Below, one piece after another: positions 1 through 46,099 of a DNA stretch of 46,099 nt. Made by a program: the position numbers and the translations under genes. The stretch lies in assembly GCA_016929595.1 (NCBI GenBank), contig JAFGIN010000008.1, forward strand, positions 1 to 46,099, read 5' to 3'. How positions within the stretch are numbered: the first letter of the stretch is position 1; the number at the start of each line of letters is the position of its first letter. The notes under the pieces are model-generated. The model did no database searches. It had not been told where the DNA came from and saw only the letters and a program-made list of their open reading frames with translations. This DNA comes from Chitinispirillaceae bacterium (GTDB taxonomy: Bacteria; Fibrobacterota; Chitinivibrionia; Chitinivibrionales; Chitinispirillaceae).

Positions 1-245
1 AAAGACCAGCGAAGATGTTCAAGTTATTTCAGCCCTGTCCCTTAATTTGGTTTCCGGTCGGAATCGAGATATCCGAAACATCTCTCCAATCCAGGTTATT
101 TCAGATTATAGTATTGAGAATACTTTTTGACAAGAATAAAAAATATCAGAGAATACAACCTGTCACTCTACTGAGTGCTCAACGCGGTGTAAAATAATTC
201 AATCAGAATTAAAAATACTCTTTCTGCACCTTCCATACAATACCC

Positions 246-1220
246 TTAAATCATTGAATTTTTTTTTCTAAAAGCATCATGAAGAGCTGCAGAATCTATT
301 CCAGATTCAAAATACAGAGCTTCGACCTGGTGAGAGAACCATGTCGATTGCCTTTTAGCATACCGGCGACTATTTTGTTTGATCAATTCAACGGCCTCGC
401 GCAAAGACAATACCTGTTTAAAAAATGCTGTCAGTTCTTTGTATCCTACACACTGAAGCCCAGGTGACTCAGAGGTAATACCCGAATCAAGCAATGAACT
501 GCATTCATTAACAAGTCCTAGTTCTATCATCTGATCAACCCTCTGATCTATTCGTTTGTACAGAAGAGTGCGCTCCATAGTAAGTATTATTGTTCTGAAT
601 TCCATGTCCGCAGGAGCATTCCCTTTAGATTTTGATCTTGAAAATGGAACTGAAGTCTGCAAATAAACAGCCAGGGCACGAACAATCCTCTGAAGATCAT
701 TCTTATGTATTGATAAAGCAGCATCAGGATCAACCCGCAGAAGTTCATCATGAAGTGACCTGGACCCATCTCTCTTCCCACGCTCCATCAAAGAGGCTTT
801 CAGAGAAGGATCTGTTTCGACGTTGGCACTGAATCCCTCACTAAGGGCCTTGAAGTACAGACCTGTTCCACCACATAAAATTACCCCTGTTCCTGCAGAT
901 GCACGATTTCGAATAATCCCTGCTGCATCAGAGGCAAAATCAAACGCAGAATATATCTCTGCAGGATCTTTAACATCAATCAGCCAGTGTTTAACTAATT
1001 CCAATTCGTGCCGCAAAGGTTTCGCAGTGCCAATATCCATACCCCTATAAATTTGTCTTGAATCACAGGACAATACCTCCCATCCGTTCAACTGAGCTAA
1101 TTCCAATGCATACCTCGTCTTTCCAACTGCAGTTGGCCCTAGTAAAACGGGTACCACTATTTTTCCGGCATCAGAACGTACTAAGGTATTGCTCAATCCT
1201 CCCCCAAAGCTTATTTTCAA
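246..1220 (-). CDS. miaA: tRNA dimethylallyltransferase (MiaA)
   Basis: The enzyme transfers the dimethylallyl group to N6 of A37 in tRNAs that read UNN codons; it acts in the cytoplasm. The 324-residue product carries the P-loop GPTAVGKT at about residues 28-35 and the substrate-binding stretch DSRQIYRGMDIGTAKP at about 54-69, followed by the GGTGLY motif, all diagnostic for MiaA. Length is normal for the family, with about 22 extra residues before the first strand, so a slightly later start is possible. It reads away from the plus-strand gene at 1395, leaving a 174-bp divergent intergenic region. Family assignment is firm; the exact start is not. Confidence 0.97.
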   Translation of the reverse strand: MKISFGGGLSNTLVRSDAGKIVVPVLLGPTAVGKTRYALELAQLNGWEVLSCDSRQIYRGMDIGTAKPLRHELELVKHWLIDVKDPAEIYSAFDFASDAAGIIRNRASAGTGVILCGGTGLYFKALSEGFSANVETDPSLKASLMERGKRDGSRSLHDELLRVDPDAALSIHKNDLQRIVRALAVYLQTSVPFSRSKSKGNAPADMEFRTIILTMERTLLYKRIDQRVDQMIELGLVNECSSLLDSGITSESPGLQCVGYKELTAFFKQVLSLREAVELIKQNSRRYAKRQSTWFSHQVEALYFESGIDSAALHDAFRKKNSMI

Positions 1221-1394
1221 AAACCACCAAAAATACTTTAAACTATGAACCTGCTCGACAAAAAATAAAAAACACGATTCAGGTCAAATATACGATATTT
1301 ATCACAATATCACTAAAAATTCATTCCGATTGTGGACCAGTTCATACAATAGGTGTATATTCTCTATAACATTTAATTCGTCTCGATCTGACCA

Positions 1395-2591
1395 ATGCGT
1401 ATAAAAATACTTCTGATAATATTCATTATAACGACCCTGATACTTGCTTTGCTTATCGGTTTGCGTTTTAATTATCTCAACACCGTTGTTGACATTCTTT
1501 CTCAAAAATTTGCAGAAAATAAAACCGGAGTTACCGGAAAAATAACTGAAAAAGAGTTTCAAACAACCTCTTTTGATGGAATTCTTCAATCACTGTATGC
1601 CCAGCTGGAAGTTAAACCAGAATCGGTCAAACGAAGTTTCACACTGGAAGATTCGATGCTTACGATAAAGATCGAGGTTCCCCGGGGAAAACCAATGGAA
1701 TGGATAATCTGGTTATTTACTTCTTCATTGGGAAAATCCAGCTACACGGTTGAAAACTGTACCTATCTATCAGAAGAACGCGGTTGTAACATTATGCTCA
1801 ATCCCCAAAAAAACAATGCTCCAAAATTGTTCATTAAAATCAAACGCGGGAATACCTACTATTCAAGAACTGCGAAACTCGCTATCCTCATAGAAGATTT
1901 TCGTTTTAATGCCGATAAATCTACAATAGAGATCCTCTCATTCAGTGAACCACTTACGTTATCAATGAGATCAGAGAAAAAACTTGCGGCCTCGACTGCT
2001 CAGATCGCTAACGAATACAAAAAGGAGATCGTAATACTACAGCCTATGGAACCAGTTCCAAAAACTGAAAACACTCCTCAGGTTATAAAGGTCCATTATC
2101 CGGAAGATAAAATACGGTCAATTCTGCGCGAATCAGCACAGAATATTCCCTTATCCAAAGGTTACTGTAATTACCATGGCTCCAGAGTGCTTGAAGACAG
2201 CCATGTAATGGGAATAATATGTAATGAAATTAAAAAGCAGAATGTTTATCTTATCATAGCAACAGGCAGTCGTAAATCTGTTGCTGCATCAGCGGCTCAG
2301 GCCACTGAAATTTCTTACGCCGAAATCGATTATGAATTTAATGCTAATCAAAAAATACAAGGCATTACAGATTCACTTCGACACTGTGCTGTACTTGCAC
2401 AAAAAAGAGGTTCATTGCTGGTCAAGGTTTACCCGACAGCACCATTCATTGAAGCACTGAAACAAAGCCGACACGTATTTGAAAATAACGGCATTCAACT
2501 TGTGTATGTTTCTGAATTAATTAATTCTACTGAAAAACAGAAAACATCATCTGAAATTGAAAACAGCGGTGAAAAAGCCCCTGGGAAATGA
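1395..2591 (+). CDS. Divergent polysaccharide deacetylase family protein (YibQ-like)
   Basis: This is a membrane-anchored or exported protein of 398 residues. Residues 1-25 form a hydrophobic signal or anchor segment. About 140 residues of unrecognised sequence follow. From about residue 165 to 385 the order of motifs fits the divergent polysaccharide deacetylase family (PF04748): a strand ending IEDF where the family has IDDLG, then LQPMEP for LPMEP, then NYHGSR for NHMGSR, and a C-terminal strand QLVYVSELI. The family is NodB-related, and its substrate is not established. Here the second acidic residue and the NHMGSR motif are altered (IEDF, NYHGSR), so metal binding or catalysis may differ. 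The gene ends 58 bp before pdxJ and may be co-transcribed with it. Confidence 0.75.
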   Translation: MRIKILLIIFIITTLILALLIGLRFNYLNTVVDILSQKFAENKTGVTGKITEKEFQTTSFDGILQSLYAQLEVKPESVKRSFTLEDSMLTIKIEVPRGKPMEWIIWLFTSSLGKSSYTVENCTYLSEERGCNIMLNPQKNNAPKLFIKIKRGNTYYSRTAKLAILIEDFRFNADKSTIEILSFSEPLTLSMRSEKKLAASTAQIANEYKKEIVILQPMEPVPKTENTPQVIKVHYPEDKIRSILRESAQNIPLSKGYCNYHGSRVLEDSHVMGIICNEIKKQNVYLIIATGSRKSVAASAAQATEISYAEIDYEFNANQKIQGITDSLRHCAVLAQKRGSLLVKVYPTAPFIEALKQSRHVFENNGIQLVYVSELINSTEKQKTSSEIENSGEKAPGK

Positions 2592-2649
2592 TTATTTTTA
2601 CTAAAAGAATCAGGTAGTATCATACCAACAACAATCGGAGTTCCAGTTT

Positions 2650-3360
2650 ATGGCATCACTTGGAGTAAATATCGACCATATTGCAACCATTCGTCAAGCT
2701 CGCGGCGGCAAAGATCCTGACCCTGTCCATGCAGCGGTTATAGCTGAACTCGCGGGCGCAACAGGAATTACTGCACATCTCAGAGAAGACCGCAGACATA
2801 TTCAGGACAGAGATATTTACATGCTTAAACAGGTAGTAAAGACTCATCTTAATCTTGAAATGGCCCCAACAAACGAAATGACCGCCATTGCTGTCGATGT
2901 ACTCCCGTTCATGGCTACACTTGTTCCCGAGAAGAGAGAAGAACGAACAACAGAAGGTGGCCTTTCTATTCGTGAACGTGAAAAAGACCTTGCCAAAACA
3001 ATTGAAACATTACGAAACAATAACATTCTAGTAAGCCTTTTTATCGATCCTAATATCAATGAGATTAAAGCCGCACACAGGGTAAATGCAACACATGTCG
3101 AACTTCACACAGGGTATTATTCGAATGCTGCGAGTGAGAACAGTATAATGGAGGAACTCGCAAAACTCAAAGATGCTGCATTAGCTGCAAATAAACTAGG
3201 GATGAGAATCAATGCAGGTCATGGTCTTAATTATGTAAACGTTGGTGCTATATCAGCTATAAATAATGTCGAAGAGCTCAATATTGGCCACGCAATTATT
3301 TCCCGTGCAGTACTTACAGGTCTTGATACCGCGATTCGCGACATGTTAGCCTTACTGTAA
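2650..3360 (+). CDS. pdxJ: Pyridoxine 5'-phosphate synthase (PdxJ)
   Basis: PdxJ condenses 1-deoxy-D-xylulose 5-phosphate with 3-amino-2-oxopropyl phosphate to form pyridoxine 5'-phosphate, the last step of DXP-dependent vitamin B6 synthesis. The 236-residue product has the canonical start (LGVNIDHIATIRQARGG), the HLREDRRHIQDRD loop, HVELHTGYY, AGHGLNY and the terminal phosphate-binding part LNIGHAIISRAVLTGL. Its length is normal for the family. The start codon is preceded by a GGAG at suitable distance. No clear terminator is visible before the convergent nikR gene. Confidence 0.98.
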   Translation: MASLGVNIDHIATIRQARGGKDPDPVHAAVIAELAGATGITAHLREDRRHIQDRDIYMLKQVVKTHLNLEMAPTNEMTAIAVDVLPFMATLVPEKREERTTEGGLSIREREKDLAKTIETLRNNNILVSLFIDPNINEIKAAHRVNATHVELHTGYYSNAASENSIMEELAKLKDAALAANKLGMRINAGHGLNYVNVGAISAINNVEELNIGHAIISRAVLTGLDTAIRDMLALL

Positions 3361-3443
3361 GCTCCAACCGGACGATTTCTTACGCGATCTGTTTTGCATT
3401 TCATCGTCAGAGAATCCCTCTGTATCAGGCATACTTTAAAGGA

Positions 3444-3863
3444 TTACTCGATTTTATTTCCAAGCGTTGCAGGAATAAACTTACCGAGTTTTACGTGTTT
3501 GTAACTTGACAAATTCTCTGCAATATTTCTTATCCTGGAAGCTTCTCCTTTTAATAATATCACTTCCATACAATTATCATGATCAAGATGTGCATGCAGT
3601 GAAGAGATTATGCACTCATGGTGGTCATGCTGATGTTGTGTGAGCTGCTCGGTTACACCATGTCTGTGATGATCGTAAACAAGCACAACTGCAGCGGCAC
3701 TCTCCCCTTCCCCATCCTCCCACTCAGCACTGACAAGACGACTTCGAATCAAGTCCCGAATTGCTTCCGAACGATTTGCGTAACCACGTTTTTCATTATC
3801 CTTATCAAAATCCTCAAGAAGTTTCTTAGGAAGAGAGACTCCAAATCGAATTAAATCATCCAT
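3444..3863 (-). CDS. nikR: Nickel-responsive transcriptional regulator (NikR family)
   Basis: This is a ribbon-helix-helix repressor with a C-terminal ACT-like nickel-binding domain, 139 residues. The N-terminal RFGVSLPKKLLEDFD and the RSEAIRDLIR helix form the DNA-binding domain. The metal ligands line up with the four known in E. coli NikR: His79 (in TQHQHDHH), His90 and His92 (LHAH) and Cys98 (HDNC), with matching spacing of 11, 2 and 6 residues. The region around residues 65-82 is unusually rich in His. It lies 32 bp downstream of the U32 gene on the same strand, so it may be the last gene of that operon. No nickel transporter or hydrogenase gene is visible in the window, so its targets lie elsewhere. 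Confidence 0.93.
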   Translation of the reverse strand: MDDLIRFGVSLPKKLLEDFDKDNEKRGYANRSEAIRDLIRSRLVSAEWEDGEGESAAAVVLVYDHHRHGVTEQLTQHQHDHHECIISSLHAHLDHDNCMEVILLKGEASRIRNIAENLSSYKHVKLGKFIPATLGNKIE

Positions 3864-3895
3864 TGCAAATACCTTTATTTAATGATATAACTATT

Positions 3896-5125
3896 TCATT
3901 CAACCCTTTTACGCAGCATATCGCCAGGACGCAGCTTATATGAAGACTGACAAATAACCAGCCTGTTCGAGGGTGCATAGTGCAAAACATTTCCCTCCAG
4001 ATCAGTTATGAGATCAATTTGAATACGAAGCGGTACAGCATTGCGACCAACAGGCAATACCTCAAGAGTATCCTGACAGGTAAAGCTATTCTTTACGTCA
4101 AGGACTGGTACTCCGTCTCTGAGTGACGCCTTAACAACCGCTATCACCCTTGTGGGGGCGGTAGCCTTTGATGTAAATACTTCCTGAAGATTATATTCCC
4201 CCCTGAGAAAACCCGTCGTGTAAGGACGATGCTCAACAGAGTCAAGTATCTCTCTCCATACAGGAAGTACCTTGTAAGTATCGGAATTTTTCTGATATGA
4301 ATCCAACGCTTCGCGGTATACTTTAACTACAGATGCAACATAGTGCACACTTTTATTACGCCCTTCGATCTTTAACGAGCTTACTCCAGACTGAACAATC
4401 TCCGGAAGCAGTTCAATCGTGCAGAGATCTTTTGAATTCAGCAGGTAAACCCCCTGCTCAGTTTCTTCTGCATCAAAAGAACAACTATCAACAGTGAGCT
4501 CCTCAAGAGTAGTTATACGATATTTTAAGCGACAGGGTTGTGAACAATCTCCACGATTTGGATGTCGCCCGTTCATATAGGCTCCTAAAAGACACCTTCC
4601 AGAGATGGAAACACACATCGCACCATGTATAAAAATTTCAGTATCAAGAATCTTTGCTCCATTTACAGTACGAATCTCTTCAAGATCCATCTCACGCGGC
4701 AGAACCACGCGTTCAATTCCATTTTGTTTCCAGAACTGCATTGAAGCCGTATTAAATGTACCAGTCTGGGTACTGAGATGCAGTGGCATATCGGGAAGTA
4801 TCTCCCTGCATGTCACTATCACCCCGGGATCACTGACAATAAAAGCGTCAATGTTGTGACGTAGCGATTTAATCTCTTCACAGGTTTTTCTGATATCAGA
4901 AAGCATCGTCTCATCAGGCATAGTATTAAATGCAGCATAGATCTTTTTTCCACGGGAATGCGCGATCTGAAGAAGTTCATCAAGATCTTCAAGATGAAAA
5001 TTGGGTGAATGAGCGCGAAGATTTAAAGCACCAATACCTGCATAAACAGCATCAGCACCACTATCAAAAGCCGCTTCTGCAATAGAGAGCGAACCAGCAG
5101 GTGCTAAAAGTTCAGGTACTGTCAT
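3896..5125 (-). CDS. Peptidase U32 family protein (TrhP/UbiU-like, [4Fe-4S])
   Basis: The product has 409 residues. It opens with PELLAPAGSLSIAEAAFDSGADAVYAG, the TIM-barrel start of the U32 family. The signature IFIHGAMCVSISGRCLLG...RGDCSQPCR contains Cys171, Cys178 and Cys194, and Cys235 follows in SKDLC. These four match in spacing the [4Fe-4S] ligands known from UbiU and related U32 proteins. A C-terminal beta domain follows. Family members hydroxylate tRNA (TrhP), rRNA (RlhA) or ubiquinone precursors (UbiU/V) with prephenate or electron donors; the single-gene context here fits a TrhP-like tRNA role best, but this is inference. It overlaps the upstream thioredoxin gene by four bases (ATGA). 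Confidence 0.9.
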   Translation of the reverse strand: MTVPELLAPAGSLSIAEAAFDSGADAVYAGIGALNLRAHSPNFHLEDLDELLQIAHSRGKKIYAAFNTMPDETMLSDIRKTCEEIKSLRHNIDAFIVSDPGVIVTCREILPDMPLHLSTQTGTFNTASMQFWKQNGIERVVLPREMDLEEIRTVNGAKILDTEIFIHGAMCVSISGRCLLGAYMNGRHPNRGDCSQPCRLKYRITTLEELTVDSCSFDAEETEQGVYLLNSKDLCTIELLPEIVQSGVSSLKIEGRNKSVHYVASVVKVYREALDSYQKNSDTYKVLPVWREILDSVEHRPYTTGFLRGEYNLQEVFTSKATAPTRVIAVVKASLRDGVPVLDVKNSFTCQDTLEVLPVGRNAVPLRIQIDLITDLEGNVLHYAPSNRLVICQSSYKLRPGDMLRKRVE

Positions 5126-5580
5126 TTTTTAAGAGAATCCGCAGGTTCCGGCTTTTTCGCTGCGAGCGCAAGCACTTCTGCAATTGCACTTTTATACATC
5201 TCTTTAGGCTGCAGTCCAGGAAGGTGTTTCACAACATTTTTATCATGTACTATATATACAGAAGGAATGGAATTTACCCGAAAATAAGCCGATATCGCCC
5301 TGTGTACATCAACATTAATTTTCATAAATTCAACTTTTCCATCATACTCCTTTTCTAACTCAGCCATAATAGGATTGAGCATTCTGCATGGACTGCACCA
5401 TGCTGCCCAGAAATCGATCATTACAGGAATTTTCGATTTTACAATACGATCTGCGATCGCCTGTGAAGAATCCTCCGATGCAGCCAAAGGTGGCCGGACT
5501 CCCTGTGCAACGCTTTGCGACAAATACCCCACTGCACAAAGTAATGATAACGACAGAACCAGAATCATTCGAATTTTCAT
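5122..5580 (-). CDS. Exported thioredoxin-like protein
   Basis: This is a 152-residue thioredoxin-fold protein with an N-terminal signal peptide (about residues 1-25, cleavable after SVAQ). The active site is FWAAWCSPC with Cys62 and Cys65, and the cis-Pro region is NSIPSVYIV. WCSPC is close to classic WCGPC, so a dithiol redox role in the periplasm is likely. The C-terminus is Lys/Glu rich. It overlaps both neighbours by ATGA (the barrel gene upstream and the U32 gene downstream), so all three are translated from one message. The pairing with an outer-membrane barrel suggests that it helps envelope protein folding or repair, but this is inference. Confidence 0.88.
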   Translation of the reverse strand: MKIRMILVLSLSLLCAVGYLSQSVAQGVRPPLAASEDSSQAIADRIVKSKIPVMIDFWAAWCSPCRMLNPIMAELEKEYDGKVEFMKINVDVHRAISAYFRVNSIPSVYIVHDKNVVKHLPGLQPKEMYKSAIAEVLALAAKKPEPADSLKK

Positions 5581-6422
5581 ATCTGATCTTTCAAAAACGA
5601 GAAAAAGTAAACCAGTTTAAGTTCCCTTGTCCAACCAACCGGTCTGCCACTTTTTTTATACCGGTTTTCCAGGACATCCTTAGCATCAAATTCAATAAAA
5701 AACTGGGGTGTAAATGCCCATCGTAAACCAGCATTTAAATACCCTTCATTTATCAATGCATAATTTACAGGACTCTGCCCATGAAAATCACGCGTATTAA
5801 ATCCAAAGTTATATTCAAAAACAAGTGCAAGTTCCTCGTTGAGCGATATATCGATTCCCGTAAAAAGGTTGGGCCACTTCACATGCAGGAAATCTTCCAT
5901 CGAGATATTCACTGTTGCATGAAGTCCAAAAAGAACATGGTTTAAGAGCTTAAAATTTTTACTCAAAGCAAGAAAGAAACCAGGTGACTGGTAAATGTAC
6001 CCTTTATAATCAAAATCCGAAGTGTCAGTGAGCCCCCCGAATCCCTGATGATCATACCCGATTGCAACACCCGGCCCTGCAAAACGCTCCTCGAACAGAC
6101 GATATTTAAAAAGTAACCCGGGGAAATAATTGAATTGCACCTTTCTTCCCCTGCCGATCAAACCCTCACCGCCATACCCTATACCTATCATAAGCCGATC
6201 AGATATCCCGACAGCAAGTCCTGCATTTAACCCCGCACCCAACTCCGGATTGCTTGACGGGTAGTATCTGCAGTCAAAATCGACACTTGCCCTTGGAAGC
6301 ATACCCGCTGTATGAGAATCAACAATCCTTCGTGGCTGCAGCATCTGCTGTGAAAACACCCACTGTCCGGCACCGATTATAGTACTCATTACGAGCAGAA
6401 GACGTATTTTATTAACTCTCAT
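5577..6422 (-). CDS. Predicted outer-membrane beta-barrel protein, function unknown
   Basis: The 281-residue product has a signal peptide (about residues 1-24, ending VFSQQ). The mature part consists of alternating amphipathic strands rich in Gly, Phe and Tyr, such as AGLAVGISDRLMIGIGYGGEGLIG and LALVFEYNFGFNTRDF, and it ends in a short tail after AELKLVYFFSF-like strands. This pattern is typical of small outer-membrane barrels. I cannot name a family. The gene sits between mltG and an exported thioredoxin, overlapping each by four bases, so its expression is tied to theirs. Confidence 0.7.
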   Translation of the reverse strand: MRVNKIRLLLVMSTIIGAGQWVFSQQMLQPRRIVDSHTAGMLPRASVDFDCRYYPSSNPELGAGLNAGLAVGISDRLMIGIGYGGEGLIGRGRKVQFNYFPGLLFKYRLFEERFAGPGVAIGYDHQGFGGLTDTSDFDYKGYIYQSPGFFLALSKNFKLLNHVLFGLHATVNISMEDFLHVKWPNLFTGIDISLNEELALVFEYNFGFNTRDFHGQSPVNYALINEGYLNAGLRWAFTPQFFIEFDAKDVLENRYKKSGRPVGWTRELKLVYFFSFLKDQI

Positions 6423-7582
6423 TTTTTAACCTGCTTAAGTCTCAACCGACGCTGGTTTTCCTGACGAATCGCGTTTTTCTTACGGTCGTGTTCAGCGTTT
6501 GTGCGTGAAAAATCATGCTCACCGGACCCATCCCACTTGGCAACAAAATATAGTTCATCCGTTTGAAGCGGAGCGGCAGCGGCCTGAATCGCGCCAAAAC
6601 CCGGGGAACATATCGGCCCGGGGGGAAGTCCTGTAAATTTACGTGTATTGTAAGGATTCTCAGAATTCAATTCAGATACACGCAGCGGACCGTTAAATTT
6701 CCGGAAAATATAACGCACTGTAGGATCCGCCCCAAGAGGATACCCTTTCTGAAGCCGATTGTGAAAAACACCGGCAATTCTCGTTCGCTCCTCGGGCAAA
6801 GTAGCTTCTTTTTCGACAATAGAAGCAAGTGTAATAATCTCATGTACGGAAAACCTTGATTCAATCAGAGGATCAAATTGAATTTTTGAATAGGAGCGAT
6901 TAAAAAGACCTGTCATTTTTTTTAACACATCTTCAGCTTTAGCCTCTTTTGGGAAACGATAGGTCTCAGGAAACAGATACCCTTCCAGAGATGGTGCATC
7001 GATGCCAAGTTTACTGATGAATAAACTGTCGCTGGCTAACTGGACAATACGTGCCGAATCGATTCCGGTCTGAGCCTGGATTCTCGCTGCGGTCTGTTCA
7101 ACGGTCAACCCTTCAATTATTTTCACCGAAACTTCAAGTGCAACAGCATGTAATAATTTTTCAGAAGCTCTGAGTATTCCATCCCCACGGAAAAATGTCA
7201 CACTTCCAGCCTGTATTTTTCTATCCATTTTAGAAAATTTCAACCAGGCGAGTAAGATTTCAGATGAACGCACGACCTGTTTTTGCTGCAACGAATCGCT
7301 CACCTGCCTGATCGACATCCCAGGCGTAATAATCAGATCAACCTCTTGATTATCAACCCCGAATGGATGAAAATAGAAGTTGAATAAAACGATAGACGTA
7401 CTACCTGATAACATTACCAGAATAACTGCTGCGATAAAAAATTTTTTTTTAAACTGCATTAATCGTACTACCCAGAGAAAACCATAAAATAAATACCCCG
7501 GAATTGCAAGTAACAAAATAACCCCGGTCAGCCATAGCTGCAAAATAAACCTTACATCAACCGACGAACGAATTTTACTCAT
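6419..7582 (-). CDS. mltG: Endolytic peptidoglycan transglycosylase (MltG/YceG family)
   Basis: MltG is an inner-membrane lytic transglycosylase that cuts nascent glycan strands and sets their length. The 387-residue product has two hydrophobic segments (about 13-38 and 47-70), whereas the usual family member has one. A LysM-like region follows, then the catalytic domain: LEGYLFPETYRF at about 199-210, ASIVEKEATLPEERTRIAGVF around the catalytic Glu (Glu257 or Glu259 region), LGADPTVRY, and the NPYNTRKFTGLPPGPICSPG signature. It ends in a basic tail. It is transcribed 48 bp after the sigma54 activator gene and overlaps the barrel gene by ATGA. Confidence 0.95.
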   Translation of the reverse strand: MSKIRSSVDVRFILQLWLTGVILLLAIPGYLFYGFLWVVRLMQFKKKFFIAAVILVMLSGSTSIVLFNFYFHPFGVDNQEVDLIITPGMSIRQVSDSLQQKQVVRSSEILLAWLKFSKMDRKIQAGSVTFFRGDGILRASEKLLHAVALEVSVKIIEGLTVEQTAARIQAQTGIDSARIVQLASDSLFISKLGIDAPSLEGYLFPETYRFPKEAKAEDVLKKMTGLFNRSYSKIQFDPLIESRFSVHEIITLASIVEKEATLPEERTRIAGVFHNRLQKGYPLGADPTVRYIFRKFNGPLRVSELNSENPYNTRKFTGLPPGPICSPGFGAIQAAAAPLQTDELYFVAKWDGSGEHDFSRTNAEHDRKKNAIRQENQRRLRLKQVKK

Positions 7583-7630
7583 TTATATAAAAGTACTTCT
7601 ACCCCGCACATGTTTCAAACAGAAACACAC

Positions 7631-10255
7631 TTACTTTCGTATCCCAAGCTGCTTCATTCGTCTGAAAAGGGTCGCTTTGTGAATTCCGAGGCGTTCCGCC
7701 GCAAGAAGCCTGTTACCTTCTGTTTCACTTAAGATACTTTGTATGTACATTCGCTCCAGTTCATCGAATGTTTTAACTTTTGCAAGAACTTTGAAATCCG
7801 GATCATCTGTCTTATCTGTTATAGTTGCCGGAAGATGCTCGCTTTTTATGCTGCCAGACTTACAAAAAATAAATGCATGCTCGATTATATTTTCAAGTTC
7901 CCGGATATTACCAGGATATTCGTGCTGCAAAAGCAGAAAGAGCGCATTTTCATCAATCCCGGAAATCTGCTTATTATATCGGGCATTGAATCTATCGATA
8001 AAATGGTCAACCAGCAGAGGGATATCACACCGTCGATCTCTTAAAGGTGGTAACTTGATTGATACGACATTGATTCTGTAGTACAAATCCTCCCTGAATT
8101 GCCCTGTTTTTACCAATTCAGTCATATTTTTATTTGTAGCAACAATCACCCGAACGTTAGCTTTAACTGCAGCTGTACCTCCAAGGGGTTCATATACTCT
8201 TTCCTGAAGCACCCTGAGGAGTTTAACCTGCATCGTGGAAGAGATGTCCCCGATTTCATCAAGAAACAGCGTTCCACCTTCAGCAAGTGTAAACTTTCCC
8301 GGCTTATCCTTTTTTGCATCTGTAAAGGCACCCGCTTTGTAGCCAAACAATTCGGATTCAAGAAGTGTATCCGGTAACGCACTGCAGTTTATGGCAATGA
8401 AGGGCTTGTTTTTCCGCTCACTTAACTCATGCAGAGATCGTGAGATCACCTCTTTTCCAGTTCCGCTTTCACCAAGAATCAGCGTCGTTGCCGAAGTGCG
8501 GGCAACCTCAGGCAAAATTTCAAATACCTGTTTCATTAATTGACTTCGGCTTACCATGTTGTGAAAACTTGTTTTATCTCTTAACTCTTTACGTAAACCA
8601 GCAACAAGTGCTTCAGCACGAGCTGTAGCCTGCTGTTCTTTTACCAGTCTCTGTTCCTGAGCGATCTTACGTTCGGTTATGTCCTGTACCTGTGCAAGGA
8701 ACATGTTTTTCTGTGAATTGTCCAGATCAATTCGCGTAACAAACCATGCAAAATGCTTTTTTCCTCCATCTTGAGATTTGAAATCGTAAGCAACCTCTCT
8801 AAAAAAGTACTCACCTTCCCGTAATTTTTCCTCTTCCGATTCGCTCAAAGAAAGACTGACAAAGATATTAAACTGAGCAGTCTGTTCCAGTTCGTTAAAA
8901 AACATGCTGTGAAAAGAGTTATTTCTGTCCGCGAGTGCCCCATCATCATTAAACAATGCAATACCAATAGGCGACTCATTATAAATGGTCTGAAATCTCG
9001 CTTCACTGATCCGTAACTGCTCCTCAGCTTCAACAGTCTCAGTTATATCAATGATACAACTGCGAACTCCTGTATTAACTCCGTTTTTGATTATGGGTGC
9101 AGCATTGATCAGGGCGTGAAGTTTTGAGTTATCTATTCTGCAAAATTCATAGACAACCGGATTTCCATAGTCACCATGAAAAATGTTATATATATCGGTC
9201 TGTATCTTATTTACCATATGAGGAGGAACGAATTGAAGAACATTTATGCCACTGGCAAAATCCTCGCGTGAAAAACCAAACGTCTTAAATCCCATTTCAT
9301 TAACATATGTCAAATTAAAACCCATATCAAACTCACAAATGATTCCCGGTAGAAGATCTGCAATTTCCTTGAACCGGAATCTGCTCTCCTGAAGCTGCTC
9401 CTGATCATTTTTTCTCTCTGTGATATCCCGGGCAATACCCTGAATACCTACCGTATGGTCACATTCCCGTATAAGACGTGTACTTACCTCAACCCAGACT
9501 GGTTCACCATCCTTTGTTCTTGTAAGTATTTCATAAACATGTGATTCTTCCCCTTTGCGGCTTTTTCTTACCAACTTACCAAAAACGATATCGTGATAAG
9601 CTGGATCCACAAGGTCTCTGACAGTTATTCTGCCTAGATCCTGATTGCTGTATTTAAATATTTTCAAAGCAGCAAGATTAGCAGATGTAAAAACACCATG
9701 TATATCGATGGTAAAAATAATGTCATTTGCATTACGAAAGAGATTTCGATATCGCCTCTCACTTTCCTGAAGAGCACGTTCGGTTCTTTTAAGAGTAGTA
9801 ATATCAACCAGAGACACAAGTGTTTTTCTGGTACCGGGGATTACGACAATGTTCGCAAGCATATCCCGCAGCCTACCCTTTTTGTCAATAAGACGAAATT
9901 GATACTCCGATGCGGATTCATCCGGATTTTCTCTGATATTGTTGTGGAAATCAAGCAATTTCTGGAGTTCATCAGCAACGACAACGCCGGTCCAACTCCG
10001 TTTCTGAGCAATATCGTCTTTAGAAAATCCGGTTATCTCCTCCAGCTTACGATTACTCATCAGTATAGTTGTATCATCATCAACCACCATCATTGCAGTT
10101 CCAGTACACTCAAACAGTAATTTGTAACTGTTTTCACTCTCCCGCAGTGCATTTTTCAGTAGTTCCAACTCACCAGATCGCTGTTCCAACTCCCGAATCC
10201 GGGATTTAGCTGCATCCAGTTCCTGTCTGAGAATTACAACTGATTCATCTGACAT
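7631..10255 (-). CDS. PAS-sensor sigma54-dependent transcriptional activator
   Basis: The 874-residue protein begins with a short coiled coil (about 5-40), followed by four PAS domains (roughly 40-155, 165-280, 285-410 and 412-530), a linker helix, an AAA+ sigma54-interaction domain (about 560-800) and a Fis-type helix-turn-helix at the very C-terminus (NRLLAAERLGIHKATLFRRM). The AAA+ core has Walker A GESGTGKE and Walker B GGTLFLDEIGDI. The sigma54-contacting loop reads GAFTDA instead of the consensus GAFTGA. There is no receiver domain, so sensing is probably direct and intracellular through the PAS domains. The ligand is unknown. It is the first gene of the minus-strand run leading to mltG and lies divergent to the FIST gene pair. 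Confidence 0.93.
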   Translation of the reverse strand: MSDESVVILRQELDAAKSRIRELEQRSGELELLKNALRESENSYKLLFECTGTAMMVVDDDTTILMSNRKLEEITGFSKDDIAQKRSWTGVVVADELQKLLDFHNNIRENPDESASEYQFRLIDKKGRLRDMLANIVVIPGTRKTLVSLVDITTLKRTERALQESERRYRNLFRNANDIIFTIDIHGVFTSANLAALKIFKYSNQDLGRITVRDLVDPAYHDIVFGKLVRKSRKGEESHVYEILTRTKDGEPVWVEVSTRLIRECDHTVGIQGIARDITERKNDQEQLQESRFRFKEIADLLPGIICEFDMGFNLTYVNEMGFKTFGFSREDFASGINVLQFVPPHMVNKIQTDIYNIFHGDYGNPVVYEFCRIDNSKLHALINAAPIIKNGVNTGVRSCIIDITETVEAEEQLRISEARFQTIYNESPIGIALFNDDGALADRNNSFHSMFFNELEQTAQFNIFVSLSLSESEEEKLREGEYFFREVAYDFKSQDGGKKHFAWFVTRIDLDNSQKNMFLAQVQDITERKIAQEQRLVKEQQATARAEALVAGLRKELRDKTSFHNMVSRSQLMKQVFEILPEVARTSATTLILGESGTGKEVISRSLHELSERKNKPFIAINCSALPDTLLESELFGYKAGAFTDAKKDKPGKFTLAEGGTLFLDEIGDISSTMQVKLLRVLQERVYEPLGGTAAVKANVRVIVATNKNMTELVKTGQFREDLYYRINVVSIKLPPLRDRRCDIPLLVDHFIDRFNARYNKQISGIDENALFLLLQHEYPGNIRELENIIEHAFIFCKSGSIKSEHLPATITDKTDDPDFKVLAKVKTFDELERMYIQSILSETEGNRLLAAERLGIHKATLFRRMKQLGIRK

Positions 10256-10515
10256 AGTCTAACCTTTAAAATCTGAACGTACCCTTTTTATGATGGTAAA
10301 ATAGTACATTTCTTTAAAACATCACATACTTTTATTACCCTAGCTTATACGCCAGAGAAGGAATTACCACAATTCGCCCTGAGTTCGATGTATATGGTGA
10401 AAATTCCTTCATTATTTTGTTGCACTGCAGATTTCTGATCTATAAAATAATAGCAGCTCTTTTGATTATCTGAACCTGTCATTTCTTCTTTGTTTTCCAC
10501 GTTTCGGGAGTCACA

Positions 10516-10716
10516 ATGGCTGGAAAAATAAAAGCTTTGATTGATTATATTGTTGAAAAAAGGTCTCAGGGTAACCCTACCCTGATGGTCACTACTAAAA
10601 CCAAAATCATGTTAAAAGGTGTTAACCCGGAGATCTATACCAGTACCTCTGAAGATAACCCGGCAATTGAGCAAAGGCTTAAAGATATCGGTAAAGAGTT
10701 AGGAATACCTTTCTAA
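10516..10716 (+). CDS. Small conserved-looking protein upstream of FIST
   Basis: A 66-residue cytoplasmic protein with no signal peptide or Cys. A GGGAG ribosome-binding site stands before the ATG. The sequence is amphipathic: an N-terminal helix (IKALIDYIVEKRSQG), then LMVTTKTKIMLKGVNPEIYT and a C-terminal helix with a Lys/Glu pattern. I do not recognise a named family. It lies 15 bp upstream of the FIST gene on the same strand and very probably forms an operon with it, so it may be a partner or output of the FIST sensor. Confidence 0.72.
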   Translation: MAGKIKALIDYIVEKRSQGNPTLMVTTKTKIMLKGVNPEIYTSTSEDNPAIEQRLKDIGKELGIPF

Positions 10717-10731
10717 ACAGGAGTACTTATC

Positions 10732-11838
10732 ATGTCTGTATTATCACTTTTTTCTGATAAAACCACGGCACCGGAAATTATCGCATCCTTTATAAATAAA
10801 TCGCAGGAAATAAAGCCACGTTTTATCCTGTTTTTTTCATCGTCAACCCTTCCGTTTAAAGAGATTAGCGAAGAAATGAAAGCAGCATTCCCTCAGGCTC
10901 AGGTTGCAGGATGTACAACTGCGGGAGAAATAGTATCCGGAGCGATGTTGAAGAACAGCGTTGTTGCACTTTTCATTGATGATGAAATAATTGATGATGC
11001 AGCAATTTCTGTTGTTGGTAATATTAAAGATAATTTTTCCATCCAGGAAACTATGAGGTCTTTTGAATCTCATTTTAAAATGAGACTCAATGAGATGGAT
11101 CTCAAAAAATTTGCCGGGATAATTCTACTTGACGGGTTAAGCGGTGCAGAAGAGATAGTTATAGAAAATATAGGAGACTATACCGACATCACATTCATCG
11201 GCGGTTCGGCTGGTGACGACCTTAAATTCAAACAGACACTTCTCTCTTCAAACGGAACAACACTTTCCAATGCAGCTATTCTTGTGTTACTGAAAATGAA
11301 AAACGGCTTCGATATTATCAAAACTCAGAGTTTTTCCACTACCGGAAAAAAACTCACCGCAACAAAGGTTGATGAAAAATCCAGACTGGTTATCGAGTTT
11401 GATAACAAACCAGCACTTAATGCTTATTGTGAAATATTGGGAATTGAACATACAGAATGCTCAAAATATTTCATGAGTAACCCGTTAGGTCTCATGTTGG
11501 GTGATGAACCTTTTGTTCGCAGCCCCCAGCAGGTGAAGGGCAGCAGCATTGCATTCTATTGTAATATTCGTGAAGGAATGATACTTGATGTACTTCAAAC
11601 TGGTAACATTATTCAGGATACACGAAAAGCCCTGACCGATAAACTAAGGCAAAATCCGTCAATAAAAGGTATTGTCAATTTCAACTGTATACTGAGAACC
11701 CTTGAGCTGGAGCAACAAAATCTTTGTGAACAGTATGGTAAACTTTTTTCCTCAATTCCAACTGTTGGTTTCAGCACATATGGCGAAGCTTATATTGGTC
11801 ACATCAATCAGACAGCAACGATGTTTATACTTCTGTAG
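10732..11838 (+). CDS. FIST domain sensory protein (FIST_N plus FIST_C)
   Basis: The 368-residue protein matches the FIST family: the N-terminal FIST half has PRFILFFSSSTLPFKEISEEMKAAFPQAQVAGCTTAGEI and the GGSAGDDLKF element, and the C-terminal half ends with GIVNFNCILRTLELE and PTVGFSTYGEAYIGHINQTATMFIL. FIST is a small-molecule sensory domain found alone or fused to signalling outputs; ligands are thought to be amino-acid-like. Here it stands alone and is preceded by a GGAG site. It lacks kinase, GGDEF or chemotaxis output, so it probably acts through a partner, possibly the 66-residue protein or the divergent PAS-sigma54 regulator. Confidence 0.9.
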   Translation: MSVLSLFSDKTTAPEIIASFINKSQEIKPRFILFFSSSTLPFKEISEEMKAAFPQAQVAGCTTAGEIVSGAMLKNSVVALFIDDEIIDDAAISVVGNIKDNFSIQETMRSFESHFKMRLNEMDLKKFAGIILLDGLSGAEEIVIENIGDYTDITFIGGSAGDDLKFKQTLLSSNGTTLSNAAILVLLKMKNGFDIIKTQSFSTTGKKLTATKVDEKSRLVIEFDNKPALNAYCEILGIEHTECSKYFMSNPLGLMLGDEPFVRSPQQVKGSSIAFYCNIREGMILDVLQTGNIIQDTRKALTDKLRQNPSIKGIVNFNCILRTLELEQQNLCEQYGKLFSSIPTVGFSTYGEAYIGHINQTATMFILL

Positions 11839-11901
11839 AAAAAAGGAACAAACCGCCTCCTTAAGATCAACACGCAAAAGAACGTATTATCTTATGTCTG
11901 A

Positions 11902-11944
11902 TAAAGAGTGGCAAAACCGACGACAGCGGTATCCCCACTCTTTA
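11902..11944. terminator. Candidate bidirectional stem-loop between convergent genes
   Basis: A 10-bp inverted repeat (TAAAGAGTGG at 11902-11911 and CCACTCTTTA at 11935-11944) encloses a loop that itself contains ACCG...CGGT. It lies between the end of the FIST gene and the end of the convergent acidic-protein gene. There is only a short T run on either strand, so termination is plausible rather than certain. Confidence 0.4.
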
Positions 11945-11953
11945 CTACCGCAT

Positions 11954-12280
11954 TTACTCTAAAGGTTCATAATCTCCACAGATAAATTCATCCTCATCAA
12001 CCTGGTCTTCACGGATTGATTTGCAGAATCCTTCCTGATCACCAGGTTCCCCATTTTTACTGCACATGAGACAAATGGGAGGAATCGGCTCCTGTTCATC
12101 ATCATAGCCTTTTATTTCATCATTGAAAAAGCCATCCTCATCAAACATCCCGTCATCATCCATATCATCGTCATTAAACGTTTTCCGTACCCCCCGTTTT
12201 TTTGGCGGTGGTGTACTGTACTCATCAAGATCTTCGATATCATCACCATCTTCGAAATCATCCTCTTCAATGTCTTTCAT
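11954..12280 (-). CDS. Highly acidic protein with four-Cys C-terminal motif
   Basis: The 108-residue protein has an N-terminal half dominated by Asp and Glu (DDFEDGDDIEDLDE, DDDMDDDGMFDEDGF), interrupted by a basic PPPKKRGVRK patch at about 25-34. The C-terminal 45 residues contain a C-x2-C-x12-C-x14-C pattern (CLMC, FCKS, ICGD) that could bind a metal. There is no signal peptide. I do not recognise the family. The strong acidity and the Cys motif suggest a small metal-binding or protein-binding adaptor. It stands alone between convergent FIST and a 295-bp upstream gap in which I see no gene. Confidence 0.72.
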   Translation of the reverse strand: MKDIEEDDFEDGDDIEDLDEYSTPPPKKRGVRKTFNDDDMDDDGMFDEDGFFNDEIKGYDDEQEPIPPICLMCSKNGEPGDQEGFCKSIREDQVDEDEFICGDYEPLE

Positions 12281-12575
12281 AACCCAGCCTCCCCAATCAA
12301 TAAAGCTTCATATAACACGTCCTATTTTTCTGATAAAATAGTATTATAGTTATGCTGAAAAGCAACAACTTTTTTATCTATCAGCACCACATTTTAATTA
12401 TTATAACAAAAATTTTCAGGAGTTGTGAAACTAAAAATAAATTTTGATTTTTTTTTGGGGAACACCTTTAAACCAGAGCCACATTGCGCGCGCTCATCAA
12501 CCCTCGTCATTTTGGAGATAAAAATAACAGCTCCGATCCCACTTATGAAAGGAGAGGGGGAGATATATCCGAAGA

Positions 12576-13790
12576 TTATTCATATCGCAGAGCTTCAATC
12601 GGGTTAAGCCTGGCAGCTTTTCCTGCAGGATAAAACCCGAAAAATATTCCTACCACCGCTGAAAAGAGTAATGCCAAACCAATAGTAAGTAAATCAACCG
12701 AAGTTTTCAGTCCAAACAAAGCAGTCATAGCCCACACAATTCCCATAGAAATTCCAACACCAATAATACCCCCCATGGAACTCAAAACAACAGCTTCGAT
12801 AAGAAACTGCATCAGTATATCTGATTCCCTTGCGCCAATTGCCATGCGGATGCCAATTTCCCTGGTTCTTTCTGTTACAGAAACAAGCATGATATTCATA
12901 ATGCCTATTCCCCCTACAAGAAGTGAAACTCCAGCAATCGCACTAAGCAGAAGAGTCATTGTTCTTGCAGTTTCTGTAGCACGTGTCATAATATCAGACT
13001 GCGTTCTTATCTGGAAATCATTATCATCATCTGCGGTTATACCATGTGAATTTCGAAGCATACACTCTATTTCTTCTGAAGCCTTCGTAATATCATTCAT
13101 TGTCGATGCACTGGCCATGATCTGCTGAATGTGACGAACCCTATTCATTCTGTTAAGAACGGTCTTTACTGGAGCTAAAACGATATCATCCTGATCCTGA
13201 CCCATTGCATTTTGTCCCTTCGCAGCCAGGACACCAACGATCTTTAGAGGCACCTTTCCAAATCGGATACTCTTCCCTACCGGATCCTGGCCGGGAAAAA
13301 GTTCCTCAGCTATCGTCTTTCCGATAACAATCACTTTCGATGAACCCTGAACATCTTTTTGTGTAAACATCTCTCCGGTTTCAACACTCCACTCCCGTAT
13401 AATCAGGTACTCGGGAGTGACACCATACATCGAGGTCTGCCAGTTTCCATTACCGCTTACAAGCTGCCCGGACATTCTTGTTACCGGTGATACTGCGATA
13501 ACCGTCTCAACCTGTTGTATCAATTCGGCATCTTTAAGTGTCAGGCTTTGCCTGCTTCCTGCTCCCATCGAGGAACCACGGGTATTCTGCGAGCCAGGCA
13601 TAATCATAATGATATTGGTCCCCATCGATTTGATCTGATTCTGAATATCATTCTGAGCACCCTTTCCTATTGACACCATGACTATTACCGAAGCAACCCC
13701 GATAATAATACCAAGTGTCGTAAGAAAAGACCTTACACGGTTTCGAAGGATACTTTTTACTGCAGATTTGAACAATTGAGAGAATCTCAT
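12576..13790 (-). CDS. MacB-type ABC transporter permease
   Basis: The 404-residue protein has an N-terminal transmembrane helix (about 17-40, VRSFLTTLGIIIGVASVIVMV), a large periplasmic MacB_PCD domain (about 45-245) and three C-terminal helices of the FtsX domain (about 280-395), with the conserved VTERTREIGIRMAIGAR loop between helices. It is the membrane part of a tripartite exporter and acts in the inner membrane with the ATPase just upstream. The start overlaps the ATPase stop by ATGA. The substrate is unknown; the family exports macrolides, peptides or lipoprotein-like molecules. E. coli MacB carries the ATPase on the same chain, whereas here it is separate. Confidence 0.94.
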   Translation of the reverse strand: MRFSQLFKSAVKSILRNRVRSFLTTLGIIIGVASVIVMVSIGKGAQNDIQNQIKSMGTNIIMIMPGSQNTRGSSMGAGSRQSLTLKDAELIQQVETVIAVSPVTRMSGQLVSGNGNWQTSMYGVTPEYLIIREWSVETGEMFTQKDVQGSSKVIVIGKTIAEELFPGQDPVGKSIRFGKVPLKIVGVLAAKGQNAMGQDQDDIVLAPVKTVLNRMNRVRHIQQIMASASTMNDITKASEEIECMLRNSHGITADDDNDFQIRTQSDIMTRATETARTMTLLLSAIAGVSLLVGGIGIMNIMLVSVTERTREIGIRMAIGARESDILMQFLIEAVVLSSMGGIIGVGISMGIVWAMTALFGLKTSVDLLTIGLALLFSAVVGIFFGFYPAGKAARLNPIEALRYE

Positions 13791-14482
13791 TTTTTACCTA
13801 CCGGTTCATCGCTGAGAATACAACCATCACGCATCGTTATCAGCCGTCTGGCGTATTGTGCGATCTCCATTTCATGAGTTACCAGAATGATTGTTTTTCC
13901 ACTTTTGTGTAATGATGTAAACAGTTCCATCACCTCTTCCGAAGTACGTGTATCCAGAGCTCCGGTTGGTTCGTCGGCAAGTATCAACGGGGGATCGTTA
14001 ACAAGTGCACGTGCAATCGCTACGCGCTGCTGCTGTCCACCTGACAACTGATTAGGCAGGTGGTGCATCCGTTCACCAAGCCCGACTTTCTCAAGAGCTG
14101 CTTTCGCAAGGGCGGGAAGACTGCCAGCCTTTTTATCTCTGTTGTAAAGCATGGGCAATTCGACATTTTCAAGTGCAGTCGTCCTCGAGAGCAGGCTGAA
14201 ATTCTGAAACACAAACCCGATCTGGCTGTTCCGCAGTTCTGCAAGTTCTTTTCGTGTGCAGGTATCAACACGCCGTGACAGAAAATTATAGCTGCCACTG
14301 CTTGGCAGATCAAGACAGCCGATTATATTCATCAACGTTGACTTTCCAGATCCTGACATTCCCATAATGGCAACAAATTCGCCCTTTTCTACAGTCAGAT
14401 CGACACTTTGAAGTGCATGTACTTCTATATCTCCCATCTTGTATGTTTTTGAGAGATGTTCCAGTGAAATCAGTAAAGCCAT
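13787..14482 (-). CDS. ABC transporter ATPase of MacB/LolD type
   Basis: The 231-residue nucleotide-binding protein has Walker [10 protein letters not shown], signature [15 protein letters not shown], Walker [13 protein letters not shown] and the H-loop in ILVTHE. The Q-loop VFQNFSLL and overall length fit the MacB/LolD/FtsE group. It energises the neighbouring permease. Its start codon shares one base with the stop codon of the adaptor gene (TGATG) and its stop overlaps the permease start by four bases, which is tight translational coupling. Confidence 0.96.
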
Positions 14483-15798
14483 CAGGAGCCTCCCCGTGGC
14501 GCTACTCCACCACCGGATGATCTTCTCCCTGATGTTCCTCCCGGCATTCTTTGAGGTGCAAACAGTGATCGTGAAGCAGTCTGCTTTTTTTTCTTGCTTT
14601 TGTCAATGACTCCACTTACCACAAGCATCCCTTCCTTTACCGATCTTCCCTGTATTTCAACGGATGATCCATCGGTCAAACCGGTTTTTACGAATTCAGG
14701 ACGCAGATCCCCGTTATCATCCAGAATCCATAAAACCCCTCGACCAGATTCACTCTGTGATCCATTGTTTTTAACATTTTGTGTACTTCTGGCAGGACTA
14801 TTGGAGACAGAACCGGAATCTCGTTTGCCACGATCCCCCATCTTCTGGTTTTGACGCATCTGTCGAAGCTTTGCAAGCTGATCGTCAGATGGTTTAAAGC
14901 GTAACGTCATCGACGGCACAGTCAGCACATCATCCACTTTTTCTGTTATAAAATCGACATTTGCAGTCATCCCCGGAAAAAGTATTCCATCCACATTTGA
15001 AGCCTTGATCACAACAGTATAGGTAACAACACTCTGAGATGTCACGGGTTGCAGACGTATCTGACTGACAACCCCTGAAAAATTCCTCTCCGGATAGGCC
15101 GGTACCGTGAATGATACTTCCTGATCCTGACGAATTTTTCCGATATCGCTTTCATCTACATCTGCAAGGATTTCCATCTGTTGTAAATCTTCCGCAATGA
15201 TAAAAAGTACTGGTGCACTGAAACTCGCGGCAACCGTCTGTCCTACCTCTACACTTCTGCTGATCACGGTTCCATTTACAGGAGAACGGATGATCGCATA
15301 GCTTAAATTGTTGCGTGCAGTTTCGATATCCGCCTTCGCCCCTTCGAGTGCTGCCTTCTGTGAGAGATAGTCTGTTTCAATAGACATGAATTCATCATCG
15401 GATATGAGGCCCTTCTCGTGAAGAGGAATATTGCGTTTATATTTCGATTCAGACTGTTTGTATTGTGCCTCACTTCGCATAAAGGAGGCTTTTACCTGAT
15501 TAAGCTTATTTATCAATGGTTCCTTATCGATCTCCGCAATTATCTGATCTCTGGTAACGATATCGTTATAATCGGCAGTGACCTTCACAATGGTTCCACT
15601 GACCTGCGTCCCCACTTCAACAGTGCTGACCGGATTAAGCGAACCGGTACTTGATATTACATTTTGAATTGAACCACGGGTTATTTCTACTGTCTTATAC
15701 TCCGTCTTCTGCAACGTCGCTTTACCAGCAAAAAAGAAGTACGTGCCACAGGCGGCAGCAATTAAAATTAGTATGATAATGATTGTCTTTTTTTTCAT
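14482..15798 (-). CDS. MacA-type periplasmic adaptor (HlyD/RND-MFP family)
   Basis: The 438-residue adaptor is anchored by one N-terminal helix (about 5-24). Two lipoyl half-motifs flank an alpha-helical hairpin (about 90-170), followed by beta-barrel and membrane-proximal domains; recognisable pieces include VEVGTQVSGTIVKVTADYNDIV and IIRSPVNGTVISRSVEVGQTV. A low-complexity insertion rich in Ser, Asn and Gln (about 310-350) and a Gly/Arg/Ser-rich tail (from about 415) are unusual. The protein bridges the MacB-like pump to the TolC-like channel encoded 18 bp upstream. Confidence 0.94.
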   Translation of the reverse strand: MKKKTIIIILILIAAACGTYFFFAGKATLQKTEYKTVEITRGSIQNVISSTGSLNPVSTVEVGTQVSGTIVKVTADYNDIVTRDQIIAEIDKEPLINKLNQVKASFMRSEAQYKQSESKYKRNIPLHEKGLISDDEFMSIETDYLSQKAALEGAKADIETARNNLSYAIIRSPVNGTVISRSVEVGQTVAASFSAPVLFIIAEDLQQMEILADVDESDIGKIRQDQEVSFTVPAYPERNFSGVVSQIRLQPVTSQSVVTYTVVIKASNVDGILFPGMTANVDFITEKVDDVLTVPSMTLRFKPSDDQLAKLRQMRQNQKMGDRGKRDSGSVSNSPARSTQNVKNNGSQSESGRGVLWILDDNGDLRPEFVKTGLTDGSSVEIQGRSVKEGMLVVSGVIDKSKKKKQTASRSLFAPQRMPGGTSGRRSSGGGVAPRGGS

Positions 15799-15816
15799 TC
15801 TGAATACCTGTACCTT

Positions 15817-17157
15817 TTAATTTACACTTTTTTCAATGAATGATTGTATTGACCCGGTTACCCTGAGTAATGAGATGTAAGAGTTAAGAATCGAAATTTC
15901 CGCTTTAAGACGAGAATCAAGGGCATCAAGATAACTGTTATTAGCAAGCGTTGTTTCCAGAAGCGTTGACATACCGGACTCATATCTTGCCATCACAGCA
16001 TCAAGGGCCTCTCTGGCAGAGAGTAACCGTACCTCCGCCACGTCTAACTGCTTCCTTGCCATTTCCAGATCAGAACATGAATATTGATAGTCCAACCGTA
16101 TGTTTTTTTCAAGCTCTATCAGTTGCAAATGAACGTTGTTAACATTTATTTGTGCGGACTGTACCCGCTGTTTCCTGGAAAACTTATCGAAAATTGGATA
16201 GGAAATACTGACCGATGCACGAAGGTCCGGCTCTGAGAACCCCTCTGGACTGTCGTAGTCAGTGCCGCTGTTCAAACTTCCGGATATTGATGGGATATAG
16301 GCAGCTTTTACGCTTTTGAATGTCAGTTCTGCAGCTTCGAAATCCCGTTTTTTTGCCTGATACTGTGCTATCACATTTAAATCCAGTGCTGGAACTGCAG
16401 CTGAATCAAAAAGAACTGCAGTACTGATCAATGCAGTAAATACATTTGTATCTGGTGCCATACGACTATATAGAGGCAGTGATGCAATATTAAAAAGTGA
16501 GAACATCGCCCGCTCGTACCCCTGCCTTGCCTGCAACAGTGCGGCTTCACTTTCAGCTGAAATCGTCCGCTGCTGAAGAACATCTGCCAGGGACCTTTTC
16601 CCCGCATTACGATACTCTTCAATCTGTTGAAGCTTCAATTTCTGATAGTTATTATCATTAACAGCAATTTCTATTTTTTTTAACGTGTAAATAGCATCGA
16701 TGTACGTTGTAATCGCATCAGCCCTTACCTCATCAATGATTTGCTGATACGCCAGCTCTGATGAAGCCTGTTTTTTCTCGGCACTCAAAACATTAGGAAT
16801 TGATGAGGGCGAAAAACTGTAGGAAACTCCTGCCGAAATTGAATTGGAGCCATTCCAGCTACCATTCACAGTCTTTCCTGCAGAAGCCGAAACTCCTGAC
16901 CTGACCTCTGGAAGAAATTCAGATTTTGCCGATTGCACATTTATCTGCTGCTGTTTAACCTGGTTTTTTGAAACCTGTGCAGAGGTTCCATTTTCAATTG
17001 CCAGCTCTATAAGCCTTTTTAATGAAAGCAGCGTGTCACCTGCAGTGTTCTGTGCTTCAGCCAGAGACCAGACCGACACAATAAGGATTATAAGTATACT
17101 CGTCCTTTTAAAATGCATTAAAAATAAACCTTCTATGAATATTTTAAGTTTTTTCAA
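15817..17157 (-). CDS. TolC-family outer-membrane efflux protein
   Basis: The 446-residue product has a signal peptide (about 1-36; the annotated start is long, and an internal Met at position 14 would give a more typical leader). Two repeats of long coiled-coil helices and beta strands follow, as in outer-membrane efflux proteins: LSLKRLIELAIENGTSAQVSK in repeat 1, and the second-repeat region with LDAVMARYESGMSTLLETTLANNSYLDA. It forms the outer-membrane exit duct for the MacA-MacB-like pump and is the first gene of that four-gene operon. Confidence 0.93.
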   Translation of the reverse strand: MKKLKIFIEGLFLMHFKRTSILIILIVSVWSLAEAQNTAGDTLLSLKRLIELAIENGTSAQVSKNQVKQQQINVQSAKSEFLPEVRSGVSASAGKTVNGSWNGSNSISAGVSYSFSPSSIPNVLSAEKKQASSELAYQQIIDEVRADAITTYIDAIYTLKKIEIAVNDNNYQKLKLQQIEEYRNAGKRSLADVLQQRTISAESEAALLQARQGYERAMFSLFNIASLPLYSRMAPDTNVFTALISTAVLFDSAAVPALDLNVIAQYQAKKRDFEAAELTFKSVKAAYIPSISGSLNSGTDYDSPEGFSEPDLRASVSISYPIFDKFSRKQRVQSAQINVNNVHLQLIELEKNIRLDYQYSCSDLEMARKQLDVAEVRLLSAREALDAVMARYESGMSTLLETTLANNSYLDALDSRLKAEISILNSYISLLRVTGSIQSFIEKSVN

Positions 17158-17395
17158 TTCACCATTGCCTTAAACACGATTTCTGTACAGTTAGACTCGT
17201 GGTGTAAGCAAAATGTTTCATATAAATTGGAAATACCACTGCCTGGAGATATCACTGTGACCGGAAGATTACTCAACAAGAGTTTGAAACGACAAAAGAA
17301 ACTGGTGATTTTCATTATACCAGGAGTGTTATGGCAAAGTAAGCGGTTTTAAAGTGATAAAGAAAAACCGGCACGTCTTTTCAGTACGGATTATT

Positions 17396-19045
17396 TCATT
17401 TTGGGATCAATACGACATTCTGATCCGCGTGTTGATTCATATAGCTGAATTTCGCCCATGCTGCACTTCTTTGAGTTGAATCCATCCTGAATTCATCAAG
17501 AGACCCGTTAAAATAGCGGATTTCAGCATTCGGGACATTGTTATAATCATAGCCACTTCGTCCGATTTCATCATTCCCGAGACCAGACATACTTCGGGAG
17601 TTTAAAATCTGATTTTCAAGCGCCCCATTTATATACAACTCCTCAGTACTGTCTCCCCAGGCCCAGAGGACATGATACCATGTGTTTGCAGTAAAAGATG
17701 TCATCTTCGACGTTTGATAGTACCCGGTATCCGGATCTTCCATTTTGGTAATAAGTTTCCCGACATTCCCTTCAACGGGATAAAATTCCTTGCCTTGCAG
17801 TGTGATAGTATAATTAATACTGTCACTTATTTTTTTGCCCCAGATACCCTGAGTTTTCTCAGCCTGATTATTAAATGTTCTGGCAGGCTTGAACCAGAAC
17901 GATATCGATCCGCTTTTCCGTTCCGGCAAACCTTTTACATACAGGAAGCTGTTTGCGCCATCGAATCTGCGCGCACCGGCAACAACGCCTTCGGCATCAT
18001 GAATCGAACCACTGTCAATTGCAGCAAAGCTGTTTTTCAGTGAATTTTCAACCGAACCGTTGAAATGAAAACAGGTCAGATAGGTATCGCTAAACACCTT
18101 TGATGAATCTGTAAACAGAGATGCATTGTTGTTTCCCCACTGCATGTAAAGTGCTGGTCCACTGTAATTACCATTAATTCGGTCTAAAAGAACCCAGATA
18201 AACGCCTGTTGTTTTGTACTGTCCCAGTATTCAATCTCATGTGACAGTACAGAACTATCCAATGAAATAAAACGTATATCTTTTCCATTACCGCGAGCAC
18301 TGCTGAAACTGAAATTATCTGCAGACAACCTCACCAGCAGTGGGAACTGCTTTAACGTATCTTCAATTGCAGCACCAGCCACTGTCGTATTAATATGAAT
18401 TACTTTATGATAATGCCACCCTGCAGCAGGAAGCTGTACCGTTTTATTTGAAACAGCAGCAACATCCTCTATCTCAACTGGCTCCCACTTTTTTACATCC
18501 GATATTATTTTCAGATCAAATTCACCTTCGGGAAGGTCTTTTACAACGAAAACGCCATCATCACCCACAGGCACACAACGATTCAATCCGTAAATCAGTA
18601 AAAATCGTTTCTGGGTTTTGTCTTCCAGAGGCCCGGCATTGCCACCAATTGACGCATAGGACTTCATAACACCATATAATTTAGTTGTTGAATCCGTAGC
18701 TGCAGATATACTGAAACGCAGACAGACTGCAGATCCGCTGGTATCGTTGACCTCAATAACATAATCACCGCTATCAAGTGAATCGATTACAACGTGACCT
18801 GAATCATCAGTAGAAAGAAACTGTATATCCCCACGCCAGACCGGAGCCTGGGAGTTAATAGCTGCAAGGTACTCTTTTTTTGTAAGAATAACAGGTACTC
18901 TGACAGCAGGTGTACCATCGGAGGAAAATATAACTGCAGCGACTCTTGCATTTCCGGTATCTGCAGTACCACCGGCGGAAGAAGGATTGATACACTGAAC
19001 AATACAAACACAAAAAAAAGTGAAAATCAGGAATACAAAGTTCAT
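17396..19045 (-). CDS. Surface lipoprotein with DUF2341 and LamG-like domains
   Basis: This 549-residue exported protein has a hydrophobic leader ending in VQC, a probable lipobox with Cys18, then the Gly/Thr linker SAGGTADTG. Residues about 30-115 and 125-205 look like two small carboxypeptidase-regulatory or prealbumin-like beta domains. A DUF2341 domain (about 210-330: FPLLVRLSADNFSFSSARGNGKDIRF) and a LamG/concanavalin-like domain (about 345-540: GSISFWFKPARTFNN, DEFRMDSTQRSAAW) follow; such domains often bind glycans. It overlaps the TIGR02147 gene by ATGA. A second lipoprotein at 42166 has the same leader style and the same overlap with a TIGR02147 gene, so the two pairs are paralogous units. 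Confidence 0.82.
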   Translation of the reverse strand: MNFVFLIFTFFCVCIVQCINPSSAGGTADTGNARVAAVIFSSDGTPAVRVPVILTKKEYLAAINSQAPVWRGDIQFLSTDDSGHVVIDSLDSGDYVIEVNDTSGSAVCLRFSISAATDSTTKLYGVMKSYASIGGNAGPLEDKTQKRFLLIYGLNRCVPVGDDGVFVVKDLPEGEFDLKIISDVKKWEPVEIEDVAAVSNKTVQLPAAGWHYHKVIHINTTVAGAAIEDTLKQFPLLVRLSADNFSFSSARGNGKDIRFISLDSSVLSHEIEYWDSTKQQAFIWVLLDRINGNYSGPALYMQWGNNNASLFTDSSKVFSDTYLTCFHFNGSVENSLKNSFAAIDSGSIHDAEGVVAGARRFDGANSFLYVKGLPERKSGSISFWFKPARTFNNQAEKTQGIWGKKISDSINYTITLQGKEFYPVEGNVGKLITKMEDPDTGYYQTSKMTSFTANTWYHVLWAWGDSTEELYINGALENQILNSRSMSGLGNDEIGRSGYDYNNVPNAEIRYFNGSLDEFRMDSTQRSAAWAKFSYMNQHADQNVVLIPK

Positions 19046-19896
19046 TCACCCTCCGGGAGCTCTTTTGTCTGGACAGTCAACTCCTCACTTACCGGAAAAA
19101 GTGAAATACACATCTGGTAGATCCTGTTACTATTTTTATCATTATTAACGATTACTTTCACCCTGTCCTTAAAGGCTTCAATTTCATCTGCAATCAGTCC
19201 ATACCCTTCAGAAGAAACACCCAAAGTAATACCTGAAATGTGCCTGACTTTTTTATCGAGCGTATCGAGAGCCAATCTGGACTTGTCTATCATCGTATGC
19301 ATAAATGATCTGATCGCAACTGATGTAACAGAACTATCGGCAACTATCGCAGGAGATGTCTGCTGAAAGATGCCGTTTTCCAACCGTTTAACAAGCCCCA
19401 GCTTAAGGAGCAGCTGGATAGCATTATGTGCCTGGATCGGTTCGATACATGGCCGTACCTTTGATGCTATCTCAGCGTAATCATCTTTAAAATTATACAG
19501 GCAAATTAACTCCCGTATAACCGGAATATACCATTCGCCATAAAAATCAAACTGAAACGAATTCAAAACCGCTTCAGAAATTCCACTTACCATTGACTTA
19601 AGTGCAGCGTAATACTCCTGCTTTTCTGTGGAAGTCCTCGCCTGGTTAAATAGTACCAATAAACGAAAATACTTTTTTTCCTTTGGCCCCAGGGACAAAG
19701 CTTTCGAAAAGCGTTCCGTCATCTGTGGTGTAAGATTACGCTCACCATCGATGACATGCTTCAAAAAAGATGGTGAGTTCACTCCAATTTTCTGCGCGAA
19801 ATAACGATAAGAAAAATACCTTACCGTGCTCTTTTTTTCCTGATAATAATCAGCCAGAAAACGACGATAGTCTATATATTCAAAAATTGGTTTCAT
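19042..19896 (-). CDS. TIGR02147/DUF4423 family putative transcriptional regulator
   Basis: From Met at 19896 the product has 284 residues. I prefer this start to the longer reading beginning at 19950, because AGGTACT precedes it and the paralogue at 43422 starts at the same point (xxIFEYxxYRxxLxDxY). Residues 1-75 form an HTH-like N-terminal region (RYFAQKIGVNSPSFLKHVIDGERNLTPQMTERF) and the rest is the DUF4423 domain. The family is known chiefly from Fibrobacter and has no firm function; a cytoplasmic DNA-binding role is inferred. It is followed, with a four-base overlap, by the surface lipoprotein gene. Confidence 0.85.
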   Translation of the reverse strand: MKPIFEYIDYRRFLADYYQEKKSTVRYFSYRYFAQKIGVNSPSFLKHVIDGERNLTPQMTERFSKALSLGPKEKKYFRLLVLFNQARTSTEKQEYYAALKSMVSGISEAVLNSFQFDFYGEWYIPVIRELICLYNFKDDYAEIASKVRPCIEPIQAHNAIQLLLKLGLVKRLENGIFQQTSPAIVADSSVTSVAIRSFMHTMIDKSRLALDTLDKKVRHISGITLGVSSEGYGLIADEIEAFKDRVKVIVNNDKNSNRIYQMCISLFPVSEELTVQTKELPEGE

Positions 19897-19960
19897 AGTA
19901 CCTAATATAACGGAATTCGAACTGAACCATATCCTGAATAAATGATCCATTCAGTATTTA

Positions 19961-19980
19961 GTGTACATTCAATGTGTACG
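19961..19980. promoter_or_regulatory. Candidate operator upstream of the first TIGR02147 gene
   Basis: An odd-length palindrome ACATT-C-AATGT (19965-19975) is extended by GT/TAC-type flanks. It lies about 70 bp upstream of the regulator start at 19896 and just after the end of the aminotransferase gene. It differs in sequence from the GTTGAAC palindromes near the second TIGR02147 gene. Regulatory use is inferred from position only. Confidence 0.3.
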
Positions 19981-19985
19981 TGTTG

Positions 19986-21230
19986 TCATGCTCCTGTTAC
20001 ATGTAAAACCCCGATTTCACTGTTTACCCGGCTACACAGAAGGTTGAAGATGCAATTTTCGATGATTTTCAACCCTTTAAACATCTCTTCCCACTCAACC
20101 GTGAGCGCTGGAATCAATCGGATAATAGTTCCGTGTTTTATGTTGAGAATCAGACCATTCTCAAGAGTCTTACTCTGAATGTAACTGACATACTCCTTTT
20201 TCGTAAACTCAACAGCAAGAAGTAACCCCTCACCCCGAATTTCCCTGATCAGTTCAGGATACTTCTTCTTCCATCCGTGTAAAATTATCTTTGTTGATTT
20301 TGATACAGAATGAACATTAATGCATATGTGCTTTTCTATCATGTACTGAACAACAGATGCAGCCACTGCACATCCGAGAGGATTTCCATTGTAAGTACCT
20401 CCATGATCCCCATCCTCTATTTTCGATGCTATTGATTGAGCTACTGCAACAGCTCCAAAGGGAAATCCACCTGCGATTCCTTTGCCCATTGTCATAAAAT
20501 CCGCACTGACCCCTTTTTCAGCAGTTATAAATGCAGGTCCGGTTCTGAAAAACCCGGTCTGTATCTCATCAACAATAAGTAATGCCCCCGCCTGTTTACA
20601 CAAGCCAGATACGATCTCAAGATAATCAGGCTCAGGAACTCTCACCCCACCTTCACCCTGTATCGGCTCTATAATTACAGCCGCAGTATCATCGTCAAGC
20701 ACTTTTCTGATAGCTTCACAATCATTAAACGGAACAAACTCAAAAAAGGGCATATGTACATTGAATCGTTCAGTCTGAACCGTCTGTCCGGTAGCACTGA
20801 GAGTCCCGATAGTCCTTCCATGAAAACTCATCAACGTGGAGATAATTTTTTTTCTCCCGGTAATTTTTCGAGCAAGTTTTATAGCTGCATCGTTAGCTTC
20901 AGCTCCGCTGTTTGTGAAAAATACCTTTGTAAGATTTGAAGGGAGAATTTTTTTCAATACCGATAGAAGTCGTGCTCTGCTTGGGGAATACGTCAAACCG
21001 GAATTGGGGTTGTGAATTATCTTCCGGGATTGATTGATAATAGCATCGACTATAGCTTTATGCGAGTACCCAAGTCCTGCGACAGCCCATCCGGAAGTAA
21101 AATCCAGGTACTCTTTACCATTTTCATCCCAGACTTTAACTCCCTCACCCCGTTCCACAGAAACTGGAAGTTTTTTACCAAAAGATAAATGAATATCATC
21201 TTCTACCGCTATCGTTTCATTATGTCCCAT
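19986..21230 (-). CDS. Class III PLP aminotransferase (acetylornithine/ornithine/GABA type)
   Basis: The 414-residue fold-type I enzyme has the NSGAEANDAAIKLAR phosphate-binding motif at 107-121, FHGRT at 136-140, Asp221 in IVDEIQTGF that contacts the PLP ring nitrogen, and Lys250 in TMGKGIAGGFP that forms the Schiff base. It transfers the omega-amino group of an ornithine-like or GABA-like substrate to 2-oxoglutarate. The motif around Lys250 resembles GABA/ornithine aminotransferases as much as ArgD, and no arginine-pathway gene is next to it, so the substrate stays open. The structured RNA and terminator at 21401-21576 lie upstream on the same strand. Confidence 0.9.
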   Translation of the reverse strand: MGHNETIAVEDDIHLSFGKKLPVSVERGEGVKVWDENGKEYLDFTSGWAVAGLGYSHKAIVDAIINQSRKIIHNPNSGLTYSPSRARLLSVLKKILPSNLTKVFFTNSGAEANDAAIKLARKITGRKKIISTLMSFHGRTIGTLSATGQTVQTERFNVHMPFFEFVPFNDCEAIRKVLDDDTAAVIIEPIQGEGGVRVPEPDYLEIVSGLCKQAGALLIVDEIQTGFFRTGPAFITAEKGVSADFMTMGKGIAGGFPFGAVAVAQSIASKIEDGDHGGTYNGNPLGCAVAASVVQYMIEKHICINVHSVSKSTKIILHGWKKKYPELIREIRGEGLLLAVEFTKKEYVSYIQSKTLENGLILNIKHGTIIRLIPALTVEWEEMFKGLKIIENCIFNLLCSRVNSEIGVLHVTGA

Positions 21231-21400
21231 TTTTATTGTGCCCCACTTATGATCAACTTAACCAACATCCCATTTTTTACAAAAAATAAACATGATACCA
21301 CTACCACAAAGTGCATCCAGGATACGTGATAACGTATCCCTGAAAACTCCTGCTCTGCGTTGAAATCGGATCATAAAAACTCCCTGAAAAATAAAGTCAA

Positions 21401-21438
21401 AAAAAAAGACCCGCACATTTCTGAGCGGGTCTTTTTTT
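21401..21438 (-). terminator. Strong intrinsic terminator of the structured RNA
   Basis: A perfect 14-bp inverted repeat (21401-21414 with 21425-21438) has a GC core GACCCGC/GCGGGTC flanked by an A run and a T run, with a 10-nt loop. It works on the minus strand as the end of the RNA at 21401-21576. By symmetry it could also stop plus-strand transcription. It separates that RNA from the aminotransferase gene. Confidence 0.88.
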
Positions 21439-21576
21439 ACTACCAGTCTTGCTGTATTATGCTCTTCACAAGACTCCCGCTCGCGTACGAGGATTACTAC
21501 GTTCCTTATGGCAACGAGCCTCTGCTTGCCGTGAAACCGGGCTATGTCCTGTCACAAATACATTTTTAGTAGTCAT
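21401..21576 (-). ncRNA. ssrS: Structured small RNA, probable 6S RNA
   Basis: No credible ORF explains this region, but the minus strand encodes a rod-like RNA of about 175 nt. Paired arms seen in order from the outside are ACTAC/GTAGT, TGTATT (21562-21557)/AATACA (21458-21453), ACAGGAC (21552-21546)/GTCTTGT (21474-21468, one G-U pair) and CCCG/CGGG. An inner GGCAA...TTGCC hairpin lies at the tip. The transcript has its own promoter and a perfect terminator. Length, the long interrupted hairpin and autonomous transcription fit 6S RNA, which binds sigma70-RNA polymerase in stationary phase. The SRP RNA apical motif and tmRNA features are absent. The alternative is a leader RNA of the aminotransferase gene. 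The identity is inferred from structure, not sequence match. Confidence 0.5.
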
Positions 21577-21582
21577 ATTCCG

Positions 21583-21611
21583 AATATATACAATTTTTTA
21601 AGAAAAGACAA
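21583..21611 (-). promoter_or_regulatory. Sigma70-type promoter of the structured RNA
   Basis: On the minus strand a -35 box TTGTCT (21611-21606) and a -10 box TATATT (21588-21583) are separated by exactly 17 nt. Transcription would start near 21576, at the outer end of the first paired arm of the RNA, and run into the terminator at 21401. Confidence 0.6.
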
Positions 21612-21901
21612 GAAAATTTTTTATCTATTTTTCAGCAAAAAAGTAACACATTCAGATGAGCTTTGTTCAATACAGGTGTAAGAACACCTAAGTACCCCAT
21701 TTCATAAACTATCACGTATAACGTGCTCTTTTCCTCTATCTTTATCACTCGTAAGTAATTTCGCTACAGAGAAAAAAACAGCTGCGTTCTCCCTGTGACC
21801 ATATTTATGAAAAAAGAATTAGGTTGATGTAAAGCAATTCGTGTGCTAATACCCGATTCTGTGCATTTCATCAGCAGGAAATCTTCGGAATCAGACAGAA
21901 A

Positions 21902-24088
21902 TCAACTCTGGAAATTCTGATCGACACACATTGCGATGAAGGTCAGGTCATCATGATACGGAGCACCCTGTGTGAACAATTTGATGTCCTGAATAATGCA
22001 ATGTATAATTTCTTCTGGAGTATTACCGATATCTCCGGCAAGAAGTTTCATCAGGCGATTCGTACCATAAGTTGCTTTTTGAGGATTAAACGCTTCGGTA
22101 AGACCATCAGTGTAAATAAAGAACCGATCACCATCGGTTAGTGAAACAGCCACCTCATCAATCGTATCAGAAAAGGTTTGTGCATCGGAAAGGATTCCCA
22201 GTGCAATACCATTGGAATTTATTGTCTCCACATTGCCTTCCCGGGTTATACGAATCAACCGCGGATGCCCGGCTCTCGCATAGGTCATTCTGGTACATTC
22301 CGGATGAATTACCAGACATATTGAAGTAGCAAACAACCGCTCATCAAGATTGACACGCATCGAGTCATTAACCGAACAGAGCAGGTTTTTTGCAGATGTT
22401 TCTTTACGTGCTTCATTTCTGAATGAGCTTCGAAGCAACGTCATCAACATCGCAGCCGGAACACCTTTACCGCAAACATCAGCAATTACCACAACCCAGT
22501 ACCCCAGATCATTTTTAAAATAATCCAGATAATCTCCACCGACCTCAAATGCCGGAGAGTACATCCCTTTCAGATTGATCCCCGGTACAGGTGGTTTACG
22601 ATTTGGAGTAAGACGCTGTTGAATGCTGCGCGCTGCTTCAAGTTCCCCTTTCAGTTGCGCTTTTTCGTTGAGCTCCATCTGAAAGAGCGCATTACTGAGA
22701 CTGACAGCAGACTGAGACGCAAGTGTCAATACCACATTTTTCTCATCATGAAACCGTTCACATGTCTGATTTCCGCCAAAAAGCTGGACAATCCCAACTA
22801 ACCGGTTATCAGCCAGAAGAGGAATCCCTATATAATAAGGAAAACTGCTTAAGCTGCCCCATTCATCAGCATTGGACATCCGGCCAGTCCAGTGATCTAT
22901 AATAACCGGTTTAGATAGTAAATTTACAGAAAAATGTCTGATAGCCGATTTGAACAGGCTTTTAAGATCTTCCAAACCACCCTCGCCTGTCACACCAAAG
23001 CATTCATATTCTTTTTCTCTGACAATGCATAAAGCTGCAACCGAATCATTTAGAATCGATGAAAAGCTGTCCAGAATTACCTTTGAAAGGGTGTGAATAT
23101 CATTGCACTGTGCCATCTGAAAAGATGCACTGGTAATAAAATCAAGCTGTGAGATACGTCTCTGAAGGTCGGCATTTGCTTTTTGAAGATCCAGCGTTCG
23201 AAGACGTACCCGCTCTTCAAGTTCACATTTAGCTTTCTGAAGCTCATTCTCGTATTTTTTTAATTCAGTTATATCCCGCGAAATTCCAAACGTTCCAATA
23301 ATCATCCCTTTGCTGTCAACGATTGGAAGCTTTGATGTAAAAACCCATTTTTCAGGCATTCCAGAAGCTGTTTCGCGTTCGATTTTTCCAAGTATCGGTT
23401 TACCCGTTTTGATTATCTGCATCTCATCATTAAATGCAGCCTGCGCATGTTCAGAAGGAAAATAATCAAAATCTGTTTTCCCGATAGCATCTTCGGGTGA
23501 TTTTTCATACTTAAGAGCGGGATGCCCCCTGCTGATCCTTACGTAACGACTCTTAAGATCTTTGAAATAAATTGCATCGTTTGAATGATCAAGTAAGAGA
23601 TAAAACATCTCTCTTTCATGAGCCAATGCCATTTCAGCTTCAGTTAACGCGGAAATATCATGACTTATTCCAAACGTTCCAATAATCGTATTGCTCAAAT
23701 GATCGTACACCGGAAACTTTGAAACTGTCGCCCATCTGACCGGACGCCCATCGATCTCAATCTTTTCAACTTTACCAATTAATGCTTTTCCGGTTGAAAT
23801 AATCTGCTTTTCATCTTCAAAGAAAATATCTGCAAATTCCTTCGGGAAATAGTCATAGTCAGTTTTACCAACTACGCTCTCTCTGTCAGTGATTTCATGA
23901 CGAGTCATCCATACACGGTTCACGATGGTAAAACGGGAATTTTTATCTTTGAAATAGAGGCTATCCGGAATACTATCGATCAGCAGATCAAAATACAGCG
24001 ATTTCTTTTGAAACTTCTGAAGCTGGAGTTTTATCCCTGATAGCTCAGATGTCATATTCTCGGTTGAATCACCATTTTTTTCGATCAT
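21902..24088 (-). CDS. PAS-PAS-GAF-SpoIIE (PP2C) phosphatase
   Basis: The 728-residue cytoplasmic signalling protein begins with a short coiled coil. Two very similar PAS domains (about 30-155 and 160-285) follow, both with the GKTDYDYFP/GKTDFDYFP core and the GTFGISHDI/GTFGISRDI ending, which indicates internal duplication. Then come a coiled coil (285-325), a GAF domain (about 325-480), a second coiled coil ending in AARSIQQRLTP, and a SpoIIE-type serine phosphatase (about 510-725) with GGDYLDYF, IADVCGKGVPAAMLM and FIYTDGLTEA. It most likely dephosphorylates an anti-sigma-factor antagonist. No such partner gene is adjacent. Confidence 0.93.
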   Translation of the reverse strand: MIEKNGDSTENMTSELSGIKLQLQKFQKKSLYFDLLIDSIPDSLYFKDKNSRFTIVNRVWMTRHEITDRESVVGKTDYDYFPKEFADIFFEDEKQIISTGKALIGKVEKIEIDGRPVRWATVSKFPVYDHLSNTIIGTFGISHDISALTEAEMALAHEREMFYLLLDHSNDAIYFKDLKSRYVRISRGHPALKYEKSPEDAIGKTDFDYFPSEHAQAAFNDEMQIIKTGKPILGKIERETASGMPEKWVFTSKLPIVDSKGMIIGTFGISRDITELKKYENELQKAKCELEERVRLRTLDLQKANADLQRRISQLDFITSASFQMAQCNDIHTLSKVILDSFSSILNDSVAALCIVREKEYECFGVTGEGGLEDLKSLFKSAIRHFSVNLLSKPVIIDHWTGRMSNADEWGSLSSFPYYIGIPLLADNRLVGIVQLFGGNQTCERFHDEKNVVLTLASQSAVSLSNALFQMELNEKAQLKGELEAARSIQQRLTPNRKPPVPGINLKGMYSPAFEVGGDYLDYFKNDLGYWVVVIADVCGKGVPAAMLMTLLRSSFRNEARKETSAKNLLCSVNDSMRVNLDERLFATSICLVIHPECTRMTYARAGHPRLIRITREGNVETINSNGIALGILSDAQTFSDTIDEVAVSLTDGDRFFIYTDGLTEAFNPQKATYGTNRLMKLLAGDIGNTPEEIIHCIIQDIKLFTQGAPYHDDLTFIAMCVDQNFQS

Positions 24089-24366
24089 TCAGAACCCACT
24101 TTAGAAATCACTGCATCCACTCACCTTTTTTGTAGTAACTACGGCCAGAAAGATACTTTTATTACGATACAGGATCCTGACCTCTTCATACAATGATTAT
24201 AACTCCTGCCAGTACTGAATGAAAATACCAGGAACAGTCGTGACCCTATATTGTATCGGAATAGACCATAAAAATCAATTTGAAAATACACGACTGTGTG
24301 ATACAGAGGTTGTGAATCGGGGGTTTTCAAATCATGGCAGTTCAGTTACCATTTCCACATGACAGA

Positions 24367-25173
24367 TCATTGCATTTCTTTGCGGCCTTTGAAATAACCC
24401 ATTGCCTCGGGAAGCTGATTGCTTATATTGTTAATTCTTGCATCGTTGGATGGATGCGTACTGAGAAATTCCGGGATGTTAACTCTGTCTCTTTGACTCA
24501 TGCGCTGCCAGAATGGAATCGCCGCACGCGGATCGTAACCCGCCATAGCCATAAAAATAAGTCCAAGCCGGTCGGCTTCTGCTTCCTGGAGACGACTGTA
24601 CGGTAAAAGTACCCCAACCTGAGTACCGACGCCAAATGCAACCATTGCCAATTGACGGGTGATTTCCGGCTGTTTGTTCAGTGCGTCAGACAGTACCATT
24701 CCGCCTAATTGTACAAGTAACAACTGACTCATCCGTTCGCTTCCGTGATTGGCAACCGCATGAGCAATCTCATGTCCCATGACAACCGCTAAACCCGTTT
24801 CATTTTCAGTAAGCGGCAGTATACCGGTAAAAATGACAGTCTTTCCTCCCGGCATCGCAAATGCATTCGCAGAAGAGTCTTCGATAAGATTACTTTCCCA
24901 GGAATACCCATCAAGACGTGATGACATTTTCTGGTAATCGAAGTATTTTTTTACTGCCAGCTCGATATTCCCGGCAACACGCTCTACCATCTGTGCTTCA
25001 GGTGTACCTTTAATCACTTTACTACTATCAAGAAACTGTTTGTATTGCTCCGCACTCAACGCAAGCAATTGAGACTGCGGAACCAGATCAAGCTGTTTTC
25101 TTCCGGTAACGGGTACTGAACTGCAATATAAAAAGGTAATCAGGCAAGGCAGCAATACTACTAATGTTTTCAT
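24367..25173 (-). CDS. M48-family metallopeptidase, lipoprotein
   Basis: The 268-residue protein has a hydrophobic leader ending FLYCSS, a probable lipobox with Cys17, followed by PVTGRKQL, which is typical of the LoiP/YcaL-like M48 group. The zinc site is HEIAHAVANH, with the third ligand in EAEADRLG. It is a zinc protease, probably in the periplasm and attached to the outer membrane, involved in quality control of envelope proteins. It stands divergent to the stress-protein gene at 25447. Confidence 0.93.
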   Translation of the reverse strand: MKTLVVLLPCLITFLYCSSVPVTGRKQLDLVPQSQLLALSAEQYKQFLDSSKVIKGTPEAQMVERVAGNIELAVKKYFDYQKMSSRLDGYSWESNLIEDSSANAFAMPGGKTVIFTGILPLTENETGLAVVMGHEIAHAVANHGSERMSQLLLVQLGGMVLSDALNKQPEITRQLAMVAFGVGTQVGVLLPYSRLQEAEADRLGLIFMAMAGYDPRAAIPFWQRMSQRDRVNIPEFLSTHPSNDARINNISNQLPEAMGYFKGRKEMQ

Positions 25174-25368
25174 ACAATCCTCCTGTAATCAACCATTGCG
25201 AAAGATATGCCGGATCAGAAACACAACTCAGACAGTTACAGCAAGCGACCCTGATTTATGCACAAATCACAGCCGTTTTCGATAGTATATACAGGCACAA
25301 AAATTGTTCTGCCTGTTACCTGAACCTGCGATCTCCTGACACAATTCGCTTCATTCAATGGTGAAAAG

Positions 25369-25397
25369 AGGTTGAGGTTAAGGTTAGGGTTAGGTTG
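25369..25397 (+). repeat. Short tandem array of AGGTTR hexamers
   Basis: About five imperfect 6-bp units (AGGTTG, AGGTTA, AGGTTA, GGGTTA, GGTTG) lie in tandem 50-80 bp upstream of the gene at 25447, in the divergent region shared with the M48 gene. Its placement in a likely promoter region suggests either a slippage-prone element or multiple protein-binding sites. Confidence 0.6.
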
Positions 25398-25446
25398 AAA
25401 AACCTTCCTTGTCAAAAAAACAATACACACCTTCAGTTGAGGTATC

Positions 25447-25938
25447 ATGAGAACCATATTTGCACTGTTTACTGAAGTCTATTCTGCAGAAAACGCTGTA
25501 CAACGACTCCTTGAAGCAGATTACCGCGAAGAGCAGATGAATGCAATCGCGCAGGAACTCACAGCGAAACAGTATCTTGACATATCTGATCACAAAATGA
25601 CTGTTTTCAAAACAGATAAGTCTGGACACAAAGAGATTGTCGGCCTGAAAGCACTTTTTATCGGACACAGAGGAATAAATATTTCAGATGTCGGCAGAGT
25701 CCTGGCATGCGGGCCTGTCGCTGGGGAAATGGCCGGAACCGCTGTTGATAAACCCCATGGAGGGTTACGGCTGGTATTTAAAATGTTTGACATACAGGAT
25801 CAGTTTGCTGACAATTATACAAGTGGTATTATCGCAGGTGGTGTTCTGCTTTTTGTAAAAACCGATCCTGATGCCAGTGGTGAAGTGATAAAGATATATA
25901 ATGAAAATAAGGGTGAATGGATATTGGGAGTACCATGA
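25447..25938 (+). CDS. YflT/DUF1269-like stress protein
   Basis: The 163-residue cytoplasmic protein starts with an Alr/YflT-like ferredoxin fold (TIFALFTEVYSAENAVQRLLEADYREEQMNAIAQEL). A central Gly/Ala-rich part (VGRVLACGPVAGEMAGTA) and the C-terminal YTSGIIAGGVLLFVKT follow, resembling the general stress 17M/YflT and DUF1269 group. A direct molecular role is not known for the family. It is close to an M48 protease and a thioredoxin, which together look like an envelope or redox stress neighbourhood. Identification rests on overall pattern and is moderate. Confidence 0.65.
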   Translation: MRTIFALFTEVYSAENAVQRLLEADYREEQMNAIAQELTAKQYLDISDHKMTVFKTDKSGHKEIVGLKALFIGHRGINISDVGRVLACGPVAGEMAGTAVDKPHGGLRLVFKMFDIQDQFADNYTSGIIAGGVLLFVKTDPDASGEVIKIYNENKGEWILGVP

Positions 25939-26021
25939 AATGTACCTGCTTTTCAAACCTATTCCTGAACGGAGTATCCTGAAAACGATTTCAACTGAAA
26001 GGGAACAACATCATGAACTCG

Positions 26022-26333
26022 TCAGACCAGTGAGCCAAGCGCATTTTTGAGTGCAGGAAGTGGCATTGCCCCCTGTAACCGATGCACCTCCCTGCCCCCT
26101 TTAAATAGTATCATCGTCGGAATCGCAGTGATATTGTATTGCATGGAGAGTTCCGGCTTTGCTTCAGTATTGACTTTAATAACCTTGATCCGTCCTTTCC
26201 ACTCCCGTGCCAATTCCTGAAGAACCGGTCCCATCATTTTGCACGGCCCGCACCACTGAGCCCAGAAATCAACAAGTACGGGCAGATCGCTTGTAGTAAT
26301 AAATTCCTGAAAGCTCATTGCACTGTTTTCCAT
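26022..26333 (-). CDS. Thioredoxin
   Basis: The 103-residue cytoplasmic thioredoxin has active site DFWAQWCGPCKMMGP (Cys28, Cys31), the cis-Pro segment ITAIPTMILFKGG and no signal peptide. Its length is typical of TrxA. It is a general disulfide reductase. It is convergent to the YflT-like gene, and I see no strong terminator in the 83 bp between them. Upstream lies the gene-poor accessory boundary. Confidence 0.95.
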   Translation of the reverse strand: MENSAMSFQEFITTSDLPVLVDFWAQWCGPCKMMGPVLQELAREWKGRIKVIKVNTEAKPELSMQYNITAIPTMILFKGGREVHRLQGAMPLPALKNALGSLV

Positions 26334-27167
26334 ATAGTTCTCCCACGTTTCCGATGATTATCCATAGTTCAAAGTAAGGTTAAATATACTATTTTCCGCC
26401 ATTTCAGATATATACACATCTTCTGCACTACACTCTTGAACACACACCAAACATATATCACGTCTTGTTGTGTGCCAAAGTATCAGAAGCACAGCCAAAA
26501 TCCGCCGGTTCCAGTCTATTGTAGTGTCCTTTGAACAGATTTGGATGCTGAATACTAATTGAAGGCAATGTGCTATAGAGAGATTCTATCGCCATTCCGC
26601 GGCAAAGTACCTTCCGAAGTATGTCATATTGAGCGCTTCCACCCCACCAAACCGTCTATCCCAACAAAATGAACCGTATATGCAATTAAATTCAGTAAAT
26701 TCTATCAATACTTCATTTTTCATATGAAGTAGAAGTCTGAAAAAATACTTTCGCGAATATAACCCAGTATCTTATGGTTCATCTCTTGTTCCAGGATTTA
26801 ACCATATACATTATCAAAAACTCGTATTAGATGCATCTGTACACTTCAATGGATCGTAGATAAAGTTAACCTTTAATCCTATACTACGACTTGTAATCTT
26901 ATGGCTTGTAGAGCCATTATTAATGTAGCAAATAGATATAAAAAAACTCATTTCTCTGGAGGAGAAACATTATACAACGCGGATTCTGCAAACACTTCAG
27001 CATGTTTCTTTATTCATTTACAAATTTTACAATACCAACGAGTGAAACATTTAGGCCAACATTCGTTATTGTTATACCAATTACACCAACTCCAATGGCA
27101 GATGCAGGAAATACTTCCGATGGAGTACCTTGCATACCATAAATGCCAATAGAAACAAAGCTTATCC

Positions 27168-27295
27168 GATACCGCCATTGACCAAAAATGATGTTTATTC
27201 TCCCGCAAAATCCATTAAAATGGTTGTATCCGGCTAATGCAAGCGCTATTTTAAACTTATAAGTAAAAAAGATCAAACTACCTATCAGCTATTAA
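27168..27295 (+). repeat. Left copy of a ~126-bp dispersed direct repeat
   Basis: This segment aligns with 36910-37035 in the same orientation over about 126 bases, with roughly 79% identity by hand alignment of the main 114-base part and one single-base gap. The best-conserved core is ATGCAAGC/ACTATTTTAAAC. The two copies bracket the 9.6-kb peptidase/sigma/FecR cassette. Confidence 0.75.
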
Positions 27296-27455
27296 AATAA
27301 TTCATTAATTGAATATACTTATTTTAACATTATCAATTTCATTTAGAATTTGCATGGTGTCAAAATTATTGTTTTCATGGATTAGCAGATACTATGTTAA
27401 ATAAAAATATTAATAGCGGTACTCTGGTCTGCATTGGAAACGGAGAATGTCGTAC

Positions 27456-27489
27456 TGTGCTATGTGCTATGTGCTATGTGCTATGTGCT
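27456..27489 (+). repeat. Tandem 7-bp repeat (TGTGCTA, about 4.9 units)
   Basis: Four exact copies of TGTGCTA are followed by a partial unit TGTGCT. A 7-bp unit changes reading frame when its copy number changes. No convincing gene spans it, so it is recorded as a simple repeat. Confidence 0.9.
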
Positions 27490-27908
27490 CATGGTGACGG
27501 GAAAAGCGGAGGTCTGTCGTACCGAGCGGATGTCACAGTAAAACGAAAAAAAATCCCGTATTGGCGGGGAGACTGAAATTGATGGTTAATGCTTTAACGA
27601 AAAAACAAGACTATGTTTTTCTATAATTCATCACACACACCGGTTCACTATGCCCTGCCCCCCCCATGTCTGTATCGTGTAACAAGTAAAATATTGTTAT
27701 ATGGGTCTAAATAAAACATTGGTGGGGAAAAAGGGAACTCACAGAACACACTTTGAAAGATGCCCTCTTCCTGAAAGTGCGGTTTCTGATATTGTTCCCC
27801 ACAATTTTTATTTGTTATTATCTCCAGTATACCAATATTTATTCGTGTTTTCCATAAATATAGTAATCTTTTACTTTGAATTTTATTAATTATTTTTGGA
27901 GGAAGTAT

Positions 27909-30665
27909 ATGTTTTTACATAAAATTTTTTTAAGAACAATTGTTTTGCTGTTGGTTGTCTTTATTCATTCGTCATTCGCAAAATGGGTTGATTTCAACAA
28001 TACCACTTCTGCTATAGGAAAAAAAACGGAAATAAAATGCACTGGCATTGATGTCCATGGTAATGAATCCGCCAAACTAGAGTTGAAAAAAGTCGATAAA
28101 ATGAAGGTATCAATAAAACTCAACGGTGTCCACCTTAACAAGGTAAAAGCAAAAGACGGGTTGAAATATTCCGATATGGTGCTGCCTGATGCCGATCGCT
28201 ATCGGAAACTTGGTGCACCGGCAGTTCCCATGAAAGTAATTATGGTGGAGATTCCAGCGAATGCAGAAGCTGAAGTTTCACTGTTGAAAAAAGCCGAAAA
28301 GAAAATGGATGATATCACACTGGTACCGGTACAGCCTATTCCGGAAGATAATGCTGATGACAGCAATATTCCCTTTGAGAAGGATAATTTTCTGTATCAA
28401 TCTGCATCATTGTATCCGGAAAAACAGATCGTCAATACGTCAACGTTTTTCGCTCGTGACCGGAAGATCCTGGTAATTCATTACTGTCCGGTTCAGGTTG
28501 TTTCCGACGAGGAATATGCCGTCATTACTACCAATGCGGATATAATCATTAAACTGAACAGTACAGGTGAAGATAATATTTCGGCGGGGCTGAGTTCATC
28601 AAGTTTTACCGCAATGACGGCAACAGGTGCCATTACATTACCAAGTACCTATGATAACGGAACTGTCGGAGAAAATCCTGAACGCTATATGATCCTGATG
28701 AACGATCAGTTTTACGGCAATGCACGATTGAACGAGTTCATAGAGTGGAAAAAACGTAAGGGATATTCGATTAATGTCGTAAAAACATCGGATATCAATT
28801 CAAATGGTCATCCGCATGTCGATACCATTATAAATTATATGCGTGCATTAGCAGATAGCGTCTATCCGACCTATCTTCTGATTATAGGTATGAAAGACAG
28901 TACAGACGGTGTGGCTGCATGGAAATATAGCTTCAATGGAACCCTCCGGTATACCGATCTTTATACATCTTGTCGTGATGATGCCGATTTCGTTCCGGAC
29001 CTGTTCTGCGGAAGGCTCGTTGCCGCTGATACGGCGGAACTATCTTCAATTTTGGAAAAAGTAATTGAAATGGACAGAAATCCACCGTTTACTGATATGT
29101 ATGACAAGACTGTTGTTTCAGCATACTTTCAGAGTGGAAGAATTTTTACTGAAACCGGCGATGCCGTTGCCTGTTACTTTGAGCAAGATGCAGGTGGTGT
29201 TAATTACGAAACGTGGCGTGCCTTTGTCGGATCGGTTGACAGTACGACACCATGGCCTTGTACGGTGGATTCCATTAATGCACAGATTCATTCCATCCTC
29301 TGGCATGGTGCAACCGGTAATGATGCACTTATTGGATCGCGTGTTTCATCTAAGTTTCTAAATAATGCTGATGCCTGTGACACTATAACCAATCGGACAA
29401 ATGAAGGTATCGCAATTTTGTTTCATCGTGATCACGGGGGTACTGATGGATACGGTCATCCTTCATGGCGTACTCCGGATGTTCTCAATCTTACCAATGG
29501 TGTTAATCGTCCGTTAGTTCTATCAATTGACTGCAGTACGGGCGAATACTGGATTGCGAATAATTTCACCCATGCGTGGGTAACTCATGTCAACGGTGGT
29601 GCATATGGTGTTGTCGCAGCGGTAGGAAGTTCACCATCAGGGCCGAATGATTATCTGGCTCACGGAATTTATATGGGTTTTCTCGATGATTACCGTTCCT
29701 GGCATAACAATTCCACTGCACCGGATTTCACTTCTGATTTTTCGGTACCGGATACCACGGGCGGTTATCTTTACAATTTGGTTGACGGTGCGGCAACAAA
29801 ACTGGGCCAGATGCTCTGGTTCGGAAAATGGTATGTGATGTCCCGTTACGGTGATGGTGTTTATGCGGGACAAAATCAGTCCGAACGTATTTCCCGCCTT
29901 TATCATGTTTTCGGTGATCCGGAAGCTGAAGTCGTTCTTCATACACCTCAGGTCCAGACTATACATCATTCGTCTGACATTCCGACCGGTTCACAGACAG
30001 TGAATGTCATTACCGGAAATGAGGATGCACAGGTATGTCTTTACAGTGAAGCATTGGGAATTCATCAGGTTGCAATTGGGGATACAGTTTCCTTTAACAT
30101 CAATCCTTCGACAACCGGTAGTATTCATGTGACGGTTACCGGTTTCTCTTTGCGACCATATGAAGGGATTATAAATGTAGGAAGCTCTACCATCAATGAT
30201 GTATTAGGTTTTGAAAATGCATCGCAGTGGCGATTCGCTGTCGGCAGCGGGTTTCTGACGAACGATACCACTATCAAGACCGAAGGTAATGCTTCGATTC
30301 AGGTCGGTGGATACAATTATCGGGAAATCACCAGTATTCCGATGAGTACTACTGAGATAGCCGGTGAAACATCCACACTTGCAATCGATTTATTTGTCGG
30401 GCTTATACAGCCTAATCCGTCGTGGATCGGACAGATTCAGCTGCATGTTTCCTGTCCGTCTGCCGGTATTTACCATCAATATCTCGGTTCTCTCGAGTTG
30501 ACAGATCTGCCTCGTGGCGTATTTTCTACGGTAACCTTCTTTGTTCCCGGAAATGTCCTTTCGGTATTGCAGGGCGATTATGACGATTTTGATATCTCAA
30601 TCGACCTTAATACCAATTATGGATCTGGAAGATATTTTCTGGATAACATGAGATTCGTACCATAA
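27909..30665 (+). CDS. Peptidase C25 (gingipain/PorU-type) secreted protease
   Basis: I choose ATG at 27909, giving 918 residues, because GGAGGAAG stands just before it; the upstream in-frame ATG at 27876 has none. A signal peptide (about 1-28) is followed by a propeptide-like domain (to about 240) and the C25 catalytic domain (about 255-620) starting RYMILMNDQF. The catalytic pair is probably His509 (FHRDHGG) and Cys542 (SIDCSTG); their 33-residue spacing equals that of RgpB His211/Cys244. An Ig-like domain and a C-terminal jelly-roll domain follow. I see no sorting-type CTD, unlike the nearby protein at 33481. PorU, the type IX signal peptidase, is also a C25 enzyme without CTD, so a sortase role is an alternative. 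It is the first gene of the cassette. Confidence 0.88.
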   Translation: MFLHKIFLRTIVLLLVVFIHSSFAKWVDFNNTTSAIGKKTEIKCTGIDVHGNESAKLELKKVDKMKVSIKLNGVHLNKVKAKDGLKYSDMVLPDADRYRKLGAPAVPMKVIMVEIPANAEAEVSLLKKAEKKMDDITLVPVQPIPEDNADDSNIPFEKDNFLYQSASLYPEKQIVNTSTFFARDRKILVIHYCPVQVVSDEEYAVITTNADIIIKLNSTGEDNISAGLSSSSFTAMTATGAITLPSTYDNGTVGENPERYMILMNDQFYGNARLNEFIEWKKRKGYSINVVKTSDINSNGHPHVDTIINYMRALADSVYPTYLLIIGMKDSTDGVAAWKYSFNGTLRYTDLYTSCRDDADFVPDLFCGRLVAADTAELSSILEKVIEMDRNPPFTDMYDKTVVSAYFQSGRIFTETGDAVACYFEQDAGGVNYETWRAFVGSVDSTTPWPCTVDSINAQIHSILWHGATGNDALIGSRVSSKFLNNADACDTITNRTNEGIAILFHRDHGGTDGYGHPSWRTPDVLNLTNGVNRPLVLSIDCSTGEYWIANNFTHAWVTHVNGGAYGVVAAVGSSPSGPNDYLAHGIYMGFLDDYRSWHNNSTAPDFTSDFSVPDTTGGYLYNLVDGAATKLGQMLWFGKWYVMSRYGDGVYAGQNQSERISRLYHVFGDPEAEVVLHTPQVQTIHHSSDIPTGSQTVNVITGNEDAQVCLYSEALGIHQVAIGDTVSFNINPSTTGSIHVTVTGFSLRPYEGIINVGSSTINDVLGFENASQWRFAVGSGFLTNDTTIKTEGNASIQVGGYNYREITSIPMSTTEIAGETSTLAIDLFVGLIQPNPSWIGQIQLHVSCPSAGIYHQYLGSLELTDLPRGVFSTVTFFVPGNVLSVLQGDYDDFDISIDLNTNYGSGRYFLDNMRFVP

Positions 30666-30679
30666 TCATTTTTCATCAT

Positions 30680-30697
30680 CGGGTTGGCAGCAACCCG
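30680..30697 (+). other. Intercistronic hairpin after the C25 gene
   Basis: CGGGTT and AACCCG pair around a 6-nt loop in the 69-bp gap between the C25 and PEGA genes. No T run follows, so it is more likely an mRNA-stability or partial-attenuation element than a full terminator. Confidence 0.4.
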
Positions 30698-30734
30698 GTA
30701 TTTCCCCATTGCCGGATAGCAAAGGAGAGATTAG

Positions 30735-31661
30735 ATGTTACAGTACCGGATGGGTATGAATAGTACTGCGGTCAGGTGTTTTTTGATTTTGTTAGTTTTC
30801 TTCATTTTACCCTCATCCGGGTCTGAAATCAGGATTCTGTTTACCCCGGTCGTGAATAATACCGGAGATTCAACACTGAACACACTGGGGGCCATGCTTT
30901 TCGGACACTTTACGGAGAATCGAGGAGTGTACTTGTGGCTTGCTGAAGATGAGAGCGTGGTTGATTCATTTCCGTCCGAACATCTGCTTGATAAGGCACG
31001 GAGTGCGAATGCCGGATATATAATCTGGGGGTGTTTCGACACGATGAATACGGACAATTTTCTGAGGGTTCATATATTTGAAATGTCAAGTGGTATTGTC
31101 AATAACATAGAAATTGGTATCCAGAAGAATCAGAACCGTATTATCCTGGCGGATATTTTGTTGAGTAAAATAACTCTTGCATTGAAAAGAAGTATGATGT
31201 CCCATCTGATTATCACCAGTAATCCGAAGGGAGCGGAACTATATATTGACAGTGTATTCGTCGGAACCACACCGTATGAGGAACTGGTTGATCCGGGATC
31301 GTATACAATAAATGTCAGGAAGGAAGCGTATGAACATTTCTGGCAGAAAGCTTCATTTCTGAGGAACAACACGTATCAGTATCATATTCCACTCAAAAGC
31401 AGAACTGCCGTTGTCGAGGATAACGGTATGCGCAGATGGCTTGTCGCGACCGTGCTTCTCTCGGCAGGAACAGCCGCCTCATTTATCATGCGACAGAGAT
31501 CATTCGACCGCTATCGATATGCCACTCCTCCGGGGAATTTTGATGCACTGTTCAGAAATGCCATGGGTTTCAATATTGCCTCATACTGTTTCGCGGGGGT
31601 GACCACCGTGAGTTTATCCATTACCATTGTTAAGGTTTTCAGAAAGCCGGTCGTGCAATGA
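30735..31661 (+). CDS. PEGA-domain membrane protein
   Basis: The 308-residue protein has a signal peptide (about 1-31). An N-terminal TolB- or CsgG-like alpha/beta domain follows (RILFTPVVNNTGDS; AGYIIWGCFDTMNTDNFLRVHIFE). Then comes one PEGA domain at about 156-225 (SHLIITSNPKGAELYIDSVFVGTTPYEELVDPGSYTINVRKEAYE, read in parts), and two C-terminal hydrophobic helices (about 233-250 and 278-298). PEGA domains are common on surface and envelope proteins and are thought to bind peptidoglycan or other wall material. GGAGAG precedes the ATG. The stop overlaps the next gene's start by ATGA. Confidence 0.8.
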   Translation: MLQYRMGMNSTAVRCFLILLVFFILPSSGSEIRILFTPVVNNTGDSTLNTLGAMLFGHFTENRGVYLWLAEDESVVDSFPSEHLLDKARSANAGYIIWGCFDTMNTDNFLRVHIFEMSSGIVNNIEIGIQKNQNRIILADILLSKITLALKRSMMSHLIITSNPKGAELYIDSVFVGTTPYEELVDPGSYTINVRKEAYEHFWQKASFLRNNTYQYHIPLKSRTAVVEDNGMRRWLVATVLLSAGTAASFIMRQRSFDRYRYATPPGNFDALFRNAMGFNIASYCFAGVTTVSLSITIVKVFRKPVVQ

Positions 31662-33391
31662 CTCATCGCATTACCGGCTTGTTTGCGGTTACCGCACTGT
31701 TCGTGTTGTCCTCCTGCATGTCACGTTCAAACCCCTATGATCCCGATGGTCCCCGTTTTATCGATCCGACCTTTTACCGTACCTTGCAGTTCCGTGATAA
31801 ATATACTGAACAAATTATTGATGATACCGTTGTATGCGTTTATCAATATGGAGGCAATGTCGACACCGTGAAAGCGTACCCCACACAGAAGTTGACAGTG
31901 AAAATAAAAGACAATCTGGCTGTTACCCGTGTATGCTGTACGTTAATGACCGTTGCCATGAGGAATTACACCGTTCTGAGTAATATTCCGATTACTTTGT
32001 TTTCGGAAATGAGTGATACGGTCATCTATCTGACTTCGGAAGTAGCCTTTGCAGTAAAATGGGATATGGGTAACACTGGAATTAACCATTTAAACGTGCA
32101 GTTGCAATGGTATGCAAGTGGTTCCGATTTTTTTTCTTTTTACAGATTGTTACGCACTGATCCGGATTCCACTTCGGATACACTGTTTTTCTCCGGAAAC
32201 AGAGATGATACCGTATGTTATGATTCAACTGCAGAGGAGAACAGCTGGTATAAGTATAATGTCACAATCGGTTCTTTGAATGGTGAGGTTCAGCGTAGTA
32301 GTGATCTCATAATGCCGATACCCAACAAACCACCTTCATATTCCGATATTCATGAAGTAACGGCAACCAATTTCACCTGTCTTCATGTTGTATGGGAACA
32401 GAACCGCAATGATGATTTCGAACGGTATATCATTTACCGAAGTACTGATTCACTTACCTTTGATTCGGTTTTCACGTTGACGGAACAGTCGGATACTGAA
32501 AGGACTGATATGTCTATAGAAAAAGCGGGGCAACACTGTTTTTATTTTGTCGAAACCATTGACGATAAAGGACTGGCCGCCCGGGGTAACACGGTTTCAG
32601 GCATTAACCGGATAGCGCTCGATAGCAATCGGATTTTGGTGTATGAGAGAGAGTTCACCATGGGGAGAAATCACCGTGACGGAGTACCATTTAATGAGGA
32701 ACCGGAACATGTCGTATACGTATCCACCTTTCTTATTGACCGGTATGAAGTGACCATTGACCGGTATGTCTCGTTTCTGAATAATGGAAACGGAACACAT
32801 TATCATGATATGTTGAGCCGTATCGGAATTGTGGCGAAGGACACTCTTTTTTCATATGAACCGGCAGTGAAAAACCTGCCGGTAACGTTCATATCCTGGA
32901 ATGATGCCGAGGCTTACTGCAATTGTATGGGAGGACGACTTCCAACTGAAGCTGAATGGGAGAAGAGTGCACGCGGTACCGATAAACGTGAGTATCCCTG
33001 GGGCGATGATTTTTATCTGAATCAGTCGCCACCGGTTTACCTGCTCGCCAATTATGTGGTTGGAAATTCTGGAGTAACGGAATCGAAGTATACGGATGAC
33101 GGAGGAAAAGGAGCGGTTAATATCGGAAATTATTTGCAGGGAATATCACCGTACGGAGTATATGAAATGGCGGGAAATGTAAAAGAGTGGTGCCGGGACT
33201 GGTATCAAACATCGTATGATGTTAATGACAGGGTCGATCCCCGGGGAAGTGAGTTCGGTTTAACCAAGGTGATACGGGGAGGAAGCTTCAAATCATATCC
33301 GAATGAGATGTTCACCACTACAAGGTCACGCGCAAGACCAGAAGAAGTCATGGAGGATGTCGGTTTCCGGTGTGTGTACGAAAAAAAATAA
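31658..33391 (+). CDS. Lipoprotein with Fn3-like and FGE-sulfatase (SUMF1) domains
   Basis: The 577-residue protein has a lipoprotein signal (LFVLSSC, Cys20). A beta-rich region with one or two fibronectin-III-like domains (about 130-325) follows, and then a formylglycine-generating-enzyme-like domain (about 325-577) with FTMGRN, FLIDRYEVTIDRYVSFLN, PVTFISWNDAEAYCNCMGGRLPTEAEWEK, WGDDF, GNVKEWCRDWY and the terminal VIRGGSFKS...RSRARPEE..DVGFRCV. True FGEs convert a sulfatase Cys to formylglycine; surface-exposed members of this fold more often act in ligand binding or peptide modification. No sulfatase is encoded nearby. The ATGA overlap with the PEGA gene means joint translation. Confidence 0.9.
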   Translation: MTHRITGLFAVTALFVLSSCMSRSNPYDPDGPRFIDPTFYRTLQFRDKYTEQIIDDTVVCVYQYGGNVDTVKAYPTQKLTVKIKDNLAVTRVCCTLMTVAMRNYTVLSNIPITLFSEMSDTVIYLTSEVAFAVKWDMGNTGINHLNVQLQWYASGSDFFSFYRLLRTDPDSTSDTLFFSGNRDDTVCYDSTAEENSWYKYNVTIGSLNGEVQRSSDLIMPIPNKPPSYSDIHEVTATNFTCLHVVWEQNRNDDFERYIIYRSTDSLTFDSVFTLTEQSDTERTDMSIEKAGQHCFYFVETIDDKGLAARGNTVSGINRIALDSNRILVYEREFTMGRNHRDGVPFNEEPEHVVYVSTFLIDRYEVTIDRYVSFLNNGNGTHYHDMLSRIGIVAKDTLFSYEPAVKNLPVTFISWNDAEAYCNCMGGRLPTEAEWEKSARGTDKREYPWGDDFYLNQSPPVYLLANYVVGNSGVTESKYTDDGGKGAVNIGNYLQGISPYGVYEMAGNVKEWCRDWYQTSYDVNDRVDPRGSEFGLTKVIRGGSFKSYPNEMFTTTRSRARPEEVMEDVGFRCVYEKK

Positions 33392-33480
33392 ATAAATTTT
33401 AAAATAAAATGTTCATTCGGTTGTGGAAGATCGTCATTAATTATGAGAGAACGATTTTTTCAACTTCAAAGGAGGATGTT

Positions 33481-34347
33481 ATGAAAAAAGTACTAATGGT
33501 AGTCGCGATTATAGGTGCCGGTTTGATGGAAAACAGTTACGCTTGTTACGATCCTGCTCTGGATTGGGCTGTCGGAATATATTTGAATAATAATGAAGTG
33601 ATGGATTTCACGGTTTTTACCGCCAAGGGTGAAAACGGGGTTAATTTTTATTTCAATGGTGATGCACTTCAGCCAGTGTATACTTTCCGTAGCCATTACG
33701 ATCCTGACGCACAGGTGGAACTTGAGTTTGCGTTCGGTGACCAACCACCTGAAGCGGAAGTCGCCAACAAGGATCAAACCTATTATGAAAGAATGGGAAA
33801 TATCAGAATATCCATTGATACTTCAAAGGATCGGTCAAGCTATGATTTCCCGAAAGCTGTGGAGATAGAGCTTGAATGGCTCAATGAGATGGGAATAGTA
33901 AATATGCAACGCGTTGACCGGGAAAAAATTGTTGAGAAAATTGCCGATGGAAGATTGATTTTTTCGAAAGATCTTTCCAGTCATGAATTCATGGAGTTTG
34001 AAGACTGCAGAGCAAGTGTAGCCTCGCCGCTGAATTTACCATCGAAAGAGTTCAAACCGTTAACATCGAAAAACCGGAGAGAATTTAAACATTTTAACTC
34101 CAACAGTATAAATATTATTTACAACGGTGTCCGGTTGTCATTCTCCGGTGTTTCATCTGTCGGAGATTTCACCATCAGCATTTTTGATATGCAGGGAAAG
34201 CGGGTAGATCATTTTTATTCGCAAATAAGTAGTGGTAGTGTTGGCTTAGTTGATCAAAAATACGTCGGTATACCGGATGGCCATTACATCGCGGTACTCA
34301 ACGGTGTTTCGGTACAAAAATGCATACGGTTCACTACGATCAATTAG
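33481..34347 (+). CDS. Secreted protein with type-IX-like C-terminal sorting domain
   Basis: I choose ATG at 33481 (288 residues), because AAAGGAGGATGTT lies directly before it and a clean signal peptide (MKKVLMVVAIIGAG..SYA) follows; the longer reading from 33409 has no such support. The middle (about 22-200) is an unrecognised acidic domain with two early Cys and many Asp/Glu/Tyr residues. The last 75 residues (VRLSFSGVSSVGDFTISIFDMQGKRV ... GIPDGHYIAVLNG) show the beta pattern of type IX secretion CTDs, like the GH26 enzyme at 38986. It may be exported to the surface and could be a substrate of the C25 peptidase. Confidence 0.72.
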   Translation: MKKVLMVVAIIGAGLMENSYACYDPALDWAVGIYLNNNEVMDFTVFTAKGENGVNFYFNGDALQPVYTFRSHYDPDAQVELEFAFGDQPPEAEVANKDQTYYERMGNIRISIDTSKDRSSYDFPKAVEIELEWLNEMGIVNMQRVDREKIVEKIADGRLIFSKDLSSHEFMEFEDCRASVASPLNLPSKEFKPLTSKNRREFKHFNSNSINIIYNGVRLSFSGVSSVGDFTISIFDMQGKRVDHFYSQISSGSVGLVDQKYVGIPDGHYIAVLNGVSVQKCIRFTTIN

Positions 34348-34375
34348 TGTTGTATTCCTGAGAGGAGGGGGGGAT

Positions 34376-34417
34376 ATGGATTCTGACTGGTTTCAACTGG
34401 AGACGGTATCTGACTGA
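34376..34417 (+). CDS. Possible 13-codon leader peptide before the sigma factor
   Basis: An ATG preceded by an exceptionally strong purine tract (GAGGAGGGGGGG) opens a 13-codon frame, MDSDWFQLETVSD, that stops 5 bases before the sigma-factor ATG at 34423. The sigma gene itself lacks a comparable ribosome-binding site. The arrangement suggests translational coupling or reinitiation, but there is no evidence that the peptide itself functions. Confidence 0.4.
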   Translation: MDSDWFQLETVSD

Positions 34418-34422
34418 AAAAT

Positions 34423-35010
34423 ATGGAAACGAAAACAGATGATACGGAGTTGATTCGATTATGCCAACAGGATAAAAAGAAACACTTTTCCGCTCTTGTA
34501 GAGAGATATTATGAGTTTGTTATCAATTTCTGCTTCAGGTTTTTCGGAGAAATGGAAACGGCAAAAGATGCGGCACAGGATATTTTCATTAAGGTATATC
34601 TTGCAATCGAATCACAGAAACGGGAATCATGTCCTTTTTTTCACTGGCTCTGTAGAGTAACCTCTAATTACTGTCGAGACATTTACCGGAAAAAACAGAA
34701 TCGGCAGAAAGCTGAAAGTGAAAAGACAGTCGTAGAGTGGTTTGAGGAACAGCTTGTTGCCAATACCCAGACCTGGCTGACAGAGGAGACAAAATCTGCG
34801 ATTGAAGAATTGAACTCTATGTTATGTGGACTTGATAAAGATGAGCGTCTTGTGATTATTCATTCCTTTTATTCGGCCATATCATCACATGAAATTGCCA
34901 TTATAATGGGTTTGCCGGAATATACCGTGCGAAGGAAAAAAAAGAAGGCTCTTGAAAAACTCAAAGTTGAATACAATCAACGGAAACTGGTTGAATATGC
35001 AGCGAGATGA
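34423..35010 (+). CDS. ECF-family RNA polymerase sigma factor
   Basis: The 195-residue protein has a sigma region 2 (about 18-95: SALVERYYEFVINFCFRFFGEMETAKDAAQDIFIKVYLAI; FHWLCRVTSNYCRDIYRKK) and a region 4 helix-turn-helix (about 125-180: LDKDERLVIIHSFYSAISSHEIAIIMGLPEYTVRRKKKKALEKLK, read in parts). It directs RNA polymerase to a small regulon. The downstream overlapping gene encodes a membrane FecR-type protein, the classic place for an anti-sigma factor or signal transducer, so the pair probably forms a surface-signalling switch. The cassette genes upstream are its likely targets, which is inference. Confidence 0.93.
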   Translation: METKTDDTELIRLCQQDKKKHFSALVERYYEFVINFCFRFFGEMETAKDAAQDIFIKVYLAIESQKRESCPFFHWLCRVTSNYCRDIYRKKQNRQKAESEKTVVEWFEEQLVANTQTWLTEETKSAIEELNSMLCGLDKDERLVIIHSFYSAISSHEIAIIMGLPEYTVRRKKKKALEKLKVEYNQRKLVEYAAR

Positions 35011-36565
35011 AAAAGAGTTTCGGTCATTTCTTGAACAGGGGTTTTCCACTGTGCCTGCTGACGCTGAATTCGTTCGTGGTGTGGCCACCTTCATAACTAC
35101 ACTTGACGAAATGGATACGGATTGCGGGATTCACCATAATATTAGATCGTTTTCCTGGAAAAAATATTTGCCAATTGGACTGGCGGCCCTTTTGTTCCTG
35201 TCCGTTTTTTCTTATGTCACTATCATTAAAATGGCCGGTAATCCGACTGATGAACTGATTGACAAATTGAATGCCGGGTCTGGAGCAGATACCAAGGAAG
35301 TATCCGTTATCAGCAGTATCAACACTGACTTATATTCGACAGGAGATGCAATCAGGATCAGGGAAACGGTAACAAACGACGAAGATAATCAGTTGCTTTT
35401 TTCTATCGGTAAATATGTTACGATACTTCTGTTTGAGAATTCATCCGTCCGTATTCTTGAAGCTGCTGATGATGATTCGCACATACAGTTGCTTTCAGGT
35501 AATATCGCGGTTTCGGTAGTACCCGGCAAAATAGGGAAATTTGAGATTGAGACGAAAGGGGCTTCTTTTACAGTGGTAGGTACATTCTTTTCGGTATCTG
35601 CTGATTCCGGCCGGACTGAGTTAAGAGTATACCGTGGGAAGGTATGTGCCAATGGCAAACGAATGAACAAAAATGTCATTGTCGAAAAAAATCAGCAGTG
35701 GTCTGACAAAAAGGAAATTGTGTCGGATGTCAACATGGATGAACATTCGCTGAGGCTACTTGAGAAAGTTTTTAAGTCGGGTAAGATATCATCTAAAATC
35801 ACTTTGCGTAAAAGCCGGAAAATGTGCGGAACACCAGATAGGAAGAGACGAACTATCACAAAAAAAATGGATGAAAAAAAGGAAAATGCGGTTAATTTGT
35901 TCACATCAATGATTGCAAAAGATATGTATCAAGAGGGGAGTGCTATACTTCGTGGTATCGCTGGAACACCAGATGCTGATACTGTATGTATTCTGGTGTT
36001 GAAACTGGCCGACAGAAAGATTGATCATTTCCGTTTTACTGATGCTCAGACACTGCTGGAGATGGTTATTGATATATTTCCTGAATCCATTTATGCGGAA
36101 AATGCCTATATACGATTATTCAATCTGCATAAAAGTGTAGGAAAGTCATCATCTGAGCAGTTACTGATAATGTGCAAACAATATCTTTCCCGGTTTCCGG
36201 AGGGTAATTTTGTCCGGGAACTGAAATATGAAAAAATCATACTGTTGCAGAAACTCAAGCAGTATCGTGAATGTTACCATGCTATAAGCTTGTATAGAAG
36301 AAAATACCTTAATCATGAAATGGATGATTACCTTTTATATCTTAACGCGACACTGCTGCGCGAACATATCGGCGATAAAAAGAATGCTGTTCAGATGTAC
36401 AGGGAATGTTTTGAGCGGTATCCACAAAGTCGATATGCGGAAGATGCTCTTTACTGGATTATAAAAACCAGTGATGAAACTGACAGAGAAAATTATGCCT
36501 TCTTATACAAAAAGAACTATCCGGAAGGACGATGGATAGCGGAAATTACTTCAGTTTCAAAATAA
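34997..36565 (+). CDS. FecR-domain membrane protein with C-terminal TPR-like repeats
   Basis: I choose ATG at 34997 (522 residues), which overlaps the sigma gene by 14 bases; the earlier in-frame TTG at 34952 has no Shine-Dalgarno support and would overlap by 59. Residues 1-52 are cytoplasmic (possible anti-sigma segment), and one transmembrane helix lies at about 56-78 (PIGLAALLFLSVFSYVTII). A FecR domain follows at about 110-245 (GDAIRIRET; LLSGNIAVSVVPGKIGKFEIETKGASFTVVGTFFSV, in parts). A basic linker (270-300) and TPR/YbgF-like helical repeats (about 305-515: YPQSRYAEDALYWI) follow. It probably senses an envelope signal and gates the sigma factor. The TPR tail on a FecR protein is uncommon. 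Confidence 0.85.
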   Translation: MQRDEKEFRSFLEQGFSTVPADAEFVRGVATFITTLDEMDTDCGIHHNIRSFSWKKYLPIGLAALLFLSVFSYVTIIKMAGNPTDELIDKLNAGSGADTKEVSVISSINTDLYSTGDAIRIRETVTNDEDNQLLFSIGKYVTILLFENSSVRILEAADDDSHIQLLSGNIAVSVVPGKIGKFEIETKGASFTVVGTFFSVSADSGRTELRVYRGKVCANGKRMNKNVIVEKNQQWSDKKEIVSDVNMDEHSLRLLEKVFKSGKISSKITLRKSRKMCGTPDRKRRTITKKMDEKKENAVNLFTSMIAKDMYQEGSAILRGIAGTPDADTVCILVLKLADRKIDHFRFTDAQTLLEMVIDIFPESIYAENAYIRLFNLHKSVGKSSSEQLLIMCKQYLSRFPEGNFVRELKYEKIILLQKLKQYRECYHAISLYRRKYLNHEMDDYLLYLNATLLREHIGDKKNAVQMYRECFERYPQSRYAEDALYWIIKTSDETDRENYAFLYKKNYPEGRWIAEITSVSK

Positions 36566-36587
36566 TCCTGGTATCTATTCAGGTTCT

Positions 36588-36824
36588 TTGTGTGGCGGGA
36601 CTATGATGGTTCGACCAGGCTCACCAACCAAGATTATCTCTTTTATCAAAGAAGATATGACAATTAAGAAGATACTTGAACATTGCGGTAAGTGGAAAGA
36701 GCCGATCCCTGGACCACCACCTCAAATAGTTATTGAACCTGCCGCAGTAGCCGAAGATGTTACTTTAGATTATGATTTCCCATTCGACAATCTCAGTGCA
36801 TGCTTCGAACAGAACTGCGTTTAA
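36588..36824 (+). pseudogene. C-terminal remnant of an IS91-family-like transposase
   Basis: The 78-codon frame encodes a tail resembling that of Y2 (IS91-type) transposases: CGGTM, then KIISFIKED, then IKKILEHCGKW followed by a Pro-rich linker (EPIPGPPPQ) and DYDFPFD. The frame has only a TTG near its start. It stays open upstream into the end of the FecR gene without any catalytic HUH or Tyr motif, so it is a fragment rather than a gene. It ends 86 bp before the right copy of the dispersed repeat. Assignment is by motif pattern; no search was possible. Confidence 0.55.
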
Positions 36825-36909
36825 AGTGTGTTTTTAAAATTTGTTACAATAGTCACTGGGTGTTTATTGTCTTAGCCCAAATAAATGTGCCTGTTTTATA
36901 GGACAATTT

Positions 36910-37035
36910 GATAACGCCATTAACAAAAATAGTGCTTATTTTCTCGAAAATTCATCAAAATAATTGTATCAGCATAATGCAAGCACTATTTTAAACTCGG
37001 AAGTAAAAAGTATCAAATTGCCTGTCAGCTAATAC
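36910..37035 (+). repeat. Right copy of the ~126-bp dispersed direct repeat
   Basis: It matches 27168-27295 in the same orientation (about 79% over the main 114 bases). It lies between the transposase remnant and the sugar-isomerase-like gene. Its position suggests a degenerate insertion-element end. The rest of the 283-bp gap shows no gene. Confidence 0.75.
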
Positions 37036-37107
37036 CAGTTTGTCGTGATTCAGATCGCGTCAGGAAACCATCTGATTCACATAACAATAAACAGAAGGAG
37101 ATTCTGT

Positions 37108-38661
37108 ATGGGATTCAACATCAAAAAATCCATCAATGTAAAACTCAATGTCAGACCTGTTCTGGTTGACCTGGTCCACGATTACGTGTTCGAGGGTCCA
37201 TGCCGTTTTCGCAAGGGCGAACAGTTGGAACATGATTTCGATGTAAAATCATACGCCGAATTGTACAAGATGTTCGTAAAGGATGTCAGGGAAAAGCTAT
37301 CAGAAGAATACTTCACTATTCTTGAACCAAAGCATATTTCATGGAACGAGAGTTTTATCATTGAAGAAAGCCAGCTCAATGACATGGCAGAGGATATCGC
37401 AAATGTAGATGTGTTCCTCATCCAGGCGCCGGGCGTGGGAGATTTCGTGATCGAATTCGCCTTGAAATTCAAAAAGCCAATGATCGTACTCGGCTTCTGC
37501 CTCAACACTATGACTACGGCAGCATTGACGGCCAGGGGCCTTGACGCGTTCCCCTGCGAGACTCTGGACGATGCTGTTGAGACAATGAAAATCATGCGGG
37601 TCAAAAAATCTCTTGCCGAAACGAAAGTTCTGGCTCTTACGCGTATAAATTCCAATAATGCGCCCGGAATCTACGATTCTTTTTTAAGTCTCAATGACGT
37701 TACGACAAAATTAGGCTCCCGATTCAGGTTCGTCAATATTCATGAATTCATGGACCAGACTCATAACATCCCTGCAGATGCAAATCCTACGACACCGGGA
37801 AAACATGAATCCAATATCAATGACGAAGATGAAAAGGAAATCGAAAAAATGGTGGATACGTTCATCAAAGATGCCGCCGAAAACCACATGGAGCGCGAAA
37901 ATATCGTACCGTCAATGAGAGCCCATTATCTCATAAACAAGCTGATGGACAAGATGGGCTGCAACGCGTTCACCGCCCCGTGTTTTGACATCTGTGCATC
38001 AAGAAGGTTCAATGAAGAAAGGTTTACCTTTTGCCTGAACCATTCCTTGAACAATGAAAACGGAATCCCGTCGGCCTGCGAGTACGATATGTGTGCCCTG
38101 TTTGCAATGATAATCCTCATGAATACCGCCAAATCGGCTCCATACATGGGTAACACCATACCCAATCCCATAAAAACCGGTTCATTGGCAGCAATGACAG
38201 AGCATGGCCTTGGCCTTCTTAATTCGGAGGGGGTCTTCGCCCTTGAAAAGGAACTTGAAGGAATGGACAACCTTGTTTTCACCTTTCACGCCGTACCAAA
38301 CCGCAAGCTTAAAGGATTCAACCATACCCCCGCTCCCTACGGCATACAGTCTTTCACGCACAGCGGATGGGGAGCCACCATTCGCTACGACTTTTCTAAA
38401 GATATAGGCCAGAAAATCACCATGTGCCGGTTTGATCCTACATGTTCAAAGCTTTTTGTGGCCTGCGGCACTATCGTGGGCGGTATAGGCTACAGTGACA
38501 AGAACTGCAGCGAAGGGGTCATCTTCCAGGTTGCCGATTCAAAGGATTTCTTTGAAAAAATAAGTCTTTTCGGAAATCATCATCCCCTTGTGTACGGTGA
38601 TTATTTCAAACAGCTGGTCAAAGTGGGAAAGATGTTGAAAGTTGAAATAGTTACCTCTTGA
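37108..38661 (+). CDS. L-fucose/arabinose isomerase-fold family protein
   Basis: I choose ATG at 37108 (517 residues), preceded by GAAGGAG; the upstream in-frame start at 37045 lacks a site. No signal peptide is present. The layout recalls the fucose/arabinose isomerase-like family: an N-terminal Rossmann-like domain with ANVDVFLIQAPGVGDFVIEF and PMIVLGFCLN, a middle part with the conserved acid PSACEYDMCALFAM, and a C-terminal beta domain (FDPTCSKLFVACGTIVGG). The EYD acid and a preceding Glu may bind Mn2+ as in the isomerases. The substrate is not deducible. It is richer in G+C and uses codons such as GCC, CTC and GGC more than its neighbours, which points to transfer. Membership is inferred from motifs only. 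Confidence 0.6.
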   Translation: MGFNIKKSINVKLNVRPVLVDLVHDYVFEGPCRFRKGEQLEHDFDVKSYAELYKMFVKDVREKLSEEYFTILEPKHISWNESFIIEESQLNDMAEDIANVDVFLIQAPGVGDFVIEFALKFKKPMIVLGFCLNTMTTAALTARGLDAFPCETLDDAVETMKIMRVKKSLAETKVLALTRINSNNAPGIYDSFLSLNDVTTKLGSRFRFVNIHEFMDQTHNIPADANPTTPGKHESNINDEDEKEIEKMVDTFIKDAAENHMERENIVPSMRAHYLINKLMDKMGCNAFTAPCFDICASRRFNEERFTFCLNHSLNNENGIPSACEYDMCALFAMIILMNTAKSAPYMGNTIPNPIKTGSLAAMTEHGLGLLNSEGVFALEKELEGMDNLVFTFHAVPNRKLKGFNHTPAPYGIQSFTHSGWGATIRYDFSKDIGQKITMCRFDPTCSKLFVACGTIVGGIGYSDKNCSEGVIFQVADSKDFFEKISLFGNHHPLVYGDYFKQLVKVGKMLKVEIVTS

Positions 38662-38834
38662 CGGGCGATTGTACTATAACAGCAAATCATAACTGGCAAT
38701 TACCGCACCAATATACAGTGGTTTCTGGCAGGAGCATGGGATAACTGGTAATGCCTCGACATAAACCAAAATCGGTCGGTTAATTGACTATGAAATATAC
38801 CGCGATTTTGAGCGGTACGGCGGTGAAGATTGTA

Positions 38835-38884
38835 CAGGTTATATCTGCAAAGCGATATAACCTGCCGAAGTCATCCCGCTTCGG
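38835..38884. other. Two adjacent perfect hairpins between convergent genes
   Basis: CAGGTTATATC (38835-38845) and GATATAACCTG (38854-38864) form an 11-bp stem with an 8-nt loop. CCGAAG (38865-38870) and CTTCGG (38879-38884) form a second stem immediately after it. They lie in the 324-bp gap between the isomerase-like gene and the GH26 gene, where I see no gene. No T run follows, so they may be mRNA 3' stabilisers, a weak terminator or the remnant of a mobile-element end. Confidence 0.6.
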
Positions 38885-38985
38885 AATAAACAACCTGAAC
38901 TTCGTAATGCCTATGGCGCGCAAAGCAGATCGCGTCAAGATCTTAGAAGCACCGACCCCATTATTTTTATTTACACACATAGGAA

Positions 38986-40242
38986 TCAGTTAAATACAAT
39001 TTTTTTATTAAGTAGCTTAATTGAGGAATTCTTTACTACTATAATATAACTTCCCTTAGCAGCAACTGAACTGATCGGCAAAGCCGATGATCCAGACACT
39101 ACCTTTCTGTAAATTAGCTTGCCATTAAGATCGAAAAGACTTAAAGTATAGTTGCTTTTTTGTGCAGTTCCATCAATCGATACCTTATTTCTATTAAAAG
39201 TAACATTCGATCCGGTAATCTGTGAAACACTCTTTGTAGCAACTGCTGGACCGTATTCAGCCATAATATTTGGGACTTCATCACGGGTAATCACAAGATC
39301 ATGAGCATAAACTGATTTCAAATAATTTTTGTCTACCCCAAATATATGCTCTGTATGCCATACCATAAACCATGACCACATTGCATCCTTACTCTTGCAC
39401 AAGTCAGGATTTGGTGGTGTACCACATTCATGGTAAACTATCGGCATAGTACTTCCATGAATGGCTTTAACTGCCTTATACATACTTTCATGTGCAGAAT
39501 TATCTCCATACGTATCTGTTCCAACAAGATCATAATATCCTGTTCCTGGATTATACCCATTATCAGCACTGCCATCGTATCCCAGAAACCAGATCAGATT
39601 ATTTAAACCTTTGGTTTTTGTATAGTAGTCAAACATGAATTTCCATAATTTTTTAAAACCCTCACCACCATTCATATCCCACCAAAACCAGCCTCCACTG
39701 CACTCATGCATCGGCCTCCAGATAACCGGTACGTTGGCCTTTTTCAGTTTCAGCAGATGCGCAGCAATTCTATCCAGGTCAAGCATCATCTCCCTATTCT
39801 CATTAGTCCCGACTGTAAGGCACTTGTCAACATAACCCGCAGCCAGGGGCTTACCGTTATTTTTACTCGCTTCATAGCCTTCCCCAACTGTCGGAGCACC
39901 CCAATGCCACATTATTGTTGGAATCCCACCAGCTTTCCACCAATCAATCGCATCCTGTATTTCATTGTTATTTGCACTTTCATTTATAAGGTCCTGACCA
40001 CGAATTGCAGGATATTTCCCAGTCGTCTGGTACACATATTCCGTTTCATCAATCTTAGCCCATGGTGCATACATCTGACCAGATAAAATCTTTTTACCAT
40101 ACATGTCATAAATGTAATTTAGAAGGGCCTGAGCTTCCGGTGATGCATCAGGTATAACTGGCACAGCTGCATAGGTTGATATTAAAAAGAACATTATTCC
40201 ACCTATCAGGCTCCTAACAATATTAAACCGTTTAGTCGACAT
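38986..40242 (-). CDS. GH26 beta-mannanase with type-IX-like CTD
   Basis: The 418-residue secreted enzyme has a signal peptide (about 1-26). The GH26 TIM barrel (about 30-335) has acid/base Glu180 in WRPMHECSGGWFWW and nucleophile Glu272 in PIVYHECG, plus IMWHWGAP, all typical of the family, which hydrolyses beta-1,4-mannan or mixed glucomannan. The last 75 residues (VSIDGTA..LSLFDLNGKLIYRKV...AAKGSYIIVVKN) form a sorting-type C-terminal domain, so the enzyme is probably surface-bound or secreted by a type IX-like system. It lies 29 bp downstream of the CE1 esterase and probably shares its transcript. Confidence 0.95.
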   Translation of the reverse strand: MSTKRFNIVRSLIGGIMFFLISTYAAVPVIPDASPEAQALLNYIYDMYGKKILSGQMYAPWAKIDETEYVYQTTGKYPAIRGQDLINESANNNEIQDAIDWWKAGGIPTIMWHWGAPTVGEGYEASKNNGKPLAAGYVDKCLTVGTNENREMMLDLDRIAAHLLKLKKANVPVIWRPMHECSGGWFWWDMNGGEGFKKLWKFMFDYYTKTKGLNNLIWFLGYDGSADNGYNPGTGYYDLVGTDTYGDNSAHESMYKAVKAIHGSTMPIVYHECGTPPNPDLCKSKDAMWSWFMVWHTEHIFGVDKNYLKSVYAHDLVITRDEVPNIMAEYGPAVATKSVSQITGSNVTFNRNKVSIDGTAQKSNYTLSLFDLNGKLIYRKVVSGSSALPISSVAAKGSYIIVVKNSSIKLLNKKIVFN

Positions 40243-40271
40243 AGGAATCTCCTTTTTGAAGGTAAATTGTA

Positions 40272-41324
40272 CTATTTAAGAATTTTTTGAATTATTACTA
40301 ACCTTCCATCGATACGGAACAGGCTGGATATCTTTGCATTAGGCGCCATGCGTTGCACCATCAACCGCTCACTCCCGGATTTGAACACGAGCTGAGTCTG
40401 CGACACGAGTCGAGTCTTCAGTGAATTCCCGTTCAGGCCATCACGAGACAAGGTGATTCCTGTCGCAGTGCTGGTGAAAATATGCGGAACAAAATTATAG
40501 AAACAGCGATTGAAACAATTCCAGTCATGACCTAATCCCTGTTCATACTGGAAGGTATGGGTGATACCCTTGCTGTCGAAGAACGCATGGTACTGGTCGG
40601 CTGAACCTTTCGTAAGGTTGTCCGCGGTTCCTACCCCGATAAAGATGTAGCGCATTTTCTCCTTTATTACTGACGGATCCGGAACATTCTTTTCGGGCGC
40701 ATTTGGTATAGCGGGTGCAAATGCCCCTATCCAGTTGAAGACGTCGGTATTCGTCAGCCCGAAATTTAGCGTCTGCCCTCCTCCCATTGACAAACCGCCG
40801 ATGGCGCGACTGAGGGGGTCGGTCAAGGTGGAATACGTTTTGTCAATGTACGGAATCAAGTCTTTCAAAAGCAAATCTCCGAATTTTGCAAAGTTGCTCA
40901 TAGTACCATTATCACCCACAGCGTTATCAGGGAAAACCACTATCATGGGGACGATCTTTTTATCCGCCAGATAGTTATCCAGGATGTTATTTGCTTTCCC
41001 ACTGGACCCGTTGGTCCATGAGGGATGGTCATCGCCGAGGCCATGGAGTATGTAAAGAACCGGATACTTCTTATCGGTAGAATATCCCGGCGGAAGCCAT
41101 ATCGAATACAATTGTTGCCCGTTATTCCGGGTCGGATAGGATAGAGACTTTTTCACCTCCCCTTGCGGCACATTCTTTACCGCATCCCATCCGTTCGGGG
41201 GAACGGGTAGATTCGCGTTACCGGAAGAACCGGTGGTTGCCGGATAAACAGGTTTAGAATAAATTGCGACCAATACAAAACAGACAAACATGTATACTAT
41301 TCTTGTAAATGGTACTTTAAACAT
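40272..41324 (-). CDS. CE1-type esterase (feruloyl/acetyl esterase-like), secreted
   Basis: I choose ATG at 41324 (350 residues) because AAAGGAGAAAAA directly precedes it; the reading from 41342 only adds six residues. A signal peptide (about 1-30) is followed by an alpha/beta-hydrolase of the esterase D/CE1 group: LYILHGLGDDHPSW oxyanion region, nucleophile Ser179 in GGLSMGG, and probable Asp235 (VGTADN) and His266 (GLGHDW). The enzyme would remove acetyl or feruloyl groups from hemicellulose and so help the neighbouring mannanase. The C-terminal 60 residues resemble a shortened sorting domain (SSLFRIDGRLVIIQK). Substrate choice between acetyl and feruloyl cannot be made from sequence alone. 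Confidence 0.88.
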   Translation of the reverse strand: MFKVPFTRIVYMFVCFVLVAIYSKPVYPATTGSSGNANLPVPPNGWDAVKNVPQGEVKKSLSYPTRNNGQQLYSIWLPPGYSTDKKYPVLYILHGLGDDHPSWTNGSSGKANNILDNYLADKKIVPMIVVFPDNAVGDNGTMSNFAKFGDLLLKDLIPYIDKTYSTLTDPLSRAIGGLSMGGGQTLNFGLTNTDVFNWIGAFAPAIPNAPEKNVPDPSVIKEKMRYIFIGVGTADNLTKGSADQYHAFFDSKGITHTFQYEQGLGHDWNCFNRCFYNFVPHIFTSTATGITLSRDGLNGNSLKTRLVSQTQLVFKSGSERLMVQRMAPNAKISSLFRIDGRLVIIQKILK

Positions 41325-41365
41325 TTTTTCTCCTTTAAACATTGAAGTTCTAACCTATTAATTAT

Positions 41366-41800
41366 TTATTCGTCCCTGTTAACCACTTTAAAAAATTCCA
41401 TACCCTTTGGAGAAACAAATTGGACAACAACAAATCCTTTTGTATCGATTATCGTATTTGAACCTGCTGAGAGGGTTACCTTTTTTAGGACATTTCCATT
41501 AAGTGCAACAATAGTAGCAATTCCATCACAAGCCGAGCGAATGTTAATCTTACCGTTTACGGAGACAACTTTTATTTTATGCATTGGACCGGAAGAAGAT
41601 TCGTGATATTCATCATTGCTTGCTATTGTTGAATACAAATGACTCATTTTTTCAAACCAGAGCCTCTGAATACTTGCAGCGCCGGCCGCATTGGGATGAA
41701 CACCATCACTGTTTTACCTCTGGAAATGATTGAATTGGGTATCATTGCTGAAACAGCTATGCAATTCACACAAATAAATATCAGCATGGATTCTAATTTG
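41366..41800 (-). pseudogene. Broken SGNH/GDSL esterase with type-IX-like CTD
   Basis: One minus-strand frame runs from 41800 to 41366 with an in-frame TAA at 41716-41714. Before the stop it reads IHADIYLCEL..., which resembles an SGNH-hydrolase strand. Right after it comes NSDGVHPNAAGAASIQRLW, the family's block V with the Asp-His dyad. The remaining 80 codons form a sorting-type CTD (KIKVVSVNGKINIRSACDG; GMEFFKVV). The N-terminal half with the catalytic Ser is missing and another stop closes the frame at 41801, so the gene is truncated and interrupted. It is the relic of a third carbohydrate esterase in this block. Confidence 0.7.
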
Positions 41801-42165
41801 TTATATTCCCTGTTCATACAAGTCCCCTTCAAGGTCTTTTTTTAAAAATGACACAACAGATAAATATCTGTTAACAAAATACCGTTTTTTAAATTCTTCT
41901 GCACTCAGTTCTGTATCCAATATTGGCAATTCCGTTGAACTTGTGTTCAACGATTGTAGCAGAAATGTTGGTTATTCTTCTTAAAATTTGAGGAATTTTT
42001 TGATATCGTAACTGTATGAAACTTTTTATGGGAAAATAAAGTTCAACACTAACTTGAAATCACGGGTTAAGTTACGCTCGGGAAAAAACATTAATTTACA
42101 TTAGGTGGTAGCCATGCTAAAAAGTGAAAACTACTTAACACGTACAACTTTTAGCCTGCTTCATT
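41801..42165. other. Intergenic region with operator-like sites
   Basis: I see no gene here. It holds a 20-bp palindrome (41933-41952) and a further half-site GTTCAAC at 42041-42047 that is followed by TTGAA, giving TTCAA-N8-TTGAA. The region lies upstream of the esterase/mannanase genes on the minus strand. Confidence 0.5.
41933..41952. promoter_or_regulatory. Palindromic operator candidate, site 1
   Basis: CGTTGAAC-TTGT-GTTCAACG is a perfect 8-bp inverted repeat with a 4-nt spacer. It is almost identical to the palindrome at 44380-44399 (same seven inner arm bases, same spacer length, spacer ending GT). Two matching sites bracketing one operon suggest binding of the same dimeric regulator, probably the TIGR02147 protein encoded at 43422. 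Confidence 0.6.
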
Positions 42166-43425
42166 TTATTTCAATGCGTTTAATCCAATGTTTTCAAGAT
42201 AAAAATCATCAATGATAAACCGCAGTGTATCGCCTCGAGTGTTGGTTTGTGTTGAAAATTCAAATTCGATATCGATTAAATTTCTTGCATCATTTGCCCA
42301 TATATACTGATCTGGTGACTGGATATTCGGGACAATATGCAATGAATCAACCGATATACGATAATCGCGGAGTGTATCTGTTAAAGACAGCAGATAGGTG
42401 TAATTAGACAAGCCCTTTGTTGCAGAGATAAGATTCTGTGTCTCAAAACGCACCCAGACGATTCCTTTGCCTTTTGCTCTAAAAGAAAAACCAGTCATAG
42501 CAGATATATCAACCCCTGCGGGATTTATGCCAGTCATCGATACTCCAGCTACTGCATAGGGTGCATTTGCCTTATCTAGTACAGCTGCAAACTGCATTGC
42601 TGTTCCACCATTATCAATAGGTACAGCAGCGATCGATACGTAACTTTGACTATTTGTACCTTGAGTAGTTTCTATTTTATCAATAATTTTATTGTAAAAA
42701 CAAGATCCATTATCAGAGACTGCATACCAGCTTAAATTCGGAATTAATTTTCCAATAGCTGTTGTATTTACGCCATTTTCGAAGTCGTCTATAAGAAGGT
42801 GATTTATAGAACCACTCAGTGTTGTATCAATCGTGGTTTTCCCAGGTTTCAAAGTTATTCCACCGCATATACCGATTTCTAGTGACACCTGATTGAAGGT
42901 TTTGCCGATAACAGTATACGCTTCCGGAGCAACTTTACTAAAGATAAACCCGTTAGACAAAACCGCCGCCCTGTAGTTAGAACCCGATAATAATAGCTCT
43001 TTTATACTATCGTTTTGCCCTTCAAATTTCCCACTATACATTGAATATGTATTCAACCTGAATGTATCATCCTTGATTGATTCAGTAGTAATTGATCTCA
43101 CTAAAGAGCCTTCTTGATTATGATCAATCTGAATGTTATAGGACTTGCTTTTATCCTGAAGAGAAAATTTTATATGACCTTGCGAATCCGCAACTGTTTG
43201 CTGAACAACCACAGAAGACCCACTCTTAATACTATCAAGCCACCCATTTGCATCTATTACTTGCACCAATGCACCTCTTGCTGGTGTTCCATCCGAAAGA
43301 CATGCAAGTGCATTTACAGTCTCTGTACCACTGCCTCCCCCATCTGAAACGGGTTCAAGACCACAGGAGAGGAATACTAACATCAATTGAGTTATTAATA
43401 GTAATGCATTTATTATCTGCATCAC
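42166..43425 (-). CDS. Surface lipoprotein with C-terminal CBM11/CIA30-like domain
   Basis: The 419-residue protein has a lipoprotein signal (LMLVFLSCG, Cys22) and the linker SDGGGSGTET. Two small beta domains resembling carboxypeptidase-regulatory modules (about 37-120 and 120-205; CLSDGTPARGALVQVIDANG) follow. A C-terminal beta-sandwich (about 215-415) has LLIDDFENG, FSFRAKGKGIVWVRFET and FIIDDFYLENIGL, a pattern seen in CBM11 and CIA30-type carbohydrate-binding domains. It likely binds glycan at the cell surface. It overlaps the TIGR02147 gene by ATGA and shares its leader and linker style with the lipoprotein at 17396. Confidence 0.82.
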   Translation of the reverse strand: MMQIINALLLITQLMLVFLSCGLEPVSDGGGSGTETVNALACLSDGTPARGALVQVIDANGWLDSIKSGSSVVVQQTVADSQGHIKFSLQDKSKSYNIQIDHNQEGSLVRSITTESIKDDTFRLNTYSMYSGKFEGQNDSIKELLLSGSNYRAAVLSNGFIFSKVAPEAYTVIGKTFNQVSLEIGICGGITLKPGKTTIDTTLSGSINHLLIDDFENGVNTTAIGKLIPNLSWYAVSDNGSCFYNKIIDKIETTQGTNSQSYVSIAAVPIDNGGTAMQFAAVLDKANAPYAVAGVSMTGINPAGVDISAMTGFSFRAKGKGIVWVRFETQNLISATKGLSNYTYLLSLTDTLRDYRISVDSLHIVPNIQSPDQYIWANDARNLIDIEFEFSTQTNTRGDTLRFIIDDFYLENIGLNALK

Positions 43426-44252
43426 TTTTCCTCCCGTACAGTATTTCTAGAAAGCGGAAAAATCTGAAAATTAAGCTGAAATACCTCTTCCACCTTATCT
43501 TCTTTTCCTACAATCTCCATAATTTCACGCCTTACAACTGCCAGCCGATCCTTGATAAGTTCTATACATTTGCGGGTTGTACTGATAGTAAGTGTTGAAA
43601 TATCACGATCTTGTTTAGGTATCCGGTCCAAAGCTTCCATTCCCAATCGGCATACTTCTTTTTGGAATGATTTTATAGCCAATGCTTTAACTATGCCATC
43701 TGAAGTAATGAATTTATCATTAAGGCTGTATGCACCCTCATTATCTTTACTTATCATCCCCAGGTCTTCCAGAAGTTTAACTGACTTTAGTGCTTGTGCC
43801 GGAGTAATTGGTGGAAGCAGCCTGCCTGCTAAGTCGTTGAAATCGCCCTTATAGGTAAGTATATTTAGTTCTTCTCGAATAGCAATATGCCACCAGGATG
43901 AAAAATAGTCGAACATATTCTTTTCTAATATTTTAGATGCTGGTAATCGCATTGACAATAACTTTTCAAAGTAGAATTTTTCCTGATCAGTTCGTTTCGC
44001 TTTATTAAAGTGCACAAGTGCAGAAAAGTATTCACGTTCACGTCTGTTTAAAGTGAGGAAATCCGATAGAACAGGTATCGCCTTATCTGCGATATGTTTC
44101 TGTTTCTGCAAGACTTTAACGTAAAAACCAGCATCAAGGCCTGTTTTTAAGGAAACATATCGATATGAAAAAAAACTATGGTGTTCTTTGTTGTAATTGT
44201 AATGATCACGCAAATAATTGCGATATTCTAAATATTCAAAAATGGTATTCAT
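43422..44252 (-). CDS. TIGR02147/DUF4423 family putative transcriptional regulator (second copy)
   Basis: From Met at 44252 the product has 276 residues (MNTIFEYLEYRNYLRDHY), aligned with the start of the copy at 19042; the longer reading from 44300 has no homologous counterpart. The N-terminal 75 residues carry the HTH-like segment RYVSLKTGLDAGFYVKVLQKQKHIADKAIPVL (in parts), and the DUF4423 domain follows. Similarity to the first copy is clear but distant. It is co-translated with the glycan-binding lipoprotein, lies next to the mannanase/esterase block, and has a palindrome about 130 bp upstream, so it probably regulates this block. This is inference. Confidence 0.85.
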   Translation of the reverse strand: MNTIFEYLEYRNYLRDHYNYNKEHHSFFSYRYVSLKTGLDAGFYVKVLQKQKHIADKAIPVLSDFLTLNRREREYFSALVHFNKAKRTDQEKFYFEKLLSMRLPASKILEKNMFDYFSSWWHIAIREELNILTYKGDFNDLAGRLLPPITPAQALKSVKLLEDLGMISKDNEGAYSLNDKFITSDGIVKALAIKSFQKEVCRLGMEALDRIPKQDRDISTLTISTTRKCIELIKDRLAVVRREIMEIVGKEDKVEEVFQLNFQIFPLSRNTVREEK

Positions 44253-44379
44253 CTCAGACTCATTACGCCTTAAGTTCATTAGTGTTGAACTTTTTCCCAA
44301 TCAAGTCGATCTATCCTGTCTAGTAGTATACAAAAAAGGCCTCAAAAAGCCTATATTTTTTAAAACTATTAAACTTATA

Positions 44380-44399
44380 TGTTGAACAAGTGTTCAACA
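44380..44399. promoter_or_regulatory. Palindromic operator candidate, site 2
   Basis: TGTTGAAC-AAGT-GTTCAACA is a perfect 8-bp inverted repeat with a 4-nt spacer, about 130 bp upstream of the TIGR02147 start. It matches site 1 at 41933. A single half-site GTTGAAC (44284-44290) lies between it and the gene. Confidence 0.65.
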
Positions 44400-44976
44400 C
44401 CATGAACAGATACTGTTGTTTAAATGTAAATATCTCCTCAAAAAACATCCCTAAAACAAAACAGTATAACTCAGACTTAATAGTGATCTTTTTTACATTC
44501 TTATTATAGGGTACTATCATGATAAACGTCTCCTCCCCTGTAGTTGTTAATGTGGATGGTGGAACGGTTCTTAACACAGTCTTCCGACTATTTCTACGGC
44601 CATAATTACTGGATGTAGGCTCCTGCATTGGGGAAACAGACAGAAGGGACTGAGTCACTTATCGGCGATCTTGGCGTCAAATAATTACAGTAAATCGCGT
44701 TAATTGTCGCCTGTGCCGATATATTAATTCGGGATTCCTTGCAAGTGGTCTGAACAATTGTTCTTATTATACTGAAATATTTCTTTTTCATTTATGGTTA
44801 TTCGATTTGAACGAAGTCTAATATGCAGAAACTTAGTATCAAAGATTTCATAGAAAATGGAATCCTGACATTACACTCTTATTTAAGCCAAAAAATTCTT
44901 CAAAACGATATCATGCAATTAAGTAAACTTGTAACCGCAATTTAGGGAGAACTGATTAAAAAATCTGTATTCTTAG

Positions 44977-44988
44977 CTTTTATAAAAG
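44977..44988. promoter_or_regulatory. Palindrome before the toxin-antitoxin operon
   Basis: CTTTTATAAAAG is a perfect 12-bp palindrome 33 bp upstream of the antitoxin start, where antitoxins of this type usually bind to repress their own operon. It is AT-rich, so chance is possible. Confidence 0.4.
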
Positions 44989-45021
44989 TATTTTAAGAAA
45001 TATCTCAACAAAGGACTCATA

Positions 45022-45204
45022 ATGAATGCAAAAGGAACCGCTAAAAACATCATAGAATCGCTCCCAAACCGCGTTTCTATGGACGATGTGATTCACGCAT
45101 TGTATGTCGCCTCAAAATTTGATAGAGGTGAAAGTGAAATACGCGCTGGAAAGGGCATTTCCGACGAACTCGCTAGAAAAAGATTAAAAAGATGGCAAAA
45201 ATAA
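45022..45204 (+). CDS. Antitoxin of a ParE/RelE-type toxin-antitoxin pair
   Basis: A 60-residue protein with an AAAGGA site before the ATG. It is charged and helical (NIIESLPNRVSMDDVIHALYVASKFDRGESEIRAGKG), like the short antitoxins commonly placed before ParE/RelE toxins. It neutralises the toxin and probably represses the operon. Its stop lies inside the toxin gene (13-base overlap), so the two are translationally coupled. Confidence 0.8.
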   Translation: MNAKGTAKNIIESLPNRVSMDDVIHALYVASKFDRGESEIRAGKGISDELARKRLKRWQK

Positions 45205-45485
45205 TCTGGGCACCAAGTGCTTTAGATGATATCGATGCCATAGCAGAGTTCATCTCCAGAGATTCAATCGATCATGCCGCACTATTTGTTGATAGAATCA
45301 TTGAAACAGCCGATCGCTTAAAAAATTTTCCCCTATCGGGACGAATTATTCCGGAAATTGGGAATCCAAACTGCCGGGAAATTATTTACGGAGCGTACCG
45401 GATCATGTATCGTATCGATAAGCATAATATCTGGATTACAGGAATAATTCATGGTGCCAGAAATTGGAAACCACCACATGATTAA
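45192..45485 (+). CDS. ParE/RelE-family toxin
   Basis: The 97-residue protein fits the RelE/ParE superfamily: IIWAPSALDDIDAIAEFI at the start, FPLSGRIIPE, then the C-terminal REIIYGAYRIMYRIDKHNIWITGIIHGAR, where the Arg and His residues form the usual active face. The length is typical. ParE types poison gyrase, whereas RelE types cleave mRNA on the ribosome; the sequence resembles the ParE branch slightly more, with low certainty. Such modules often mark accessory DNA. Confidence 0.9.
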   Translation: MAKIIWAPSALDDIDAIAEFISRDSIDHAALFVDRIIETADRLKNFPLSGRIIPEIGNPNCREIIYGAYRIMYRIDKHNIWITGIIHGARNWKPPHD

Positions 45486-45689
45486 TTCGAAATCTGCACT
45501 TTAACCAACCTTATCATCAGAACCATAATACCCGAACATTTCTTATTAAAGGAAATACAGTACAAATGCGATTGAATAGAAATTTAGCTTCCCAAAGTAA
45601 ATATTCAGAATTGCCTCTATCTTGTGCATGCCTTCGAGTCCTGACCATCTTGATTCTGACAATCATGCGAACCATGCGATTTTAAAGAA

Positions 45690-45989
45690 CTATAATATCA
45701 GAAATTTAATCTCAGAACATATAATTTCCGTAAAACTCAGAACCATACCGTTCCTTACTTTTGTAAAAAAATCCCATGTGGTAACATTGGGCGGCCTATT
45801 ATTGGTTGTTTTAAAAGTAACAGGTTCGATTGTTAGATTTTTTACACCACTTTCATGGAGTGCATCGTTGGTAAAATTAACAGAGTATATTATATCAGGT
45901 ACTATATTCGGGTTTTCCGCCAATGCTGCTGGATCATATGCTATTAAAACTACAAGTTTATCATCGGCATACAATTTTAAAACAAGCAT
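45690..45989 (-). CDS. Doubtful ORF, possibly a degraded surface-protein fragment
   Basis: The 99-codon minus-strand frame has a protein-like composition (YDPAALAENPNIVPDIIY; SGVKNLTIEPVTFKTTNN) but no ribosome-binding site, no signal peptide and no recognised family. A plus-strand frame of 151 codons (45622-46077) overlaps it; its hydrophobic translation looks like the antisense of this frame. I list it because it is the more protein-like of the two. It could be a fragment of a longer, decayed gene. The rest of the 45486-46036 stretch shows nothing else. Confidence 0.25.
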   Translation of the reverse strand: MLVLKLYADDKLVVLIAYDPAALAENPNIVPDIIYSVNFTNDALHESGVKNLTIEPVTFKTTNNRPPNVTTWDFFTKVRNGMVLSFTEIICSEIKFLIL

Positions 45990-46036
45990 ATTAAGAATTG
46001 CACAAATGGTAGTAACTTACTTTCCGCGGGTTGCGG

Positions 46037-46099
46037 TTACGTTTTTTTTGAATTTTTTTTGCCCAGTTTTTCTTTAGAAATATAGCGCTCGCCAAGTCT
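46037..46099 (-). CDS. 3' end of an unidentified minus-strand gene (partial)
   Basis: A frame open from the window edge encodes RLGERYISKEKLGKKNSKK and then Thr and a TAA at 46037-46039. The Lys-rich tail looks like the C-terminus of a cytoplasmic protein. Twenty codons are too few to identify it, and the frame could be accidental. Confidence 0.3.
   Translation of the reverse strand, partial: RLGERYISKEKLGKKNSKKT

Follow-up and report, generated by a model that had tools for sequence, protein, structure and literature searches.

The window, a stretch of 46,099 nucleotides from a Chitinispirillaceae bacterium, carries six adjoining open reading frames on the + strand. The first (27909..30665) encodes a C25, gingipain-type peptidase with a propeptide (Pfam PF01364, Peptidase_C25, 1.4e-38; PF08126, 1e-9), and its alignment matches both residues of the gingipain dyad, the His of DHGG and the Cys of IDCSTGEYW. 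The second encodes a PEGA-domain membrane protein (30735..31661; PF08308, 3e-14) with an N-terminal signal, the PEGA domain and two C-terminal hydrophobic segments. The third encodes a surface lipoprotein with an FGE-fold head (31658..33391; PF03781, FGE-sulfatase, 6e-49), and its start overlaps the PEGA gene in an ATGA. These are followed by genes for a small secreted CTD-like protein (33481..34347), an ECF sigma factor with regions 2 and 4 (34423..35010; PF04542, Sigma70_r2, 2e-12; PF04545, Sigma70_r4, 6e-9; TIGR02937, 1.6e-28) and a FecR-TPR transmembrane regulator (34997..36565; Pfam FecR, 7e-11, plus YfiO/TPR), the last two overlapping by 14 bases. The open reading frames and Pfam matches bear out the original prediction of six same-strand genes with these two overlaps. 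Pfam identifies no TonB-dependent receptor among the six proteins.

These six genes are more than chance neighbours; they form a genuine recurrent signalling cassette. The unit that recurs has five genes, encoding the PEGA protein, the FGE-fold lipoprotein, the CTD protein, the ECF sigma factor and FecR-TPR, and it is found in seven copies across six genomes of one family. The window genome carries two copies, the second being a full six-gene set at C70; five-gene cores occur in G001, G006, G011 and G017, and a near-complete core in G008. The PEGA gene is kept in seven cassettes. Across the seven copies in six genomes, the proteins of the unit are strongly diverged (about 23-41% identical to those of the window), the cassette is spread over four genera, and its gene order is shuffled. 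Relatives of the FecR protein found by genome scan come only from Chitinispirillaceae and 'Fibrobacter sp.' MAGs. Of the six families expected to co-occur in a set order, the five-gene core thus recurs, but the order does not hold and a C25 gene adjoins only four of the seven copies. The adjoining peptidases belong to several different subfamilies, and each genome has 2-12 C25 genes. Among the ORFs examined in the flanks of the G001, G011 and G017 cassettes there is no C25 match, and a plasmid collection contained no relative of the window peptidase. The peptidase is probably a companion gene, linked to the cassette and outside its fixed core. We rejected PorU as its identity: the PorU2-type model alone matches, with 30 bits vs a cut-off of 450, and a separate PorU-sized C25 protein is encoded elsewhere in the genome (C120).

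The lipoprotein, assigned from Pfam, orthologue alignment and signature, consists of a lipobox, the signature C..R.N.YDP..P (codons CMSRSNPYDPDGP, 31715..31753, + strand), a beta-rich middle and the FGE-fold head. It is 39-41% identical to its orthologues, and in some of these the lipobox is unusual in that R precedes the lipid cysteine. In the alignment, the CHESYCNRYR of the FGE enzyme falls opposite KSYPNEMFTTTR in the window protein and KNYPEEL..TYR in the orthologues, neither of which contains Cys. Both copper-binding cysteines of the active site, located near the C-terminus, are thus absent, and we rejected the lipoprotein as an active formylglycine-generating enzyme. Its N-terminal signature is confined to ECF/FecR loci, in 16 of 16 cases among 557 ORFs and in 10 of 10 genome-wide across 168 genomes of the phylum. 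Elsewhere in the phylum, PEGA, ECF and FecR-TPR genes are found with PKD or FN3-laminin G lipoproteins that bear the identical signature, as expected of exchangeable sensor heads.

FecR-TPR is modelled as short cytoplasmic helices, a transmembrane segment at about 58-78, a periplasmic FecR domain and a periplasmic TPR solenoid. Confidence is high in the TPR part (pLDDT about 90) and low in the region of the 58-78 helix. The best fold match of the TPR part alone is the YbgF TPR (Z 16.1, rmsd 2.3, 114 aligned). The ZAS motif H-x3-C-x2-C is absent from the cytoplasmic N-terminus of the window protein and its orthologues, so FecR-TPR may either inhibit or activate the sigma factor; certain FecR-TPR proteins elsewhere in the phylum do have the motif.

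The alignments of the CTD protein give A-C..P, an RSHY-like motif, EL.W and Cys176 as invariant features, and its gene always lies close to the sigma gene in the cassettes. Its T9SS-type tail is weak (TIGR04183, 14.8 bits vs a curated cut-off of 23) and degenerate in the orthologues, and the Por_Secre_tail model matches two of eight family members. The protein that had been called a CTD protein is accordingly a small secreted protein whose sorting domain stays below the cut-off. Its structure model is poor (pLDDT 52) and gave no usable PDB match. The window genome does encode a type IX translocon, seen as SprA pieces at C34 that sum to 445 bits (cut-off 200), and SprA, hence a type IX system, was found in 61 of 61 genomes searched. 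Other members of the CTD family follow genes for a TIGR02147 regulator and a small lipoprotein, in loci that lack FecR.

All seven CTD genes and six of the seven sigma genes have an ECF-type promoter in front of them, TGTTCA-N16-CGTTAT with a spacer of exactly 16; the four C25 genes and the seven PEGA genes all lack it. The CTD gene of the window has shifted to just 5' of the sigma gene, and the predicted promoter TGTTCA-N16-CGTCAT (33410..33437, + strand) sits directly upstream of it. Because the CTD gene now precedes sigma, all three of CTD, sigma and FecR appear to share this promoter. It keeps 11 of 12 consensus letters with spacer 16, departs in the -10 box and has a weak leave-one-out profile score (3.4 bits). 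The 13 best sites of the motif profile in 654 kb all lie at cassettes, with a clear score gap beneath them, as do all four perfect extended-motif matches in the six genomes; of four other sites checked there, each with one mismatch, three fall within long open reading frames. The single perfect core-motif match in the window genome is at the C70 cassette. Five copies have the gene order CTD-PEGA, and each of them has a terminator hairpin between the two genes; at C70 a terminator also separates C25 from CTD. The shared -35/-10 motif sought before three genes is therefore present before the CTD gene at 33481, and not before the C25 gene at 27909 or the PEGA gene at 30735. This split is repeated in the paralogous and orthologous cassettes, with terminators between the units.

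Given these promoter positions and terminators, the sigma factor most likely drives its own gene, FecR and the CTD protein, and not the peptidase or the FGE lipoprotein. The original prediction had included the last two among its targets; the CTD protein survives as a target, joined by sigma itself. A single operon from C25 to FecR under sigma control is contradicted by where promoters and terminators lie. With its own-type promoter kept before the sigma operon, the sigma factor appears to be autoregulated, as predicted from DNA. We rejected a wider regulon, since genome pattern searches gave matches outside cassettes at near-control numbers and most other best sites checked were inside open frames. 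A visual search across the wider PEGA-ECF-FecR loci revealed no clear shared promoter.

The cassette is probably an envelope-signalling module centred on a self-regulated ECF sigma factor. Its gene content is best read as a lineage-specific ECF/FecR variant in which a lipoprotein, a PEGA protein and a periplasmic TPR tail would stand in the TonB-dependent receptor's place. FecR-TPR would reside in the inner membrane, its short N-terminal cytoplasmic helices holding the sigma factor, and the outer-membrane lipoprotein would pass a signal to its FecR domain and TPR solenoid in the periplasm. The FGE fold of the lipoprotein head would serve in binding and not in catalysis, and the PEGA protein may act as relay or scaffold. 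Once freed, sigma would recognise TGTTCA-N16-CGTTAT and switch on the CTD protein and its own sigma-FecR pair, as the conserved promoter DNA suggests. The small secreted CTD protein would be an output or feedback signal of sigma. The C25 peptidase gene and the genes for PEGA and the lipoprotein are units apart, outside the sigma promoter. We tentatively extend this to a Chitinispirillaceae-type surface signalling that would work without a TonB-dependent receptor. Here, a signature lipoprotein with exchangeable heads (FGE fold, PKD, FN3-laminin G) could act through PEGA and the periplasmic TPR tail on the FecR/ECF switch, and the small secreted protein could be an autoregulated output dedicated to it, perhaps one that reports on type IX secretion or on contact with a polymer.

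It is unlikely that the CTD protein is instead the input, a PorA-like secreted protein that reports on the state of type IX secretion, acts on sigma via FecR-TPR and, through autoregulation, closes a secretion-homeostasis loop. In P. gingivalis the small CTD protein PorA does act upstream of the PorXY-SigP ECF pathway (PMC7712824), and the ubiquity of SprA and the CTD gene's standing as a predicted sigma target always near sigma are consistent with such a role. However, PorA homologues are reported from Porphyromonas only (PMC7712824), the tail of the CTD protein is subthreshold and degenerate, and some of its family members occur away from FecR. We regard as improbable a sigma factor that drives all six genes, with the C25 peptidase processing the CTD protein or releasing the signal. 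The peptidase has its catalytic dyad and adjoins four of seven cassettes, in several subfamilies, despite the small number of C25 genes per genome, but the promoter counts, the C70 terminator and the three flanks free of C25 matches argue against it. Very improbable, and disfavoured, is an ordinary FecI/FecR pair in a loose neighbourhood of unrelated envelope genes held by slow rearrangement: all the families are common in the phylum and synteny by itself may persist, but strongly diverged proteins in four genera, a promoter that follows the CTD gene through shuffled gene order, the second copy in the window genome and the confinement of the lipoprotein signature to ECF/FecR loci speak against it.

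The Fibrobacterota, in which the cassette occurs, are anaerobic bacteria that degrade plant fibre. In the literature searched, we found no description of how fibre-degrading Fibrobacterota sense across their two membranes, no mention of FecR in Fibrobacterota genome papers, and no paper that combines an ECF sigma factor with FecR, PEGA and anti-sigma. The prediction of a recurrent signalling cassette, with FecR-TPR adjoining an ECF sigma factor and a surface lipoprotein, is supported, and this cassette is undescribed in that literature. The switch that it offers is concrete: promoter and target gene are predicted, the presumed sensor lipoprotein has an exclusive signature, and a reporter assay with the sigma factor could test it directly. 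If the lipoprotein heads are sensors, one switch with different heads would amount to a family of modular receptors that falls outside the TonB-receptor paradigm.

It is useful to compare the cassette with known systems. GldK/PorK is likewise an FGE-fold lipoprotein, and its model TIGR03525 is the best NCBIfam match of the cassette lipoprotein; however, the score of 101 bits is far under the GldK cut-off of 350, and the N-terminal half and gene context are different. The RsgI/SigI systems of Clostridium thermocellum are polysaccharide-sensing anti-sigma systems of a fibre degrader, and their heads differ among paralogues. They share with the cassette an alternative sigma factor, a trans-envelope regulator, an external binding head and variation of that head, whereas in the cassette, set in an envelope of two membranes, a separate lipoprotein would carry the binding head. 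The PorXY-SigP/PorA pathway of P. gingivalis (PMC7712824) resembles it in its ECF sigma factor, its autoregulation, a pathway-tied small secreted CTD protein, and the presence of C25 peptidases and type IX secretion within one cell. The cassette has FecR-TPR instead of the PorX/PorY pair, and its small protein is at most a putative relative of PorA. Finally, FecI-FecR-FecA cell-surface signalling of the E. coli type (reviewed in PMC9249621) also places an ECF sigma factor beside an inner-membrane FecR-domain regulator and carries a signal from surface to transcription. In contrast to that system, the six cassette genes include none for a TonB-dependent receptor, whose place an FGE-fold lipoprotein and a PEGA protein would take; the FecR protein bears a periplasmic TPR tail, and the apparent targets of the sigma factor are its own gene and that of a small secreted protein.

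All six open reading frames of the original prediction were found as described, as were its ATGA gene junction and 14-base sigma/FecR overlap. Profile searches of the six products identified a C25 peptidase with a propeptide (27909-30665), a PEGA protein (30735-31661), an FGE-domain lipoprotein (31658-33391), a small secreted protein, here the CTD protein (33481-34347), an ECF sigma factor (34423-35010), and a TPR-tailed protein with a FecR domain (34997-36565). The source genome (224 contigs, 6.6 Mb) and 60 relatives, 61 genomes in total, were searched with the FecR, CTD, and PEGA proteins, and genes were then called on the loci fetched. The predicted co-occurrence was borne out: the core CTD-PEGA-FGE-ECF-FecR is present in G001, G006, G011, and G017, G008 has PEGA-FGE-ECF-FecR with CTD nearby, and contig C70 of the window's own genome (locus L060) carries a second, complete six-gene set. 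The window and C70 copies, 24% identical in FecR and 40% in FGE, are, by sequence, old paralogues. Gene order at C70 is C25, CTD, PEGA, FGE, ECF, FecR; it differs in the window, where CTD sits between FGE and ECF. The named records with related cassettes come from MAGs labelled Chitinispirillaceae bacterium or Fibrobacter sp., which makes Chitinispirillaceae (phylum Fibrobacterota) the most likely family of the host. Downstream of the C70 cassette is a GH10 xylanase; in the window, the opposite strand encodes an esterase and a GH26 glycoside hydrolase whose Por_Secre_tail is weak (38986-41342), and about five tandem copies of GTGCTAT (about 27456-27492) lie in a long gene-poor stretch 5' of the C25 gene.

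Side-by-side comparison of upstream regions yielded a common element, TGTTCA-N16-CGTTAT. In a weight-matrix scan of 654 kb, the 13 best sites, nine of which built the matrix while four (5' of ECF in L061, L062, L063, and L065) were found by it, all fell at the seven cassettes, each with a pair (5' of CTD and 5' of ECF) apart from the window, which had just one. The next site scored 14.8 bits, down from 20.6. The element precedes CTD in 7/7 copies and ECF in 6/7, always with a spacer of 16 and at most two mismatches; with spacers of 15-17 allowed in the best-match table, it was absent upstream of C25 (0/4) and PEGA (0/7). Thus, the shared promoter proposed for peptidase, PEGA, and CTD genes held for CTD and failed for the other two. 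The window's candidate ECF promoter, TGTTCA-N16-CGTCAT (33410-33437), has 11 of 12 box letters and the right spacing, and ends 43 bases upstream of the CTD start codon. It is weak as a stand-alone profile match (leave-one-out 3.4 bits); judged by its two boxes and spacing, the shuffle p is 0.003. The window's genome has only one perfect core match, at the C70 CTD gene. Because perfect extended-motif matches in the six genomes sit at cassettes (4/4), and three of four checked non-cassette sites with one mismatch fall within long open frames, the regulon seems to consist of just the cassette.

In all five copies where PEGA comes after CTD, the gap contains a strong hairpin with a T-rich tail behind it; the orthologous CTD gene is therefore probably its own sigma-driven unit. 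C70 has one more such terminator between C25 and CTD. No terminator was found in the gaps between the window's own cassette genes, where a single transcript probably covers CTD, ECF, and FecR. A 13-codon leader ORF (34376-34417) with a strong Shine-Dalgarno-like stretch, GAGGAGGGGGGG, stops five bases 5' of the sigma start codon, which lacks a clear Shine-Dalgarno; translational coupling is possible.

The lipoprotein begins, after its signal, with C-x-x-R-x-N-P-Y-D-P-x-x-P. This signature occurs 16 times among 557 ORFs of fetched loci, always beside FecR, a count biased in itself by the choice of loci through FecR, PEGA, or CTD matches. In an unbiased genome-wide test, the corresponding degenerate DNA pattern had ten occurrences across the phylum (168 genomes), every one at an ECF/FecR locus; the reversed control pattern had none. 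Four of these ten sites fall in a wider arrangement, PEGA-ECF-FecR-TPR-lipoprotein, in which the lipoproteins examined contain PKD domains, and a related lipoprotein in G041 has FN3 and laminin-G-like lectin domains. Since the signature is confined to ECF/FecR loci while the heads differ (FGE, PKD, FN3/laminin-G), these patterns support the lipoprotein as a dedicated FecR/ECF partner with exchangeable heads; the lipoprotein may act as the sensor. Both active-site cysteines of the FGE head are lost, and it is thus expected to bind rather than catalyse. The wider arrangement (L066, L069, L075-L080, and L085; e.g. G000:C12:35600-40500) comprises PEGA, ECF, FecR-TPR, and a lipoprotein that has the signature and a PKD or laminin-G head, some loci being without some parts; some of its FecR-TPR proteins have an N-terminal zinc-finger-like motif. 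At L074, a single protein combines FecR and PEGA domains.

In twelve CTD relatives the mature part opens with A-C, and all of them have a further invariant cysteine (C176) as well as RSHY-like and EL-W motifs; such conserved cysteines point to a disulphide. The window protein's T9SS tail scores below threshold, and that of its cassette orthologues is degenerate. Segment 112-154 of the window protein resembles TIGR04292 (E 1e-5, below cut-off), with matches in five of eight family members; TIGR04292 is a family of CGP-CTERM-anchored, Cys-rich surface proteins known from archaea. Other relatives in the phylum lie in three-gene operons of a TIGR02147 (DUF4423) regulator, a small lipoprotein, and a CTD protein (L071:8571-11109, L082:9154-11605, L083:2211-4665, L084:9487-12064, and L093:379-2781); the L084 lipoprotein has a carboxypeptidase-regulatory-like domain. 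The CTD protein thus recurs in the company of a regulator and a lipoprotein, though the regulators differ.

The C25 peptidase is probably a companion of the cassette. C25 genes adjoin the window, C70, G006, and G008 cassettes; none was seen in the fetched flanks of the G001, G011, and G017 cassettes (for two of these three the contigs are short). The six cassette genomes have 2-12 C25 genes each, giving a roughly estimated 2-4% chance that a given cassette has one no more than about 6 kb away; coincidence is therefore an unlikely cause of three independent associations (by our rough estimate, of order 1e-4). The window peptidase keeps its His-Cys dyad; profile search rejected it as PorU. The G006 and G008 proteins differ from the window type, and the one at G006:C254 (L064:5182-7404) bears a cellulose-binding CBM_3 domain.

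What the sequences show is that the genes are conserved, which domains they encode, where promoters and terminators lie, and how specific the signature is. We propose that FecR-TPR would hold the sigma factor, that the lipoprotein and PEGA would relay a signal to the periplasmic part of FecR-TPR, and that the sigma factor would then switch on the CTD gene and its own. It is equally possible that the CTD protein feeds back as an input, because PorA of P. gingivalis, a small CTD protein, acts upstream of the ECF sigma factor SigP (PMC7712824). ECF/FecR signalling as such is already known; the literature searched contained no description of this combination of genes, of the lipoprotein signature exclusive to the lineage, of the FecR with its TPR tail, or of the predicted CTD output, and signalling by this cassette is directly testable.

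Follow-up and report, generated by a model that had tools for sequence, protein, structure and literature searches.

Fibrobacterota are known for the degradation of plant fibre and chitin, and their genomes carry tens of copies of TIGR02147/DUF4423 proteins, a family without any function on record in the sources searched. TIGR02147 is not named in the open-access literature that we searched, where DUF4423 is mentioned in a single paper; subscription journals were not covered and prior work cannot be excluded. One regulator whose mode of action has been described is E. coli CRP, a class I activator of the lac promoter that works from -61.5 (PMC6301791). Here, we analysed a stretch of 46,099 nucleotides (hereafter the window), corresponding to the entire contig C145. 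The genome to which it belongs (6.6 Mb) has Chitinispirillaceae/Chitinivibrionales MAGs from the Fibrobacterota as its nearest named relatives. In the window, two palindromes (sites 1 and 2) flank a TIGR02147 regulator-lipoprotein pair. We propose that these palindromes are likely (probability of about 0.82) the operators of the TIGR02147 protein encoded between them, acting as an activator, with binding, dimerisation and activation being inferred. Since no paper naming TIGR02147 was found in the open-access literature searched, the suggestion of an earlier note, made from the sequence alone, that this would provide the first DNA motif for the family remains plausible.

The regulator is a clear member of this family, with 261.1 bits against TIGR02147.1 (cut-off 50) and 105 bits against PF14394 (cut-off 30), in a genome holding 54 TIGR02147 matches. 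Its AlphaFold2 model (mean pLDDT 82) places residue 42 near the N-terminus of helix 41-48. The predicted fold of the N-terminal residues 6-90 aligns with HigA-type HTH proteins (VIA-align, Z 8.5 to HigA 3trb_B over 76 residues, near the level called middling) and fold comparison aligns residues 105-185 with HxlR/ArsR/MarR winged helices. A Foldseek search returned no match at E <= 0.001, and the sequence match to a CI repressor was weak (E 0.82). The regulator and its partner lipoprotein form a translationally coupled pair in 15/15 orthologue loci, window included, with a G-T/I-E-T motif after the lipobox. More broadly, most TIGR02147 genes, in the same genome and at loci L180-L259, are followed by a lipoprotein gene, often with a 4-bp overlap, and the lipoproteins paired with TIGR02147 genes display a short glycine-rich (S/T)ET or GN motif directly after the lipobox Cys. 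The window also contains a first TIGR02147-secreted protein unit (17396-19950, minus strand; L013), without called operator of the GT[TG]G class defined below.

The coordinates of the two matching palindromes reported in the earlier note (41933-41952 and 44380-44399) proved exact, as did its two half-sites (42041-42047 and 44284-44290), which read GTTCAAC and GTTGAAC, respectively, and both belong to a 15-bp exact inverted repeat (Table 1). Seven inner arm bases are common to sites 1 and 2, and the outermost arm pair is C/G at site 1 versus T/A at site 2; the arm TGTTGAAC given in the title of that note is matched exactly at site 2 only, a site that can be parsed either as 8-bp arms with a 4-nt spacer or as 9-bp arms with a 2-nt spacer. 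The perfect motif GTTGAAC-N4-GTTCAAC is present in only two copies in the whole genome, both within the window, for 0.028 expected from base composition. A random scattering of the motif through the genome, which would have refuted the operator claim, is thus not observed. Scanning the window with three mismatches was uninformative. Among genome matches with one or two mismatches, all nine of those inspected lie inside ORFs, and two others (C13 and C40) are promoter sites fitting another paralogue, the C40:12706 site being a better fit to the C13 paralogue group than to the window protein. Besides, TGTTGATATGTAATTCAACA occurs twice, 611 bp apart, in a non-coding repeated stretch (C195:4391-4410 and 5002-5021, G000), where no -10 box was seen at the correct spacing.

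Table 1. Coordinates, strands and characteristics of the features discussed for the window.
Feature	Position	Strand	Remarks
Site 1, putative operator	41933..41952	.	CGTTGAACTTGTGTTCAACG; 8-bp arms, 4-nt spacer; direct sequence reading
Site 2, putative operator upstream of the regulator gene	44380..44399	.	TGTTGAACAAGTGTTCAACA; orthologous palindromes at the equivalent place
Predicted -10 box TATACT, regulator promoter	44325..44330	-	59 bp from site 2 centre; operator at about -71.5
Leader half-site	44279..44293	-	AAAGTTCAACACTAA; contains half-site 44284-44290; downstream of the predicted transcription start
TIGR02147/DUF4423 regulator, 276 aa	43422..44252	-	Predicted HTH recognition helix, residues 41-48; Gly42
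Partner lipoprotein	42166..43425	-	Lipobox Cys, then GGGSGTETVN; 4-bp overlap with the regulator stop
Mirror copy of the leader half-site, right of site 1	42038..42052	+	Contains half-site 42041-42047
Predicted -10 box TATTTT, towards the esterase/mannanase genes	41876..41881	-	61 bp from site 1 centre
Gene debris, site 1 to esterase	41350..41870	-	SGNH-esterase-like fragment (DGVHPNAAGAASIQRLW) and secretion-tail-like fragment, broken frames; three-frame translation by eye, no profile match run
Putative esterase (PF00756)	40272..41342	-	Probable target operon
Glycoside hydrolase family 26 (mannanase-type)	38986..40242	-	Secretion tail; probable target operon

Comparable palindromes were recovered in front of related regulators. 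The orthologue clade of the window regulator (44-58% identity) comprises 15 loci, including the window, 13 loci in relatives and one in nGRbin1. GT[TG]G palindromes lie 90-200 bp upstream of the regulator in nine of them, against 0.135 expected from the remainder of the same 207 kb, and no site was called in four orthologue genomes. The architecture of these palindromes is kept while their sequence has drifted (e.g. GTTGAAC-agca-GTTCCAC, GTGGTCA-atta-TGTCCAC, GTGGATA-ttta-TATCCAC and GTGGAAG-tcatt-CTTCCAC). As the GT[TG]G class had been defined after viewing the window and its orthologues, 80 other TIGR02147 genes of the relatives were held out for test: GT[TG]G-N10-C[AC]AC was found upstream of 19 of these loci (0.77 expected), with the exact 4-nt spacer in 18. 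Five further paralogues of the window genome also carry a GT[TG]G palindrome (0.30 expected). Pooling all sets, a site was called for 45 of 143 genes versus 1.8 in dinucleotide shuffles, and the window carries the proposed TIGR02147 operator pattern, TGTKG-N10-CMACA with a 4-nt spacer upstream of the regulator. Called GTNG operators thus cover only about one third of the genes, the remainder having different or undetected sites. The generic palindrome excess among the paralogues of the window genome is modest, with 9/50 beating all 30 shuffles, and therefore not every paralogue has a visible perfect palindrome. In Fibrobacter, loci of the DPAW-type group (L121-L170) show a conserved GTTG-N9-CAAC-like site ~80 bp before the ATG, a shorter spacing than in Chitinispirillia.

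The position of these sites relative to promoters was highly constrained. Operators were called without regard to the promoter and the downstream TATATT -10 box was located afterwards; the distance from operator centre to -10 box was 49-51 or 59-61 bp in 27/33 cases, for a mean of 2.1 and a maximum of 9 in 5000 trials of a rotation null, and some distances reached 70-71 bp. The two main distances are one helical turn apart. Even in genes without a called operator, palindromicity still peaks 51 and 61 bp away from the -10 box, with motifs of their own, i.e. GTTTTC-N5-GAAAAC (SAGFF-type helix), GTGGACA (D[PA]SYLLKV), GGTGACA (DHAL) and GTGRTGAA-N6 (DSSY), which is why the operator-promoter architecture is likely to be family-wide in Fibrobacterota. 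No -35 consensus was detected in 32 aligned promoters, other promoters of the genome not being part of the comparison. In many TIGR02147 genes, from the window genome and its relatives, the -10 box stands 12-14 bp before the ATG, so that the transcript is probably leaderless with a start fixed near the ATG (starts are predicted, not mapped). With these predicted starts, the observed spacings correspond to operator positions of about -61.5 and -71.5, which satisfies the position criterion for class I activation (centre at about -61.5, -71.5 or -81.5, on one helical face). Because of these class I-like positions and of the lack of a -35 consensus, TIGR02147 proteins are probably activators of their own operons rather than simple repressors, activation being inferred from position; the earlier note gave no mode of action, and the spacing argues for activation. 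Searched genome-wide, the combined operator and TATATT pattern was not enriched (11 matches versus 9 for the reversed control) and therefore cannot list regulons alone; its five convincing matches are on C13, C18, C40, C74 and C160.

Variations of the operators are paralleled in the proteins. An unbiased scan of the recognition-region columns gave, among those that vary, the highest score to residue 42 for half-site base 3 and to residue 40 for base 5; residue 42 stands at the beginning of the predicted recognition helix. Gly42 pairs with GTTG and Ser42 with GTGG: the GTGG half-site was found in 0/23 Gly42 loci versus 18/21 Ser42 loci (Fisher 1.3e-9, or 1e-6 when restricted to the better palindromes). 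Within its clade, the window protein is the one with Gly42, and its site has GTTG; the sister protein in G008 has Ser42 and a mixed GTTG/GTGG site, and the remaining operator-bearing clade members have Ser42 with GTGG in at least one half. Two Ser42 genes that retain GTTG (L015 and L205) are exceptions. A prospective check was provided by C74, where following up a GTGGAAA operator revealed a second member of the clade within the window genome, and this one proved to have Ser42. Counted on the tree, about four independent residue-42 switches comprise three concordant, none discordant and one unchanged, too few for significance. The residue-42 code is consequently well supported as a correlation, without being proven. 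Taken together, genome rarity, the orthologue footprint, held-out paralogues, -10 phasing and covariation support the earlier note in its proposal that the adjacent TIGR02147 protein uses the palindromes as its operators, in the absence of binding data. The second clade member in G000 appears split, with residues 1-132 on C74:88-474 (minus strand) and residues 133-271 plus the lipoprotein on C124:5927-6343 (minus strand; loci L289, L281 and L299). Each fragment stops 87 nt from a contig end, and a repeat insertion or an assembly break is possible.

Of the 13 orthologues tested, 5 repeat the operator arm, perfectly over 8 bp, in the leader that runs from the predicted start to the start codon. 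This leader copy tracks the drift of the operator, being GTTCAACA in the window, TGTCCACA in G010 and G016, GTTCCACA in G039 and TGTGGAAC in G017. The leader half-site is missing in about half of the orthologues and is therefore optional; that it provides negative feedback at high protein level is a possibility, and no more than a guess.

Assigning a target to site 1 is a weaker, inferred step. The esterase/GH26 mannanase operon is its probable target, since a correctly spaced -10 box faces only that way: the leftward box, an imperfect one, has a 3.4% chance per direction, and rightward no -10 box was found at an allowed spacing, a decayed TATCGT being present there. The step is weakened by the 590 bp with gene debris that separate site 1 from the esterase ORF; the broken frames of this debris suggest that the operon may have lost its first gene. 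Debris from at least two genes was noted within 41350-41930 (minus strand), the SGNH-esterase-like fragment being C-terminal. Moreover, to the right of site 1 the flank mirrors the regulator promoter region in decayed form, sharing with it TTTGAGGnnTTTTTTG and the 15-bp AAAGTTCAACACTAA at matching distances; with the palindrome masked, 3/1000 shuffles matched as well. On this side, a 33-aa ORF (42114-42218, plus strand) with an AGGTGG ribosome-binding-like sequence runs into the 3' end of the lipoprotein gene, on the opposite strand. The earlier reading of site 1 as the operator of the esterase/mannanase genes is thus only partly upheld, as the -10 box fits and the debris and mirror-copy flank weaken it.

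Other loci also provide second operator copies: in G039 one precedes a GH5 gene (box at 60), in nGRbin1 a 578-aa secreted protein (box at 50) and on C40 a DUF6055 gene (box at 71). Divergent GH5 genes adjoin the regulator in G010, G016 and G036a, and the GH5 of G010 and G016 shares the operator region; leftward -10 boxes towards these divergent genes at the shared operator were mostly not found. The regulation of neighbouring polysaccharide genes is therefore a probable theme, not a demonstrated one. In G000, TGTGGGCATTTTTCGCCACA (C193:68730-68749; L277), close to the own operator of the C160 regulator, stands 113 bp before a SASA carbohydrate esterase gene, without any good -10 box seen at the expected spacing.

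Other explanations deserve consideration. The TIGR02147 protein could act at these operators as a repressor, combining autorepression with repression of CAZymes, both relieved by a ligand. Many single-component HTH regulators do repress, the predicted N-terminal fold bears some resemblance to HigA antitoxins and the second domain to the winged helices of HxlR/MarR/ArsR, and the leader half-sites stand downstream of the start, so that protein bound there could hinder elongation. However, the full operators precede the -10 box by 50 or 60 bp, positions one turn apart that leave the promoter core free, which fits polymerase contact and not occlusion, and a -35 consensus is lacking; we consider repression unlikely. 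The alternative that site 1 is a relic, i.e. the mirror-image remains of a duplicated right-facing regulator promoter without any present role for the esterase/mannanase genes, is harder to dismiss. It is favoured by the TTTGAGGnnTTTTTTG and AAAGTTCAACACTAA sequences shared with the regulator promoter and by the gene debris on the left side. Against it, the arms of site 1 are perfectly kept despite diverged flanks, with an outermost pair changed symmetrically from T/A to C/G; the rightward -10 box has decayed while a leftward one stands at an allowed spacing; and in relatives a second copy precedes a GH5 gene (G039) or the operator region is common to a divergent GH5 gene (G010 and G016). On balance, we consider the relic less likely than not.

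Two further readings are very unlikely. GAAC-N4-GTTC is the LexA box of Gram-positive bacteria, and the core of the sites (GAACAAGTGTTC) fits this consensus, which could make them SOS boxes. Yet the outer GTTG/CAAC bases show family-wide conservation and vary with the TIGR02147 protein, and this reading was rejected as no GAAC-N4-GTTC was found upstream of the genome's own lexA or recA. The palindromes could also be transcription terminators, processing hairpins or chance repeats, given that weak inverted repeats are numerous in the AT-rich intergenic surroundings. Both window sites lack the downstream T-run typical of terminators, leading us to reject this option, and chance is excluded by the genome-wide uniqueness and the footprints.

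Returning to the preferred reading of an operator-bound activator, the unique pair, the orthologue and paralogue footprints, the phasing and the covariation are computed results, and the mechanism that follows is inferred. The regulator, probably a symmetric dimer, would bind TGTTGAAC-N4-GTTCAACA through its N-terminal HTH. At site 2, about -71.5 from the start of its own operon and on the same helix face as a class I activator, it would recruit RNA polymerase to a promoter with a -10 box and no recognisable -35, and the leader half-site downstream of the start may add negative feedback when the regulator is abundant. From site 1, it would most likely switch on the esterase/GH26 mannanase genes in the leftward direction, the first gene of this group having presumably decayed. 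For the coupled lipoprotein, a place in the same input or output loop is probable, and likewise inferred.

A bolder reading, which we would neither favour nor discard, is that TIGR02147-lipoprotein pairs constitute a large set of mutually insulated local activators, one pair to one operator, with tens of paralogues per genome each in charge of its own pair plus one or two polysaccharide genes nearby. An in-paralogue would then be shifted to a new operator by a single substitution where the recognition helix begins (Ser42 to Gly alongside GTGG to GTTG; position 40 alongside base 5), preventing cross-talk with its sister. A family-wide operator, together with a promoter rule that sets its centre at 50 or 60 bp from the -10 box and a candidate specificity residue, would turn these proteins into predictable activators whose targets are readable from sequence, and whose code a single amino-acid and a single base change could probe. 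This also raises the question of the role of the coupled GTET-type lipoprotein.

With class I activators such as E. coli CRP, the system has in common an operator centre at about -61.5/-71.5 from the predicted start, helical phasing and, as far as the 32 aligned promoters show, a weak or absent -35 box. In contrast to CRP, TIGR02147 proteins form an unrelated sequence family in which each paralogue apparently has its own operator, and a contact with the alpha-CTD would be an inference. LexA boxes resemble the sites in their core 12 bp and differ in their outer bases and targets. A tentative likeness to XRE/lambda-repressor-like HTH proteins, such as HigA antitoxins, resides in the predicted N-terminal fold, with the recognition helix at residues 41-48 of the regulator; unlike these antitoxins, the regulator adds a second winged-helix-like domain and a C-terminal helix, and its partner is a lipoprotein, not a toxin. 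Finally, compared with the TIGR02147 (Fsuc_second) and Pfam DUF4423 family models, which give no function, a DNA motif, a promoter architecture and a specificity residue are proposed here.
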